Of a stretch of 64,000 nucleotides of DNA, positions 1-64,000 are shown piece by piece. The notes beneath the pieces are model-generated. The model did not search any database, was not told the origin of the DNA, and was given only the letters and a program-made list of their open reading frames with translations. The position numbers were made by a program, and so were the translations under genes. This stretch comes from Acanthochlamys bracteata. Taxonomy: Eukaryota; Streptophyta; Magnoliopsida; Pandanales; Velloziaceae. Location: assembly GCA_019914995.1 (NCBI GenBank), contig CM034141.1, forward strand, positions 1,860,001 to 1,924,000, written 5' to 3'. How positions within the stretch are numbered: the first letter of the stretch is position 1; every line of letters starts with the position of its first letter.

Positions 1-3000
1 ATTTGCGAATTTGACTAACTCCCTCAGTTTCTTCTCATCCTGAAACCACACAAAGTCCAATGAATCACGAATATATTTTACCGCATGCCAGTATGAAATT
101 TTGTTTTGGAGTATTTAGCTGCATATGTGTAGGCAAAATAAAAACTAATGCCAACTTGCTCACCTGTAAGGCAGACATGTCCTCAACCAGCTTTCTCAGC
201 ATTGCTCCAACAAATGCATCTCCTGCTCCGGTTGTATCTACTGCTTTAACAGCAAAACTTTCAACCTTCCCATGGAAATCCTGAAAACAACACGTATACG
301 TACACTCACCAGTGCTCATAACTTAAACATTCATGTTGACAATGAAATCATTACCGAGTCCTAGGTGTTTGTTTAAATAACTTTGATTGTTTTTTACCTT
401 GGTGTAGTATCTGCACCCTTGGTCCCCTAGGGTGACCAAGAGAAGTTTCAAGCTGGGGCGCCAGAGAGTCATGGCAGCCTCTTCAGTAACTTCTTTGCTA
501 CCTGTAAGGAACTCAAGCTCAACGTCACTGACCTTTATGATGTCTGCTTGGTCCCAAATGCTCATAATCTGCTCCTTTGCAACCTCGGGTGATGGCCATA
601 GAGGCAGTCGAAGGTTGGGGTCATATGACAGCAATACACCTGCTTCCGTAGCAACCTCCATTGCTTTCAGATGGGCTGATCTGCAAGGCTCTGCAATCAA
701 GCTGATGGAGCCGTAGTGGAAGACTGCAGCCTGAATAACCACAAATCAAATTGACAAGACATTAAATCAGAGCATGTAGTTTCTAGAAAGTCATGGTTAC
801 CTCAACGAAAAATACAGAGAAAGAAACATCCCATTCCATCTCATAAAAAGTGAAACAAGTAGTTAGAATGGGCAAAAAGTATGAAATCTTTTACAAGTAT
901 ACCAAAAGACAATAACTATATACTGGAGCGTGGATGTGAGTTGGTCAATTTTCACACCACCTCGTTTCAAGCAATTAAATATCACACTTGGCTCCTGAAA
1001 TAATAAACTGTTGGCAATCAAACTGACACATCTATCCTAATTACTATGGATCAATTGGAAGGCGACCTATCTCAGAACAGGAGAGGGTGTGGTTCAAAAA
1101 TGTTGAACTATTAAAAGATTATGAAGGATAGAATCCACAAATACCAATAACATATACACTTTTCATACATATATAACTTGCGTTTATGTACATCAATACC
1201 AGCGTACAATAGACCTCATAAATCCATCCATCCATACATACATACACTTCTAAATATGTATGTGTATTCCTATCTGCGTATATATGTATAAAGATACATA
1301 CATAAATTTAGAAACACGACCTGGTAATATATGACCTCCATAAACTTTATGGAAATCAAGTGATGTTAAACTAAAAACTAATGAATGCATTCACATGCCA
1401 ATGGTTGCAGTACGATCCAGACCAACTGAAAATAAGTATTATTTTCAATTTTTGGGTGCGTTTGGCGCAGCTTATGAAAAGCTACTTTTTAACTTTTTTC
1501 TATTTTATATTTTTAAATATATATTTTATAGATATATAGAAAATTTATTTAAAAATTTAGAAAGTGTAGAAAAATTCTACGTAATGAGATCTTTTTATTG
1601 TATATTTTTATTATTTTTTTAGAAATAAAAAAAATAAAACTCATTTTTCAAAAAAAATAAAAATATTTTTTATTTCAAAAAAATTTTATTTCATAAACAA
1701 TCTCAGGGAGCGTTTGGGATTGCTTATGAAATGGAGCTTTTGTGAAATAAAGAATATTTTTGTCCTTTTTAAAAAATGAGCTCTATTTTTTTTACTTCTA
1801 AAAAAATAATAAAAATATGCAATAAAAAGATCTCACTCCGTAGAATTTTTCTACACTTTCTAAATTTTTAAATAAATCTTTTATATATTTATAAAATATA
1901 TATTGAAAAATGTGAAATGGAGAATTGAAAAGTTGGATTGGGGAAAAGCAAAGCCAAACACCCCCTCAAACGCTCACTTAAAGCAATCATCCCCACCACG
2001 TCTACATAAGCAAGTGGACGACAAAAAACAAAAGCTTGATCGAATCCCCAGGATCATCATCAGTTGAATTTTCAAAGGAGGGGATGAGAATAATTCCGTA
2101 CCCCATATAGGAACAAAATGGAGATTAGAACTGACTCTTCCACAGGTCCTCAGTTGCCCCAAAGATAAAACCCATTATTAAAAGTCACATCATGTTGGCA
2201 GCATGTAAAAGTGGGTACCACAGAGAACAAACTGTGACATGTGAAAAAAGAATCCCTCAATAGTACCTCCTCCGAAGGTTCCAAACAAAAAATTTACAAA
2301 AGGGTCCAAGACAGCAGAAACCACTTTATTTCCTAAATGATGGTAGCATGTCAGGTCGCTTACCTTTTGAGAAAAAATGTTTCCAGGATCTGGAGTGAAT
2401 CACACAAGCATGACTGAGATAAAGAAAATAGAGGTTACCTGAACTCTATGAAGAAATTTTAAATATTTCATGAACTCACAAATAGCACAATCAAACAAGT
2501 TGAAGATGGCTCTCACAACCTAACAAGAAAAGTATACGATCTTCCAAAACTCCAACAACAACAATTTTGAACAATAACAAATCTAGAATTGAGATACTTC
2601 AAAGTAAAAATGCAACTGTTGAATCTTAAGAACCGATCCCAATATGATACAATGCTTCATCCACCCTACACCTTTTGATTTGGAGAATTACATCAACAAC
2701 AAATGAAGAAAAACATTCCCAAACCCTCCAAAAAATCTGAAAACAGATACTCCTTTTCAAAATCATAGAACAAGAGCATTACTTTTTTTTTCTTTTCTTT
2801 CTTGAAAACAAAATGCAGCAATTGAAGTATTTCAACTTTCTAAAGATCAAAGCCACTCCAAAGGTATACTGATAACTAGAGTAATAGGTTCGAAAAGTAT
2901 AGAAGAGATACGAAACAAAAAAGGTAAAAAGAAAATATTCAGAATCATTACAAATCGTAACTCTTTTGTGAGATATAGCTTATAAATTCTTTTTAAAGAA

Positions 3001-3566
3001 AAAAGAATCAAGATGCTTTCAAATTTTTGCCAAACCAAACCAGGTCCTACCAATGCGATGTTAATTTCATCACCTAATCCAAAAATCAACTCAGAAACCA
3101 AGAAGAAGAACAAACAACAGAAACAAAGAATCATTAATAAATAATTGGTTACCTTTTTTATGAGATCCAGATGCAGCTCTTCCTCCTTGAGCAACATATC
3201 AGCACTCGGATTCCTATAAAACATAAACTCCCTTTCTCCATCCGCTCTCAATGTAACGAATGCCAAGGCAGTCCTGGCTCCAGAATCAAACACAATACCA
3301 GAATCATCAACGTTATTTTGCCTCAGAATTCCTGCAAGCATACGACCGAACTCATCGTCACCGAGTTTCCCAACAAATGCAGCGGCGCCATTGAGCCTAC
3401 TGACGGAGATTGCAACGTTGGCGGGTGCACCACCGGGTGCTTTGAGGAACGCTGGTGCTTCAGCGAGGGAAACTCCGCTGACTGTTGGGACGAAATCGAT
3501 CAGCATCTCACCGAAGCTCACGACGAGTTTTGGATCGCCGGAGATTTCTCCGTTGTTCGTCGCCAT
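1..3566 (-). CDS. FRK: Fructokinase (pfkB-family sugar kinase), 3' end cut by window edge
   Basis: Phosphorylates fructose to fructose-6-phosphate with ATP, feeding sucrose breakdown products into glycolysis and starch synthesis; plant members are mostly cytosolic. Exons read on the minus strand: 3566-3153, 730-398, 280-164 and 39 to the edge, all phase 0 with GT/AG borders, giving 301 residues of a family usually about 320-330 long. The N terminus has the GEMLIDFVP strand and the GGAPANVA glycine motif near residues 34-41. Exon 3 carries [11 protein letters not shown], the pfkB signature with the catalytic aspartate. No transit peptide is evident from ATG 3566, which fits a cytosolic enzyme; an upstream in-frame extension is hydrophobic but contains no better start. 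The first intron is 2.4 kb and carries two inverted MITEs. Seen: frame, motifs, splice sites. Known: pfkB chemistry. Confidence 0.95.
1454..1965. repeat. Two MITE copies back to back in inverted orientation, fructokinase intron 1
   Basis: Copy A (about 1454-1705) begins GGGTGCGTTTGGCG and its end meets copy B (about 1706-1965), which begins GGAGCGTTTGGGATTGC and ends AAGCCAAACACCCC. The reverse complement of B aligns along nearly all of A, including GTAGAAAAATTCTACG and GAGATCTTTTTATTG, so the pair forms a hairpin-capable palindrome of roughly 250-bp arms. Termini are of the GTTTGG type common in plant MITEs. Related copies occur elsewhere in the window. No clear target duplication was found. 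Confidence 0.8.
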
Positions 3567-3620
3567 TGAGATCGGGGAGAAGTAGACCAAAACGTAAAGA
3601 CAGAACGAAGAAAAATTTAT

Positions 3621-3635
3621 AGAGAGAGAGAGAGA
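3621..3635. repeat. AG microsatellite in the fructokinase 5' leader
   Basis: A run of (AG)7 lies 55 bp upstream of the fructokinase ATG, so the transcript strand reads CT repeats. Such CT/GA tracts are frequent in plant 5' leaders and core promoters. No regulatory role is shown by the sequence alone. Confidence 0.7.
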
Positions 3636-4619
3636 AATGAACGGAAGGGAGAAGATGAAGAAGAAGGACAAAGTTTCCGTGGTCGTGGGAGAGATTCACA
3701 TGAAACGGTAATACCATAACAAAACACGTGGCAATTTAATATTAGATGCCCAGAGGCCTCAGCCTGCATTCAGCTAATATATTTCTGCCACATAATATAC
3801 TTTTCTACCGTACCCATACAATCTAACTGGTCGTGTTTGGCTGGCTGGCTGCTCTGACGATGATAATGAACTGTGAAAATATTAATATATTTTACTATTT
3901 AACTAATTATATTCTATTTTTTAAAAACTATAGTAATAAATGGAAGTAAGTACTATACATGAAAAGTATAGAATGTTTTTGTTTAATATTGTAAGATGGT
4001 GTATTTATTTATAAATATTGGAATCTAACGAACAAACCTAATAACCCTTTTCTGCCCAATGTAAAGTTTATTAAATTATTAGTTAGAAGGTTTTAAAAAG
4101 AGTAGGATTAGCGTACAAAATTCAAATTTATGCTAAAAGAAATATCCTTAAAAATTTGTAGATTAACATTACCTTGACAAATTTTGGATTTTTAATTAGA
4201 GAAAATAACCAAATATAATAAGTTAACAATAAAAATAACTTTTACTGATAGAATGAATACATCAGTGCGAGATGATTTATATATCAAACCTTATCTAATA
4301 CATTGAGTCTTAATTTTTTATTGTTAAATTGTAAAAAAGAATTGACTCTCATTCTCGCCAACACGTTCACATAATCTCCTTTCCTAAACTGATGAATATT
4401 GTTCCAAATTATCACCAAAACGAAAATGAATTACTAGCCCTCTATTGTTTAAGGTATTATTTGGGGTTACTTACTCCTCCTTTTATCTTCTCATTTTTAT
4501 TTCAATTTTTTTTTCAGATTTTTCAATAAAATTTTAAAAGTATTATACTTTGTTAAAAATTTAATATAGAAAATTATGTTTTATGAAATCTTATTATTAT
4601 TTATTTTTATTATTTAAGT
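3636..4619. other. AT-rich intergenic DNA, including the fructokinase promoter side
   Basis: The stretch upstream of the fructokinase gene has no coding signal on either strand. A CACGTG E-box/G-box core lies at about 3725-3730, close to the probable transcription start. Beyond about 3900 the sequence is low-complexity AT-rich DNA leading into the hAT relic. Confidence 0.5.
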
Positions 4620-6010
4620 GATGAGAATATAGTTTATTTTGTCACTGATAATATTTCTAATTATATAGCTACCGATAAACGATTAGAGCAAGAATTTAGA
4701 AATTTGTTTTGATCTCGTTGTGCTGCACACTGTATTAATTTGATGTTTCATTATATTGGCAAGCTGCATAAAGTTATTAACGTGGTAGTCATGCATATAG
4801 AATTACCAAAAATATATTTACAATTATTGGTTTTTTTTAAATTTAAAGAGAAAATTCATATGTGAAAGATCGATACTTAAACCAGCATCAACTTTTTTTG
4901 CTACTAATTTTATTACCTTGCAAAGTATATCGACTCACAATGATAGTTTAAAAGTTATGGTTTACATCAAGAGAATGGATAACTTCATCGTATGACAAGA
5001 AAAGTAAAGGAAAGAAATTTGTAAATAATGTCTTAACTCTTTAATTTTGGATGAAGTGTGCAATTATAGTAAAACTTACTGCTCCTCTAGTTCATACTCT
5101 TTGCATTGTTGATAGTGATGATAAGTCTTGCATAAGATACTTGTTTGAGGCTATTCATAGTGCTAATCTTGAATTATTGAGTAAATTCAAAAAAAATAAG
5201 AAAAGAGATACACCGTACTCAATATTATCAATAATAGGTTAAATCATCAGTTAATGATTTGCATTCAGCCGGTTATATAGCTCAATCCTTGTTACCAGTG
5301 TGAGAGCTCTTCTATTGAAAAGACTTTTTCACTGTTTCGAGGCTTTTAGATGTTACAGAGAAATATAACTTAGGAGATTTTGAGTTGAAAAGTAAACTGA
5401 CTGGTGATGTGAAGCTTTTTAGAAATACTGAAAGAAACTTTGGACGTATAGCTAATGGTTAAACTATGACCAAGGTAGTGATGCTTACATGGGTACTTGA
5501 TTATTGTATTATTTTCTATACAACTAATACTTTTTGTTTTTAGTTTTGTTTGTCTAACACTTTTTAACTTTTGTAAATGAGTGGTGATGTTATATAGAAA
5601 TACTGCTAAACATATACAAAAATTGATCATTCGTATTTTAAGCCAAACATATAGTGTGCCTCATATTGCGAGAGAAATTGGAGAATATTTGAGATATACA
5701 TCCAAAAAAAAAAAAAAAAAAAAGGTTAGAGCATCAATAGCTTGATGATCTTGTGTATATTCATTGTAACTTGAGATTGAGACAAAAATAAAACTTCTTC
5801 TCTCTCTTTTATTATTGATTTTTATTGTTCATACTTATATAGTTCTATACGCTTTTTTAATAAGTTTTTATATATTGTGCATTATTTCAAAAGTCAAAAT
5901 TATAACCCTATAAATTTTAGAGAATTTAGTGAAACTGATGATTGGATAACCATAGATGAATCGTCCATTTTAACTAATGAAGAATTAGATGCATTTTATA
6001 AATAATTAGA
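4620..6010 (+). pseudogene. Decayed hAT-superfamily transposase (DUF659 region)
   Basis: From about 4629 the translation reads VTDNISNYIATDKRL, then after a stop RCAAHCINLMFHYIGKLHKV, the DUF659 core of plant hAT transposases (VTDNA-NYVAA, then CAAHCIDLML-D-GK in family terms). A second conserved block near 5051-5190 reads TAPLVHTLCIVDSDDKS and YLFEAIHSA. Further degenerate similarity follows near 5235-5300, and a possible acidic tail at 5930-6000 (SETDDWITIDESS). Several stops and frameshifts interrupt it, and the N-terminal zinc finger and C-terminal dimerisation regions were not found. No terminal repeats could be assigned, so this is a dead internal fragment. Confidence 0.75.
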
Positions 6011-6311
6011 AGCATGATGCATTCAAGAGAAACCCATTAATTATAGGTATCTTTTATTTTGTATTTAATTATAATATTGGATGATCAATTGACTCAATTT
6101 AAAATTCTAACTTTTGAAAAGAAATGATCCTTTAAATAGTAAACCTAAATTGAACATTGATGATCTTGGTGATGAGAAGACGATGAATCTAACTTTTGAA
6201 GAGAAAGACGATGAACATAGATCTACCTGAAAGTTTCGCTCCCTAACAAGGAATATTAATATGTATAGTATTTTGCTTTTTCTAAAGATGATCCTATATT
6301 TAGTCTCTATA

Positions 6312-6700
6312 TACATCTCTATAAACATGAATCTAGAAATAACCTAAATACATGACCTAAAAGATATGTTAGTTTTGTGAATTTGTTTTCTTATTGGCCC
6401 GTATGGCTTACTGATTTGTTGGCTTGTTATGAACTTTTTTGCTGGCTTGTTGTGCCTTACTAGCTTGCTGGCCAGTATGGTTATGACAGACTTTGTGTTT
6501 TTTTTTTTACTAGCTAGTATGACAGTATGACTTGTTCGTTTATTTTAGATATTTTTTTTGCCGACTTATTGTGGCTTGCTGGCCAATATGGTATGACATA
6601 CTTTGTGTTATGAATTTTCTTTTCTTACTGGTCAGTATGACTCTCCATGTGCATCTCTGTAAAAATAAATTTAGAAATAACCATATATGCATGAGTTTCA
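6312..6700. repeat. Degenerate direct repeats in AT-rich spacer
   Basis: The phrase ACTTTGTGTT preceded by GCTTGCTGGCCA-TATGG occurs near 6468-6500 and again near 6574-6612. A 40-base segment starting CATCTCTATAAA at about 6312 recurs as CATCTCTGTAAA at about 6651. The pattern suggests a small, decayed local duplication. No coding potential is evident. Confidence 0.4.
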
Positions 6701-8150
6701 GTATTTTATTACTGGCATACTTCTCATATGTACTGTTCACTGAAATTTTTTTTCTTACTGCCAACATAGAATTTTCTGGATTATTTTTTATCTACTATAA
6801 GCACCAGTTTGGCAAATTTTGTGAAATTTCTTTTTGGTGCCAACATATAGTTTCCTGTAATATAGAGTTTCATACATTTGCTAGCTGAATTGGGTTGCAA
6901 ACGTAGTTTTCCTGATGCATTAACTGAATTGCTAGCATACAAATTAGAATTGATTTTTCTTTTTTACAAAACAAAAGTGATAAATAAAATATTTGTTTCG
7001 TACATGTTATACAGAATTGATTTTTTCCTTTACAAACTGGATTGCTACAGCCTTTGTTATTTGTTTGGATGATATCAACTATCTGTTTTATCATATTTAA
7101 TTTTTCATTCAATTCACTTGATTGTCATAGATTTAACATTACGCAAATAGCACTAGAGAATCTTGCTGACTGCCTAACGGAGTTAAAGCCTTGAATTGAA
7201 GGTAATTTTTTCCCCTCCAACACAGCTAACACCTTGAAGGAAAATCCCTCTGCTTTTATGTCCCTCTGCAAAGCTATAAAGCTTGGAATGTTGTTAGAAA
7301 TTCAAATTTTATTACTGTTGGGATGTTACTGACGAGTTTGTTGCTTTTTAGTTAGTCTTATTATTGAAGACTAGAAATTCAAGTTTGTGTAAGATTTCTA
7401 ATTCAATAGTTTGTGTAATATTCATAGTTGATATTTGAAAACTGGAAGTTGAAGTTTTATGCTTTCGTATGATAAATGTTAATATGTTTTTGGTAAAGAT
7501 TAAAGAGTTGCTGATTGGAATACTATTTAATATTGGAAGTTAATTTTTTCAAATCTTAAGTCTTGCTGTGTACAGTGCGCTCGGGTTGTGCTGTTTGAAC
7601 TAGAACAACACATGCTGGTTGACCGATGGGTCAACATATTGACTCGTCGAGTTAATTCGCGATCCGTTGATACAGATAGTGTTTCGAATCGACGTCTAAT
7701 TCAATTTTTACGACTATGTCTTAAAAAGAAACTATGTCTTTATGTATAACATCATTAAAAATATGATTTCAAATACTTCAAGCTCCGCCAAATATCATTC
7801 TAAGCATACTTCAAAATTTAAGGAATTTTCACGATATAAATATAATACATTGTATTTTTTGTTTATACAAGAAAATAAACTATCAAACCAAAAAAAAAAA
7901 AAAAAAAAAAAAGAAAAGAGATAAAATCAAGAAAGCATTTTTATATTTTTCAATAATAAAAATTTCAAAATCCGTTACAAATGCAAGTGCTGAGAGTGGA
8001 ATTTATCATTCTTAAGAACTGAAGAGACAATCTTAGACAAATAAAAAAAGTTTATCCTCTTTAACAAAAAGGTATATTCGTCTTTTAAGATTCTTAGTGT
8101 GAGATTTAATTAAGAAATTGGTTATTTATTTATAATTTATTGCATTTCTC
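6701..8150. other. AT-rich intergenic DNA, no gene seen
   Basis: Only short chance ORFs are present. An A-run of about 22 bases at 7890-7912 could be the tail of an old retroposed sequence, but no SINE A/B boxes or flanking duplications were identified. The 3' part is upstream sequence of the next gene, whose leader appears to begin near 8150. Confidence 0.4.
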
Positions 8151-10697
8151 TGACAAGCTCCCTCGCTGCTCCGCTCAACCTGCTTAGGTTCTCTCTCTTC
8201 ACTCTCCGCTGTGGTTTCTCGTTGTAATCTTCCTTCTGATAGTTGTTAGGAAAGCTGGAGTTTTCAAAATGATTGCGATTTATTGAAGATGAATTTGCTC
8301 ACGAATTGGTTTCTTCTCTATCTTGTAATTGTTTGAAGTAGTATGTCTTAGGGATTGCTGGATCGGATTGGTTTGGTTGGAGATTTATTGATTTTCAAGG
8401 TAACGTTGATAATAGTTTGTGATAAAACGAGTCTAGCCCCTTTACAATTTGATGATTTAAGCGAAGTCACGATTAGAGTTTCTTCACAATCTGGTTGACT
8501 GAGATTGTGATTATTGTTGTAGTTCGTATTTTTCATTTTAAACCAAGAATCTTGACTGCAAGTACTGTAAGCTTGTTTATAGGGATCAGGAATCATGAGA
8601 TTAATCCATTTCATACAGAAAGTTAGTGTCTCGCTAGCAATGATTTTTAAAGGATGTGTCTAATAAAAAATAAACATGAGTCACTTGGCTAATACCTATG
8701 AATGTTTATCCTAGGGTTTTGAAATAATCAATTGGGGTCCAAATTAGAACCCCTTGCTCATCTCTTTTAGGATGACTCTCTTTAAAATTGAGATATGAAA
8801 TAGCTTGTCTTAACTCCTAGATGCATTCAAAATTGATGCTTGGTCTTTAGTGCCATAGCAGATAGGCTTGCCCTAGTTGAAGTTGGCAGGGTAATTGGTT
8901 TTTTTGTTCTTTTGAAGGTTTTCACTTGAATTTTGTTTCTAATAAAGAAAAGTTGAGTACAAACTAGAGCTTGTCAATGAGACCAATTCAATGCCAGCAA
9001 CCACAAACACAAGGGATTTTAGGTAAGCCAATTAAAGATATGAGTTATGTCGGATGCTTTAAAGAATCAACTTGAGAGTGGATAGTTTGTCCTGTACATA
9101 CCGCTCATAATTATGTAGCAAATGGCTTATATATATGAGCATGCACTTATCTACTGGACTGATTGCATTTGATTATCGATTGATCTTATGTGCATCTCTT
9201 GTTTGATGATTTGTTGTCTAGAATCTCTTATTGCACACACTGGATGAAGCTGCTTTTGAAGTTATCTTGAAGCATATAGTGTAACAAGATTTTTGGATTT
9301 GCAATCTCTCTTTATGTTTGTGAATGGATGAACCTGTGAATGTTTGGATCTTTGAGAATCAATGTTGGTACAGTATGGTGTTCACTTAAAGCATGTCTCT
9401 TTAATGCATGCTTTGTTTGAATTAATGTTATATGAGGAGGGAGTTCTTTCTAGATATTCATATAAGAATTAATGATTTTGAGATGGTCGTTTAATTTCAT
9501 GAAATTGTCTCCAAGATCTAAAATCTCAAGATTTAGTCGATACTATCAGCTTGCATCACGGAAGTGAAAATCAATTGAATTTCCTTTGTAGTTTGAAATC
9601 TTTTAAAGATGGATTCAAGCTCTCCCAAGGTTACTTGTTTTGATGGTTCGTCTTTTGAGTGTTAAATCTGTCCAACTACTTCGTAATAGAACTAGGGATT
9701 TCTTCTTATTGGTTATGTAAAGATTAGTTTCTCTTGATCTTGTCATTGGCTGTCTCATTTATACATTAGCTAGGCTGGTAGACCTTGATTGATTTTATTA
9801 GAAGGTTCTTATTAGGATATATTCATTGGGGAAGTTCCGTGGGTTGAATTCTTTATTTGGGTTCACTACTTGTAGTCTGAACTTTCATTATAGTGATTTG
9901 CACTTAGTGAAGTTGTGAGCCTAGGATTGTTGATTTAAGCAGAGAGCCAAACCATTATAAAATCCTTTGTGTATGTGTTTGCTTGCATTGTTCTGTTTGA
10001 TTCGCTTGCTTTAGTATATGGTAAGGTATTAGGCTTACAATACATGTTGGAGCAACCATTAGGTTCAACATTTGTATAAATTTTATTGGCTTTTAGGTTC
10101 AACCACATTGACAATATCAATACCTCTTTTCTTCTTTCCTCACTTAAACTAGCAACCAATGCAACTAAATGTTGAACTAACTAGAAACACCATTAAGAGT
10201 TTGTTATAGGCACAGACTACTTGATATTAGATACCTTAGAGGCCAAAATGAAACTTCAAAACTTGGTGGACCATTTTCAACTCAGATGAATCCTTGCATA
10301 TGACTGGTGTTTATTCAGCTAGTTGGTATTTGTTGTTATTCGTTTGAATTATGTTAAGGCTAGATTTGATCTCTGAATTGTAGTCAAGTTACTTGAGAAT
10401 ATACTCTGTGCTTCCACTGGATCGATAATTGTTCAGAGATCATTTAATTATTTCGAGCTTACCCAGATCAGATTTTCTATATTTTACAAAAAATTTGAAT
10501 TTCTGCCTTCTTTCCTCTAAAAACACAGCGTGAATCATTGAGTGATTCTCTACATAGGAAAAATTGCATACCGTCTTACTGCAGAATGTATTTTGCCTTT
10601 TGTTTTTGACAATTTTCCTATTGCCTCATTTACTGATCAATTCCAACCAGGTCCGGGTGTATTATCTTGACATGTGCTAAATATTGAGGTCAATGCC
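8151..10697 (+). other. Probable 5' leader exon(s) and long leader intron of the SAP-like gene
   Basis: A switch from AT-rich DNA to pyrimidine-rich sequence (CTCCCTCGCTGCTCC, CTCTCTCTTCACTCTCC) near 8157-8215 looks like a plant transcription start and leader. No coding ORF follows until ATG 10698, so most of the interval is probably leader intron. An AUG at 10693 opens an eight-codon-scale upstream ORF overlapping the main start by frame; the main AUG sits in the stronger context CCATGG. Boundaries are inferred only. Confidence 0.45.
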
Positions 10698-13176
10698 ATG
10701 GGACATCGGGACATAGTAGAAGCATACCTAAAACTCTCACGCAAAGACCTCCAAGGACTATGCAAAGAATATAAACTTCCAGCAAACAGAAGTCATGCTG
10801 AATTAGCTAACTCAATCGCATCCTTATTCAAGGTGAATATTTTATAACTTGGTTTATAGTTTTAACGAATTTCACTAGTATTGTCATAGGACTATACAGA
10901 GAGCTGCGTTGTTATTTACTTTCTTATGGATTTATTTTCAGAAGAAAACTTCATCTCCAACACGCTCAAAGAAGAGAAAAAGCAGCCTTACAGGTTCTCC
11001 AACTACACCTGATTTGGGAAAAAGAACTATCAACTCTGTGACGGAAGCTAGCAGAGGTTACTGCATGCATCAATTAATTAATGGCAAACGAAACAACAAG
11101 ACCCTTTTAATTGATCCAAGCTTTACATTGGGCATGCTTTAATGTTCTTTATGATTTCTGAAATTGCAGGAGAGAATGAGAAAAGATCAAAGCTTTCTGA
11201 GTATAACACCAGTCATCTTAAAAAGAAGATGAGGGATGGAAGGAGACTTTTTTCTCTGAACCAGGTGATATTAAGTTCTTTGTAGACCTGTTTGGCATTG
11301 GGTCTTCTAGTGCCATGTTGATGTAACTGGAGGACGTTCTTTCTTGAATTAATGCAGGTTCAGAAATCCAAGATAGATACTGTTTGTTCATTTCCAACAT
11401 TTGATAGATCAAAGGAAGTCATCGGTCATCCTACTAAAAGGCCAGGGAATGGTGATAGAGGGTTACCTGCTTCCACAAATAGGAACAGTTCGAAGAATGC
11501 TTTTAGTAATATCAAAGAGCTATCTAATTCTGGACACGAGTTGCTTGGTCATGTTGCACCAAATACTGATATTGGTAAAGCTGCACAAGATACAATAAGG
11601 AGCTTGAACATTGTTTCTGTACTTCCTGATGAAGTTATTTGCAGAAAAAGTACGCCTTCGTTCCAATTTTTCATGGCTTCAGAAGAAGGACTAAATCTTT
11701 ACATTGATTTGAACTCCAGCACAGGAGATTGGATCAATACCTTAAAGGAACAAATCTGCGTGAATAAGCATTTTAGCATCTGCAACAACAATAAAATCTC
11801 ATCTCACGGTGAACTGCAAGCATTAACACTGGAAAGCATTTCTCATCATGGGCAGAATATGACTGTAGATGGCAACTCATGTTGTACAACATCCTCTTCT
11901 TTGAGCTCCGCTATTGGCGACAGCAGTCATTCTCAGGCCTGTCAACTTGATGCCACAGTTGTAACCTCCACGCATCCAGCATTAACTCTTGGGAGTAATT
12001 CTGGTAAATTTGCAATCACTTTGGAGGGTAATCCTGTGTTATCATCTTCTCATGGAAAGTATTCTGATGACGAAAAGGCTCATCAGTGTTCTGCCTCAGG
12101 AAGTGAACCTATCCTTAATGACAAAAAATTGTTATTACAAGAGCGAGCAGAAAATTCATTGACTTCAGAAAGAAGGAATTCTTCAATGCCTGACGACTCT
12201 TATCTGTTGGAGAACATCAATAAGTTGAATCATCATGTACCAGAACATCCTGACCAGAAACCATACATCCTAAGCACTCATAGTAGTAGTTCTACTAACT
12301 TTGAGTCCAGTGACTTTAGTAATTCGCGTGGTCGTAGTTCTAGAAGCTTTGGCTTTCCAAACGCTGATGGATTCCAGGACAGCAAAGTTTCTGATAGCAG
12401 TGATGTCAAAAATAGGAACTTCACATGTCATGTATCAACAGGTTTAAGATGTGTTGATGGCTTCTTTGAAGCTTCAGCTAACAATAAACCTATCTCAACT
12501 CTCTGCCAGCTTAATGGCCAGGCAGCAGTAGATTGTTCCTTGCTTGATGCACAGTCAGACGTGGGATCGGCAGAAAATCCACTCAGCCATTGTGCAAGCG
12601 GCAGTACAGAGAGTTCTCTTTTTGAAGATCCATTATCTGCAGTTGCAGCGACAGTAGATGAGTTGGTATGACCTTGTTTGAATTCGCGGAGGTGCTGGAT
12701 GATTCCAGCTTCTAGGATTTTATGATTGAATATAGGATTGCCCTGAATATTCAAAAAAATTTCTTACTTAATTCTTGCATCTGAGTAGAGAATTTAGTTA
12801 AGGGGCCAGGCTATTGAAATTGTATCTTGCAGGTTAGAGGCCTTCTGGAGAAGGAGAAAGATATCTCAGGGTAATCACCATTCTTTGGATAAACTACTTG
12901 GATTCCAATCCTTCTTCATATATGATTGGATTGTTGTGCAGAAGTAGACTACTCAATAACTGCTTGCGCCAAAATTCAAAAAGATCAGATAGTCAGGACT
13001 TTCAGGATGTTCCTGAGGATTTTTGGGGCAAGAGGCATCATTCAACTAATGAGGATATAATTGACTTAAGGATGGAGTTGGGACGTTCTGAGACTGCAGC
13101 AAATGAGTCTCTATGTGCTTCAGTTGTTGTTCCAAGGAGGTCCCCAAGGCTTACCTCTAAGGTTTGGCATAAGTAG
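10698..13176 (+). CDS. Unrecognised plant protein with SAP-like N-terminal motif
   Basis: Function unknown. Exons 10698-10832, 10942-11056, 11170-11264, 11358-12665, 12833-12870 and 12942-13176 join in consistent phase to about 641 residues. The first 45 residues (HRDIVEAYLKLSRKDLQGL, then a helix ending ANSIASLFK) look like an SAP-type helix-turn-helix that could bind DNA or act as a small interaction domain. A basic segment (RSKKRKSS, then KKKMRDGRR) follows and could be a nuclear localisation signal. The large fourth exon is Ser/Asn-rich and probably disordered; the C terminus ends in PRRSPRLTSK. An alternative last junction at 13160 to about 13399 would give a short DEDNSS ending. Nuclear location is inferred. 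Confidence 0.75.
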
Positions 13177-14410
13177 CTAGAAGCTTTCCTTATTGTACTT
13201 TTATAAGTACAATCACATACTATGATCTTCTAATAGCAAATAAATGAGAAATCAAAGCAAGTCCAATTGAATAAATGCACCCAACAGCTAAATTGAAGCA
13301 GCAGCATATGGAACTATTGTTATCTAAAGCTTGAAGTCTCTATAACTGCTTACCTGTCATTTGAAATTGCTATAGCGACATGTTTGCTTCTGAACAGGAT
13401 GAAGATAACTCTTCTTGAGATAGAAGTGTATGCTGCAGGAGCATCAATTGTAGCACAATTTCGGTTGCTGACGAAAGCATGAATCCTGCCTGTGCTCTCC
13501 TGCAAGTTGTGCCTGCAAAAATCAAAGGGCTACCTAATCCCCTTAAATTTTTGACGGTACTCTTATACTTTTATGAACCTTTAACCATTAAAAGTTTAGT
13601 ATCGCTAGTTTATGTTTCTTGTCATTTTCTTTTATTTAGGGTTAACTAGGATTTGTAGCCTATGCATGCATGTCTATTGTTTAACTGTAAATTTTCCTCC
13701 AGTTTGATTATGATAATCTCTATGTAGTACGTCTAGAGAGTAGTACAATAGTGGATGTTTATAATAGCTAAAGTCACATAGCAATTAGGGATCTAGGTGT
13801 TGTGTTTACTTGTTGCAGGTTACAGTATCATTGGATTGACTAATTTTTCTCTTCTTTTAATGCTTGCAGTACTTGTAGCTCAATTCAAACTGCATTTTTT
13901 TATTTGTTTCATCATTTACCTCAGATTTCATTCCATATACAGTTATTTTAATACTAGCTAGTTTCACCAAACTATTTTCTCCTTTTACAGAGTCGCTCAA
14001 CCAAGCCTTCAAGTTAGAAGAGATGGTTGGCGTAACCCGTTGACATGCACAAGGTGTTGTTAAAATTCGATGATGTAATAACAAGAGGACATTGACACGG
14101 AGATAGCCCCATACGCAACTGACATACATAAGAAGATTGAAGTAATGAATGGCACCATATCAATTGGAACACTATCTATGTAATTGGCCGTGTTTAAGTA
14201 ACGGTTCTGCTTTTCTATATGCAAACATTGTTGACTAGTGGGACGTAGCATTACCATTTCGTGGCATTTGGCGTAAGTATTAGTTCATTCCACATATGCT
14301 GAATTTATCAGAATATGGCGTAAATTAGAAACCGTTAAGAATTAGTTTTGAAGGCACGTTTATGTACCACAAAGGGACAAAAACTAAAAATAAAGTCCCA
14401 ACAAGTTTAA
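13177..14410. other. 3' flank of the SAP-like gene, no further gene seen
   Basis: Includes probable 3' UTR and a possible alternative last exon near 13399-13420. Translation in all frames gives only short, low-complexity peptides. Confidence 0.4.
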
Positions 14411-14606
14411 AGGTCCGTTTGGTTTAGCTTATAATAAAAATAATTTTTTATTTTATATGTTTTAATGCATATTTTATATGTATTTAAAAATTTTATAAAA
14501 TAAAAAAAATTTACATAATAAAATTTTTTTATTATATATATTTATTAGTTCTTTAGAAATAAAAAAAAATACTTCCAAATTTAAAAATACTACTAAACAA
14601 ATCACT
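14411..14606. repeat. Solo MITE copy, GTTTGG-ended family
   Basis: Begins GGTCCGTTTGGTTTAGC and ends CTAAACAAATCACTT, with an AT-rich core containing TTTAAAAATTTTATAAAATA as in the other copies. It lies immediately downstream of the tRNA gene in transcript sense. Assigned by terminal motif and core resemblance. Confidence 0.55.
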
Positions 14607-14618
14607 TAAGTGTTACGC

Positions 14619-14690
14619 TGCCCCCACGCAGGATCGAACTACGGACCTTCAGTTTACAAGACTGACGCTCTACCACTGAGCTATAGGGGC
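14619..14690 (-). tRNA. trnT-UGU: tRNA-Thr (anticodon TGT)
   Basis: The reverse complement is a 72-nt cloverleaf. The acceptor stem GCCCCTA pairs with TGGGGGC apart from one G-T wobble. The anticodon arm has stem TCAGT/ACTGA and loop CTTGTAA, giving anticodon TGT for ACA codons. The T arm CGTAG-TTCGATC-CTGCG provides the B box (GGTTCGA-type) and TAGCTCAGTGGTAGAG the A box. No CCA is encoded and no intron is present, as expected for a nuclear gene. Confidence 0.93.
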
Positions 14691-14972
14691 GTTGTTGCCT
14701 CTCCTTCAACATTTACATTATTCAACGAAATTGCGGCGGTCGGTTCCTATCCAACCTCATTTTATTCTGATTCTTTTATTTTATATATTTTAATAATTAT
14801 AATATCTTAGATTTTATTTTAAATTTAAAAATATTATTATTATTATTTTTTAATTAATAAATAAATTTAATTTTTAAAAAATATATAAAAAGTTTTATTA
14901 ATCACTGCCGAATATTTCTTGCATTAAATCAAAAGAATAATGTCTGCTTAATTGCTAAATAAAATTCTTCAG

Positions 14973-17275
14973 GAGCATGAAACATATTTTCTCTTCGCCG
15001 CCACTAGTGAAGCTGGTGACAAAGACCATGCGGAGTCTCCGCTCTCCACCTGTCTTTCCAAAAACCCTTTTGATCTTCTCGGTGATCAGGTTTTCACTTT
15101 CCTAATTTAATTCAATAGAAACAATTTTTTTTTTTTTTCGTAACTTGGTTTCTCCAAATTCAATGGTTATATGATTGAGGGATTTGTTGCTGTAACAACT
15201 TTGAAAAGTCAATTAAATTATGGCGTACATTGCATGACGGTTGTTGATAGAAAATCGGTTGTATTTGTAGTGGCGGAAATTATTTCTCTGCTAACAAATG
15301 CTTGCTGAACAAAAAAGAATGGAGAGCTTAAGTGGGTTTTTATTGCTACTTAACAAATACACTACTTGAGAGCTATGCATGTTAATTTTATTTAAATTGT
15401 GAAGACAAAATGATTGAATTCATTGTGGTAGTATTTGAGATAGGTACCATCAGATTTGACTCCCAGTCGACTTGAGTTACTGTATTTTAAGTTGAAAAAA
15501 CTATTTTGTGATTTTGGCATAAATTAGTTATGGCAACCCTTTTCAGTCAAGAGAAGTCAGTTGTTAGATAATCTAATTGATGTAATTTCAGTCTCAAAAT
15601 ATGAAGAACATCATACTAAGACACTAAAAGAATGGTGCTTTTCCTGAACTGAAGCATGACCGACCTTTCCTGATAAGTGTCCTGATAGGCGACTCATGAA
15701 TTGCCATATATTGCTAACATAAGACTGCTGCTGAGAAGGCATTGCTAGCTAGAATATGCATATGGACCAGTTTGCATTATAAAGAACCATTTTAAGGAAA
15801 ATACTCATACATAAAATTTTAAAGAGAAAACTTCTTTGGATTTTCTATTCTATGCCAAAGCACCAAAAACTAAGCCTTTTTGCTTGTGAGGGGTATGTTT
15901 GGGATTGGGAGTGTTTTGAAAAGAAATTTTTCTGAAACGAAAAATATTTTAAAATTTTTTTAAACAAGCTCTACTTTTTTACCTTAAAATTATAATAAAA
16001 ACACGTAAGCTGTAATGGGGTTGTTGCAATGTGTGTTTAGAAATGCAGATGAAAGGCGCGATTCAAAATGATTATGTACAAGAGGAAATATCTGTGACAC
16101 CAATTTGAGATTAATGTGAGAAACTCATTTAATGTTTGTTAGGGAACATGAAAGGTAAGATTTTTCCTCTTGTTGGGGCATGAAACATATTAGAATCTCC
16201 ACAAGTCTAAAGAGCAAATGTATGCCCTAGAAGACATGTATGAGAAATCTATCTTAGGATCTTGCAAATTGTTCATGCTAAATACATATAGAGTTTTAAC
16301 ACGCATACTGCATAAATACTGTGCAAAACTCATGGAGCCCAAAACACCTAGTTGAATGGAGGCAAGCGGTGTTTTTCTTGGTAACTATAATTGCTTCACC
16401 TAATTCCAGTTGTCTGTTCGCAATTGTTTGTAGCTGATCACTAAAAGATTTGGAGGCATAACAAGAAATTTAAAGAATACATTTCTTGTGGCTGGTAAAT
16501 GTGACCAAAATATTGCATTGGTGTGGGTTTTCATGAAAGGAAGAGGATTACTGGTACCTCTTTTAGAAATTAAAGCAATAACTTGGTGGTGTTTAGGCAC
16601 AACATGGAGACTATTTTACCCTCTTTTTTTGACTGGAACTAGATCTTTTATCTTCATCTTATCTGACTTTATCTACTTTTATTGAATTTTTTATTAATAT
16701 AAGTTTGAAATGTGTATTATTTTGTACAGGATGATGAACAAAATGCTCTAGATGAAGACGAAGAAGATGATGCCATTGAAGAAAAACAACATGCAGTTAA
16801 AAAGTCGTCGTTGATTTTTATTCCTGTTTCTAACAGTAAGCAGAAGAAAAAAAAAAGAGAAAAAGAACAAAGTGGAGTTGTGTGAAGGGGAAAATGTAGA
16901 AAAGTCGGTTGATAAGCTCCGTGAAGATTTATCTATTGAATCTAGGTCCTCTAAAGTTTTAGAGGAAATTAAAACAACAACCAAGAATGGAGTACAAGAC
17001 TTCAGCAAGAAGAACACCTCTTCACCTATCCTAGCAGTTGACCCAAACATTTAAAAGCTGAAAATGAGTTAAAAAGAATTTTCGGTTCTAAAGTTGTCAG
17101 TTCTTTGAGAATAGTCACAATGCTGGGAGGTCAAGGTAAGTGTCTGGTGGAAGACGTATTGCTCGCAACCCAAGAAGGACAAAATTCTAGTTACTCAATC
17201 AAACTATTGGCCTAAATGGGATGGATTCTTGACCATGGAATTGCTAGAGTCAAAGGATGGTTTGCAGTTCTTCAG
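14973..17275 (+). pseudogene. TCF25/Nulp1-like gene, 5' part, broken
   Basis: TCF25 (Nulp1) in other eukaryotes is a conserved protein tied to the ribosome quality-control complex. Here exon 14973-15089 encodes SKNPFDLLGDQ, the family's NPFDLL motif. Exon 16730-17275 encodes an acidic stretch (DEDEEDDAIEEK), then ILAVDPN, KAENELKRIFGSKVVSS and WDGFLTMELLESKDGLQFF. Reading requires frame changes: in the A-run near 16850, at DPN-(K/H)LKAEN near 17050, and again near 17135-17200. The usual first exon with the initiator region was not found upstream. The gene continues at 28995 beyond the CACTA insertion. Coding is lost even without the insertion. Confidence 0.85.
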
Positions 17276-17424
17276 GTACTGTAGAACTTTCATCAGATTA
17301 CTAAATTTATATGGGCTGACAGATTCTATTCTCATTCTCCTGTTTGTTACCGGAACTTCTGATGTAGAAAGTACAACTTACTATAAGCTTTATAGTGATG
17401 AATGGAGGCACTACTACAATAACT

Positions 17425-18015
17425 AGCATTACCGACTGACACTTTACTGACAAACTAAAAGTAGTCGGTAAATTGTCCATTACCGACCACAAAATAATCA
17501 GTCGGTATATTCTATAAGATTGCTGACTGACTTCTAAATTGGTCGGCAATTTAAACAAATTACCGACTCCTAGACACGTTAGTCGGTATAGGTTATGTAA
17601 ATTACCGACCGAATACTATGTCAGTCGGTAATTGGATATACTATCGACGAGACATTATCAAGTCCGTAATTAATTAGTTGGAAAGTTTCCGACTGCGTAC
17701 AATACCAGTCGGTAATTGATTTATATTACCGATTGTATTATATTTGATCAAGTATCTATTAGCGGTGAGTACTTTTCTAGTCGGTAGTGGATATATGTTT
17801 ACCGATCGACATATGTTGTAGTCGGTATTTGGATGTATTACCAAGCGACATATGTTGTAGTCGGTAATGTGGATGTATTACCGATTGGAACTTTTTAGTC
17901 GGTAATGTGTATGTATTACCGTGGCGACGCTTGTTTTACTCGGTAATGTGGATGTACTACCGGTGACTTTCTTGTCGGTCGGTATGTTGGTGTTATTTAC
18001 CGACCACGTTGCTTA
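17425..18015. repeat. Left subterminal repeat region of the CACTA element
   Basis: TACCGACT-like words and their complement AGTCGGTA recur every 20-50 bases in both orientations, often as close inverted pairs (for example GTCGGTAAATTGTCC near 17463 followed by ATTACCGACCAC). In En/Spm such subterminal motifs bind the TNPA protein and are needed for transposition; that role is inferred here. The density drops sharply after about 18010. Confidence 0.9.
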
Positions 18016-19329
18016 TTCGATCGCTATTTTGTCTAAATCAACCCTACAAAACTTAGGTTTTCGCCGGTGATTGATCGTCGTCTCCCTAGCGGTCGTCTGC
18101 GGGTGAGTTTCAGCTCCATCTCACCGGAATTCTGCCGTCCGACGCTATCCGTTCCATTCGGGCTCCTCTTGCGGATTGAGCGGCAGACAGAAGAGATTGG
18201 CCAGCCAGAGGCAGGGTACCCCGCTTCTCTCTTTGGCGTAGCTTAGAGTTCTCCTCCCTTTTCCTAAGAAGAAAAAGGTTTTCAACTCGTTTGGTGGGGG
18301 TGTTTGCCTTTTCCTTTGTAGAATTATTTGGTCTCGAATTCTTGGGGAAGGCCTGTGTTGGCTCTTCCAAGTTATTCGTTTTAGTTGTTTGTTGACACGC
18401 GCTCATGCTGCATTCAGGCCTCTTGTGCGTGCCATTGAATGATTCTTAAGTGTTGGCTTTGAATTCTTCATCTCGGTGGATTTTGTTAGAGCATTTGTCA
18501 TCTCGCCGGAAATAGGTAAGCATCTTTGCGTTATGGATGGAAATTGAAACGCGGTGGCAATTTCTTAGAAACATATAGGGTCACTAACTTCGAGCGTAGT
18601 TGACAAAGACATTGGATATATAAACATGAGCTTTATCTTGTAATGAAATATATGAAGCTGATGCTTTTGTGCTAACTATTAAGATATCTGTTATTTAGTC
18701 AGTTGGATGAGTTATTTTTATGTATTTGATTTGCTCAAAAGGTATTGCTTGAAGCCATTTTTATATCTCGTACGTATTTCATTGGTATTCAATTTTCACA
18801 GCTGTTATTTTTTATAAGTTGCAAGTATGATTATCTTCTTTCTGATTTCATTTGTCAGCTAGATTCTTTTAGTTCTGTCCTATAATTATTTTTCTGGAAA
18901 TTATTTTTGGAAGTTTTTCAAAGGGAAAGGAAGCAGAGAAGGTCCAGATTTGAAAGATTGCAATAAATTGCAGCTGAGTGCATTGCTCACAGGTACAGTT
19001 TTGTAGAGCTTTTATTTCAATTTTTACCATGTACATGTGTTAGATATTTTTCATATAGTCTTCTGTCTTCTTTAGGAAGTAGAAAAGAATGACGTTTATT
19101 GGTAGGACACTTGAGTTTAATCCTACAATTTTGTTTTTGTTTGAAGCAATGCTTATTTTCATATTGTTTACAATGATTTTCTCGATTGTTTTTGTTTGAA
19201 GCAATGTTTTCATCTCTTCTTTTGAGAATACTCCTACATGCTGTAGGAAGTAGAAAAGAATGACGTTTATTGGTAGGACACCTGAGTCTAATGCTGTAGG
19301 GATATTTTCAAGGTTTTTTTTAGAATACT
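18016..19329 (+). other. CACTA 5' internal region, probably promoter, leader and intron
   Basis: More GC-rich sequence at 18050-18400 (GGTTTTCGCCGGTGATTG, TCACCGGAATTCTGCCG) resembles a promoter or leader. The rest is T-rich and intron-like. A segment of about 37 bases starting AGGAAGTAGAAAAGAATGACG occurs twice, near 19074 and 19246. No long coding frame. Confidence 0.45.
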
Positions 19330-20310
19330 CTTAGATGTTGTACCCCCTTGCTGCCCCCTCTTGCTATCCCCCCTGCTGTCCATCTTGCTGTAGGAAACTC
19401 TCCCTCTCCCCCTGCTGTAGGAAGAAAACTCTCTTGGCTGCTGTAGGAAGCTCTTCCCTCTCTCCTTCTAAAAAAAACTCAAGTGCATGCTGTCCCCCCT
19501 GCTGCAGAAAACTCTTAGATGCTGTAGGAATATTTTCATATATTTTTAAGAATACTCTTAGATGCTGTACCCCCTTGTTGTCCCCCCTGCTATCCATCTT
19601 GCTGTAGGAAACTCTCCCTCCCTCCCTGCTGTAGGAAGCTCCCCCCTTACCGTAGGAAGAAAACTCTCTTGACTGCTGTAGGAAGCTCTTCCCTCTCCCC
19701 TTCCAAAAAAAAACTCAAGTGCATGTTGTCCCCCCTGCTGCAGAAAACTCTTAGATGCTGTCCCCCTTTGCTGTCCCCCTGCTGTCCATCTTGCTGTAGG
19801 AAACTCTCCCTCCCTCCTTGCTGTAGGAAGCTCCCCCCCTACTGTCGGAAGAAAACTCTCTTGGCTGCTGTAGGAAGCTCTTCCCTCTCCCCTTCTAAAA
19901 AAAACTCAAGTGCATGCTGTCCCCCCTGCTGTAGGAAGGAAACTCTTCCAGCTTCCAAAAAAAAAAACACTCATTGTACATGCTTTCTGTAGACCCTTCT
20001 GTAGGAAGAATTTTTTTGGCATATTTGTTTTGACAAAGTTTATGAATTTTTTGAAGCAGCCTACTGTATAATATGTTGCTATTGAACTATGTAGGAAACT
20101 CTCCCCCCTCACCCCCTGCTGTAGTAAAACTCCTCCCCTACTGCCCCCCCTGCTGTAGTAAAACTCCCCCCTACTGGCCCCCTTAACAAAACATTTCTAC
20201 TACCCCCCTTAACAAAACTCTACTACCCCTCTTAACAAAAAAATTCATCAACACTGTCGTAGAAAAACTCCCCCCTCCTACTGCCCTCTTGCTATAGTAA
20301 AAGTCCCCCC
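19330..20310. repeat. C-rich minisatellite of CTGTAGGAAG-type units inside the CACTA
   Basis: Compound tandem array. A higher-order unit running from TGTACCCCCTTG through GCTGTAGGAAACTCTCCC, GAAGAAAACTCTC, CTCAAGTGCATG and CTGCAGAAAACTCTTAGATG starts near 19337, 19567 and 19758, with unit length near 190-230 bp. Shorter CTGTAGTAAAACTCCCCCC units follow to about 20310. The pieces are strand-biased (pyrimidine blocks on plus) and the array ends just before the TNP2 remnant. ORFs across it are low-complexity Cys/Leu/Ser peptides, not genes. Confidence 0.8.
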
Positions 20311-20317
20311 TACTATC

Positions 20318-21706
20318 AAGAAACGTGTAGATAACCCTGAGATTTTGAGACATCCTGCAGATGCTGAGGCTTGGAAAGATTTTGATGTGAAGTTTCCATG
20401 GTTTGCTAGTGATGTTCGAAACTTACGACTTGGCTTGGCGACTGATGGATTTAATCCTTTTGGAGATATGAGCAATGCATATAGCTGCTGGCCTGTTATT
20501 TTAATGCCGTACAATTTACCTCCGTGGATGTGCATGAAAGAGCCATACTTTATTATGTCTCTTTTAATTCCAGAAAAAAAATCTCCTGGTAGAGACATTG
20601 ATGTATATCTTCAGCCACTAATTGAAGAGTTGAAGGAGCTGTGGGAGAACGGAGTTTCAACATATGACGCCGTCTCTAATACTATATTTCAATTGCATGC
20701 AGCTGTTCTATGGACCGTAAATGATTTTCCTGCATATGGAGTTTTATCCGGGTGGAGCACAAAAGGCTACTTGGCATGTCCCATATGTAACAAATATACA
20801 TATTCTGTCAAACTTAGAGACAAAATTAGTTATCTCAGCCACCGTCGCTATTTGCCGAGCAACCATCCATATAGAAGGAGTAAAAAATTCAATGAAAAGC
20901 AAGAAGCAGCACCACCACCTCCTACATTGTCAATTGATGAATTGTTAGAACAGATGGATATTGTTAAAGACGTGAAGTTTGGAAAGCCTATATGTGGTAA
21001 GAAGAGAAAGCGCACATCCGAGGAGCTTAATTGGACCAAAAGAAGTATTTTTTTTGAACTACCATATTGGAAGGATCTTATAATTCGTCACAATCTTGAT
21101 GTCATGCATATCGAGAAAAATATTTGTGATAACATCTTGGAAACTTTGATAAATATAGATAAGAAGACGAAGGATACTCTGAAGGCTCGTTGGGACCTAG
21201 AAGATCTAGATATACGACGTGAGCTGCATACAAAGAAATTGGATACCAATAAGTGGGAGAAACCGATTGCAGCGTACACATTATCATCTCAGGAAAGAAG
21301 AAAATTTTGTGAATTTTTTAAGTCTGTAAGATTTCCTGATGGGTATGCTGCAAATATTTCGAGATGTGTAAATATGATGGATGGTAGAATCTCGGGTTTG
21401 AAGAGTCATGATAATCATGTGATGTTGCAGCGCTTATTGCCTATTGGTTTACGTGGGTATCTCAAAAAAGAAGTGTTAGAAGTAATTAGTGATTTTGGAA
21501 GATTTTTCAGACAATTATGTGTAAAGACTCTAAAATTGGATGGATTGAGAGAGTTACAGCATAACATTGTGGTTATTCTTTGCAAGCTTGAGATGATATT
21601 TCCTCCGGCATTTTTTAATATCATGATACATTTAGTTGTACACTTGCCGGATGAAGCTATCAAGGGAGGTCCTGTTCATTATAGATGGATGTATCCTATA
21701 GAGAGG
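20318..21706 (+). pseudogene. CACTA TNP2 transposase (Transposase_21, part of DUF4218), truncated
   Basis: An uninterrupted frame of about 460 residues carries the TNP2 hallmarks: LRHPADAEAWKDF, LGLATDGFNPFGDMS, PVILMPYNLPPWMCMKE, PGRDIDVYLQPLIEELKELW, WTVNDFPAYGVLSGWSTKG, ACPICNKYT, RHNLDVMHIEKNICDN and RFPDGYAANISRCVN. The frame ends at YRWMYPIER at a GT donor (21707), losing the rest of DUF4218. The N-terminal part of the protein and an initiator ATG are also missing; the minisatellite abuts the start. The retained part includes metal-binding DDE candidates but the protein is too incomplete to be active. High similarity suggests recent decay. Confidence 0.92.
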
Positions 21707-21902
21707 TGAATTTTATTATGAGAATCTCAAATTTCTCATTTATTTTTCTATTGGAATCATATAAAAATTTTTATTTCATCTATATTTGTAGGACTCTTAT
21801 ACAACGGGAGAAGGTATTTTTTTATAGTTTTGGTTTTAATATAACAAAAACGATAGGATTCTAATTAATAGCAAATTGATTCTCTTAACAAATTTGTAGA
21901 AT

Positions 21903-22490
21903 GCCAATTGTATTGACTTGTATAAGGAGACACATATTTCTAATGCAAAAGAAAAGAAGGGCAGCTGGGTATCGGAGGAATCACAATCAAATTATATAAG
22001 TTATGACCTTTCTATTCAATTTTTTAAACAAGTAACCATAAGAGTTAAGGTTTATAATTTGCTAAAATATTTTGTTTTGAGTGAACTGCAGAATCAAATG
22101 GTAGAATTGCAAATCAAGTCCCAAGAAGATGGAAACGACGTCGATGACGAAGACATATGTCTATCGGTGCTTGGGAAGGCACGTGGATATATTCGTGGAC
22201 GTGGACGTGGACCTAAGCCGCCTAGCACCCATTTTGCTGGTTCATCAACCCATGCATATGAGAATTCTCTTTTGAAAGATCAGATCGTAACCCTAGAGGA
22301 AAAAAATGAAAGACAACAAGCTGAACTTTGAAACAACAACTGAGCTTGAGAAACAACGATGCGAACTTGAGAAGTAACAAAATGAACTGCAAGAGACTAG
22401 ACAACGTCTTTGTGAAAATGAAGAAAAGGTATCATTTCTAATGGAAATATTCGGAAAGCTAAAAAATGCTACTGGACCACCTATATAGTA
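21903..22490 (+). pseudogene. CACTA TNPA/PTTA-type second protein, partial
   Basis: Reads LYKETHISNAKEKKGSWVSE, then after a probable intron to about 22090, MVELQIKSQEDGND, DEDICLSVLGKARGYIRGRG and GPKPPS. This is the C-terminal layout of plant transposase PTTA/En-Spm (PF03004 type), the DNA-binding partner encoded beside TNP2. It continues as a Glu/Gln-rich coiled coil (LEEKNERQQAEL) broken by a TGA at about 22329, with recognisable coiled-coil sequence beyond in another frame. The N-terminal half is absent. Confidence 0.75.
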
Positions 22491-22876
22491 AGTTCATTAT
22501 CTTAATTTTTCTTTATTTCAGCTATATTAGTCTTCCCTTTTTTCGAGTTTATTATGATAGGAGGAGATAAATATCTTACTTTTGCAAATTTGTTTGACTA
22601 TATTAAATAATTAACTATCCAAGTAACCATAAGAGTTAAGGAATATATTGTTTCTTATTTTGGATTTTTTATGCAGATTTCTATCCAAGTTGCTATAACA
22701 TTCCACTTGAACTCATTGTATGCATGTTAGGATTTTGTTCTTTTCTAGAGAAGGATTGCTCCATATGGCATAATAAAATAATTTTTTTGCTTTATTGGTT
22801 GCAGGAGTGCTTTTCAGATATAGCAATGGTGCTTTGTTGCAAGTAAAATATTGTTTTTCTTTACTCATCGTATTTG

Positions 22877-23065
22877 AATGTATGAGATGATATATGTATG
22901 GATGCATTTCAAAACTGAATTGTAATTGGTTTATTATGCATTTTCAATGAACGCAAACCCTTACTTTTCTTGAAATTAATTGTGTTGAATGTTGTGGTAT
23001 TTAGCTAATTTGTGTTCAATTGAATGTGTGAATGAAAATATCGTTGTTATATAAATTGTTAAAAA
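22877..23065. repeat. Direct repeat, copy 1, left border of the captured gene block
   Basis: From AATGTATGAGATGA through GCATTTCAAAACTGAATTG to TATATAAATTGTTAAAAA, this segment aligns along its length with 27482-27676. It directly follows the TNPA remnant, so it is probably the element's own 3' sequence. Divergence between the copies is moderate. Confidence 0.8.
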
Positions 23066-23068
23066 CAG

Positions 23069-23539
23069 CAGCGGTTTGTTGCGACAGTTGTCAAGTTTGG
23101 GTCCACATAGAATGTGGGAATGTTAGCAGAAATTTGAAGGTTTGTGTAGAGATCATAGGATAAGAAATTTCTTTAAAGGATATGATGTTTGGAGTGTTCT
23201 TTTAATGTTTTAAGCATGTCTTTTCTGTAAAAAGGGATATGGAAGATATGGAGTTACTTCTGCCCAGATTGCACCTCAAAGCTTGCTGTCAGAACTGTCC
23301 AGTGGATCAAGGATCAAGTAAAGCTGTCCTGCTACTATCCAAGGTTGGATTGATGCTACATACACTGATATGAAGTTTAGAACATATGTCATGAAGTTGT
23401 TTTGTGTTTGTCTTTTCTCACTAGCAGATTCTCTCGTGTCTTTTGTTTTGTATTTAAGCTTGCGTCAAGGAGAAGCTGCAAGGAGCTTATAGTCGGCAAG
23501 GTGACAGTCAATGGAGTGGTTTGTACAGCCCCCCAGGTA
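23069..23539 (+). pseudogene. Captured PHD-finger gene fragment, possibly ATX3/4/5-like
   Basis: Exon 23069-23139 encodes CCDSCQVWVHIECGNVSRNL, and exon 23237 to about 23341 encodes WSYFCPDCTSKLAVRTVQW. Together these give the C-C, W-H-C and C-P-C zinc ligands of a PHD finger, lacking the first Cys pair. A third segment, about 23461-23536, starts after TTTAAG and ends CCCCCCAG before GTATGC. Its translation (KVTVNGVVCTAP) vaguely recalls the segment after the PHD finger in plant ATX3/4/5 histone methyltransferases; that identity is tentative. Introns with GT/AG borders are kept, which indicates capture of genomic DNA rather than cDNA. Confidence 0.65.
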
Positions 23540-25935
23540 TGCTTATTTGATTGTGGAAATTATGTGCTTCTACGTACATTCTAAGTTGCCAACTTGACTT
23601 TCGAACTACAGCATGCACTAGAGTTTAATTTTCTTCTATGCTTCTTTTATTATTCTGTAATGTCTTGGTTGTGGTTAATGTCCTAAGGCTTTGAAACTTC
23701 CATTTCTTGCAATTTGTGGTTCCCTTGAAGACATGGATCTTAAAATTAGCACTTTTCCCTCCTCATCACATGGAAACCACCTAGTAGTAGTCATCTTTGT
23801 TTTTTCTAGTGTGTCTAGATTGACTTCCCATTCCTTTTCACATGCAATCCTCACAGTGCCTAGCATGAGGTCTCCTTTGAGGGTTTGTCCTTGAATTTAT
23901 CAGATGCACGTCTTATTTTTTTTCTTCTTGCATGTACTTACTGGATTTGTTTTAAGCAATGCTGCTGCCTCAATTTGATTAGCTTCTTTGTACAAGTTAT
24001 GGAGATGTGCGTGTCAACTAGTCTCCGGTAATAAAGAACAATTCCATGCTTAAAACAGGTGTTGTAGTTTCCGTCAGTTGCAAGGGAAGGGTGAATGTAA
24101 TTTCTCATAGTAATGAAGCATTAACTTATTCTTAAAAGCAAGCTTGTTTGGTCCAATATGCTTGTTGAAAATTCTACATAATTAAGTTTGATAATTGCAT
24201 GAGAGTAAGATTATTTGTATGTGCTTTATCTTGTAAAGGTTCTAAAATTCTTTTGCTTTCCTAAATTGGTTTAATCATTAGCAGAATCATACCATGTCAT
24301 GTATGCATTACCTTCATTTGGAAAAAATTTCTTAGATCAAGTGTTTCCTGAACAGATTGAAGAGATAACAACTACAAGGAAACTATGCAATTGAATTAAT
24401 TGGATATATGTAGCCTTTTTTTTGAAAGAATGATTTCAATTCAACAGTTGAAGTTTCTGAGACTCATGTGTTCACCAGCAGTAGAATATGAGGTACACCT
24501 GATAGCCTGTCAATGCATGTGCCCTTTAGCACCTTCAATACTTACTTTTCCATGTGGCTGGATTTGGGTAGCATTTAAGAATTTACAAGTTGATGACATG
24601 GTACAGAGTTTGCAGCTTGTGAAAGCTCGTTTGACATGGTCTTATGGTTGTGTTTTACACTTTTACTAACATTTCTTAGAAGAATTATCAGAGACTTTTA
24701 ATTCATTTGCAGTTGACCTCCTTCTATTATATACCTTTTTAATGGTTGCAAGTTCTCTAAGCATGTTAAAGTGAACCCTGAAAGCAGAAGATCATATCTG
24801 TGTAATGTCTGTCTGATCTTTGTAGTGCTATTGGCATGGCTTGAGATATGTTATTGTCATAGTAACTGTCAAATTGTATTACCGTATGGAAGGTTGGATT
24901 TCATGATTAGAAAGGATCAACACTTACCTTTATAGACTGAATCTGTAGATGAATGTGACTTGCTTCTGAATTTGTTGCCATAGATTTTCATTTTCATATT
25001 TTAAGCATGTTCTACGCTCCGAGCTTATGTTTTTATTCAAGTAATTTGTTAGTCCTTTAGTTTATGGATTTGCTTTAAAACGATCACGATCTGCTCTCAA
25101 CTTTTGATTAGTGGAGGTAGTGGGTTAAGAAAAGGATATTTCTAATACATTGTCATTAAGATGTGCTTTTGCCTAACTGATGTTAAGAGATGCTTGTTCT
25201 TTTGTCTTCAATAAATTTCTTATAAAAGACTCCATGTAGATGTTGCTTGTCTTCCAGCAATAGTAGCTAGCATCATCAGCATCATTCAAAACTTTGTCTT
25301 GCTTCTGTAATTTTTAACATAATTCTTGCTTTGGCTAAATAAGTATGGACATGACCAGGAAGACCTCTTGACAACTACCCAGAATTATTTACATTTGCTC
25401 TCACTTTCTTCTCCACTCAGTTAAGCAATCTGATGATGATGGCTTGGCTTGTAGCGTCATGACAGTTTCCCCATGGCTTGGTTATAGGACCCAATAGTAT
25501 TTGTTAGAGTAATGCTAGTATTGTGACATGTTCTCCCTTTATTATCATGAGTGCGAGACTTAGCAAAGAAATGAAAATTTGTTGTTTATTTTCTGAAGTA
25601 AGACATGATATGTAGCTGACATCTGTTCAAACAAAACCAAAGATGAAGTAAAAACCACTGATTGGACGAAGTAACCAGCATTGTGAAATATCTGTTCTTC
25701 CTCGTATTTTAGGCACACTTCATATTTATTTCAGGTAAAATCATGAATCAAAACAAGTCTTGGACCAGGTTCTGGATGTGGAACAAGTAAATGCCGCAAA
25801 GATTTATAGGTGTAGCAAACTATATCTTTTAAAGGTCACAATAGTTATTGATTGGTTGCACATGAATTCTTTAGTTGCAATTTAAAGCATATGCTTAAAA
25901 TAAGAACATTGTAAATGGAAGTTGTTTCGGAGCAG
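23540..25935. other. Captured or intronic DNA inside the CACTA, unrecognised
   Basis: No convincing reading frame. The base composition resembles gene introns rather than transposase DNA. It may be intron sequence of the PHD-finger donor and of the NAC-alpha donor, with a fusion point somewhere inside. Chance ORF at 24400-24669 has no recognisable motif. Confidence 0.4.
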
Positions 25936-26989
25936 GTGACAAGGAAGCAGGTACAAATGAGAGTTACTCTTAGAGTAGGAGTGAGAAGAAGAGCCGCAAA
26001 GCAATGCTTAAGTTGGAAATGAAACCTGTCAATGGGGTTAGCAGGGTTACTATCAAGAGATCAAAAAATGTAAGTTCTAGAAATAGTTAATGTAATTTGG
26101 TTTGTTCGTTGGCTGCTAGATAATTTTAGATATCTAGTAGGAAAAAGGATGCTGTCCAGAATAATTTTGCAGTTTTGCTTTGCATATATATCTTTTAGTT
26201 GCTATAATATGACAATTTTCTTTATTATTGCTATGATTGTAATATATTAATACTTAATATACAAGCAGTAGGCTTGCAAGGAATTAGTATTTAGAAATAT
26301 GATTGAGATATATGTCAAGGAGAATACATATTTGTGTTTCAAGAAGATATATGTCAAGGAGATAACTAAAGGTAAAGGTCAAAGATGAGTGAAGCATGGT
26401 TAGTAAGTTGTTGGATTCTCATCAGCCATTTCTGCCTTGTAAGTCTGAGTAGAAATTTTCAATGAACACTATTTCCCTAATACCTAGCCTTCCTGAAACC
26501 AGGACCACAACCAGCTGAAAGTTGTCATATGTAAATTATTAGTAAAGCAAAAACTTTGATATGGTTGGTTCTACTGTTGAACAATTTCCTCCAGTAACTT
26601 TTTTATGTGTTAAGTCCCTTCATAGTTATCGTATAGGAAATATGCCGGGGTGTGGTTTTAGCCGATTGTGGGGTGCATATAAGAAAATTTGGTACTACAA
26701 AAAATATTTAATTTGCTAGATAGTGACTCCTGATGCAGATTCTATTCGTCATATCAAAGCCTGATGTCTTAAAGAGCCCCAACTCTGAAACGTATGTGAT
26801 ATTTGGTGAGGCTAAGATTGACGACTTGAGCTCTCAATTACAGACCCAAGCTGCACAGCAGTTCAGGATGCCAGATCTGAGCAATGTAACTGCAAAGCAG
26901 AATGCCCTAGTTGCTGCCCCTGCTGACGAGGAAGAGGAGGATATCGATGAGGCTGGAGTTGAGGCTCGTGACATTGAACTTGTCATGAC
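25936..26989 (+). pseudogene. Captured NAC-alpha (nascent polypeptide-associated complex alpha) fragment
   Basis: Exon 25936-26069 reads SRSEKKSRKAMLKLEMKPVN and VSRVTIKRSKN, then an intron (GTAAG to TGATGCAG, 26070-26738), then ILFVISKPDVLKSPNSETYV, FGEAKIDDLSSQLQTQAAQQ and GVEARDIELVMT. This is the NAC domain and the start of the UBA-like end of NAC alpha. An in-frame TAG interrupts the first exon just before SRSEKK. The fragment ends at LVMT, before the UBA helix bundle, where it joins the sucrose-phosphate synthase piece. The retained intron shows that genomic DNA was captured. Confidence 0.9.
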
Positions 26990-27418
26990 ACATAACCAAC
27001 GTGGCACGGTCTCTCGGAGAACAGCCTGGCAGTGGTGGCAAGCCAGCTTGGCCCTATGTCATCCATGGACACTCTATGCAGATGCTGGAGAGGTGGCAGC
27101 AAGGCTTTCTGGCATCCTTAATGTGCCAATGGTGTTGACAAGGCACTCAATAGGTCGCAACAAGCTTTGAGCAGCTAGCAGCTATTGAAGCAAGGCAGAC
27201 TGAGCAAGGAAGACATCAACTCTACATATCATATCATGCGGAGTATTGAAGGCGAGGAAGTTGCACTCGATGCTGCTGAGATGGTTGTTACAAGCACTAG
27301 GAGATTGAAGAACAGTGGGGTTATATGATGGGTTCGACATTAAATTAGAGAGGAAGCTGCGGGTGAGGATTAGGAGAGGGGTCACTTGCTTTGGTTGCTA
27401 CATGCCTCGTATGGTGGG
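26990..27418 (+). pseudogene. Captured sucrose-phosphate synthase exon fragment
   Basis: In successive frames it reads ITNVARSLGEQ, GGKPAWPYVIHGH, YADAGEVAARLSGILNVPMV, IGRNKLEQL, then [18 protein letters not shown] and [10 protein letters not shown]. These match the glucosyltransferase region of plant sucrose-phosphate synthase, which makes sucrose-6-phosphate from UDP-glucose and fructose-6-phosphate. Frameshifts are needed, including a 2-bp insertion between HGH and YADAGE near 27080. The stretch VLTRHSIGRNK has R where the family has G (VLTGHSLGRNK). The fragment stops abruptly after PRMV near 27418. It is fused downstream of the NAC-alpha exon without an intervening intron. Confidence 0.9.
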
Positions 27419-27481
27419 AAGTTAAACTAGAACCTACAGCATCTTTCATATTCATGTTTGCACTACCAGGCTGTCTTTAAC

Positions 27482-27676
27482 AATGTATGAGATGAAATAT
27501 TTTCGACTATGCATTTCAAAACTGAATTGTAATACGATTATTATGTATTTTCAATGGACATAAGTATTTTTTTTTCTTAAAATTATTTGTGTAGAATGTT
27601 GTGATATATAGATTGTTTGTGTTCAATTGAATTGAATGATATGAATAAAAATATTATTGATATATAAATTAGTGAA
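27482..27676. repeat. Direct repeat, copy 2, right border of the captured gene block
   Basis: From AATGTATGAGATGA through GCATTTCAAAACTGAATTG to TATATAAATTAGTGAAAAA, matching 22877-23065 in the same orientation. It is followed directly by the right subterminal repeats, which is where the element's own 3' end should be. Confidence 0.8.
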
Positions 27677-27699
27677 AAATTATTAAACAAAATTTACTT

Positions 27700-28250
27700 T
27701 TACCGACTACATACGACCAGTCGGCAAAAAGAACGAGCAAACAAAATGCCGACCAAACAACCGGTAGCTAAAATACCGACTAATATTTGGTCGGTTAGTA
27801 ATTACCAACTAAAACGACGGCCGGAAATTGCCGACCGACAAAACAGTCGGTAACTTACCGACGCTAGTAATAGTCGGTAAATACCGACTACGCTATCGGT
27901 CGGCATTTGCCGACAAGCGTGTCGTCGGTATTTATCGACTATGCCATCTGTCGCCATTTACCGACTGGAGCTTGCGTCGGTATTTACCGACTAGTTTTCT
28001 TGTCGGTAACATACCGACTTGCTTTCCTGACTGCCGACTATCTCGTTAGTCGGTCTTGACCGACTAATTCCACAGTCGATAATTTACTGTACACTACCGA
28101 CTGTTTAGTATAGATGGTCGATAATTGGTTTACCGACCAGTATTAGCCGACCGTTTACCGACTGCCGTTTTTTCAGTCGGTAATGAATATGCCGACTGAA
28201 TTTTACAAATTACCGACGGTTTTCTTCGGTCGGTGAATCCATTATTTTTA
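27700..28250. repeat. Right subterminal repeat region of the CACTA element
   Basis: Dense ACCGAC and GTCGGT/GTCGGC motifs in both orientations, for example TACCGACTACATACGACCAG near 27702 and CAGTCGGTAATGAATATGCC near 28175. The motif is the same as at the left end, confirming both ends belong to one family. Confidence 0.9.
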
Positions 28251-28256
28251 GTAGTG

Positions 28257-28994
28257 AGGGGAATGTTAAAGATTTTTTTACTTCGGGGTGATAACTCACT
28301 TTATCCTATTTTGATATTAAGAAAAGTGAAAGCCACTGTTTACTCAAGCATTTGTCTTTAATCTTGTAGCTGTTGATTCTATGATCCATCTGTAACCTTG
28401 TTTTGGGTTGCATTAACATATATAAGCATGGATGTAACAGCTAAAAAGTTTCAAACATCATAAAGCAAAATCAAATACGAAGAATCAGCAAATACAGCTG
28501 GTAACGACTTGGTTAAAAGACACCGTTGTCTGGATTAATTTTCCATGCTCCTGATTAAAAAAGATGAATGATGTTGTAGCCTTGTAGGAAGCTATATCAA
28601 AAGAATGGATAGCTATGTGACTAGCTGTTTAAAAGGCATTTCGTCATTGGTATGAAAAACAAAAGTGCATATATCTAACCGTATTTTGACAACCATGACA
28701 TATGTTTGTTTGCATTTTGGCATTGATTTTTTAGATATTGTATTTTCAAGTCATATGTATATATTGCAGTGTTTGAGTACGCCTATATCTCAGAATTGAG
28801 ACGGCAGCCTTTTTATTTCATCGTAACAATATTCTTCAGATTTGTTAAAGGAGCTCAAATGTGATATGATGCTAAGAATTTGAATGGAGATTATATTATC
28901 TGTTACTGTTACCGAACTATGGAAGTGTGTAGTTGTGTACATGTATGTGCGCATGCATGCAAGTAAAAGTGTTGATGGATTTTTAGTAATAGAC
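28257..28994. other. Continuation of the interrupted TCF25 pseudogene intron
   Basis: Begins with the second AGG of the target duplication and carries no coding signal until the AFEAAKA exon near 28995. Consistent with an intron that received the CACTA insertion. Confidence 0.6.
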
Positions 28995-30440
28995 GCTTTT
29001 GAGGCTGCCAAAGCTGCTACGATATCAATGTTATTGCAAGTATTTTGGCACGCTACCCTTACCATGTTGAGTCCTTGTTGGCTCTTGCTGAAGGATTTAA
29101 GTTTTCGGGAGAGCACCAATCATCTGCAGATGCCATAGCGAAATGCTTATATGCATTGGAATGTGCTTGGCATCCGCTGTTCGGTCCATTGCTGGGAAAT
29201 TGTCAATTGCAGTTCCTTCATGACACAAACAAGCCAATTTTCTTGGTCCTTTTCAGTCACATGAAAAATATTGCAAGATGATGTTGTTATCGATTAGCTC
29301 TTAAGGTGGCAAGTTTCTGCTCTAGACTGATGCTAATGATCCAAAGGGAGTATTATTTTGCATAGATTACTATTCTTTGAGGGAACAGGAATACGAGTGG
29401 CTGGAACAATTTGTCCAGGAGCATAAGAGTGACAATTCATTGTGGTTGTTTCCCAACTTCTCTTATTCTTTGGCCGTCCGCCGATTTTATCTTGACCGAG
29501 ATGAACCTGCTAGTATCTCAAAAACGGAGAAGTCCCAGTCTATCGATCTTATGAAACTGGCCTGATGCTTCAACCACTGGTGCTTCAGAAGATTGTAGAT
29601 AAGGCGCCATTAAAAGACCCTGCTTGGAAACATATACTCAAGAATCCATTTTGGTGCTGCAAAAGCAGGAAGTCGCTCCCTTGAACACCTTATTAATATA
29701 TATGTTGGAAGAAATTATATAATATGGAGATATCCGGAGTTGCAGAATTTCTTGAAGGAGGCTGCATTCATGGTAGTTGAATCAGTAAAAGAAAATAGTA
29801 CTGATACTGAAGCCGAGGATTGGGCCTGTGTTAGCAAAGAGGCATTCTCATCTGATAAGAATGAGTAAGTTATCATCAATGGACCTGGCAAAATGAACTT
29901 GTTTTACTATTTTATTTTTCCACAGGTAGAGCTCTTTTATAAGTCTCTTTCACTTATATCTGCACTATCAGGATACTCTTTACCTTTAGCATACCTTACC
30001 CGATGAATCTGAAACTATCTGCAGTTGATTAGATGCATTTGTTACCAAAACATGAAATCCAACTGCACTTGGCTATTCAGTCACTGCTTGGGATATATGA
30101 GACGTACTCTGGGAATATTTTCTTCTATTGGCATTATGCTTGTTCATCTAACAACGTGTTTGCTAGATTTACAGGTATTCACATTTGTTGGTTTCGGATT
30201 TCTCTGATGCAATACAACAATTCCTCCTGAGGAGGTGGGGCACCTAATGGGGAGGATGATGCCTCAAGCTCATGAAGCACCTAATGCTAATGGTGATGCT
30301 GGTACTCCTGGTACCATGTTCCAGCTCCTAGGGAGGTAGCTGGTCACAACCCAGCCATGATATTCCTGGAATCTGTAGTCCCATTGTTCACTTTAGAAGA
30401 CGATGGGAATGATGTGCAAGATGGCCATTGACAAGAGGAT
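28995..30440 (+). pseudogene. TCF25/Nulp1-like gene, 3' part, broken
   Basis: Continues the gene begun at 14973. AFEAAKAA is followed, after a one-base loss, by IASILARYPYHVESLLALAE, FKFSGEHQSSADAIAKCLYA, ECAWHPLFGPLLGNCQLQF and DTNKPIFLVLFSHMKN. After further frame changes it reads YEWLEQFVQEHKSDNSLWLF, PNFSYSLAVRRFYLDRDEPA, INIYVGRNYIIWRYPELQ and EDWACVSKEAFSSDKNE. A last segment at about 30176-30440 reads VSDFSDAIQQF, then GHLMGRMMPQAHEAPN and an acidic end. At least one single-base deletion (near 29010), stops near 29280 and 29562 and other breaks rule out a full-length product. Residual identity with the TCF25 consensus is still high, so inactivation is probably not ancient. Confidence 0.88.
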
Positions 30441-31196
30441 TGCTATTTGTAGACGGCCCTCAATTTTTTACGCTAGTCATTTATGCATTTTCAAAGTAGA
30501 TGTTGATAATTTTACAGTTGTCTAGAGATGAGAAGCTATATTTAGTATTGTCAAAGTTTTATTAGTCCTGAAAAATATACTAATTTTCTGGAAGATGTGG
30601 AACTAACATTTCTAGATATTTAGTTTATACTCGTTAACAATTTTATTGCAGATACAGTACAAAGTGCATTTTTAAGTTTTTCTCGTTTGGGTGGAAAGTG
30701 CGTTTACATTGTGAGCAAGTGCTGGTTTTCTGAGAAGAATGTGCACTGTAACACCGGCATTTTGTATTTTTGGTTGATAAAACTTCACGTTACTCAAATT
30801 TTTATCGCAATTTTTGAATTCTGAATCCTGATAATTGTTCTGAACTTTGCAAAATGGTGCAAATGTGTTAGTTGACTATGATTATTTTGTGGTTGTTTGA
30901 TTCAGCTTATCAAAAAAATTATTTTTTATTTTTTAATATATTTTTATAAATATTTAAAAATTTTATTTAAAATTTTAAAAAATATTAAAAAAAATTTACG
31001 TTCTAAAATTTTATTATTATTTATTTTATTATTGTTTAGTAAAAAAATAAAATTTATTTTAAAAAAATTATATTTGAAAATGGATGATAAATATTGCACG
31101 TCTTTAAATACAAAATTGTTTTATAAGGATGTCAAATTGATAAGCATAGTCGAAAGCGTCTTATTCTGCAAAATATCCGATAAAGAAATTTGCATT
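30441..31196. other. Spacer with a degenerate MITE-like segment
   Basis: About 30893-31085 has a GTTTGATTCAGCTTAT start and an AT-rich core (TTTATAAATATTTAAAAATTTT) like the GTTTGG MITE family, but its right end is not recognisable. The remainder is non-coding 3' flank of the pseudogene and of the uL18-like gene. Confidence 0.4.
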
Positions 31197-31565
31197 TTAG
31201 GGCCATTTCAGCTGCTCAGCTCCGTCAACATTGACGCCGGCTCGCTGGAGAGAGTTGAGCAATATGGATGCGTGGCGGCGGTAGTACGGCGGCCGAGCGA
31301 GCTCTCCTGCCGCGTGGATGCTGACAACGTCGACGCCGATCTCTCTTAGCCGGCAGCCGAGACTCTTACCGACCTCCGCCGCGTCACGTGCGCTCCAGTC
31401 ATTGGATGGTCTACAGCCGCTGCGCATGTGCGGAGAAGCGGCTAAAGTTGAAGCCGGTTTGAGTGAAGAGGCCATGGCAATCACTGCTGGAGCGGAGCCT
31501 GTTGTGGTTACTTCTGCCGCTATCTTTCGGCTGCTCACAAAGAGACGAATAATGTGAGATGCCAT
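31197..31565 (-). CDS. Ribosomal protein uL18-like (L18p/L5e family), organellar type
   Basis: Intronless frame of 122 residues from ATG 31565. The C-terminal half (residues about 64-113) reads RDAAEVGKSLGCRLREIGVD, VVSIHAAGELARPPYY and LLNSLQRAGVNVDG, matching the uL18 pattern of an AA-xxVG-xx-LA-xR helix, a V-S beta strand and a terminal R-(E/A)-AGV helix. The N-terminal strand HIIRLFVSSRKIAAEV fits the first uL18 beta strands. Bacterial-type uL18 binds 5S rRNA in the large subunit; the plant relatives of this short type are often predicted mitochondrial, which I infer here rather than see. An upstream in-frame extension (MLTLSLSLSF, non-ATG) is less likely. Stop is TAA at 31197-31199. Confidence 0.65.
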   Translation of the reverse strand: MASHIIRLFVSSRKIAAEVTTTGSAPAVIAMASSLKPASTLAASPHMRSGCRPSNDWSARDAAEVGKSLGCRLREIGVDVVSIHAAGELARPPYYRRHASILLNSLQRAGVNVDGAEQLKWP

Positions 31566-31583
31566 TAATCGACGAGACAGAAA

Positions 31584-31602
31584 AGAGAGAGAGAGAGAGA
31601 GG
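31584..31602. repeat. GA microsatellite in the 5' leader of the uL18-like gene
   Basis: A GA run of about nine units begins about 20 bp upstream of the ATG, so the transcript has a CT tract. The same arrangement is seen upstream of the fructokinase gene. Confidence 0.75.
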
Positions 31603-31951
31603 GTTAGCAAATTTTTATTATTATTCTTTTTGAAAATTTATTAATTAGGTGAAGCGATAAAAAACAAAATTATAGCCTTTTACCTATCGTAGCAGTTGAC
31701 CCCATACCCTCAATCCCACTAGAGGAGTCAAAGAACAAAAGTTAAAGAGTACCAACTTCTCTCCCATGCACAGTTGCCAAAAGCACCAAGGGAAATCTCT
31801 GGTCGGAAGGTCTCGGAGTTAACAACCAAGGCTGAAACTCAGCATCATGCCCTTCGTGCTTTGTTGTCTTTACTCTTTAGTGATTGATGGACTTTTTTAT
31901 CATGATTAACTGTAAAGGAAGTATGTTTATTGTTCTAGTGTTTATTGGTCA

Positions 31952-32213
31952 GGGTGCTTTTGGGATTGTTTATGAAATAGAGCTTTTGTGAAATAAAAAA
32001 TATTTTTATTTTTTTTTGAAAAATAAGCTCTATTTTTTTACTTCTAAAAAAATAATAAAAATATGCAATAAAAAGATCTTATTACGTAGAATTTTTTTAC
32101 ACTTTCTAAATTTTTAAATAAAATTTTTATATATTTATAAAATATATATTAAAAAATGTAAAATAGGAAAAAGTTAAAAAAGAGCTTTTGGTAAGCAATT
32201 CCAAACAGCCCCT
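31952..32213. repeat. Solo MITE copy, same family as the fructokinase intron pair
   Basis: Starts GGGTGCTTTTGGGATTG and ends CCAAACAGCCCC. The core matches copy B of the intron pair nearly base for base (TGAAATAGAGCTTTTGTGAA, TAATAAAAATATGCAATAAA, AAGATCTTATTACGTAGAAT). This single copy shows that one family unit is about 260 bp, so the intron structure is two units rather than one long foldback element. Confidence 0.85.
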
Positions 32214-32390
32214 TAATACCTTTGGTATGTGTTTGTGATTAATTTGTCAATCAACTTTCCTGTTGCATCAGGGCGCTTTTCTAGCTGAAACTTTGTATGA
32301 TCATGACCGGTAGTGATTTTGTACAAGGACCTCTGGTCGAAATTTATAGTTGTGATTATGGAGGATTAATCTTCGAGCTTGTTTCGATAG

Positions 32391-32482
32391 TTTTTGATAC
32401 CTCTCTTCGGAGAACATTATGTTTTTTGATACCTCTCTTCGGAGAACATTATGTTTTTTGATACCTCTCTTCGGAGAACATT
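32391..32482. repeat. Tandem repeat, three copies of a 32-bp unit
   Basis: Unit TTTTTTGATACCTCTCTTCG continuing GAGAACATTATG is present three times; the first two copies are nearly identical and the third diverges after GAGAACATT. No coding function: the ORFs across it are simply repeats of the unit. Confidence 0.9.
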
Positions 32483-34136
32483 GCGAGTTTGTGAACTATC
32501 CATGGTTTGTAACTCTGTCACTTGAGTTTGGCAGGGTATATATTGTACTACTTTCCTCGACACATTCTTTGCTACTACTCTTTGTGTTATCCTTTTTGTT
32601 GAAATTATTCTGAGACGGTTCGATCTTAGACTGATTACTTGATCATTCAATCCTATGTGTATAACTCTATATGACAAATGCTTCACTCCATTCCATTATC
32701 CTGTAATGGATGAAAGGTATACCAGTTGGACCTTGGGTATCTCACCCATTCAGGTTTTCCTACAAGATAATCAATCTTTATTTGTATTCAATTCCAATGT
32801 ATTTCTTTCACTCCCGTTTTAGTTCTTCAAAATCTTTACAGCAAAGTAGTATCTAGTGAAGTAAATTGAATCTCTAGCAATAGTTTCAAAACAGCTCCAC
32901 TATTGACTATTGGTTTTTAATATATTTTAGCAACCTTTGCACTTGATTCTCTCAATCAAATAACTTTTCATCCTTAGCCTGTCTGAAAAACAAACATTCA
33001 TTTCTAAAGAATCCTTGTCCTGCATGTAGTATTTTGCTCTTAGCAGCTTATGAAATTTTGGTTTTGATCCATGAAAAACAATGATACACATTATCATCGC
33101 TACACATTCTTTTGGGGTGAGAAAGATTATTTAGTTTCAAGAAAATGGAAATTGAATAGCAAAAGAATGTGAAACTGAACCACGAAAACACAATCAGACT
33201 TGGAGTTTGGTGAGTATATGTACCTTTATCCATCTCTATCCCATACGAGACCAATTGCATCACCGCCCAGAGAATCATAGCAGAAGCTAACACTTCTGGA
33301 AATGCTTTCTGCAAAATAGGTTCCTCAACACATAGGAAATTTCCAAATCATGTCCACTGAGACGCATACCTTAATATCAGTTAAGAAGCATCTAGAGGGG
33401 TCAAGATTCACCATCTAATGTTGCAGGTGACAAGCTACCTGAATCAACAGTTTCGAGTCCACCATCAAATGCTAGCTCTCAGGATGTAGGAATGGATGCA
33501 GAATTTGCTGAACAACTTGAAGCAGCTCCTTATGGAGAGCTTATAGAAGGATGTGGTGTTGTCTAAGTTGAGAAGCTCTACACAGCTTTCAAAGTTTTAG
33601 AAAAGCTCTTGTAGCTCTATAATCATAATCAGATATTGGAGCAGTGCAGAGGAAGCTTCAGCATTGCTATCATATTTTTGAACAGTAACATACCCTCGAA
33701 TTTATAACAAGAAGATAAAAGCAACAACTGTAATGTATATCTAACTACTAACAGAAAAACCGTCCTCAATCTTGTTACATCCAAGCTGCCTAAAGAAAAC
33801 CTGTATTTGAGAATCAAATGTGTTGGCTTCTAACTGACTACTGCTGGTAGGAATGCATCTGAGCAACAAAAATCATATGCTAATATAGATCCAAGACCTT
33901 ACTAATCTAGACAGAACTTTTAAGTTCTACAAACCAAAATCAGGCAGCACTATAAGAAATTTTAAAAAGGCAACTTCAGCGTATTTTCTATTAGACAAAG
34001 GTTCCATTGTATTCTCAGGAGATTTGAGTATAGCCAGAAGCCTTCCTACTCCAGACTACAAAGGTAGTAAAGCCACAAGTACCAACAGATCTTTGATATC
34101 AACAAAAGGTTAAGTCATTAGTAACACGCTGGTTAA
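32483..34136. other. Intergenic DNA with two exon-like orphan segments
   Basis: On the plus strand, 33427-33565 follows TTGCAG and reads GDKLPESTVSSPPSNASSQD, then DAEFAEQLEAAPYGELIEG and a stop, like a last exon. On the minus strand, about 33304-33225 is bounded by TTTTGCAG and GTACAT and reads KAFPEVLASAMILWAVMQLV, then YGIEMDK. A further plus-strand piece near 31760-31880 reads LPKAPREISGRKVSELTTKA. None could be linked into a gene or assigned to a family. They could be gene remnants. Confidence 0.35.
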
Positions 34137-37100
34137 TCATTGCAGATGGCCAGCCAAAGTGCGAAGTCTAAGTATCATATGCCTTGCTGCAGACTCTCTA
34201 GATTCATGGGGACTGCTCATCATCTCCCCATTAATTGTACATTGGAAGTCTAACCCTTGGACTTTGACATCAGCATAAAACTTCCCTGAAACTTAGTAGG
34301 TATAACAATAGGTTTTTTGCAAATAAGAGAAGCTAAATCTGATGTTTTGCTCGACATAAAAGTAAGAAACAAACTTAGTACCCTCTGAAGGCGATGGAAA
34401 TACTGTATATTTGGGCAAACTCCAATTACTCCCACAGCATATATCATCCAACTCCTGCAGAAGTAGAACTTATCACAACCCAGGTATCCAAAACAAAGTG
34501 ACCACAACTACAGAAAAATTATATCTTTTCCTTTTTTTTTTTTGTGTTAATTGGGGATAATTTGCCATGAGAAATCTGCACATGCAAACCGTATTCCTCT
34601 TACACAAAATCTCACGAAACTGAATTACATTACTGTACACTGACCAACATTTCTTTAAATGAGATGCCCTGACATGACTAGTACAACATATGAAACATAA
34701 AAGGATGAGACTCACCTGACATGCACCCCTTACAGTAAGAACTGCCTCATACAGTTTCTTTCTCTTCAATGGCCGATCCAGGTTTTGCTCAGAATTAAAG
34801 GATTTTTCTGCACGCACTTCACTGGAACATAAACTGTGGCATAACTCCAATATAGATATAGCATCCAAGGTCCTAGACTCTTCAACTTCTGTTGAACAGT
34901 TACAAAATTTAGATACATGAATCTCCAAAAGAGGTCTAAGTGAAGACTATGCTCACTGCATAATATTGCAAAAAATAATCAAACAGCATCACATAACAAA
35001 AATTTCCCAATGAGATGAGATACTTCTAGATCCCGGTCTGAGATGATTGACCGGCAAATTGAATGTTCTCAACACCTAACCGAATATGGAGGTGATAATT
35101 CTTATCCAGACAATATAGCAACTAAACAATTAGAGTAACAATATTATCACACGATTGAATTCACAATATTGAATCCTGGATAAAATCCAGAATTATAGAA
35201 ACAATGAATGACTACTTTATAATAACGCTAACAACAACATCAAATGCTCAAAATATATAAATACTGCAAGACCAACAGTAATAAAGTACTTACGAATATG
35301 CAGCTCCAAAAAAGAAAAAAGAAAGTAATACCTTTTAAAATCATCTGGATGTTCATCTCACATTGAGCAATCTCATCTTCAAGCATGCGTAGCTGATTGC
35401 ACTGGAAGTCACTAAAACAATGAGAGTGATGTTTGCTAAATGGCAATTCGCAAAAAGAAGAGAAAGCATACCATGTTATCGCGTCTATTCTGAAGAGCTC
35501 GCAGAGAAGCTTCTAGCAGATTATCTGTCCTTGAATTCTTGGGTAATTTATATGCATCGCAGTCTTTAGTAGCCTTCTCCAACAGACATATGGCAAGATC
35601 ATCTACAGCAGACCCACCGAAGTTTCTCGTGACTTGACCAGAATCTCTTACCTGGAAGGACTGACATATTCTTTTACATAATGATGACATTCTACTTCTA
35701 AATTCGCAACAATTTTCATGTGGACTACTAATGATGCTGCCTTCCAATTTGGAAGAACAATGCTATAAAAGGAGAAAGAACCCTCTGAAGAGTACATCTA
35801 AAAAAGCAGTCGACACCTTGACATGAAGAGGCAAAAGATGCGTATATTCCACATGTGAATAGTATGATTTTCGTTGTATACAGGGCATAAGTTATTGGTG
35901 GTTCGCCAACAGATTTGGCAAGTACTATGTAGAATCATTTTGGTGACCAGGCATACGCATGACGGAATGGTGCTATGAGAAACTCCGGCTATGTGCATAT
36001 GATATCTAATCAATATCAGAAAGAACAAATCTCCAATATTTTAAAACTATTTCAAAACAAAATGGCTGCACTTCATGAGAGTGAAGAAATTTAGGGAAAA
36101 AAAGGATAAACAAGTTATTCCTAGCAGAATAGAACGCAAAATAATATAGTATGTAAAAAACCATAGCAAATAATATATAAAAGACAATCAACCTGTTGCA
36201 AAGAAGCAGATAAAATCCACCTCCAGTCTTCATATTATAACTTTGTTAACATACCTTAAGAGTAAGTCTACGTTGGAGACTATCCAAGGAAACTGAATCA
36301 ACTAAAAATAAAGCATTACTTGCTTATACCAAAGTCATCAAAAAAAGAATCATGAACTTTTCAGCTAACAGACAAGTATATTATTCCTACATTGGAGGCT
36401 GTAGATTGTGGTATACCATGTATACCAGTTTAAAGAAAATGGAACCTCAGAAAAAGTCAATGCCCTAGTTATTCTGAAAATATGAACCATAATAGGTAAC
36501 CCTATGAATGAGTTCAAGATTAGGAAAAAAGCATTCAGGCGCTCTTCATTTTCTTCATTAAGTTTGGCTTACTTATTCAGGTTTGGTTTTGGTGAGTCCA
36601 TTAAACCCACCTTGCCAACTGATTTTGCTTAAGCTTAAACCATAAGAGCTAAAGCTTGTTATGAGGTTTGTTTTTATGAACCAGAGTATCCTTCCACAGC
36701 TTGTTTTATTCTTATGTTAAGAGGTGTAAATATAATTAAATACAGTCGTAAATTCGTTCAAGGGGCCCTTATTTCTTGCACAAGTTTATGGGTGATTCAG
36801 GCTTAGAATGAAAAAAGACATTTCATGATTCTGTCGAGAAAGCACTCAATCAAATTTAACAAGTTGGCAATGCTCTTGTATAAGTATGCATGCAAATTGA
36901 AGAGACTTGAAAGAGCAGTTATAGGGCCCCGTCACAACGATGCACGATAGAAAGGTATAACTTTTCTTAAGAAAATATCCTGAAGACATAAACGGCAAGC
37001 CATTCCATCCCCACTTTCCCTTTCGTTGAAATGTTTCATAAGCAGTGGTAGTCACAAAGACCCAGTGAGAAAAGGCATCAACCTTTTTCCAAATTGGAAC

Positions 37101-40100
37101 TAGATAATCCCATTTTAACTGACATAAGGAGGGGAAGAAAACTAAAAATCGAAGAGAGATATGCATACCTTCTCTCCATCATGACCGTTAGCAATACCGC
37201 CACCAAGCTGATGAGGCACAGCATCAGATGGCAAAATCCTGTAAGACCCATTATACTCTCTACCATTAGATCTTTCAGCAACCATTGTCTTGTTACTAAC
37301 AGCACCGTCCCCCTCTATCACTCGATCATCAGAGTTGGACTGCTGTCTGTTTCTAGTATAGGAATCACCCTTGATATGAGGTTTACTATAATTTCCGAAT
37401 AAGTCACCAATATTGTTACAATCTCCTCTAGTTTTAATTCCTCTAGCCATTCTACTAATGTTGGCAGTGAGAGCGTTGAAATTCTGTTCGCTTTTGCAGG
37501 ACTTGTTCATCTCATCAGTCTGCCCAAGATCTGGCTCAGGGATATTCTCATTGAAATCTATCACTTGATTCCACGAATCCAGTGAATTATCAGGATTTTC
37601 CCTGTATCTGAGACAAGACCACTATGTCCTTAGTTAGCCATGGCTTGCTTCTGTAAATTAAGAAAGAAAGAGTACCTTGCATTACCTGGAAAGCCAGTCA
37701 GATAAAATCTGCACATAGGGTAGTAAATGGAAGTATTCGACAACAGGTGTTACTTCAGGAGCTAGAACATTCCTGACTATAGGACCCCTCAAACTGAAGA
37801 AACGCAAAATGCAAAGTCAATCATATGAATCTAAAACATAACAAATTTCGAAGAATGTCTTTTCACAATAAGAATGTACCTGTTCATAACATCTTCAATA
37901 GGAACTTCAATAGCATCATTGCATCCAGGTTCAGTATATTGCATTATGTATAAGCATGTTCTGGTTTTCTCCTTACTTAAGGAATAAGCCAAATGGCATT
38001 CAAGAATAGTTAAACTAGAATGTCCAATACCTGCATAGGAGTTTACATTGTCAAGCATGACCAAACCACATATACCTCCAGTAGAAAAGAAACAGAGAAA
38101 TGTTAGCTTGAACTAGATAGTATAACGTCCAGAAACAAAGTAATCCATAGCAAGAAAAATCACGCAAATATGGTTGCTTAAACTTTTACTATCTCAAAAC
38201 ACAAACAGATATTGCCACAATCAAATGACTTTTACATGCATTCCAAATGCAAATTCCAATTGGCTCCACATTTATGGGGTACACCATAATATCTAGGAAA
38301 ATAAGATAGACTGGAGCAGAACTAAAAATGAGAACATTTACAGCCAAACGAAGAGAAAAGAGTTGAGTATTGAAAAATAAAGCACAAGATTTCTTTTGGG
38401 AAGTCCATAGAGTCCCAGACCTAGACTACCAAAATCAAAGTAACTAATACGTAGATTAGATACCAAAAATGAGTAGCAAGCAACATGTACTCTATATAAC
38501 CAACTTGTCAAGGTGAAACTTACCCTCAAAGGAGCTATGTAAGGCATGTAGCCGTAATAAACTCAATTACATAGAGTTCTAGTGTTTCTTTTACACTTCT
38601 TCTTTTTTTCTCTACATTCCATCTTTGAAACTCTTTTAGAGGTTAGAAATGTGTATTTTAGAAATTGTTCATTAACGCGCCACAATCAGAAATCTGCTCA
38701 TCTGGTGATTGCTCCTTAAATCCTGACCAAACGCACAGATTGAGATTAATATGTCACACTGGTCTTTTGCACCTAAAAAAACTTTTGCATCATGGACAAA
38801 AGCATCAACCAAATAAATCGTCAGAAGGCATTCTGTTATACAGAAATCTCTCAAGATGCTTTTCAGATCAATTATGGAATTGATAGCTCAACCCTAAAAT
38901 AGTAACTAGTTTATCATGTAGATAAACGACAAGATTTGAAAAAAAAAAACTTGCTTGCTCCTAAGAATCACAGATAGCTTGACCTAAAATTAGTCAACAG
39001 ATATCAAACAACAAAACTCTAAACCCACTTCAATTCTCATTAATATTAACGGCCTAAAGGTTTTTAAAACAGACGAAAGGTTATAACTTTAACAAAAACA
39101 GCAACCAACACTCACTAACAGAAACCTTGTCTATTTGAAGCCACAGTTCTACTAGCCGGAGCTTATTTTCCAAGGACAATATTCCATTGCAGGCATACAT
39201 CTAGGTTCCTCTCCTTGGTGCCAACATCAGAGAAACTATAATTTAACTAAAACAGATCAAAGCCTATAGGTACCTGTTTTCTCTCGAACTGCAGACAGAG
39301 CTTGTCGATGAAGCGGATACATAGTTTTGTTTAGTGCATGCACGGTCATTTCCTTTTGCTCAACCACTTCTATTGGTTTTTCCAAATCTTTTTCGACTAA
39401 TGACCAAACCCCTTTTGTTACAGAGGAGTACTGGAGCAGACATTTCTCTTTAGTAGCATCAGTAAGGAAAATGGCAACCTTGGAAATAGGCCATGCATCC
39501 ATGTCTGGATCATCTTTTAGTGGTTCTAAAGTTGTAGAAAGAACACAGGCCTCCACAATCTTCTTCTCCGTAACAGATAACTGCTTATCAAGCTGGAGAT
39601 CTACCGACTTCATTCCATTATCATTCTTATAAAACCTGAGATAATCAAGCACACTTGGTTTTGCAGTAGAGGCAATCTGGCAGAATGTTTGAGCACCAAG
39701 AAACTCAAGTTGTTTATGATGCCGCCTGTGATAGTAATTGTAGAGAAGTACAACAGCCTGCATCTGCAGATATAAGAAACAATCTAATGGCAGCATTTTT
39801 TACATGACATTATATACAGAAAAGCAAACAGAGTTCCTCAGTACAATTGGGGACCCTCTTGTTAAATGAAGAAAACCATACTAAGATGTATACAACAGTC
39901 TATTACTAGAACGAGATGTATTCTCCTATCATGGAATTACTTTTGAGATCAGATCCCAAGCATCTAAACCAGTGTACATGATACGAGACAGACAAGGAAC
40001 TATGCTAAAAACTGTTGTCTCAGATACTAGCCTTTCATGTACATGAAGTGTGTCACAGTTCAAAAATGCAAACCTTCCAATGGCATCTAGCAACAATTAC

Positions 40101-41707
40101 ACATGTGAGCATTGCTCTATATGGCCAAGCAAAAAATCTTCTCTTATCTTATAGTAAGGACCTACTTTGGCCATAACAGAACTCCCAGTTCTCCAGGAAC
40201 CAACTATGTGCAATATGAAGTAGCACTTAATTGGGCTGGCGCAAACTTGCAAAGAAAGGTGGCGTAATCATGCAAGAAGTAAGTTTCTATGCAATACTAA
40301 TAACTTCTTTTGTGCATTTATTTTTCCTTAATTATATTTGGTCCTACAATTGTACTCTTAAAAGTAGAATACCGATAATCTAATGCTATGCAAGCTTGCC
40401 TATGCTTTCTAATTTTCTTTCTTCATTATCAATAGATCTACATTGTTTATCCTCAAAGTGTCAAAGACTCCAGCTTAGTCAAGCACAATCGGGTCTTCAA
40501 CCTTCAAGTCAATCTTAGAGTGAAGCTAGATATGTGTTAAAATCTTCCATTCAGATTTCTAGGAAATATGCATTAAACAGGTACTTTAAATAGTTCATAT
40601 TTGTCATGCTTTACCATTATGTATAACAGAACAATTAACCATAATGTCAATCTCAAGAAATGTTGAAAAGATAGTAGCCAATATAATCTTCAATGTGAAG
40701 TGCATGCCACAGCTAAGTCTCTAACACGCATTAGAAAATTTTATTCTCAAAACCGATTGGATTTCTTTTGTTAACTTCATCAAATGAGATCTACGAGGAT
40801 CTTTCCTCTATAACCAAACAATGTCCAATCTTATTTCTGACTTTTACCCATTCAACTCATGGAAATGCCTATGCTGCATCAGTTAGTCTGAAAACTATCA
40901 AACACCCCTATTTCCAACTTAATAATGTGCAATACAGAAATGCTAGAAGAAACTTACGATTCATACACTTAATTTGTTTGTCATTTCATAGTCTTTAATT
41001 AAACCCTTAATTTGATTTTAATTAAAGCTCCACCATGTATTGATGTGGATTAATTCTCCATGGCGAGACTTTCACGAGATATGGAAACATATACAATATA
41101 TAAAATTGATAGCAAGAATTGATAATGACAAAGAGTAAAATAGAAATTAAAGAGCAATTTTGGATATAAAGTGACAACTTTTAAAGTAACACAATACTAA
41201 ACTTTTGAAAGGAAGCCTTAAAAACCATTAGCAACAGTAGACAAGGAAAAGAAAACTGCAAATACTATGAAATAGTAAAAGTTCAGGAAATAGCTGGACC
41301 ATTTTTCCCTAATCGAAGGCAAAAGTTCCACAGGGAGAGTAAAACATTCAACAAACCATGAGCTCGAAGAAGCTCTGCTCTGTGGAACAGATCATAAATA
41401 GCTTTCTGCTGCAATTTCACCAAGCGTAAAGTATGAAACTTAACCAAACAAAAAAAAAAGAAACTTAAATACCCAAAAATATTCCTTTAAAAAAACGTAA
41501 AGAAAACGATGATCATATAACTCAAAACCAAGATCAGTTCACCTGTTTAGCAACAGCTTCCTGCTGCGATTGTGACGGCGGAACACGACCTGAACTGGCT
41601 CTAAGAGGAAGCAACGGCCCAACGAGATGATCAAAGAGCGCTTGGATGGTGACTTCAGTCGGCACCGGTTCCACCAACTCCTCTTTCTTGGTTTCTACTA
41701 CCACCAT
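34137..41707 (-). CDS. Unrecognised plant protein, 702 aa, with dsRNA-binding-like C terminus
   Basis: Ten exons in consistent phase: 41707-41543, 39763-39274, 38030-37880, 37793-37686, 37607-37169, 35762-35472, 35401-35332, 34888-34716, 34454-34382 and 34285-34137 (two acceptors have in-frame alternatives 6 bp apart). Residues 1-80 form an N-terminal module (VTIQALFDHLVGPLLPL, then AVVLLYNYYHRRHHKQLEFL). The middle is partly low-complexity (SNSDDRVIEGDGAVSN). A Lys/Arg motif RPLKRKK could be nuclear targeting. The C terminus reads ELDDICCGSNWSLPKY, FYADVKVQGLDFQCTINGEM, then SPHESRESAARHMILRL, which has the alpha-beta-beta-alpha order and the final A-A-xx-L helix of a dsRNA-binding fold. No enzyme motif is seen. 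The start lies 63 bp from a divergent ORF. Confidence 0.82.
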
Positions 41708-41770
41708 TGTTGTTCGCAAACAAAATTTTAGATATATTAGCGTTTGAGAAAAAGGATTTACCTACAGAAA
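41708..41770. promoter_or_regulatory. Short divergent spacer, probable shared promoter
   Basis: Only 63 bp separate the ATG of the minus-strand 702-residue gene (41707) from the ATG of the plus-strand small ORF (41771). No TATA box is evident. Because both leaders must lie within or across this spacer, the transcripts probably overlap at their 5' ends or start inside each other's leader. A bidirectional promoter is inferred, assuming the small ORF is real. Confidence 0.4.
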
Positions 41771-42025
41771 ATGGAAGCGGAGGACAATCCGTGGCTTAGA
41801 CGAGAGGTCACGTTTGAAGAAGTTTTGAAGAACGAGTTTCTGAATGAAGCAGCAGATCCCGACGGCTTCCCGTTGGGAAGAGAAAGAAAACAAGCAATGG
41901 AGTATGGAGAATTGGACCGGGTTGGAGAATGGAGAGAGTTGGGATATGGAACGTTGTTACCAAACATAGAAATGGCGCGAAAAATTACGGTGAGCTGTTG
42001 TCCGAGAGAAAACATCCGAAATTAG
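41771..42025 (+). CDS. Small unrecognised ORF, possibly first exon of a divergent gene
   Basis: Frame of 84 residues beginning MEAEDNPWLRREVTFEEVLK, then NEAADPDGFPLGRERKQAME and WRELGYGTLLPNIEMAR. The composition (acidic, Trp-containing, ordered) looks like real protein rather than chance. A GT donor (ACG-GTGAGC) at 41991 suggests the frame may splice onward; one candidate acceptor is CTGCTGCAG before 42240, giving a basic KTGSREARKKGRR tail in the same phase, ending at a stop near 42315. No family recognised. If unspliced, the product is 84 residues. Confidence 0.55.
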   Translation: MEAEDNPWLRREVTFEEVLKNEFLNEAADPDGFPLGRERKQAMEYGELDRVGEWRELGYGTLLPNIEMARKITVSCCPRENIRN

Positions 42026-43934
42026 ACCGGGTAGAGCGATGTCGGTGTTTTGTTTTAGTAAGGAGTAGGAGTTCGGAACATGTTTCGGACGTATTGTGAG
42101 TTTTGAAAGGGTTGGTGTGGAGTTGTTGGGAATGTTGCAGAGAAACTTTTTAAGTTTGGAATCAAAAAGTTTTAACATTGAACTTTCAATTCTGCCCTGG
42201 GCAGGATTCAGTTGAAGTGAATGATTACTCACTGCTGCAGAAAACGGGAAGCAGAGAAGCAAGAAAGAAAGGAAGAAGATCTTTAAGATTCTATTCTTCA
42301 ATGCCTGTCATCTGATCATCATGTGATGATCAATTTGGGGATTCTCACTGAAATTCAATTTGATTTAATTCTATTTTTATAAGATTACATTAGGAATTAT
42401 AATTGACAAATCCGAATCGTATAGTTTTGATCAACCCAGAAAATAAATGGTCCGAATTTGAAAAAAAAAGAATACATAATTGATCATGCACCACCCGATT
42501 TGATTGAAGGGATTTTAAATTGATCCGATAATCCACCCGTCTGTCCGAATTGATCAGACCATTGAAATAAATAAATATATATATATATATCTTTTATTTT
42601 TTTATTTATATTGAACAAACGCATGATAGATTCACACATTTGCTCGAGCGGACTCGTTTCTTTCGAGTTTCTTCTCCGATAGGTCTTTTGGCGTCCGGTA
42701 TAGTTGTCTCATCTTTTCTCCTACGATTCTCTCCTGTATGGTCTGGCGTCCGACTTCATTTTCTTCTTTCTTATCAATCAAGTCTATCTTCTTCTCTAAC
42801 TTTCAACATCAAGAACCCGTTGGAACCAACAAGTCAGCTACTCACCAACGTCGAGCTCACCGATCGGATCAATCATATCTTCAATGTCTTGCTTGATTTC
42901 AGTAATCGATTCGAGCCTTTTTGGTTTAGTTGGATGAATTGATGAGTTCGCTGTAGCCAATGAGTGTAGGTGATTATTATTCTGTTGCAGCAGTAGAAAC
43001 CTTCCGTTGCAGCAGCAAAAGAAGGCCACACTTTTAGGCAGTAGTGGCTGTTTCTATTGATCATTATTCTGTTAGTTTCATTGATTGAGATGATGATGAT
43101 TGTTTTCTTCTTCTTGTTATTGTTTGCTGTTGTTGTTGTAGTTGTTGTTGTTTTAGTTATCGTGGGCTGCCAAAGATGATGGCGTAGGCCTTGATGTCTC
43201 AGAGAATAGTGAGCTCTGCTACCGTCTTCATAAGGCCTTTTCGGTGCTTCTTGCAATCTTTCTATATGTAAACACCTTCTATGCAATCTTCCTGAATGCT
43301 ACTATTAATCCGACGGATTAATCCAAAAATCGTTAATCCAGATAGTTTTTCAAATCGATTTCCAATTATGCTCTGAATACGTTATTTACTAATTAATTAA
43401 TTAATTATGATTTAAAAGCACTTAAAATTAGCAATGTTTGTGAAATTTTATATAGTTTGCTGACTCTAAATTTTTCACATTGATTGAGACTAAAATAAAA
43501 TCCAAATCAAATTTAAGTGAATCAATCTCAAATCGGCAAACCGGAATATATATTCACCGCTATTATATACCGGATAGAGTAATGAAGTATAGTCATTAAC
43601 AAAAATAGAAGAATTTTGCCAAGAAAGAAAAGTTTCCTTTTCGGTTCGAGTAGAATGCTAATTAGGAATGACAAAAACCAAACTCTGCAAGGGCGGTCTT
43701 CACTTGAACAGTCTAAAAGTTTGTGTCCAAAAGAACACAAAGACCAACCAATCACCTCTGGAGCAGGAGTGGACAAACAAAAGCTCCTGAGCTTTTGTTT
43801 TGTTGAAAGTTAGCAAGAGGACAGCAGTCCTACAGTTTACATGCACACTCAACAACGTTCAAACAAGCTAGTACAAATGTAAGTGGCTAAATTACATTGG
43901 AATATTACAAATGCCACTAAGATTAAGTGAACAT
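42026..43934. other. Intergenic DNA, no supported gene
   Basis: Holds possible downstream exon sequence of the small divergent gene, an AT dinucleotide run near 42571-42590, and a GTT/GTTGTT trinucleotide-rich stretch near 43119-43153. ORFs at 42640-42942 and on the opposite strand lack recognisable domains. The 3' flank of the farnesyltransferase gene lies at the right end. Confidence 0.4.
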
Positions 43935-46867
43935 TCAAAATGCACTACCCAGAAAGCTTTGTCTACGCCATGACCAGTAGTTTGATCTCATTGGATCAAC
44001 ATTCTCCAGGATAGTGCAAATAGAGACTGCTGGATGGCCATCTGAAATTTGTTCTGAATTTCTCAAGTTCTCAATAACTCCTTTTAGTTCATCAGATGGT
44101 TGAAAACCATAGCAAAGCATATCCAAAAGCAAAGCCAAAGCAAAACAGAATTTGGTACCGCTTTTCAAAACTTCGAGACATAATTCTGAAACTCGGTTAT
44201 CACGAATCATCAGATCCATTTGATCTTTATATAAACCACGAAGGTACCTCCACGGGCTCTCATTTTCAGGGTGACTTAAAATTGCTTCAGTTGTGTGGCT
44301 GACCTCTGACTCCCGCATGGCTTGAAGCCCACCATGAAGTGGGGACCTTGTAATAACAAAGTACCTCTAAAAAGGAACTCAATGATCAGTAAGCTGCAAT
44401 TTAAATCCAATAAGAATTAAGTTGCAGACAAAATTGCATGTTAAACACAGGCAGATTTAATGAACCTCAATTATTTAAAGCAATTCTATTGTTTAGAGCA
44501 CACTTTCAGATAGAGCAGATGGGGCGGGCAAGGATAGCAGCAAATACCACTTCGCAAAGATGTTCGCCTGTCTTACCCACCATTAGAGCAAACCCAGCAA
44601 TTTCCTCCAGCAGGAAATCAATCATCTAAGGTGACTGTTCTAATTGTTCCAGAGATAGCTGAGTAATTACTCATGAAATTGAAACTTAACTGATACAAGC
44701 ACATCACATTGTTGAAGACAGAATAATAGTTTGAAGGAAGCTATCTACATCACAGAAAGGTGGTTTCTACTTGTAGTAATACATAATGGATAAGCCAGAG
44801 AAGGGCGCTCTCATAAAACAAAGCTGCAGCACACTATAATTTAGGAGGAAAATAAGGACGCTAGCAGACATAGACCATCGGCTAATAGGATTTGATGGAG
44901 TCTCTAAGTTATCCTTATTTCCAAACGCTTCACCCAATAAAGTCCACGTTGTTTCCACACTCAAACTTCTAGAAAGTTATCTACGTTATAGCTTTAGAAT
45001 TCCGTAATATGAACTTGGCAAGCTATGCTAGAATATGTAGAATCCGCATATCCAAGAGCTAACAAATATTACATATTATTCAAAATATTGCTCATATATC
45101 AAAATTTACATAAATTGGATAAAACAAAAAGCAGAAAAGGCAGGATAAAACAAATACATAAGCCAATTTAGAAGGACATAAAAAGAAAGATATTATGGTT
45201 ATCAGTGATTAAACCATTACACTACCTGATTCCATGCAGAATTATTAAAAATGTCATCTTCAAGAAGCTCTCCACAATAATCAAGCTCATCTTCCCAGCC
45301 CCCCAATGCCTGGAGAACCCACTAAAAAAGAATATAAACGAAATAAAGCTGTAATCAGCAAGCTCTTCAAGGAGATGAATGGACACCTTTATTTTGCTCC
45401 AAATTCTCGACCTTTGCTTCCAACATATTTGCCAAACCATAAAATAATTGCTTACACAGTGAGAGCTACAGTAAGTGTTATAAAACACAAGAAAAAAGGA
45501 ATTTACCTGCCTATGTGACCAAGCATGATAGTTTTTAGCATCAACGGAAAGTATCTTCTTCGTGAACTGAAGTTCCTTAGCTACAGATTCAGGTCCTATT
45601 TTCTCAGCAACCCACCTTTTATGATGCCTATAGAAAATGGACTGTGCAATCAGTATGTTGATGTCTCTGAATATAGAATACTGAGCTTATGTTACCAGCA
45701 AAAAAAATGCATTTGATTTATAAATTAAAAAAAAAGCTTCTAAAGCATAACTTGCTCTTGTAAATATATAAAAGTAAGATACATATGGAGTGACTTGTAC
45801 CAGATCTGATAGTTCTTCGAGTTCTTCTTTGCAAAATGATCAATGAATTTTCTCTCCTCATGCAAGTCGACATTTAAAGCCTCAAGCACCAAGCGTCTGA
45901 AATGCCACACCTATTGAATCATGACATATTTGCACCAAGAGTAAATAGAATATGATCATTTCAAGCAGAACTCAACCAGTTATAATCGAAATCCAAACTT
46001 GATCTAAATAATTCGGTCCTAACCTTGTTCTGCGTTGTCCTGAAAAAGACCTACACAATTTTGTGCAAGCTGAAATTATAATAACATATGGAATAAACAT
46101 TTTAGGAAATTATGAAATTTCTCTTTTTAGCCTTTTCTACTTAAGGTTTTAAGAGTTTCTGTATATGAGTCTAGTGAACCTCTATCTAAGAGGAGCATCA
46201 ATTTATTTTATACTAGAGCAAATGTGACAAAATCCAATCTTTTGTCTTGCTCCATACACAAAATTTTGCAGAAATCAATCAATCAAATTCTAATTCCCAC
46301 ATGAGCCAAATAAGTAACATATACATCAACAAAAACCACAACTTTCTTCTTTTCTAATTAACAAAAACCAGTATCAATTCATTCCAAGCTAAATTCTAAT
46401 GAGTTTGTTCTCATAAAAGAATGTGATTCTTCGAAGCAGAATTGTCAATCTTAACAATTATCCTGCGTTCTCCTAAATCAATCGAGACTATTAGTTCAAA
46501 GAACTCATCGACCAAACAAAGAAAGAGAAACGAGATAATTGAATTCAATCCAATCGAAGCGGAGCAGTGAACAAAAATAAATCCGAACAACAATGGAGTT
46601 ATGACTGACAGTATAGTTTCCAGGATTGAGAGCGATAGCTCGAGCGGTGAGTGAAAGCGAGCGAGGGCTGAGTTCGCTAGCGAGATAAACGGCGCGGAAG
46701 TAATCCATAGTCTCTCTGAACTCATCAGTGTAAGCGATCGGGACAACAGGATGGGGCCCATCGTCCTGCGGCACCGGCTTAACGTCCGACCACTCCGGTA
46801 GTGAGCTCAGTCGGCCTGTTGCGACGGAAAATTCCGAATCGCTTTCTTCGTCCGACGATGAAGACAT
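43935..46867 (-). CDS. FTA: Protein farnesyltransferase / geranylgeranyltransferase type-1 alpha subunit
   Basis: Shared alpha subunit of the two CaaX prenyltransferases, which attach farnesyl or geranylgeranyl groups to C-terminal cysteines; in Arabidopsis the gene is PLURIPETALA. Five exons (46867-46610, 45910-45801, 45627-45507, 45321-45226, 44366-43935) give 338 residues, a normal plant length. The N terminus is acidic ([13 protein letters not shown]). Prenyltransferase alpha repeats of the form N-Y-xx-W-xx-R-R follow: [58 protein letters not shown] and [13 protein letters not shown]. One donor reads ACT-GTCAGT, a weak but valid GT site. Acts as a cytosolic heterodimer with FTB or the GGTase-I beta subunit. 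No damage seen; probably functional. Confidence 0.96.
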
Positions 46868-48369
46868 AATAGAAGCGAAAGAGTAGACTCCGGGTTGTTC
46901 TGGGTTTGTTTCGCTATTGCAAAGAAAAGTACAACTGTGGACTGGAAACGTTTTCACTACGTATCCTGTACTCCATGTTTAGGAAAAGGGGATATTTCAG
47001 AGTGTTATAATAAATTAAAAAAAAATTCTAAAATAAATTTTTTAAACAAAGGACCTAAATTTTGTGATACAAAAAATAAAATTTTGTATATAAAAAGTTA
47101 TATGATATATAATTTTTTACTAGTTTTAATTTTTTTTAAAATAAAAATTTTATTGAAAACTACAAGTGTTTTTTTAAGTTCAAAGTACTCCAAACATAAG
47201 AAGATAAAATTTTATTTTATCTTTTTTTTTATTATTTTACCTGAGACACTCAAATTTGTATTTGTAAATTGTAATGCAACTCAATAAATTTTAAAAATGG
47301 ATACAAACAATGAAGTATTTCTTCTTGAAAATTGCATCTAGATCATAGACAAGGAATTCAAAGTGCCAAAGAATGCGATAGATCGATAAAATTTTAAATT
47401 GTTTTGATAAAATTGTCAAATATTATTGAAAAACTTGGCAAATGTAAACCATTTACAGACGTACAAAAGATTATTAGTTGCCGTTTCGCGTCGCGAGTGC
47501 TTTTAAAATTTTCAAGCTCACAAAAATTACATTGTTATAAATTTATTTTTAACTTAAAAATATAAATATAAACAGAGCTTGAGTTATTTTTGTGACTGTT
47601 AACTAATAAATTTAGATAGTGTTTCTTAAGAAGTTGATTAATAAAATTTGATATAAGAATTATTAAATTTAACGGAAAACCTCTAGTGAAATCAAAACCA
47701 CACTATTACGATTTTATCTAGAAAAGTAATAAATAATAGTAACAAAAAGAATAAATAATAAATAATATTCAACTAAAGATGAGATTAATAATTATATATT
47801 TATTTTTATATTGTTTGAATATAATTATAAGAATAATAAAAAATCAATAGTTATTTTTATTTGATAATTAATGAGTAAATAAGAATAATTTGTATAAGAG
47901 TTTGAAATTTTTATTTTTTGGTTAACCAAGCAGATTTTTATACGAAACTAAACTACCTGCTTTACTTGAAATATAAGACAAAATATCTGATTTAGAGAGC
48001 TTAACCAACTCCATTCACATGCTATTGCTCTCTGCAGATAAATCCGAATAGCAAAAATGAATTATATACTGATGAAAAGGCTACAAGGACGAATGCCTGG
48101 AACACAGAACATGCACACAAGAAAGTTGATATATGGCAAATAGCAAAGCAAACATGGGAGAAATTTCAGAAGGCTTCATGAATCCATAACGTGAACCGTA
48201 TAATCACCTCGTACACCAGAAAGAAAGAACTCTATACTATAGGCTGAAACTAATCAATGACTAAACCATATTCAATAACCAGTCGTTACAAGATAAGTGG
48301 AACCAGAAATTTTGAATGCTGCAGACTTTTTTCTGGAGTAGCTCATTATCTCCATAAACTAAAATCAGC
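46868..48369. other. AT-rich intergenic DNA
   Basis: No coding signal. Segment about 46995-47195 has a MITE-like AT-rich core, with TCAGAGTGTTATAATAA at one end and CAAAGTACTCCAAACAT at the other, but the ends are not convincingly inverted. The right end is ordinary spacer. Confidence 0.35.
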
Positions 48370-48629
48370 ATATACAAGTAAGAAAATATTTGAAAATAAT
48401 TTTAAAAAGTAATTTTTTAAAACGGAATATATTTTTATTATATTTCGATCAACGAGTTTTATTTTTTTATATATAAAAAAATAATAAAAATAAGCAATTT
48501 ATTACGTAAAATGTTTTTAAATTTTTTAAAATTTAAATAAATTCATTGAAATATTATAAAAAAATTTTAAAAAGTGAAAAAAAAAGGTTCAAAAGAAACT
48601 TTTAATTAACGCACCGCCAAACACATCCT
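48370..48629. repeat. Diverged MITE copy, GTTTGG-ended family
   Basis: Internal TAATAAAAATAAGCAATTTA and ATTACGTAAAATGTTTTTAA match the family core, and the right end reads ACGCACCGCCAAACACATCC, the inverted GTTTGG terminus. The left end is diverged. Placed 100 bp before the LTR element. Confidence 0.55.
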
Positions 48630-48729
48630 ACCTTCTTCACTACAGCTTGGCTTTATCAATTGGCCATTTTTGGATTTATCTTAATTTTCTTAACCCTATA
48701 TGTCAATTTATCTGAGAGTTGGTCGTAGG

Positions 48730-48908
48730 TGTTAGATAATGTAAAATTATATTTATATAAAAAGCATATGTGTAATGTCTTGTAAGATTATAAATAGCCT
48801 AAAAATTCAATGAAATACAATTTTTTGCTCGTTTTTTACAGTTTTGTTTAGTTTACGGCAAAGGGTGACCACTCTGGCGGCATCGCCACCGGAGGTCCTC
48901 CTTTTAGT
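48730..48908 (+). repeat. 5' LTR, truncated at its 3' end
   Basis: Shares with the 3' LTR the stretch GTGTAATGTCTTGTAAG, TTATAAATA-CCTAAAAA, TGAAATACAAT-TTTTGC and CAGTTTTGTTTAGTTTAC. It stops after CCTTTTAGT and lacks the TTCTTTTATGCTTTCACA end and any PBS. It passes straight into the inverted internal domain. Confidence 0.8.
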
Positions 48909-49587
48909 CATAATGACTCTTTGCAACGTTTCGTTGAACACCTTGCCTACATTTTCAACTAATCATAAATAACACAAAAAATGACAACAAAAAAGTTACC
49001 ACCAACAACAACTAGATCCCACACCAATGACTCCCACCAATGTCTCCATCATTCCGACTCCACCACGAACACAAAAGATCTACTGTTCTCATCTATGTCC
49101 AACAAACTAAACTAAACAACTAATCTTCCTCCATTCTCAATCTCATTCTCTCCCACTTTCCACATTCCAACAGCAATAACAACATTAACAACACTAAATT
49201 TTAGCAGAAAACCACCGTTGCCTCCTCTACCAACACAACACGAACAACACCAACAAGTACTATCAGCAGCCAACAATAAATTCAGCTTTTATTTTTTTTA
49301 ATAACATTGACAAACAAGATTAGAAAGACGATCTAAACTGAAACTTGATCAAGTAGTGAGATCCAACGAAATAACAAATCTAGCAAGAGAGAAGTGTCCA
49401 GCATAGAGAAAAAGTTGAAAAGATCTAATGACAAGGAGATGCGGCTGCGACGAAAAGAGGCACGGGGGTGGAGACAACAATAACCATAAAGACAACGACA
49501 TCAACAAGAGCAATAACAATAAGAAAACTCGACGGATATGTGTTAGACGGCGAAAGAAGACGATTGGAGACCAAACGACTAATTCGT
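48909..49587 (-). repeat. Inverted copy of the LTR element's internal domain (left arm)
   Basis: The reverse complement aligns with about 49715-50395 over its whole length. Examples: GTTGGAATGTGGAAAGTGGG against GTTGGAATGTGGAAAATGAG, and GCAAGGTGTTCAACGAAACG against GCAAGGTGTTCAACAAAATG. Numerous substitutions separate the arms, so the duplication is not recent or involved two different templates. Confidence 0.85.
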
Positions 49588-49589
49588 CG

Positions 49590-49689
49590 ACTTTTTCTGC
49601 AGTTACGTTTAGTTTACCGCAAAGGGCGGTCGCTCTGGCAGCATCGGTTCTTTTTTAGTTTCTTTTATGCTTTCACATGGTATCAGAGC
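49590..49689 (+). repeat. Central partial LTR end plus tRNA primer-binding site
   Basis: CTTTTTCTGCAGTT-CGTTTAG continues through GGCAGCATCGG to TTTTAGTTTCTTTTATGC and TTTCACA (ends 49677), the same as the end of the 3' LTR. TGGTATCAGAGC follows at once, complementary to the 3' end of plant initiator tRNA-Met. This is the functional LTR-PBS junction, but it lies in the middle of the element. Confidence 0.88.
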
Positions 49690-50857
49690 TAGAGTTCGAT
49701 CTAATGTTCTTGCGCTTGGATCTACTTTCGACGAATCAGCTGTCTGATCTCCATTGTCTTCTTTCGCTGCCTGATACAAATTCGTCGAGTTTTCTTATTA
49801 TCATTGATTTTGTTGATGTCGTCTTTATGGTTATTGTTGTCTCCATCGCCGTGCCTCGTTTCTTCAAAGCCGTATCTCGTTGTCGTTGGATCTTTTCAAC
49901 TTCTTCTCTCTGCTGGACACTTCTCTCTTGCTGGATTTGTTATTTCATTAGATTTCACTGCTAGATTAGGTTTAGGTTTCGGTTCTCTTTCTAACCTTAT
50001 TTGTCAATGTTATTAAAAAAAAAATAAAAGCTGAATTTGTTGTTGGTTGCTGATAGTATTTGTTGGTGTATTGTTCGTGTTGTGTTAGTAGAGAAGACAA
50101 CAGTAGTTTTCTGCTGAAATTTAGTGTTGTTAATATTATTGTTGCTGTTGGAATGTGGAAAATGAGAGAGAATGAGATTGAGAATGAAGGAAGATTAATT
50201 GTTTAGTTTGGTTTGTTGGAGATGGATGAGAACAGTTGGTCTTTTGTGTTTGTGGTGGAGTCGGAGGTGGTGAAGACAGGTATTGTTGGTGGTGATTTTT
50301 TTGTTGTTATTGCTGGTATTGTTTGTGGCTAGTTGAAGATGTATGCAAGGTGTTCAACAAAATGTTGCAAAGAGTCATTATAACTAAACTTGTCGTAGAA
50401 GATGGAGGAGAGCCTCGCTGTGCTCTTTCGGCTTTTACTTTTAGCTTTGAGACTATTGGTTCGCGTTTTGGATTGGAGATATCATTATCACCCCCCTTCT
50501 CTTTATCCATGTTGGTTGTCTTTGATTGCTAACTCTGCAACTCCAAATTTACTACTGCTTTAGATATATATTTGGGTTCTCTTCTATGCCTCAAAAAGGG
50601 GATTCGTATTTGAATTCCGTAAAAGAATTTGTATTTGGTTTCGAAAATTTTTTTGGGTTCTTTCGTTCCGAAAAAGGAGTTGTATTTGGTTCCGAGAAAA
50701 AATTTGGGTTGCATTTGACTCCTAAAGTAATCTTTGGTATGTTTCTTTTATTAGAATTTCTCTTGAAACAGCTGGTTTTAAAGTGTAATAGAAATAGCAA
50801 ATTATATATTTTTGTTTGTAAACTCTCGATGTTGGACAACGTAAGTTTAAGAGGAAA
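49690..50857 (+). repeat. Forward internal domain (right arm) and polypurine tract
   Basis: About 49715-50395 is the partner of the inverted left arm. Beyond it, to 50857, is unique internal sequence with no gag or pol frames; small ORFs there are Phe/Leu-rich and not recognisable. AAGAGGAAA at 50849-50857 abuts the 3' LTR as a polypurine tract should. Confidence 0.75.
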
Positions 50858-51028
50858 TGTTAAGATATGTAAAATATTATTATTATAAGGAGTATAAGTG
50901 TAATGTCTTGTAAGGTTATAAATAACCTAAAAACCTAATCAAATACAATCTTTTGCCCTTTTTCTGCAGTTTTGTTTAGTTTACTGGAAGGGCCGGCCCT
51001 TCCTTTTAGTTTCTTTTATGCTTTCACA
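50858..51028 (+). repeat. 3' LTR, 171 bp, complete TG...CA
   Basis: Begins TGTTAAGATATGTAAAAT, ends TTTTATGCTTTCACA. A TATA-like TTATAAATAACC lies near the middle and the LTR length suits a TRIM or other small non-autonomous copia-type element. Confidence 0.85.
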
Positions 51029-51033
51029 GTGGG

Positions 51034-52652
51034 TTCAAAGAACAATCATAGGATTGGAAAACCTTTCACGGTTCAGTAGTGCCTGTTCTCTACCGTGGTA
51101 ATTATAATTAGTGAGTGCTTATGTATGCTAAGCCGTTGTGAAAATAGTATGTTCTACATATGCATGCAGTTGTTGATTACACGTTGTAAATATAGCCAGC
51201 ATCATAATACAAGCTTTTTTCCAAAAAAAAAAAAAAGAAATAAAAAGAAAAGAAGAGAGAGCACGAGATTAATATAAAGTTACGCATTTGCAGTAATTGA
51301 GTTTCTACGGAGCATTGAGAAGCAGGAGACCTAACGCATGTTTGGTAGATTTTGTTGAAAACAGATTACAGATTTTGAATTCTATATAAAATTAGAAAAG
51401 ACATTTGGTTCAGTTTGTTTTACTGATTCTCTAATATTAAATTATATACCTTAACTGAAAAACGTTTGGTAATATTTCTGCTAATAATTCTAACTTATGA
51501 GAATCAGAAAAATATTAGAATCTAAAAGTTAGCAGACCCAAGTTAATTTCTGAGTTTTATGTTAATTTTGTATTTAGATTCTTAATAGCTATGGCAGAAA
51601 GGCTAAAGTAAAGAAAGCTACATTGTTTCATATATACAGGATATATGATATTTGGGTTTAAAAGTGCCAAAGCACATTGAATGGTAGGTGCAAGAAGTAA
51701 CGTGAATTTCCAATCTACAAACTAAAAGTGATTTAAGAGATCGATGATGAGACTAGAATTAACTATAAAGAGCTGACCTTTTCATGAAGCTCATGCCTAC
51801 TGTTACACCCTGGCTATGAACAAAGCTCTCATTACTATAATTACCCGACCATTCCCAGCTCCGTCTCTTCTCTGAATCTCTAGCTACTCAAATACTCCAT
51901 CTTTCCTCAATACGATCTCAATGTGTTTGATGATGCAAGAGGATCGTTGCTTCGAATAAACCCAAACTAATAAATTAAGAGAACCCATTGGCACCAATTG
52001 CATGCAAACTCCGCTGTCAATTTCACAATTTGGAATAAATAAACAATTAAGTCTAAGTTTTTATATAGCAGATAGATGTCTTCCCTAACTCAGAAGCTCT
52101 ACATGCATGACTTTGAAGGCATATCTGGAATTGCTTATCAATTACAATAAATTTTTTTTCAACTTAAAAAATTTATGCACTATTTTTTAAAAAATTTAAA
52201 AAATATAGATAAAATATAAGTTATAAATTATTATATATATAATTTTTTTTTAAATATTTATAAAATAATATACCTAAATTTTTTTATAAAAAAAAAACAG
52301 TTTTTCAATATGCACTCTCTCAAACATCCCCTGAATTATTTCGCTCCGTTGAAAATTCAAGTGATTAGCTGTCCTATTCGAAGAACACTGGATTCTTTTC
52401 GATCTATTCGCCAAGTCAATGTAACTAAGCATTATTTCTTCATGTGAAGACCTATTTAATATTCCAAGACTAAAGAAAAGCTGGGGAAGTTGCTGCTTAA
52501 TAATGCCAAGAAGTGACATGAAAGTCAATGTCATTATTTGCCGTGTAAGGTATATATATTGGAAAATTCGAAGGCTTTTTCTGTTTTGGAGATAAGTAAG
52601 CTACAACGTGCAACTCAGTTGTAGTAACTCGTTATTACGCAGAGTCCCCAAC
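51034..52652. other. Upstream region of the ankyrin gene with a MITE-like insertion
   Basis: No gene seen. About 52129-52333 has ends GGAATTGCTTATCAATTAC and CACTCTCTCAAACATCCCC with an AT-rich core, a diverged copy of the GTTTGG-ended MITE family. A poly-A tract of 13 near 51223-51235 and AG-rich DNA follow. The ankyrin gene's promoter should lie at 52350-52600; ATATATATTGG near 52550 is a possible TATA region. Confidence 0.45.
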
Positions 52653-54203
52653 ATGGAGGACAGACTTAAGGAAGCTTCATACTCCGGCGATGTCCTGGAA
52701 CTTAACAAGCTACTCCAAGAAGACAGGCTTCTATTACATAGATCCGCAGAGCTTGATCATGCCACTGATAGTCCTTTACACATCTCAGCAGCACTTGGCC
52801 ATGCAGATTTTACTCGAGAAATTCTCGTCCACAACCCTGAGCTAGCACGGAAATTAGGCACCGGAGGACTTTCCCCTCTCCACCTTGCTTCGGCTAATGG
52901 CAACTTACAAGTAGTGAAGGAGTTGTTATTGCACGAGTTAGGTAGTGAGCTATGTTTTTTGCTTGACAAGAAGGGATTTCTGCCTATTCATTACGCAGCA
53001 ATCCAAGGTCAAATTGAAGTCTTGAAAGAGCTTGCAGACACAAATCCAAACACCATAAAAGTTGTCACCTGTGGAAATGAGAGCACGCTGCACCTAGCTG
53101 TTCGGTCAAGCTGTGTTGAAGTGGTCCGGCTACTGCTTGAGAGGATGGGTGATGATGATGAGTTCCTCAACTTAAAGGATTCTAGGGGCAACACAGCGCT
53201 GCATCTCGCCATGGCTAGTAGGCAACTCCATGTAAGTATACATACATGTGGCAAGAATGTTTTTAATTATGTTTTTCAATAGAACTTAGTTACAAATTGA
53301 AGGAATTTTCCATGGGTTACTCTGTTTTTACAGACAGTCAAGTTGCTATTGAGCAAGGGCAGAGATGTTGAATATGTGAACACAGAGAACAACAACGGTT
53401 TGACACCATTGGATGTACTGCTAGAAACGTCAATGGAGTCCGGCGACTTGATATTAGGGGAGTTGATCCGAACTGCTGGCGGGAAGACAAAGAATGAATT
53501 GAGGTCAGTAACAGAGCCAGTAGTTATAACTAATTTTCAAGGGATAACTTCTTCAGAACAAATTACTTCTGACCGTAGAAATGCAAACTCTAAGTCAGGA
53601 TCAGAGGATAATGATACGCCTAGTCCGGAAGTACTAATGGTAGTGGCGACACTTATTGCAACCATTACCTTTCAGGCAGGTCTAAATCCACCAGGCGGAT
53701 TTGAACAATCAGACAGCAACAAGGGTGAAGTTTCGCCTAGTTATGAAGGCTCGAAACCAGGCCAAGCAGTTTTGGGTTATGCACTAACCCGTTTTCTTAT
53801 ATTCGACATCGTTGGCCTATTTGCATCACTTAGTATAATCCTGTTGTTTACCTGTTTCATCCCTCGAGAGAAGAAAATGTTCACGAGAGTACTAACATGG
53901 GTCATGTGGTTAGCTGTCTTCTCAACTGCACTGGCTTTCACCGCAGGAACCTTTCAGATCTTCCCAGACAAAACGTATCCTAAAGTCCTTTATATAGGTT
54001 GGGACTTGGTTTCAGGGTTGTTCGTTTTGTGGATTTCCATCCGGTTCATCAAACGCTTGTTGCAGACTATTAAGCAGAGAAGAATTCAAGGTGGAAGTGT
54101 TCTTACAAAGACCATTTGTTGTATTGTTATCAAAAGAACAATCTCGGGATTGATGGCTGTTGGCTTAGTTTTCTCAGTGTTTTATGTTCTTTACAGTATT
54201 TAA
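52653..54203 (+). CDS. Ankyrin-repeat membrane protein with PGG domain (ITN1/ACD6-like)
   Basis: Two exons (52653-53231, 53334-54203) encode 482 residues. Five or six ankyrin repeats span residues about 1-250, with clear cores DSPLHISAALGHADFTREIL, LSPLHLASANGNLQVVKELL, FLPIHYAAIQGQIEVLKEL, ESTLHLAVRSSCVEVVRLLL and NTALHLAMASRQL. The PGG domain follows: VVATLIATITFQAGLNPPGG. Four hydrophobic segments (IFDIVGLFASLSIILLFT, MWLAVFSTALAFTAGTF, DLVSGLFVLWISI, GLMAVGLVFSVFYVLYSI) would anchor it in a membrane with the ankyrin part cytosolic. Relatives in Arabidopsis (ITN1, ACD6, BDA1) act in salt stress or immunity; this member's role is inferred only. ATG 52653 has context AACATGG. The frame is intact. 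Confidence 0.93.
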
Positions 54204-54529
54204 GTAAGAATAAGCACAACTCGATGGATGTGCTTTAACCGATTGTTACTACTTTCATTATAGCCTCGACTGCACTTAACTTATTTTTGCTCTGTACCGT
54301 TTCTATTTGTAAAAGGTTAAATTACATTTAAGGCTCGCAATTCTTGTCTGCAATTTAATTTTCTCCTTTAAACTTCTTGTAGTTTTGTTTCGACAACGGA
54401 AGGTTTTCCGTTAAATCTACTTCATAATGTTCATATAAGAAATTATTAATCAACTTTTTAAGTAATACTATCTATATTTATTAGTTAATAGTTACTTAAT
54501 AACTAAACTCTAGCTGAACCTATCCTTCT
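54204..54529. other. 3' flank of the ankyrin gene
   Basis: Short non-coding spacer before the GC-richer leader of the next gene. No repeats or RNA genes noticed. Confidence 0.4.
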
Positions 54530-56164
54530 ATGCCGCGCGATCTCCATCGGCAATCTCCTTCTCTTCTTTCGTCCCCTCTCCCTCTTCTCCTGCTGTTGCT
54601 GCCTCTACTTCTGCTGCGCATGGGAATTGAATTTCACGATCTCGCCCGAGCGCGTCCGCAACCCTAGATCGCCGCTGATCATCCTGTCGGAAATACGACC
54701 GCGACTAGCCATTGCAATTCTTTACTCTGTTGCTTGATCATTGCTGTCGTTGCTTGCTATTCCATCGTATATCTTCTTCACGCTGCGTTCGTGCCGCCGT
54801 CACTCCCCGCAAGCACACGATCGCCGCCGCGAGTCATCTCCGCTTCTGTTCATTGCTGCTGCTTCTTCGTCATTGCCTGTTTTACCTTCTCCGGTCGATA
54901 CGATTCCAGCCGGCGCCCTAATTCGACGGAATCCAGAGGACAGGTGGGCCCCCCACATCACAGGTTAGTTGCAGTGCTTGCTTCATATCTTTCGAACTTG
55001 CTATTGAACCATCTATGAAACCCTTCCATCATAGGTGTTCTCTCGATCGGTGATTGAAAGGTTCATGGTTACTGTACGAATCCGGTTTTTGGATCCTATC
55101 ATCTCTTTGCCTTGGTAAGCCTTCTAAACTCGCTAGCCCTAGCATTAGATAAGTGTTATGAATGTTATTAATTCTGTTTACGAGTTTGTTAATGCATGAA
55201 TTAAATGAACCTTGGATTTGGATGCGCCTTAGACGGGATAGGTAAAGAGTATGGTTTTTCTTTCCAGAAGATATTTATGCTTCAAATGCATAAAGGTCTT
55301 GGGAATTTTGAGGAAAGGAGATACTTGGTATACTTAGAAATTTTGTATATCTTTCTCAATGTACTCTAGAAATTTCATATATATTTCTATAAATGTATTA
55401 GAGATAGGGTACTGTAATGATAGAAACTCTAAGCTAGGAAAAGTTTGAAAGCCTGCTTATCTTGTTATTTATTCGATGTCGTAACCCATAAGGCAACTTG
55501 TTTGTAATATATTCATTTATTCTTGCATTTGTATCCTTTCGACAAATCTTTTTTGGCCATATCCATGTGTAAGTAAGTTAGGCAATTATCACTTGGTATG
55601 TTGGTTGAAATCCTATTTGTGTCTGTCACCTAGTATTTGCAGCTTCATTCCATAATATGACATTATCTGAACAAAGGGAGTATGGTGATCAGAGTTTTAT
55701 AAATCGTGCTAGGATACTGAATTCACCAAAATTTGGGCATGCTTTGGACTTCCATGTGACATAGGACATATTTGTATTGGCACCACAATATTGAGCTTTT
55801 GCTGCTTGAACCTGCATTTTCTTCTAATCAAAATCTCTCCACCCTTATGTTATTCTCCATTAGAGCAGGATGGTTCATTCAATTCCTCTGCAATAGATGA
55901 TGCTATCGAAGTGGATAGTGTACATTTTCTTTCCCATTTCTCTCTCCTTCTTTCTCCACTCGTTTAAGTCTTTTCTTTCTTCTACCTCGTGTTTATGTGA
56001 GACTTGTATTGGCAAACATTGTTCTTGTCAACATGTTTTATGTATCAGCAGATGCTGTTCCTCATTGCTTTCCATACTTGAACATTGAACTTATTTTGCT
56101 TGCTACTTCATGCTTGTTAAATTCTGTCTCCTTTTGATTTTAAGGTTTTAGTTTGAAAGGTTAG
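54530..56164 (+). other. Probable 5' leader and introns of the following gene
   Basis: 54530-54960 is pyrimidine-rich and GC-richer than its surroundings (CTCCTGCTGTTGCTGCCTC, CGCCGCTGATCATCCTGTC), as in plant leaders, and is followed by a GT donor-like CAGGTTAGTTG. Short ORFs here are Leu/Ser repeats and end early. N-terminal coding exons may lie here but could not be fixed. Confidence 0.4.
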
Positions 56165-58748
56165 TGAACAAGGATCAAGAACCAGAAACCTGCTCCTGTT
56201 GCAACTTCGAAAATCAACTGCAACAGAGTATGTTTCCTGTGTATCAATGTTTCCTCTATTGTCTTTGATGTTATCTAAATCATCTTTCCTCAACCACTTT
56301 TTGACAAAATGTTACTTAATTAAAAAGGTTCTGTGAAGGATCTGTTATGGCTACTCAACCGTCTATCTTTGTTCAAAATGAAAATTTGCCAATCCATTGA
56401 GGTATTTGCTATCTCTCTAGTTTTACCATAAGATAAATGATGTGACTCTATCGAATTTGACAATTATCTTGAGCCCTTGGAATTCAGGAAAAGGTGTTGA
56501 TGGCGTAAAAGTGCCAAAGCGTGAAAAGACTGGAAAGCAAGAAAGGAAAGCTTTGAGGGATCTCTCTAAGGTTGATAAGCCTCCAGTTTCAGGAGCATCT
56601 AGGGGTGCTTCTAAAGAGAAGCCCACTGTACGTGACCGTAGTAGCAACAAGAATGCTCCCAAAACTAGTTTTCTTACAGAGGAAGAACTAGAGAAGCACC
56701 GAGAATGGGCTAAAGAGGGAATTGAGGGAACACAGTTTACGATAAATAATCAGGAAAAACTACAGAAGGAACAACAAGAGCAACGTATTGCAACTGCTTT
56801 CTTTTGTAGAAAAGTGCTGCATATTTCCTTTGAAGTTGTGGGTTTTGCTTTTAATTTATAATTTTAATTTAATTAAAATTTTTTGTGTTAGGTATTAGAA
56901 AGAAAGTAGGAAAGGCATTGGCTGGGATCCGCGCATGGGAAGATGAATTTAATGCTCGTGGAGTAATATCAGTAGGTATGTGATTTACAACATTAAAGAT
57001 GCTTAATCCCAGCATTTCTGGAATTCATGAATGGAATCTCATACGAACAATGGAATGCATATTTGTTTTATGTAGGCATCAATCTGTTGTTCCCATTATG
57101 ATCGTATCTCATCAAAACAGCTTGCCACACCTTATTCGTCTTGGCTATCATTACTTTTTACTTGCTTGTTTTACTGGACAGTAGCCATTCATATACCATG
57201 TTCTCTGCATTAAATAAAGTTGGTGCTGATTTTCCTTGAGATTTATGATTTAATCATAACTCTTATGTGTGATTATACCCTCTTATCGGATTGCATAGAG
57301 TTTTTAGCCAACCCCACCCAGTGGGCTAAGTCTTATCGGATAGAGTTTGTGCAAATAAAGATGAATACCCTGTTTGAAGGGCTAAACATGATAGTGGATG
57401 TATTAACTTTAAGGAGGCTAGGCAAATGGTCCATCTATTTGTTGAGAGTATATTTTTCGCAATGAAAGATGTGCTTCCAATTTGAAATTTTGAATATGAC
57501 CTTGAAAGTGGGATTACTGATAGGCACCTACTTGTATTAATCTTATGTCATCAAATTTCTCATGTTGATGAAGATGGTTGACTCTTGGTATAGCAGAGGT
57601 AGGCACGTGTTCTCTGAGGCGCTTTATTCTTTGCCTTCTAAGATGGATATGATGGTTATATATATGTGAAAGTTTTGAATGAGCTACATGATATTGCACA
57701 TTTGGTGGCATTCATGCAGAAGCAGTGGCAAGTGATTGATGTTCGGTTATGCAACTAGGTTGAAGTGTTCTGAAAAAATGAAGACAAGTCTAGTTCAGCA
57801 TGCTTTATAATGAAGCAACTAAAAAATGTTTTAGTAATAAGAACCAGAATTCTGGTTAGATTGTAAGTTGAACAGAATACTGTGGAAAATATAATAAGTA
57901 CTGATACATCTCAGCAGCAAAACAGGCTGGATGGATTTCTCTTCCCCAGTGACTCACTTCTACATAGCAAGTTACTGTAGCATCAGTGAATATCCATCTG
58001 CGCTGGTTATGATAGGCAAATTTGTGGAGGTATTAGTTTGTAGGTGAGGGGAGATATGAAATCTGAAAGAGTGTGGTGCAAAGGTGTATTCTGTAGTGTA
58101 TGTTGATGTTTGGGGATTGAAAACTCCTCTACTTTTCATGTGATATGTTCAAGCTAATCATTGTTGTTGGTAGATAAATCATCAGCGCTTCATGAATTAT
58201 TCATGCAATAAGACCTTGTTGCTCAATGTAAGGTTGTTATGATGCATTGAAGTTCAGGCAAGAATAAAACTTTTGAAGCTTATACTTGAGAAGATTCAAA
58301 GTATGGGAGACATATCTTGGAATATGATGTGTGGGGATGGTTGGGGAATCAAAAGAAAGTATTTCTAGTTATTATACTTAAGCTGTTCTTTTTCTAGTTC
58401 TTGAGCATCATAGGTAGTAGTCGTAATGTATTACCTTGATCTTTGGCTTGATAGTGGTTATTGATTGCATTTGTTAAGGGGTTTGCTGATGACACCGATG
58501 ACATTACGGAGATGGAGTTGGTGCCAGAGATGGATCTTCCTGTTAGGGACATAAAAGGACAAGATTTTGGTAGTATGCTACTGGTTTAAAACTAATGTAA
58601 ATTCATTTCCTTTTCCTGCTTATATATTTGGCTCATTATCTGCTTGTTACTTCCAGGTATTGATAAACTTGATATGATGGTTGAGCTGGATGAGTTCCGT
58701 TTCCTCGACTATGAAATTGAGCTGAGACTGAAAGAGGAATTTATTTGA
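56165..58748 (+). CDS. Unrecognised plant protein, C-terminal exons
   Basis: Function unknown. Supported exons: 56488-56784, 56892-56971, 58479-58569 and 58657-58748, in consistent phase with GT/AG borders. A preceding exon about 56165-56227 ends CAACAGA and joins in phase, but its frame is less certain and the initiator ATG was not located. The protein is basic then acidic: KVPKREKTGKQERKALRDLS, SFLTEEELEKHREWAKEGIE, RIRKKVGKALAGIRAWEDEF, DDTDDITEMELVPEMDLPV and KLDMMVELDEFRFLDYEIEL. The middle looks like a helical, charged segment and the end an acidic tail. No enzyme, zinc-finger or kinase motif is seen. The long intron (56972-58478) holds no gene. Confidence 0.6.
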
Positions 58749-59624
58749 CCTTTTTGTCTTGCTGATGGGGTGGCTCTCTGTTGTCATATAATGTTCAGTG
58801 CTAGTGTAGAATCAGAAAGCTTTGTTGGGGCTCTAGAATAAAGTTGCCTTCTGTAAGAAATCCATACATATTTTTTGTAGTGATCATCAGAAGCATTTTT
58901 TACCAACCCGAGCATTCAAGCCATTGATCTTTTTGTTAGGACGCCTGCTTATTATTTGACTTCCTTTGAGTGGTTTTTAGTAGTTTGATTATGAAGTGAT
59001 TGTCACTGATCAATCTTGGAAGCTGATTTTTGTTCTAACTTATTTTGGTCTTGGATTTGAGAAGTATACATAGATAGGGAGGTTCAGGTGTTGCTTCTCA
59101 ATCTTGCACTGCTATAAACCTCTGATTCCACTAGTTGAAGCAAATCGTGAAACCTTGTTACAAACCTCTCATCGCACTAGTTGGTTTTTGTGAATCCAAA
59201 CTTCAAATTTAAATCAGAATCTTCTCGATTTTAAAAATTTTACATATTGTATCGTAACATTCAAAGAATCTACAATCTGAGCTCATGCTAATTGTCTTCC
59301 AAAGTGCAATTTGCAATTTTTACGTACACGGTGTAAGCTTGCTAATAAGAAATAACCACTTCTTCAAAAATGTTATTTGGAGAAAATGCCAATTGTATAA
59401 GATTCTAACAAAGAAGGGATTCAAACATTCAGGCATTTTTTTATAAAATTGTCATATAATCGCTTGCTTGATTGGATGGCTGGATTTTAGAAGGGCGTTT
59501 TATTTTTCATTTCAAAAAATAATTTTTAAAATTTTAATTCATATTTTTTATTATATTTTTATTAAGTTTTAAATAATTTATTTAAAAATTTAAAAAATAT
59601 AAAATTTTTAAGTAATAATATTTT

Positions 59625-59660
<36 letters not shown>

Positions 59661-60044
59661 TTAGATAAAAAAGTAAAATTTATTTTTTAAAAAATATTTT
59701 TTATATAAAAAATGTTCTTTTAAAAAGTACTCTAACCGGCCTTAAATTAGCGTACGTAATAAGCCTAACAAAAGCATAAGAAACTTTCCAAAGTTTTCTC
59801 AAAAAGAATTTTCGAACGTCTTGCTGAAAGCAAACAAAATCAGTTCTACTTTTCTCTCCCTACTGCTAAAAATGAAACAAAAAGATAATCTTTCTCAGAT
59901 ACATCAACTTTCTACCAAAAACAAAAATTCAAAACCTAAAATCTTTTACCAATCAAGAAACTACTACTACTGAATTTAATTACAGTAGAAAAGTTTTATT
60001 TTTATCTTTCGCAACTAGAAACCAAAAAATCACTATGCAATCAA
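58749..60044. other. Spacer with a diverged MITE copy and a TTA microsatellite
   Basis: About 59490-59745 shows the family pattern (GAAGGGCGTTTTATTTTTC at one end, AGTACTCTAACCGGCC at the other, AT-rich core) and carries a (TTA)11-like run at 59630-59662. The rest is 3' flank of the upstream gene. No coding signal. Confidence 0.5.
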
Positions 60045-60846
60045 TCAACTACTCTGTAGCTTCTTGAATCTCTTCTTTTGTTGTTCGTCTCCTGCTGCTT
60101 TGTTCTTCACCTTATTCTTGAGTTCTTCAAGCATCCTATCCAATTTCTTGAGCTCTTGAAGTTTCAATTCGTTGATATTCATGTTCCACCACCACTGCTT
60201 GCTCTCCATCTTCTCTTCTGCAGAAAGAACTTTCTCAATCTCCTTATCCATCTTCGTATAATCCAGTCCAAGTTCTGCAACCTGCTAATCAAATCCCTAC
60301 CCTAAATTAGCCATAAACGTCTCAAGAAATATAAAAAATTTCATTAATCTAGACAAAAAAAAAATCAACAGAACAAAAAAAAAAGGATTTAATTACCCGT
60401 ACTTTGTTGGGATTTGAGTTCGACTGATCTGTTCCTTGGGATTCAGGACTGATTGCTTGATCAATACTATCAATATCTTCATCATCACCGGCACCGTCAC
60501 TGCTGCTGTTTCTATCGCTAGTAGTGTTGCTTGCATCAGTTCCCCCACTACCAAAATTGTTATCTTCGCCATTGTTGAGCAACATAGCAGTACTAGCTGC
60601 TTCCCCATTGTTGTTGTCGATAATGTTTGAATCTTTCTGAGTAAAATAAGTTCTGAAGTGATCAAGATCCGGGTAAGAGAACGTGTATGCGTTGCCGAAG
60701 GCAGAGAAAACAATGACGGCGATATGACAGCCACGGAGCGCTAGATCTCTCGCTTTGTTGAACAACCCTCTTCTTCGTTTCGAGAAACAGATATGTCTAT
60801 TGTGCGGCGTCCGGATCTTCTCCATCGCGATCTTGTGCCTCCCCAT
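60045..60846 (-). CDS. Type I MADS-box transcription factor (AGL62/AGL23-like, M-alpha)
   Basis: Two exons (60846-60397, 60281-60045) encode 228 residues. The MADS domain occupies residues 1-60: GRHKIAMEKIRTPHNRHICF, SKRRRGLFNKARDLALRGCH and IAVIVFSAFGNAYTFSYPDL. Helix 1 is typical, although family members usually have N-x-x-R-Q-V-T-F where this has N-R-H-I-C-F. After it comes an Asn/Ser/Asp-rich linker and then a basic coiled coil (residues about 151-228: KEIEKVLSAEEKMESKQWWW, then LQELKKLDRMLEELKNKVKN). No K-box of the type II class is present, which places it with type I. Such proteins act in the nucleus, mostly in female gametophyte or endosperm; that is family knowledge, not shown here. 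The frame is intact. Type I genes evolve fast, so orthology is uncertain. Confidence 0.9.
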
Positions 60847-62613
60847 TCTTGAATTTCCTGAATAAAAAGCAAACAAAGAACAATTTTTGCAGAAAAAAGA
60901 AGAAGGAAATTTATCTGTGAAGAAAAAAGTTAAGAGTTTGGGTTGTTGAATTCTAGTACCAAAAAATTCTGGGAAGAAGAAACTGTTTTCTGTGAAGAAA
61001 GAGTTAGGGTTTATGTAGGTTATAACGAGAGAGTTTGTGATGGGAAAGGTTTCCACTTGAAATTTGGATTCTTTTTTATTATTTGGTAATTACGCGGCGG
61101 TTAGGGATTGTTTGATTTATTGACGGCTAGTTAAAGAGAAGTTTCTTAAACGGGGTTTCTATTCCGAAAATTGACAACGCCGAAATTCGAACCGAAGAAG
61201 ACGTGGAACCGTTTATTTTGGTTTGACAATCATCTGAGTGCGGTCAAAAACTTTTAATTCTCATACTATTTAAATATATTGATAAAAATAATAAAAAAAT
61301 AAAGAAGTATATTTGTTTGATTAAAAAATAATGTAAAGAGTAAGATAGATATTTATAAAAAAAGTTTAAAATGCTATTATATAGTTAATAGAACAAGTTT
61401 GGTATAATTATTTGTCTAATATATGTATGGGTAAGAATATATGCACTCTAATTTTTATGTATACTTCAGGACACTTTATGACCGTTGACGATCGTAGAGA
61501 TTTTCCAATTCAGTTTCTACCGTTGAATATAAAGATTACGAGTCGTTAATATGCTGACAAAATTTTATCTGAATCGGAATACTAATCGACATTCATCCGA
61601 ACACTTAATCAAGATGACTAAAATATATATAGATATATATATATATTATTAATTTTTATTATTTGTGTTATTTTGATCAAGTAATCGAATGAAGATCTAT
61701 TTATAATTAGATCGAGATGAATATTTTGTTAATATATTAATGACTCATAATTATTCATATCCAATGATAGAAATATATATATATATATAAAATTACAATC
61801 TAATTTAAAAAAATTAAAAAAACCTTTTTTAAAAAGAATATTTTATTTTAAGCGATCCCGAAATTTAGTCTAACAAGGAAACAACCTTTTCTCTTATGTC
61901 TCTTGTTGGTAAGAAAAGTTTATTAGGATAGGAAATTTTTGTGCAATTTTTAATGTTAGTATAACATCTAAAGAATTTAAACTTATTCTGAATAAATTTT
62001 TTGGGATTTAAAGTTTTGAGTCAAATATAAGCATATGTATGTTTACATAAGATATTACATGAAAATCAGAGACACTAATGTCTTTGTTGCATTCTATTTT
62101 TTCTTATTCTTTTTCAAATATTTGATGCTGAAGTGATTTGTTTTTTTTTTAAAAAAATTTTTATAGAGTAAAAAAAAAGTTGGAAGCCAACTTAATTTTA
62201 TTATAAATTCTTAGTTAATAATCCTTTACCTTTTGTTTTATTTTTTTAATAATTTTTTTCTAAATAAATTTTTTAACTAATTTTTTCATTCACTTTGACC
62301 AAAATATTTTCAATTCAATTAAAAAGTCCAATCAAACTCTCAGATTGATAGTACACAATTGGCGTTATTATAAATCTTTTTTATTTTTTTAAAAATACGT
62401 TATAATCTATTTTATAGAATGGCATTCTCATCTAAGAGATTGGAATTCTAACAAAAAAATTTATTTTAAACTTTTTTCTATATTCATCTAAATCGTTCAC
62501 GTTTCAATGTTGAAATATTACTTTCATTTCATAATAAAACTTAGCAATACAAAAAATTACTCAAAGTTTGAAATATCATGGAAGAGGATTTGGATTCCTC
62601 GTTCATCATTAGT
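60847..62613. other. AT-rich upstream region of the MADS gene
   Basis: No coding signal. Contains AT dinucleotide tracts near 61625-61650 and 61770-61790. The 5' leader of the MADS gene probably lies at 60847-61060. The remainder is low-complexity. Confidence 0.4.
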
Positions 62614-62621
62614 GAAAAAAA

Positions 62622-63444
62622 TAGGGATGACAATATATGATCCGACCCGAAAATTTAGTTCGAAACTGACCTGTTTAATCAGAGTTAGGATTGAAAACTT
62701 TGACCCGTATAAATATATGAATTGGGTTAGAATTGAGCGAATTTAATTCGATTATTAAATAGATCGACCTGAATTAATCCGAAAATGACCCATTAATTCG
62801 AAATATCATTTTTAAAAAAAATAATTTTTAATTTTTTCTTACCGTATAATAAAATATTAATAATAAAAATAATCGATAATAATTATTTACAAACTATTAT
62901 TTTTATATTTTAGTAAAATAGTGTAAAATAAAAATTATAATATTATCGAAAATATTACTCTGTAAGTATTTTTAATGACGATTTTAGATTTCGTATAAAA
63001 ATTTTTATAAAAATTTTGTTGGATAGATATGTTTATAAAAAATTTTATTGAAATTATTAATATATATTTATAATCATAAATTTCAGTTGTTATCATATGT
63101 TTTCAAAAAATAAAAATAATAATTTTTTTTGAATATTTTATGGACCAATAAAGACATTAAGAAATGCATATTTTGTCGAACATAATTATATCTCATCAAT
63201 AAAAATATCGTGAACTTCATTCGAACTGATCTTATAATTTCGTTAAAATTTAAAAATATAAAATTAATAATTTTAATTATTAAATAAGTCGATCCGAATT
63301 TGATCCGATTATTAGTAGGTTGGATTAAGATTGACAATTTTGACCCATATAAATTGATGGGTTGAGTTAGAATTGAACAAATTTGACCCGGTTATTAAAT
63401 GGGTCGATCCAAAACTGACCCACCAACCCATATTGCCATCTCTA
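62622..63444. mobile_element. Non-autonomous hAT-type element, 823 bp
   Basis: Ends TAGGGATGACAATAT and ATATTGCCATCTCTA are imperfect inverted repeats (TAGRGATGRCAATAT), flanked by an identical 8-bp target duplication GAAAAAAA (62614-62621, 63445-63452), which points to the hAT superfamily. Subterminal sequence at both ends contains GACCCG/GATCCGA words in the same and inverted order (TTTGACCCGTATAAATATAT near 62699, TTTGACCCATATAAATTGAT near 63339), suggesting internal tandem duplication. No transposase frame. The poly-A nature of the duplication is a caveat. Confidence 0.75.
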
Positions 63445-63469
63445 GAAAAAAATTAAATTATATGATGAC

Positions 63470-63640
63470 GTTTGAGAGTGCTTTCAAAATAAAATTTTTT
63501 CAAAAATAAAAAATATTTTTAGTTTTTAAATTTTTAAATAAATTTTCTAAATACTTATAAAAAGTGTATTGAAAATTAGAAAATTAAAAATTAAAAAACT
63601 GTATTTTGGAAAAGCTAAGCCAAACAGCGTACACACTTAA
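63470..63640. repeat. Partial MITE copy, GTTTGG-ended family
   Basis: Right end AAAAGCTAAGCCAAACAGCG is the inverted GTTTGGC-type terminus; the core TTTTTAAATTTTTAAATAAA and CTTATAAAAAGTGTATTG resemble the intron copies. The left terminus GAGTGCTTTCAAAAT is weaker. Confidence 0.55.
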
Positions 63641-63773
63641 AGTTACATGTACAAATTCTAAGTCGCTAAAATATCTCATCCAGAATTACTAAGGACTGTG
63701 AATTTCATTCGAGAGAAGTAGCATACCAGCAAGTAAAGCAATCTTCAAATACTACGCAATCATACCACTCTTC

Positions 63774-64000
63774 TCATACAATGTCACCTGAGGCCTCAAA
63801 CAGTTCCACAGGGTTACATCTATAAATTTAAGGCCAAAGAATTTGAAATCTTAAAAGAACTCGAGAAGATCGAGCTATTACCTTGGGTAACGAAACGGTG
63901 AGCAGTCTACTTTCAAAGGATTTCCTAATATCGTGTCAGCCACCAACTCAGCAGTGCTCAGAGCCTACCCAAAAATGGAAACATTCTCATCAGTTTACAG
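63774..64000 (-). CDS. C-terminal exons of a probable FAD-dependent (DAO-type) oxidoreductase, partial
   Basis: Exon 63964-63882 reads ALSTAELVADTILGNPLKVD and CSPFRYPR; after an intron (63881-63820), exon 63819-63774 adds CNPVELFEASGDIV and a stop. The pattern ALST-x-x-LVA-D-x-ILG, then D-x-SPFR, resembles the last helix of DAO-family flavoproteins (AELI-tG, then SPFRP-RF), which closes the FAD site. The rest of the gene lies beyond the right edge. Family assignment rests on this short segment only. Confidence 0.45.

What the first reader, a model, noticed from the sequence alone, without database searches (positions are those of the whole stretch)
48730..51028. Palindromic LTR retroelement: interior duplicated as an inverted repeat around a central PBS
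The order is 5' LTR (truncated), reversed interior, LTR end plus PBS, forward interior, PPT, 3' LTR, with near-identical 5-bp flanking duplications (GTAGG/GTGGG). The whole compound therefore seems to have integrated as one unit, not by later nested insertion. A strand switch or self-primed synthesis during reverse transcription would produce such a molecule. An RNA from it would fold on itself over about 680 bp and feed RNA silencing.
Basis: partly seen in the sequence, partly recalled or inferred. Interest (0 to 1): 0.8.

Follow-up and report, generated by a model that had tools for sequence, protein, structure and literature searches.

The report
Retrotransposon copy with inverted self-duplication
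An old, non-coding plant jumping-gene copy carries a backwards copy of part of its own middle inside its left end, most likely made by a copying slip before it landed in the chromosome; it looks like a one-off fossil, not a new kind of mobile element.

Summary
At 48730-51028 lies a non-coding LTR element whose left LTR is interrupted by a reversed copy (48903-49590) of part of its own interior (49728-50388). Arms: 82.5% identical over 692 columns. An LTR tail and the primer-binding site sit between them. Flanks GTAGG/GTGGG match at 4 of 5 bases. Fourteen ordinary two-LTR relatives were found; 0 of 14 has inverted arms, and neither junction was found elsewhere in this genome.

The arms are about as diverged as the two LTRs (K2P 0.155 and 0.187; p = 0.42), so the inversion dates from near the insertion. 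The insert lies between U3 and the primer site, so another round of retrotransposition should put it in both LTRs. The 3' LTR lacks it: a first-generation product, not a mobile compound. Best reading: two template switches during reverse transcription, one at a 6-7-nt microhomology, one blunt near the predicted RNA start. A DNA-level template switch soon after integration, or two parental elements, is not excluded. A long RNA hairpin is predicted; silencing is untested. New variant of known template-switch complexes; moderate interest.

The parts
48725..48729 (.). left flanking 5-mer GTAGG (putative target-site duplication)
   Evidence: partner GTGGG at 51029-51033, 4 of 5 identical (for chance)
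48730..48908 (+). left LTR: U3, TATA-like TATAAATA, R and most of U5; ends in TTTTAGT, lacks about the last 18 bp
48903..48908 (.). left junction microhomology TTTAGT(T), shared by the LTR tail and the reversed arm
48903..49590 (-). reversed copy of interior 49728-50388
   Evidence: 82.5% identity over 692 columns, E = 0; 86.3% over 657 ungapped sites
49591..49677 (+). central LTR tail (R-U5); its start maps to 50958 of the 3' LTR, 41 nt after the TATA-like box; blunt junction with the reversed arm
   Evidence: last 25 bp identical to the end of the 3' LTR
49678..49695 (+). primer-binding site TGGTATCAGAGC..., of the initiator-methionine tRNA type (recalled)
   Evidence: a comparable site follows the 5' LTR of L019
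49728..50388 (+). forward copy of the duplicated interior stretch
50389..50857 (+). rest of the interior, ending in a purine-rich tract (GTTTAAGAGGAAA) like that of relatives
50858..51028 (+). 3' LTR, 171 bp, TG...CA, without any inverted insert
51029..51033 (.). right flanking 5-mer GTGGG

Best explanation
A non-autonomous LTR retrotransposon RNA was reverse transcribed with two abnormal template switches, and the resulting DNA was integrated once. Proposed order, all inferred: the plus-strand strong-stop DNA, copying U3-R-U5, stopped near the end of U5; its 3' end (TTTTAGT) paired with the sense interior near 50388 through a 6-7-nt microhomology and copied it backwards to 49728; it then jumped, without homology, onto the free 3' end of a minus-strand strong-stop DNA (the copy of the RNA's 5' end) and copied R-U5 and the primer site. 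Transfer of this elongated strand to the primer-site end of the minus strand gives U3-R-U5*, reversed interior, R-U5, PBS, interior, U3-R-U5. Shown: anatomy, similar age of arms and LTRs, ordinary relatives, uniqueness of both junctions in the searches made. Inferred: that the switches happened in reverse transcription, their order, and the one-off status, which rests on the absence of the insert from the 3' LTR.
For: Flanking 5-mers agree at 4 of 5 (2.2% by chance), the state also of 4 of 14 relatives, with 5 of 14 perfect (by eye). Arms K2P 0.155 (95% 0.123-0.192; counts), LTR5-LTR3 K2P 0.187 (0.113-0.282; counts), ratio 0.83 (0.52-1.43), Fisher p 0.42. Over 45 shared ungapped sites the three LTR pieces differ by 9, 12 and 11. 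The centre junction maps to 50958 of the 3' LTR, 41 nt after TATAAATA, close to where an RNA should begin (TATA-to-start spacing of about 32 nt recalled). Left junction: 6-7-nt microhomology; centre junction: none. 14 of 14 two-LTR relatives lack inverted arms. Neither junction query found a second place that crosses the junction. The 3' LTR has no insert.
Against: The same junctions can come from replication-based template switching after integration, and the ratio's interval allows an event well after insertion. Untrimmed alignments, with non-homologous ends included, give a lower ratio (arms 0.184 over 702 sites, LTR5-LTR3 0.286 over 162). Gapped alignment puts the central tail nearer the 3' LTR (0.109, 79 sites, 6 gaps) than the left LTR (0.222, 54 sites), and trees group those two (80; 86/78). 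The first 27 bp of the left LTR are nearer another subfamily (19 of 27 identical to the 3' LTR, 24 of 27 to L010_3 and L014_5); left and 3' LTR do not pair in the U3 trees, though one clade is not rejected (AU p 0.216, 0.265). The reversed arm has more derived changes, 23 against 13, p 0.13. The junction is about 9 nt past the start predicted from TATA. The flanking repeat is imperfect.
Confidence: 0.6

Rival explanations
1. Post-integration rearrangement: an ordinary element inserted; soon after, a replication or repair fork copied the 5' LTR to TTTTAGT, switched by microhomology to the opposite strand in the interior, copied it backwards, and returned to the 5' LTR 79 bp upstream of where it left, duplicating 48830-48908.
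For: Microhomology at one junction, none at the other, and a short duplication at the re-entry point are typical of such events (recalled; the MMBIR model paper PMC2621351 was seen only as a search listing). The arm/LTR divergence ratio may be as low as 0.52. Flanking repeat and a 3' LTR without insert fit equally well.
Against: The re-entry point lies near the predicted 5' end of the RNA, a coincidence on this model. A late event would make the left LTR and the central tail sisters; they differ at 9 of 45 sites, against 12 and 11 for the other pairs, and trees put the central tail with the 3' LTR instead. An early event is not excluded.
Confidence: 0.28
2. Two parents: the left end comes from another subfamily member, by a fusion of parts of two insertions or by co-packaging of two RNAs.
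For: First 27 bp of the left LTR resemble L010/L014-type LTRs; LTR5 and LTR3 do not pair in the U3 tree, where 9 of 13 relatives' LTR pairs do; the central tail groups with the 3' LTR.
Against: Bases 28-90 of LTR5 and LTR3 do pair (87/69.7, not starred); one clade is not rejected (AU p 0.216, 0.265 for U3; 0.426 for LTR5 with LTR3 and 0.431 for the three pieces over the full LTR); flanking 5-mers agree at 4 of 5; no reversed LTR accompanies the reversed arm, as a nested antisense element would leave.
Confidence: 0.09
3. A mobile compound lineage: a hairpin element that transposes as such.
For: None beyond the intact order of primer site, purine tract and LTRs.
Against: A further normal round would copy the insert into both LTRs, giving LTRs of about 0.95 kb; the 3' LTR is 171 bp. 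No second junction copy was found.
Confidence: 0.03

Closest known systems
Template-switching complexes of LTR retrotransposons (Sabot and Schulman 2007, PMC1950507; whole text read)
   Same: Complex element with three LTR pieces, flanked by a 5-bp duplication, explained by abnormal template switching in reverse transcription.
   Different: Those have two complete cores sharing a whole third LTR; here part of the core is inverted and the third LTR is an 87-bp tail.
Inverted Penelope-like elements of rotifers (PMC3846280; passages read)
   Same: Retroelements with inverted-repeat structures, for which self-priming and template jumps are proposed.
   Different: Penelope elements have their own enzymes and pseudo-LTRs; here the palindrome lies inside an LTR element with a tRNA-type primer site.
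Mu killer of maize (PMC3440606; abstract start and passages read)
   Same: Partial inverted duplication of a transposon that could give hairpin RNA.
   Different: Mu killer derives from MuDR, a DNA transposon, and has genetic and transcript evidence; here only a predicted fold.
Short non-autonomous LTR retrotransposons (TRIM, LARD and intermediates; definitions recalled)
   Same: 171-bp LTRs, tRNA-type primer site, purine tract, no coding capacity found.
   Different: The interior of about 1.2 kb is longer than that of classical TRIMs; 14 of 14 two-LTR relatives lack an inverted arm.

Membership tests
Non-autonomous LTR retrotransposon | two direct LTRs with TG...CA ends | tested here: met
   3' LTR TG...CACA; left LTR begins TG, central tail ends CACA; several relatives alike
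Non-autonomous LTR retrotransposon | primer-binding site and polypurine tract next to the LTRs | tested here: met
Non-autonomous LTR retrotransposon | no coding capacity for gag-pol | tested here: met
   longest stop-free stretch of 49678-50860 is 111 codons; the 120-aa ORF at 50526-50888 has no Pfam match at E 0.001
TRIM (strict) | interior of a few hundred bases (recalled) | tested here: not met
   1180 bp from PBS to 3' LTR
Template-switching complex (Sabot and Schulman) | flanking 5-bp duplication | tested here: inconclusive
   GTAGG/GTGGG, 4 of 5; 2.2% by chance
Template-switching complex (Sabot and Schulman) | outer LTRs from the same reverse-transcription cycle | tested here: inconclusive
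   one clade not rejected but not shown for whole U3; bases 28-90 pair, unstarred
Template-switching complex (Sabot and Schulman) | internal third LTR and two complete cores | tested here: not met
   87-bp LTR tail and a partial, inverted second core
Mu killer-like silencing locus | inverted duplication with hairpin-forming potential | tested here: met
   predicted fold -921.9 kcal/mol for 1486 nt, no shuffle control at this length
Mu killer-like silencing locus | transcript and small RNAs that silence relatives | not testable with these tools
   no expression or small-RNA data at hand

The most novel reading that the evidence does not exclude
The locus preserves an elongated plus-strand strong-stop DNA: a record that, in a plant LTR retrotransposon, strong-stop DNA can extend on a sense template and then jump to the end of a second strong-stop DNA, giving integration-competent palindromes. 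Such events would make LTR elements a source of ready-made hairpin loci against their own family.
Probability: 0.3. Interest if true: 0.6.

Novelty: new variant of a known kind. Interest (0 to 1): 0.4.

Why it matters
Inverted products of LTR-element reverse transcription that have integrated would be a direct route from ordinary retrotransposition to hairpin loci that could start silencing. The rule used here, an insert between U3 and primer site present in the 5' LTR only, offers a simple way to look for first-generation products in any genome. One old copy without expression data is not enough to show that the route is used.

Tried and rejected
Mobile compound: disfavoured by the 3' LTR and by the junction searches. 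Nested antisense insertion: disfavoured because no reversed LTR accompanies the reversed arm. Different parents for the two arms: relatives agree with the forward arm more often over pooled sites (157 against 73, 25 neither), but per site the difference is not significant (23 against 13 derived, 3 undecided, of 39 sites with an outgroup out of 90 differing). Empty site: left and right flank searches and the best left-flank relative, L043, gave no copy spanning the site. Autonomous partner: in L014, whose LTR pair is 6.1 kb apart, the longest ORF is 132 aa; not followed further. Literature: eight searches were aimed at inverted or aberrant products; I saw titles and abstract starts of the listed papers only (20 of 27, 15 of 118), and none of those names an inverted LTR-element insertion of this kind. 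One search was for the Sabot and Schulman paper, for Mu killer. Absence from these listings is not absence from print.

Rows dropped: LTRc, L033 and L034 from the first U3 tree, and L033 and L036 from the full-LTR tree (one search reused those sets); L028 (both LTRs) and L036 from the extended U3 trees. L041 and L042 were fetched but not scanned for LTR pairs, which covered 31 loci. Target-site duplications were read by eye.

Full report
What is there. The window lies in a 195.5-Mb genome of 557 contigs, at C16:1860001-1924000; plant origin is my inference from gene content and repeats. The element spans 48730-51028. The left LTR (48730-48908) runs to TTTTAGT and lacks about its last 18 bp. 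Then comes a reversed copy (48903-49590) of interior 49728-50388, an 87-bp LTR tail (49591-49677), the primer site, the whole forward interior, a purine-rich tract and a 171-bp 3' LTR (50858-51028). The arms align at 82.5% identity over 692 columns and 86.3% over 657 ungapped sites, with 68 transitions and 22 transversions. I found no coding capacity in the interior.

Family. A search with the element gave 52 matches, its own place and arms included (counts are lower bounds), and searches with three relatives added places (many of those hits are nested short repeats). Of 31 loci scanned for LTR pairs, 14 have two family LTRs, with starts 1.0-2.2 kb apart, or 6.1 kb in L014. None of these 14 has two inverted arms (E up to 0.01); the self-complementary hits in L010, L014, L015, L021 and L039 are local palindromes. 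Taking the 761-bp offset between left LTR and central tail from the 2129 bp between LTR starts of the window element leaves about 1370 bp, within the range of relatives.

Junctions. In plus orientation the LTR reads TTTTAGTTTC and the reversed interior would read GTTTAGTTATAATG; the sequence has TTTTAGTCATAATG, so 6-7 bases are shared at the left junction. At the centre, ATTCGTCGA of the arm meets CTTTTTCTGCAG of the LTR with no shared base. Mapped on the 3' LTR the centre junction is base 50958, 41 nt after the first T of TATAAATA (50917). As plant transcripts start about 32 nt after that base (recalled), the piece re-entered is close to the R-U5 part made as strong-stop DNA. I count this as moderate evidence only. 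The junction queries 48820-49000 and 49500-49760 gave 5 and 3 matches; none but the window itself crosses its junction.

Age. K2P is 0.155 for the arms and 0.187 for LTR5-LTR3 over 134 aligned sites; ratio 0.83, 95% 0.52-1.43; Fisher p 0.42. Untrimmed alignments that include non-homologous ends gave 0.184 and 0.286. LTR pairs of six relatives measured as in the trimmed case lie at 0.084-0.216. Over 45 shared ungapped sites the three LTR pieces differ by 9 (left-centre), 12 (left-3') and 11 (centre-3'). With gaps allowed, centre-3' is closer (0.109 over 79 sites, 6 gaps) than left-centre (0.222 over 54 sites). A 26-column stretch missing in the 3' LTR, and 10 columns of it in the central tail, is present in several relatives, so its presence in the left LTR is probably ancestral. 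A late local rearrangement is therefore unlikely; an early one is not excluded.

Results that do not fit neatly. In U3 trees the left and 3' LTRs of this element do not pair, while 9 of 13 relatives' pairs do; the 3' LTR groups with L015 and L016 (85/93). The central tail groups with the 3' LTR (80; 86/78). Holding LTR5 and LTR3 together is not rejected (AU p 0.216, 0.265 for U3; 0.426 for the full LTR, 0.431 with the tail). The signal sits in the first 27 bp; over bases 28-90 the two LTRs are sisters (87/69.7, unstarred). Either a few indels in AT-rich sequence or a second parental RNA explains this. The reversed arm has more derived changes than the forward one, not significantly.

Why it is a first-generation product. 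In LTR retrotransposition everything between the start of U3 and the primer site becomes LTR on both sides in the next round (established replication scheme; the Ty3 review PMC5371799 was read in passages). The insert lies in that interval, but only on the left. So the present structure has not been through a further normal round. This follows from logic, not from an experiment.

Mechanism. The proposed path is given under best explanation. The Ty3 passages describe repeated priming at the purine tract and accumulation of dead-end plus-strand strong-stop DNA, which makes such a strand a plausible substrate; inverted products are not mentioned in the passages I saw. Sabot and Schulman give the nearest precedent for complexes by template switching, with whole cores and without inversion.

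Function. The 1486-nt RNA 48903-50388 is predicted to fold into one long stem, -921.9 kcal/mol, without a shuffle control because of its length. A transcript from the left LTR would include it. Whether it is transcribed or yields small RNAs is unknown. The element sits between a minus-strand ORF with a weak prenyltransferase-alpha repeat match (43935-44318, 21.2 bits against a cut-off of 29.5) and plus-strand ankyrin and PGG ORFs (52608-54203).

Noticed in passing
48380-48630: A stretch just left of the element matches more than 20 listed places, mostly at 73-79% identity: a short dispersed repeat, probably a MITE.
   Followed up: no
52608-54203: Ankyrin-repeat and PGG-domain ORFs, probably one gene, about 1.6 kb right of the element.
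   Followed up: partly
43935-44318: Weak match to the prenyltransferase alpha-subunit repeat on the minus strand, below Pfam's cut-off.
   Followed up: no
48730-48756: First 27 bp of the left LTR resemble another subfamily (L010, L014) more than the element's own 3' LTR.
   Followed up: partly
L017:2958-3059: A 102-bp piece at C1:1463457-1463558 matches the arms at 91%, the highest arm identity of any other locus, with no LTR pair found around it.
   Followed up: no
L015 (C6:4671199-4673563): This relative holds a nested repeat of about 660 bp that matches about 40 listed places at 77-87% identity.
   Followed up: no
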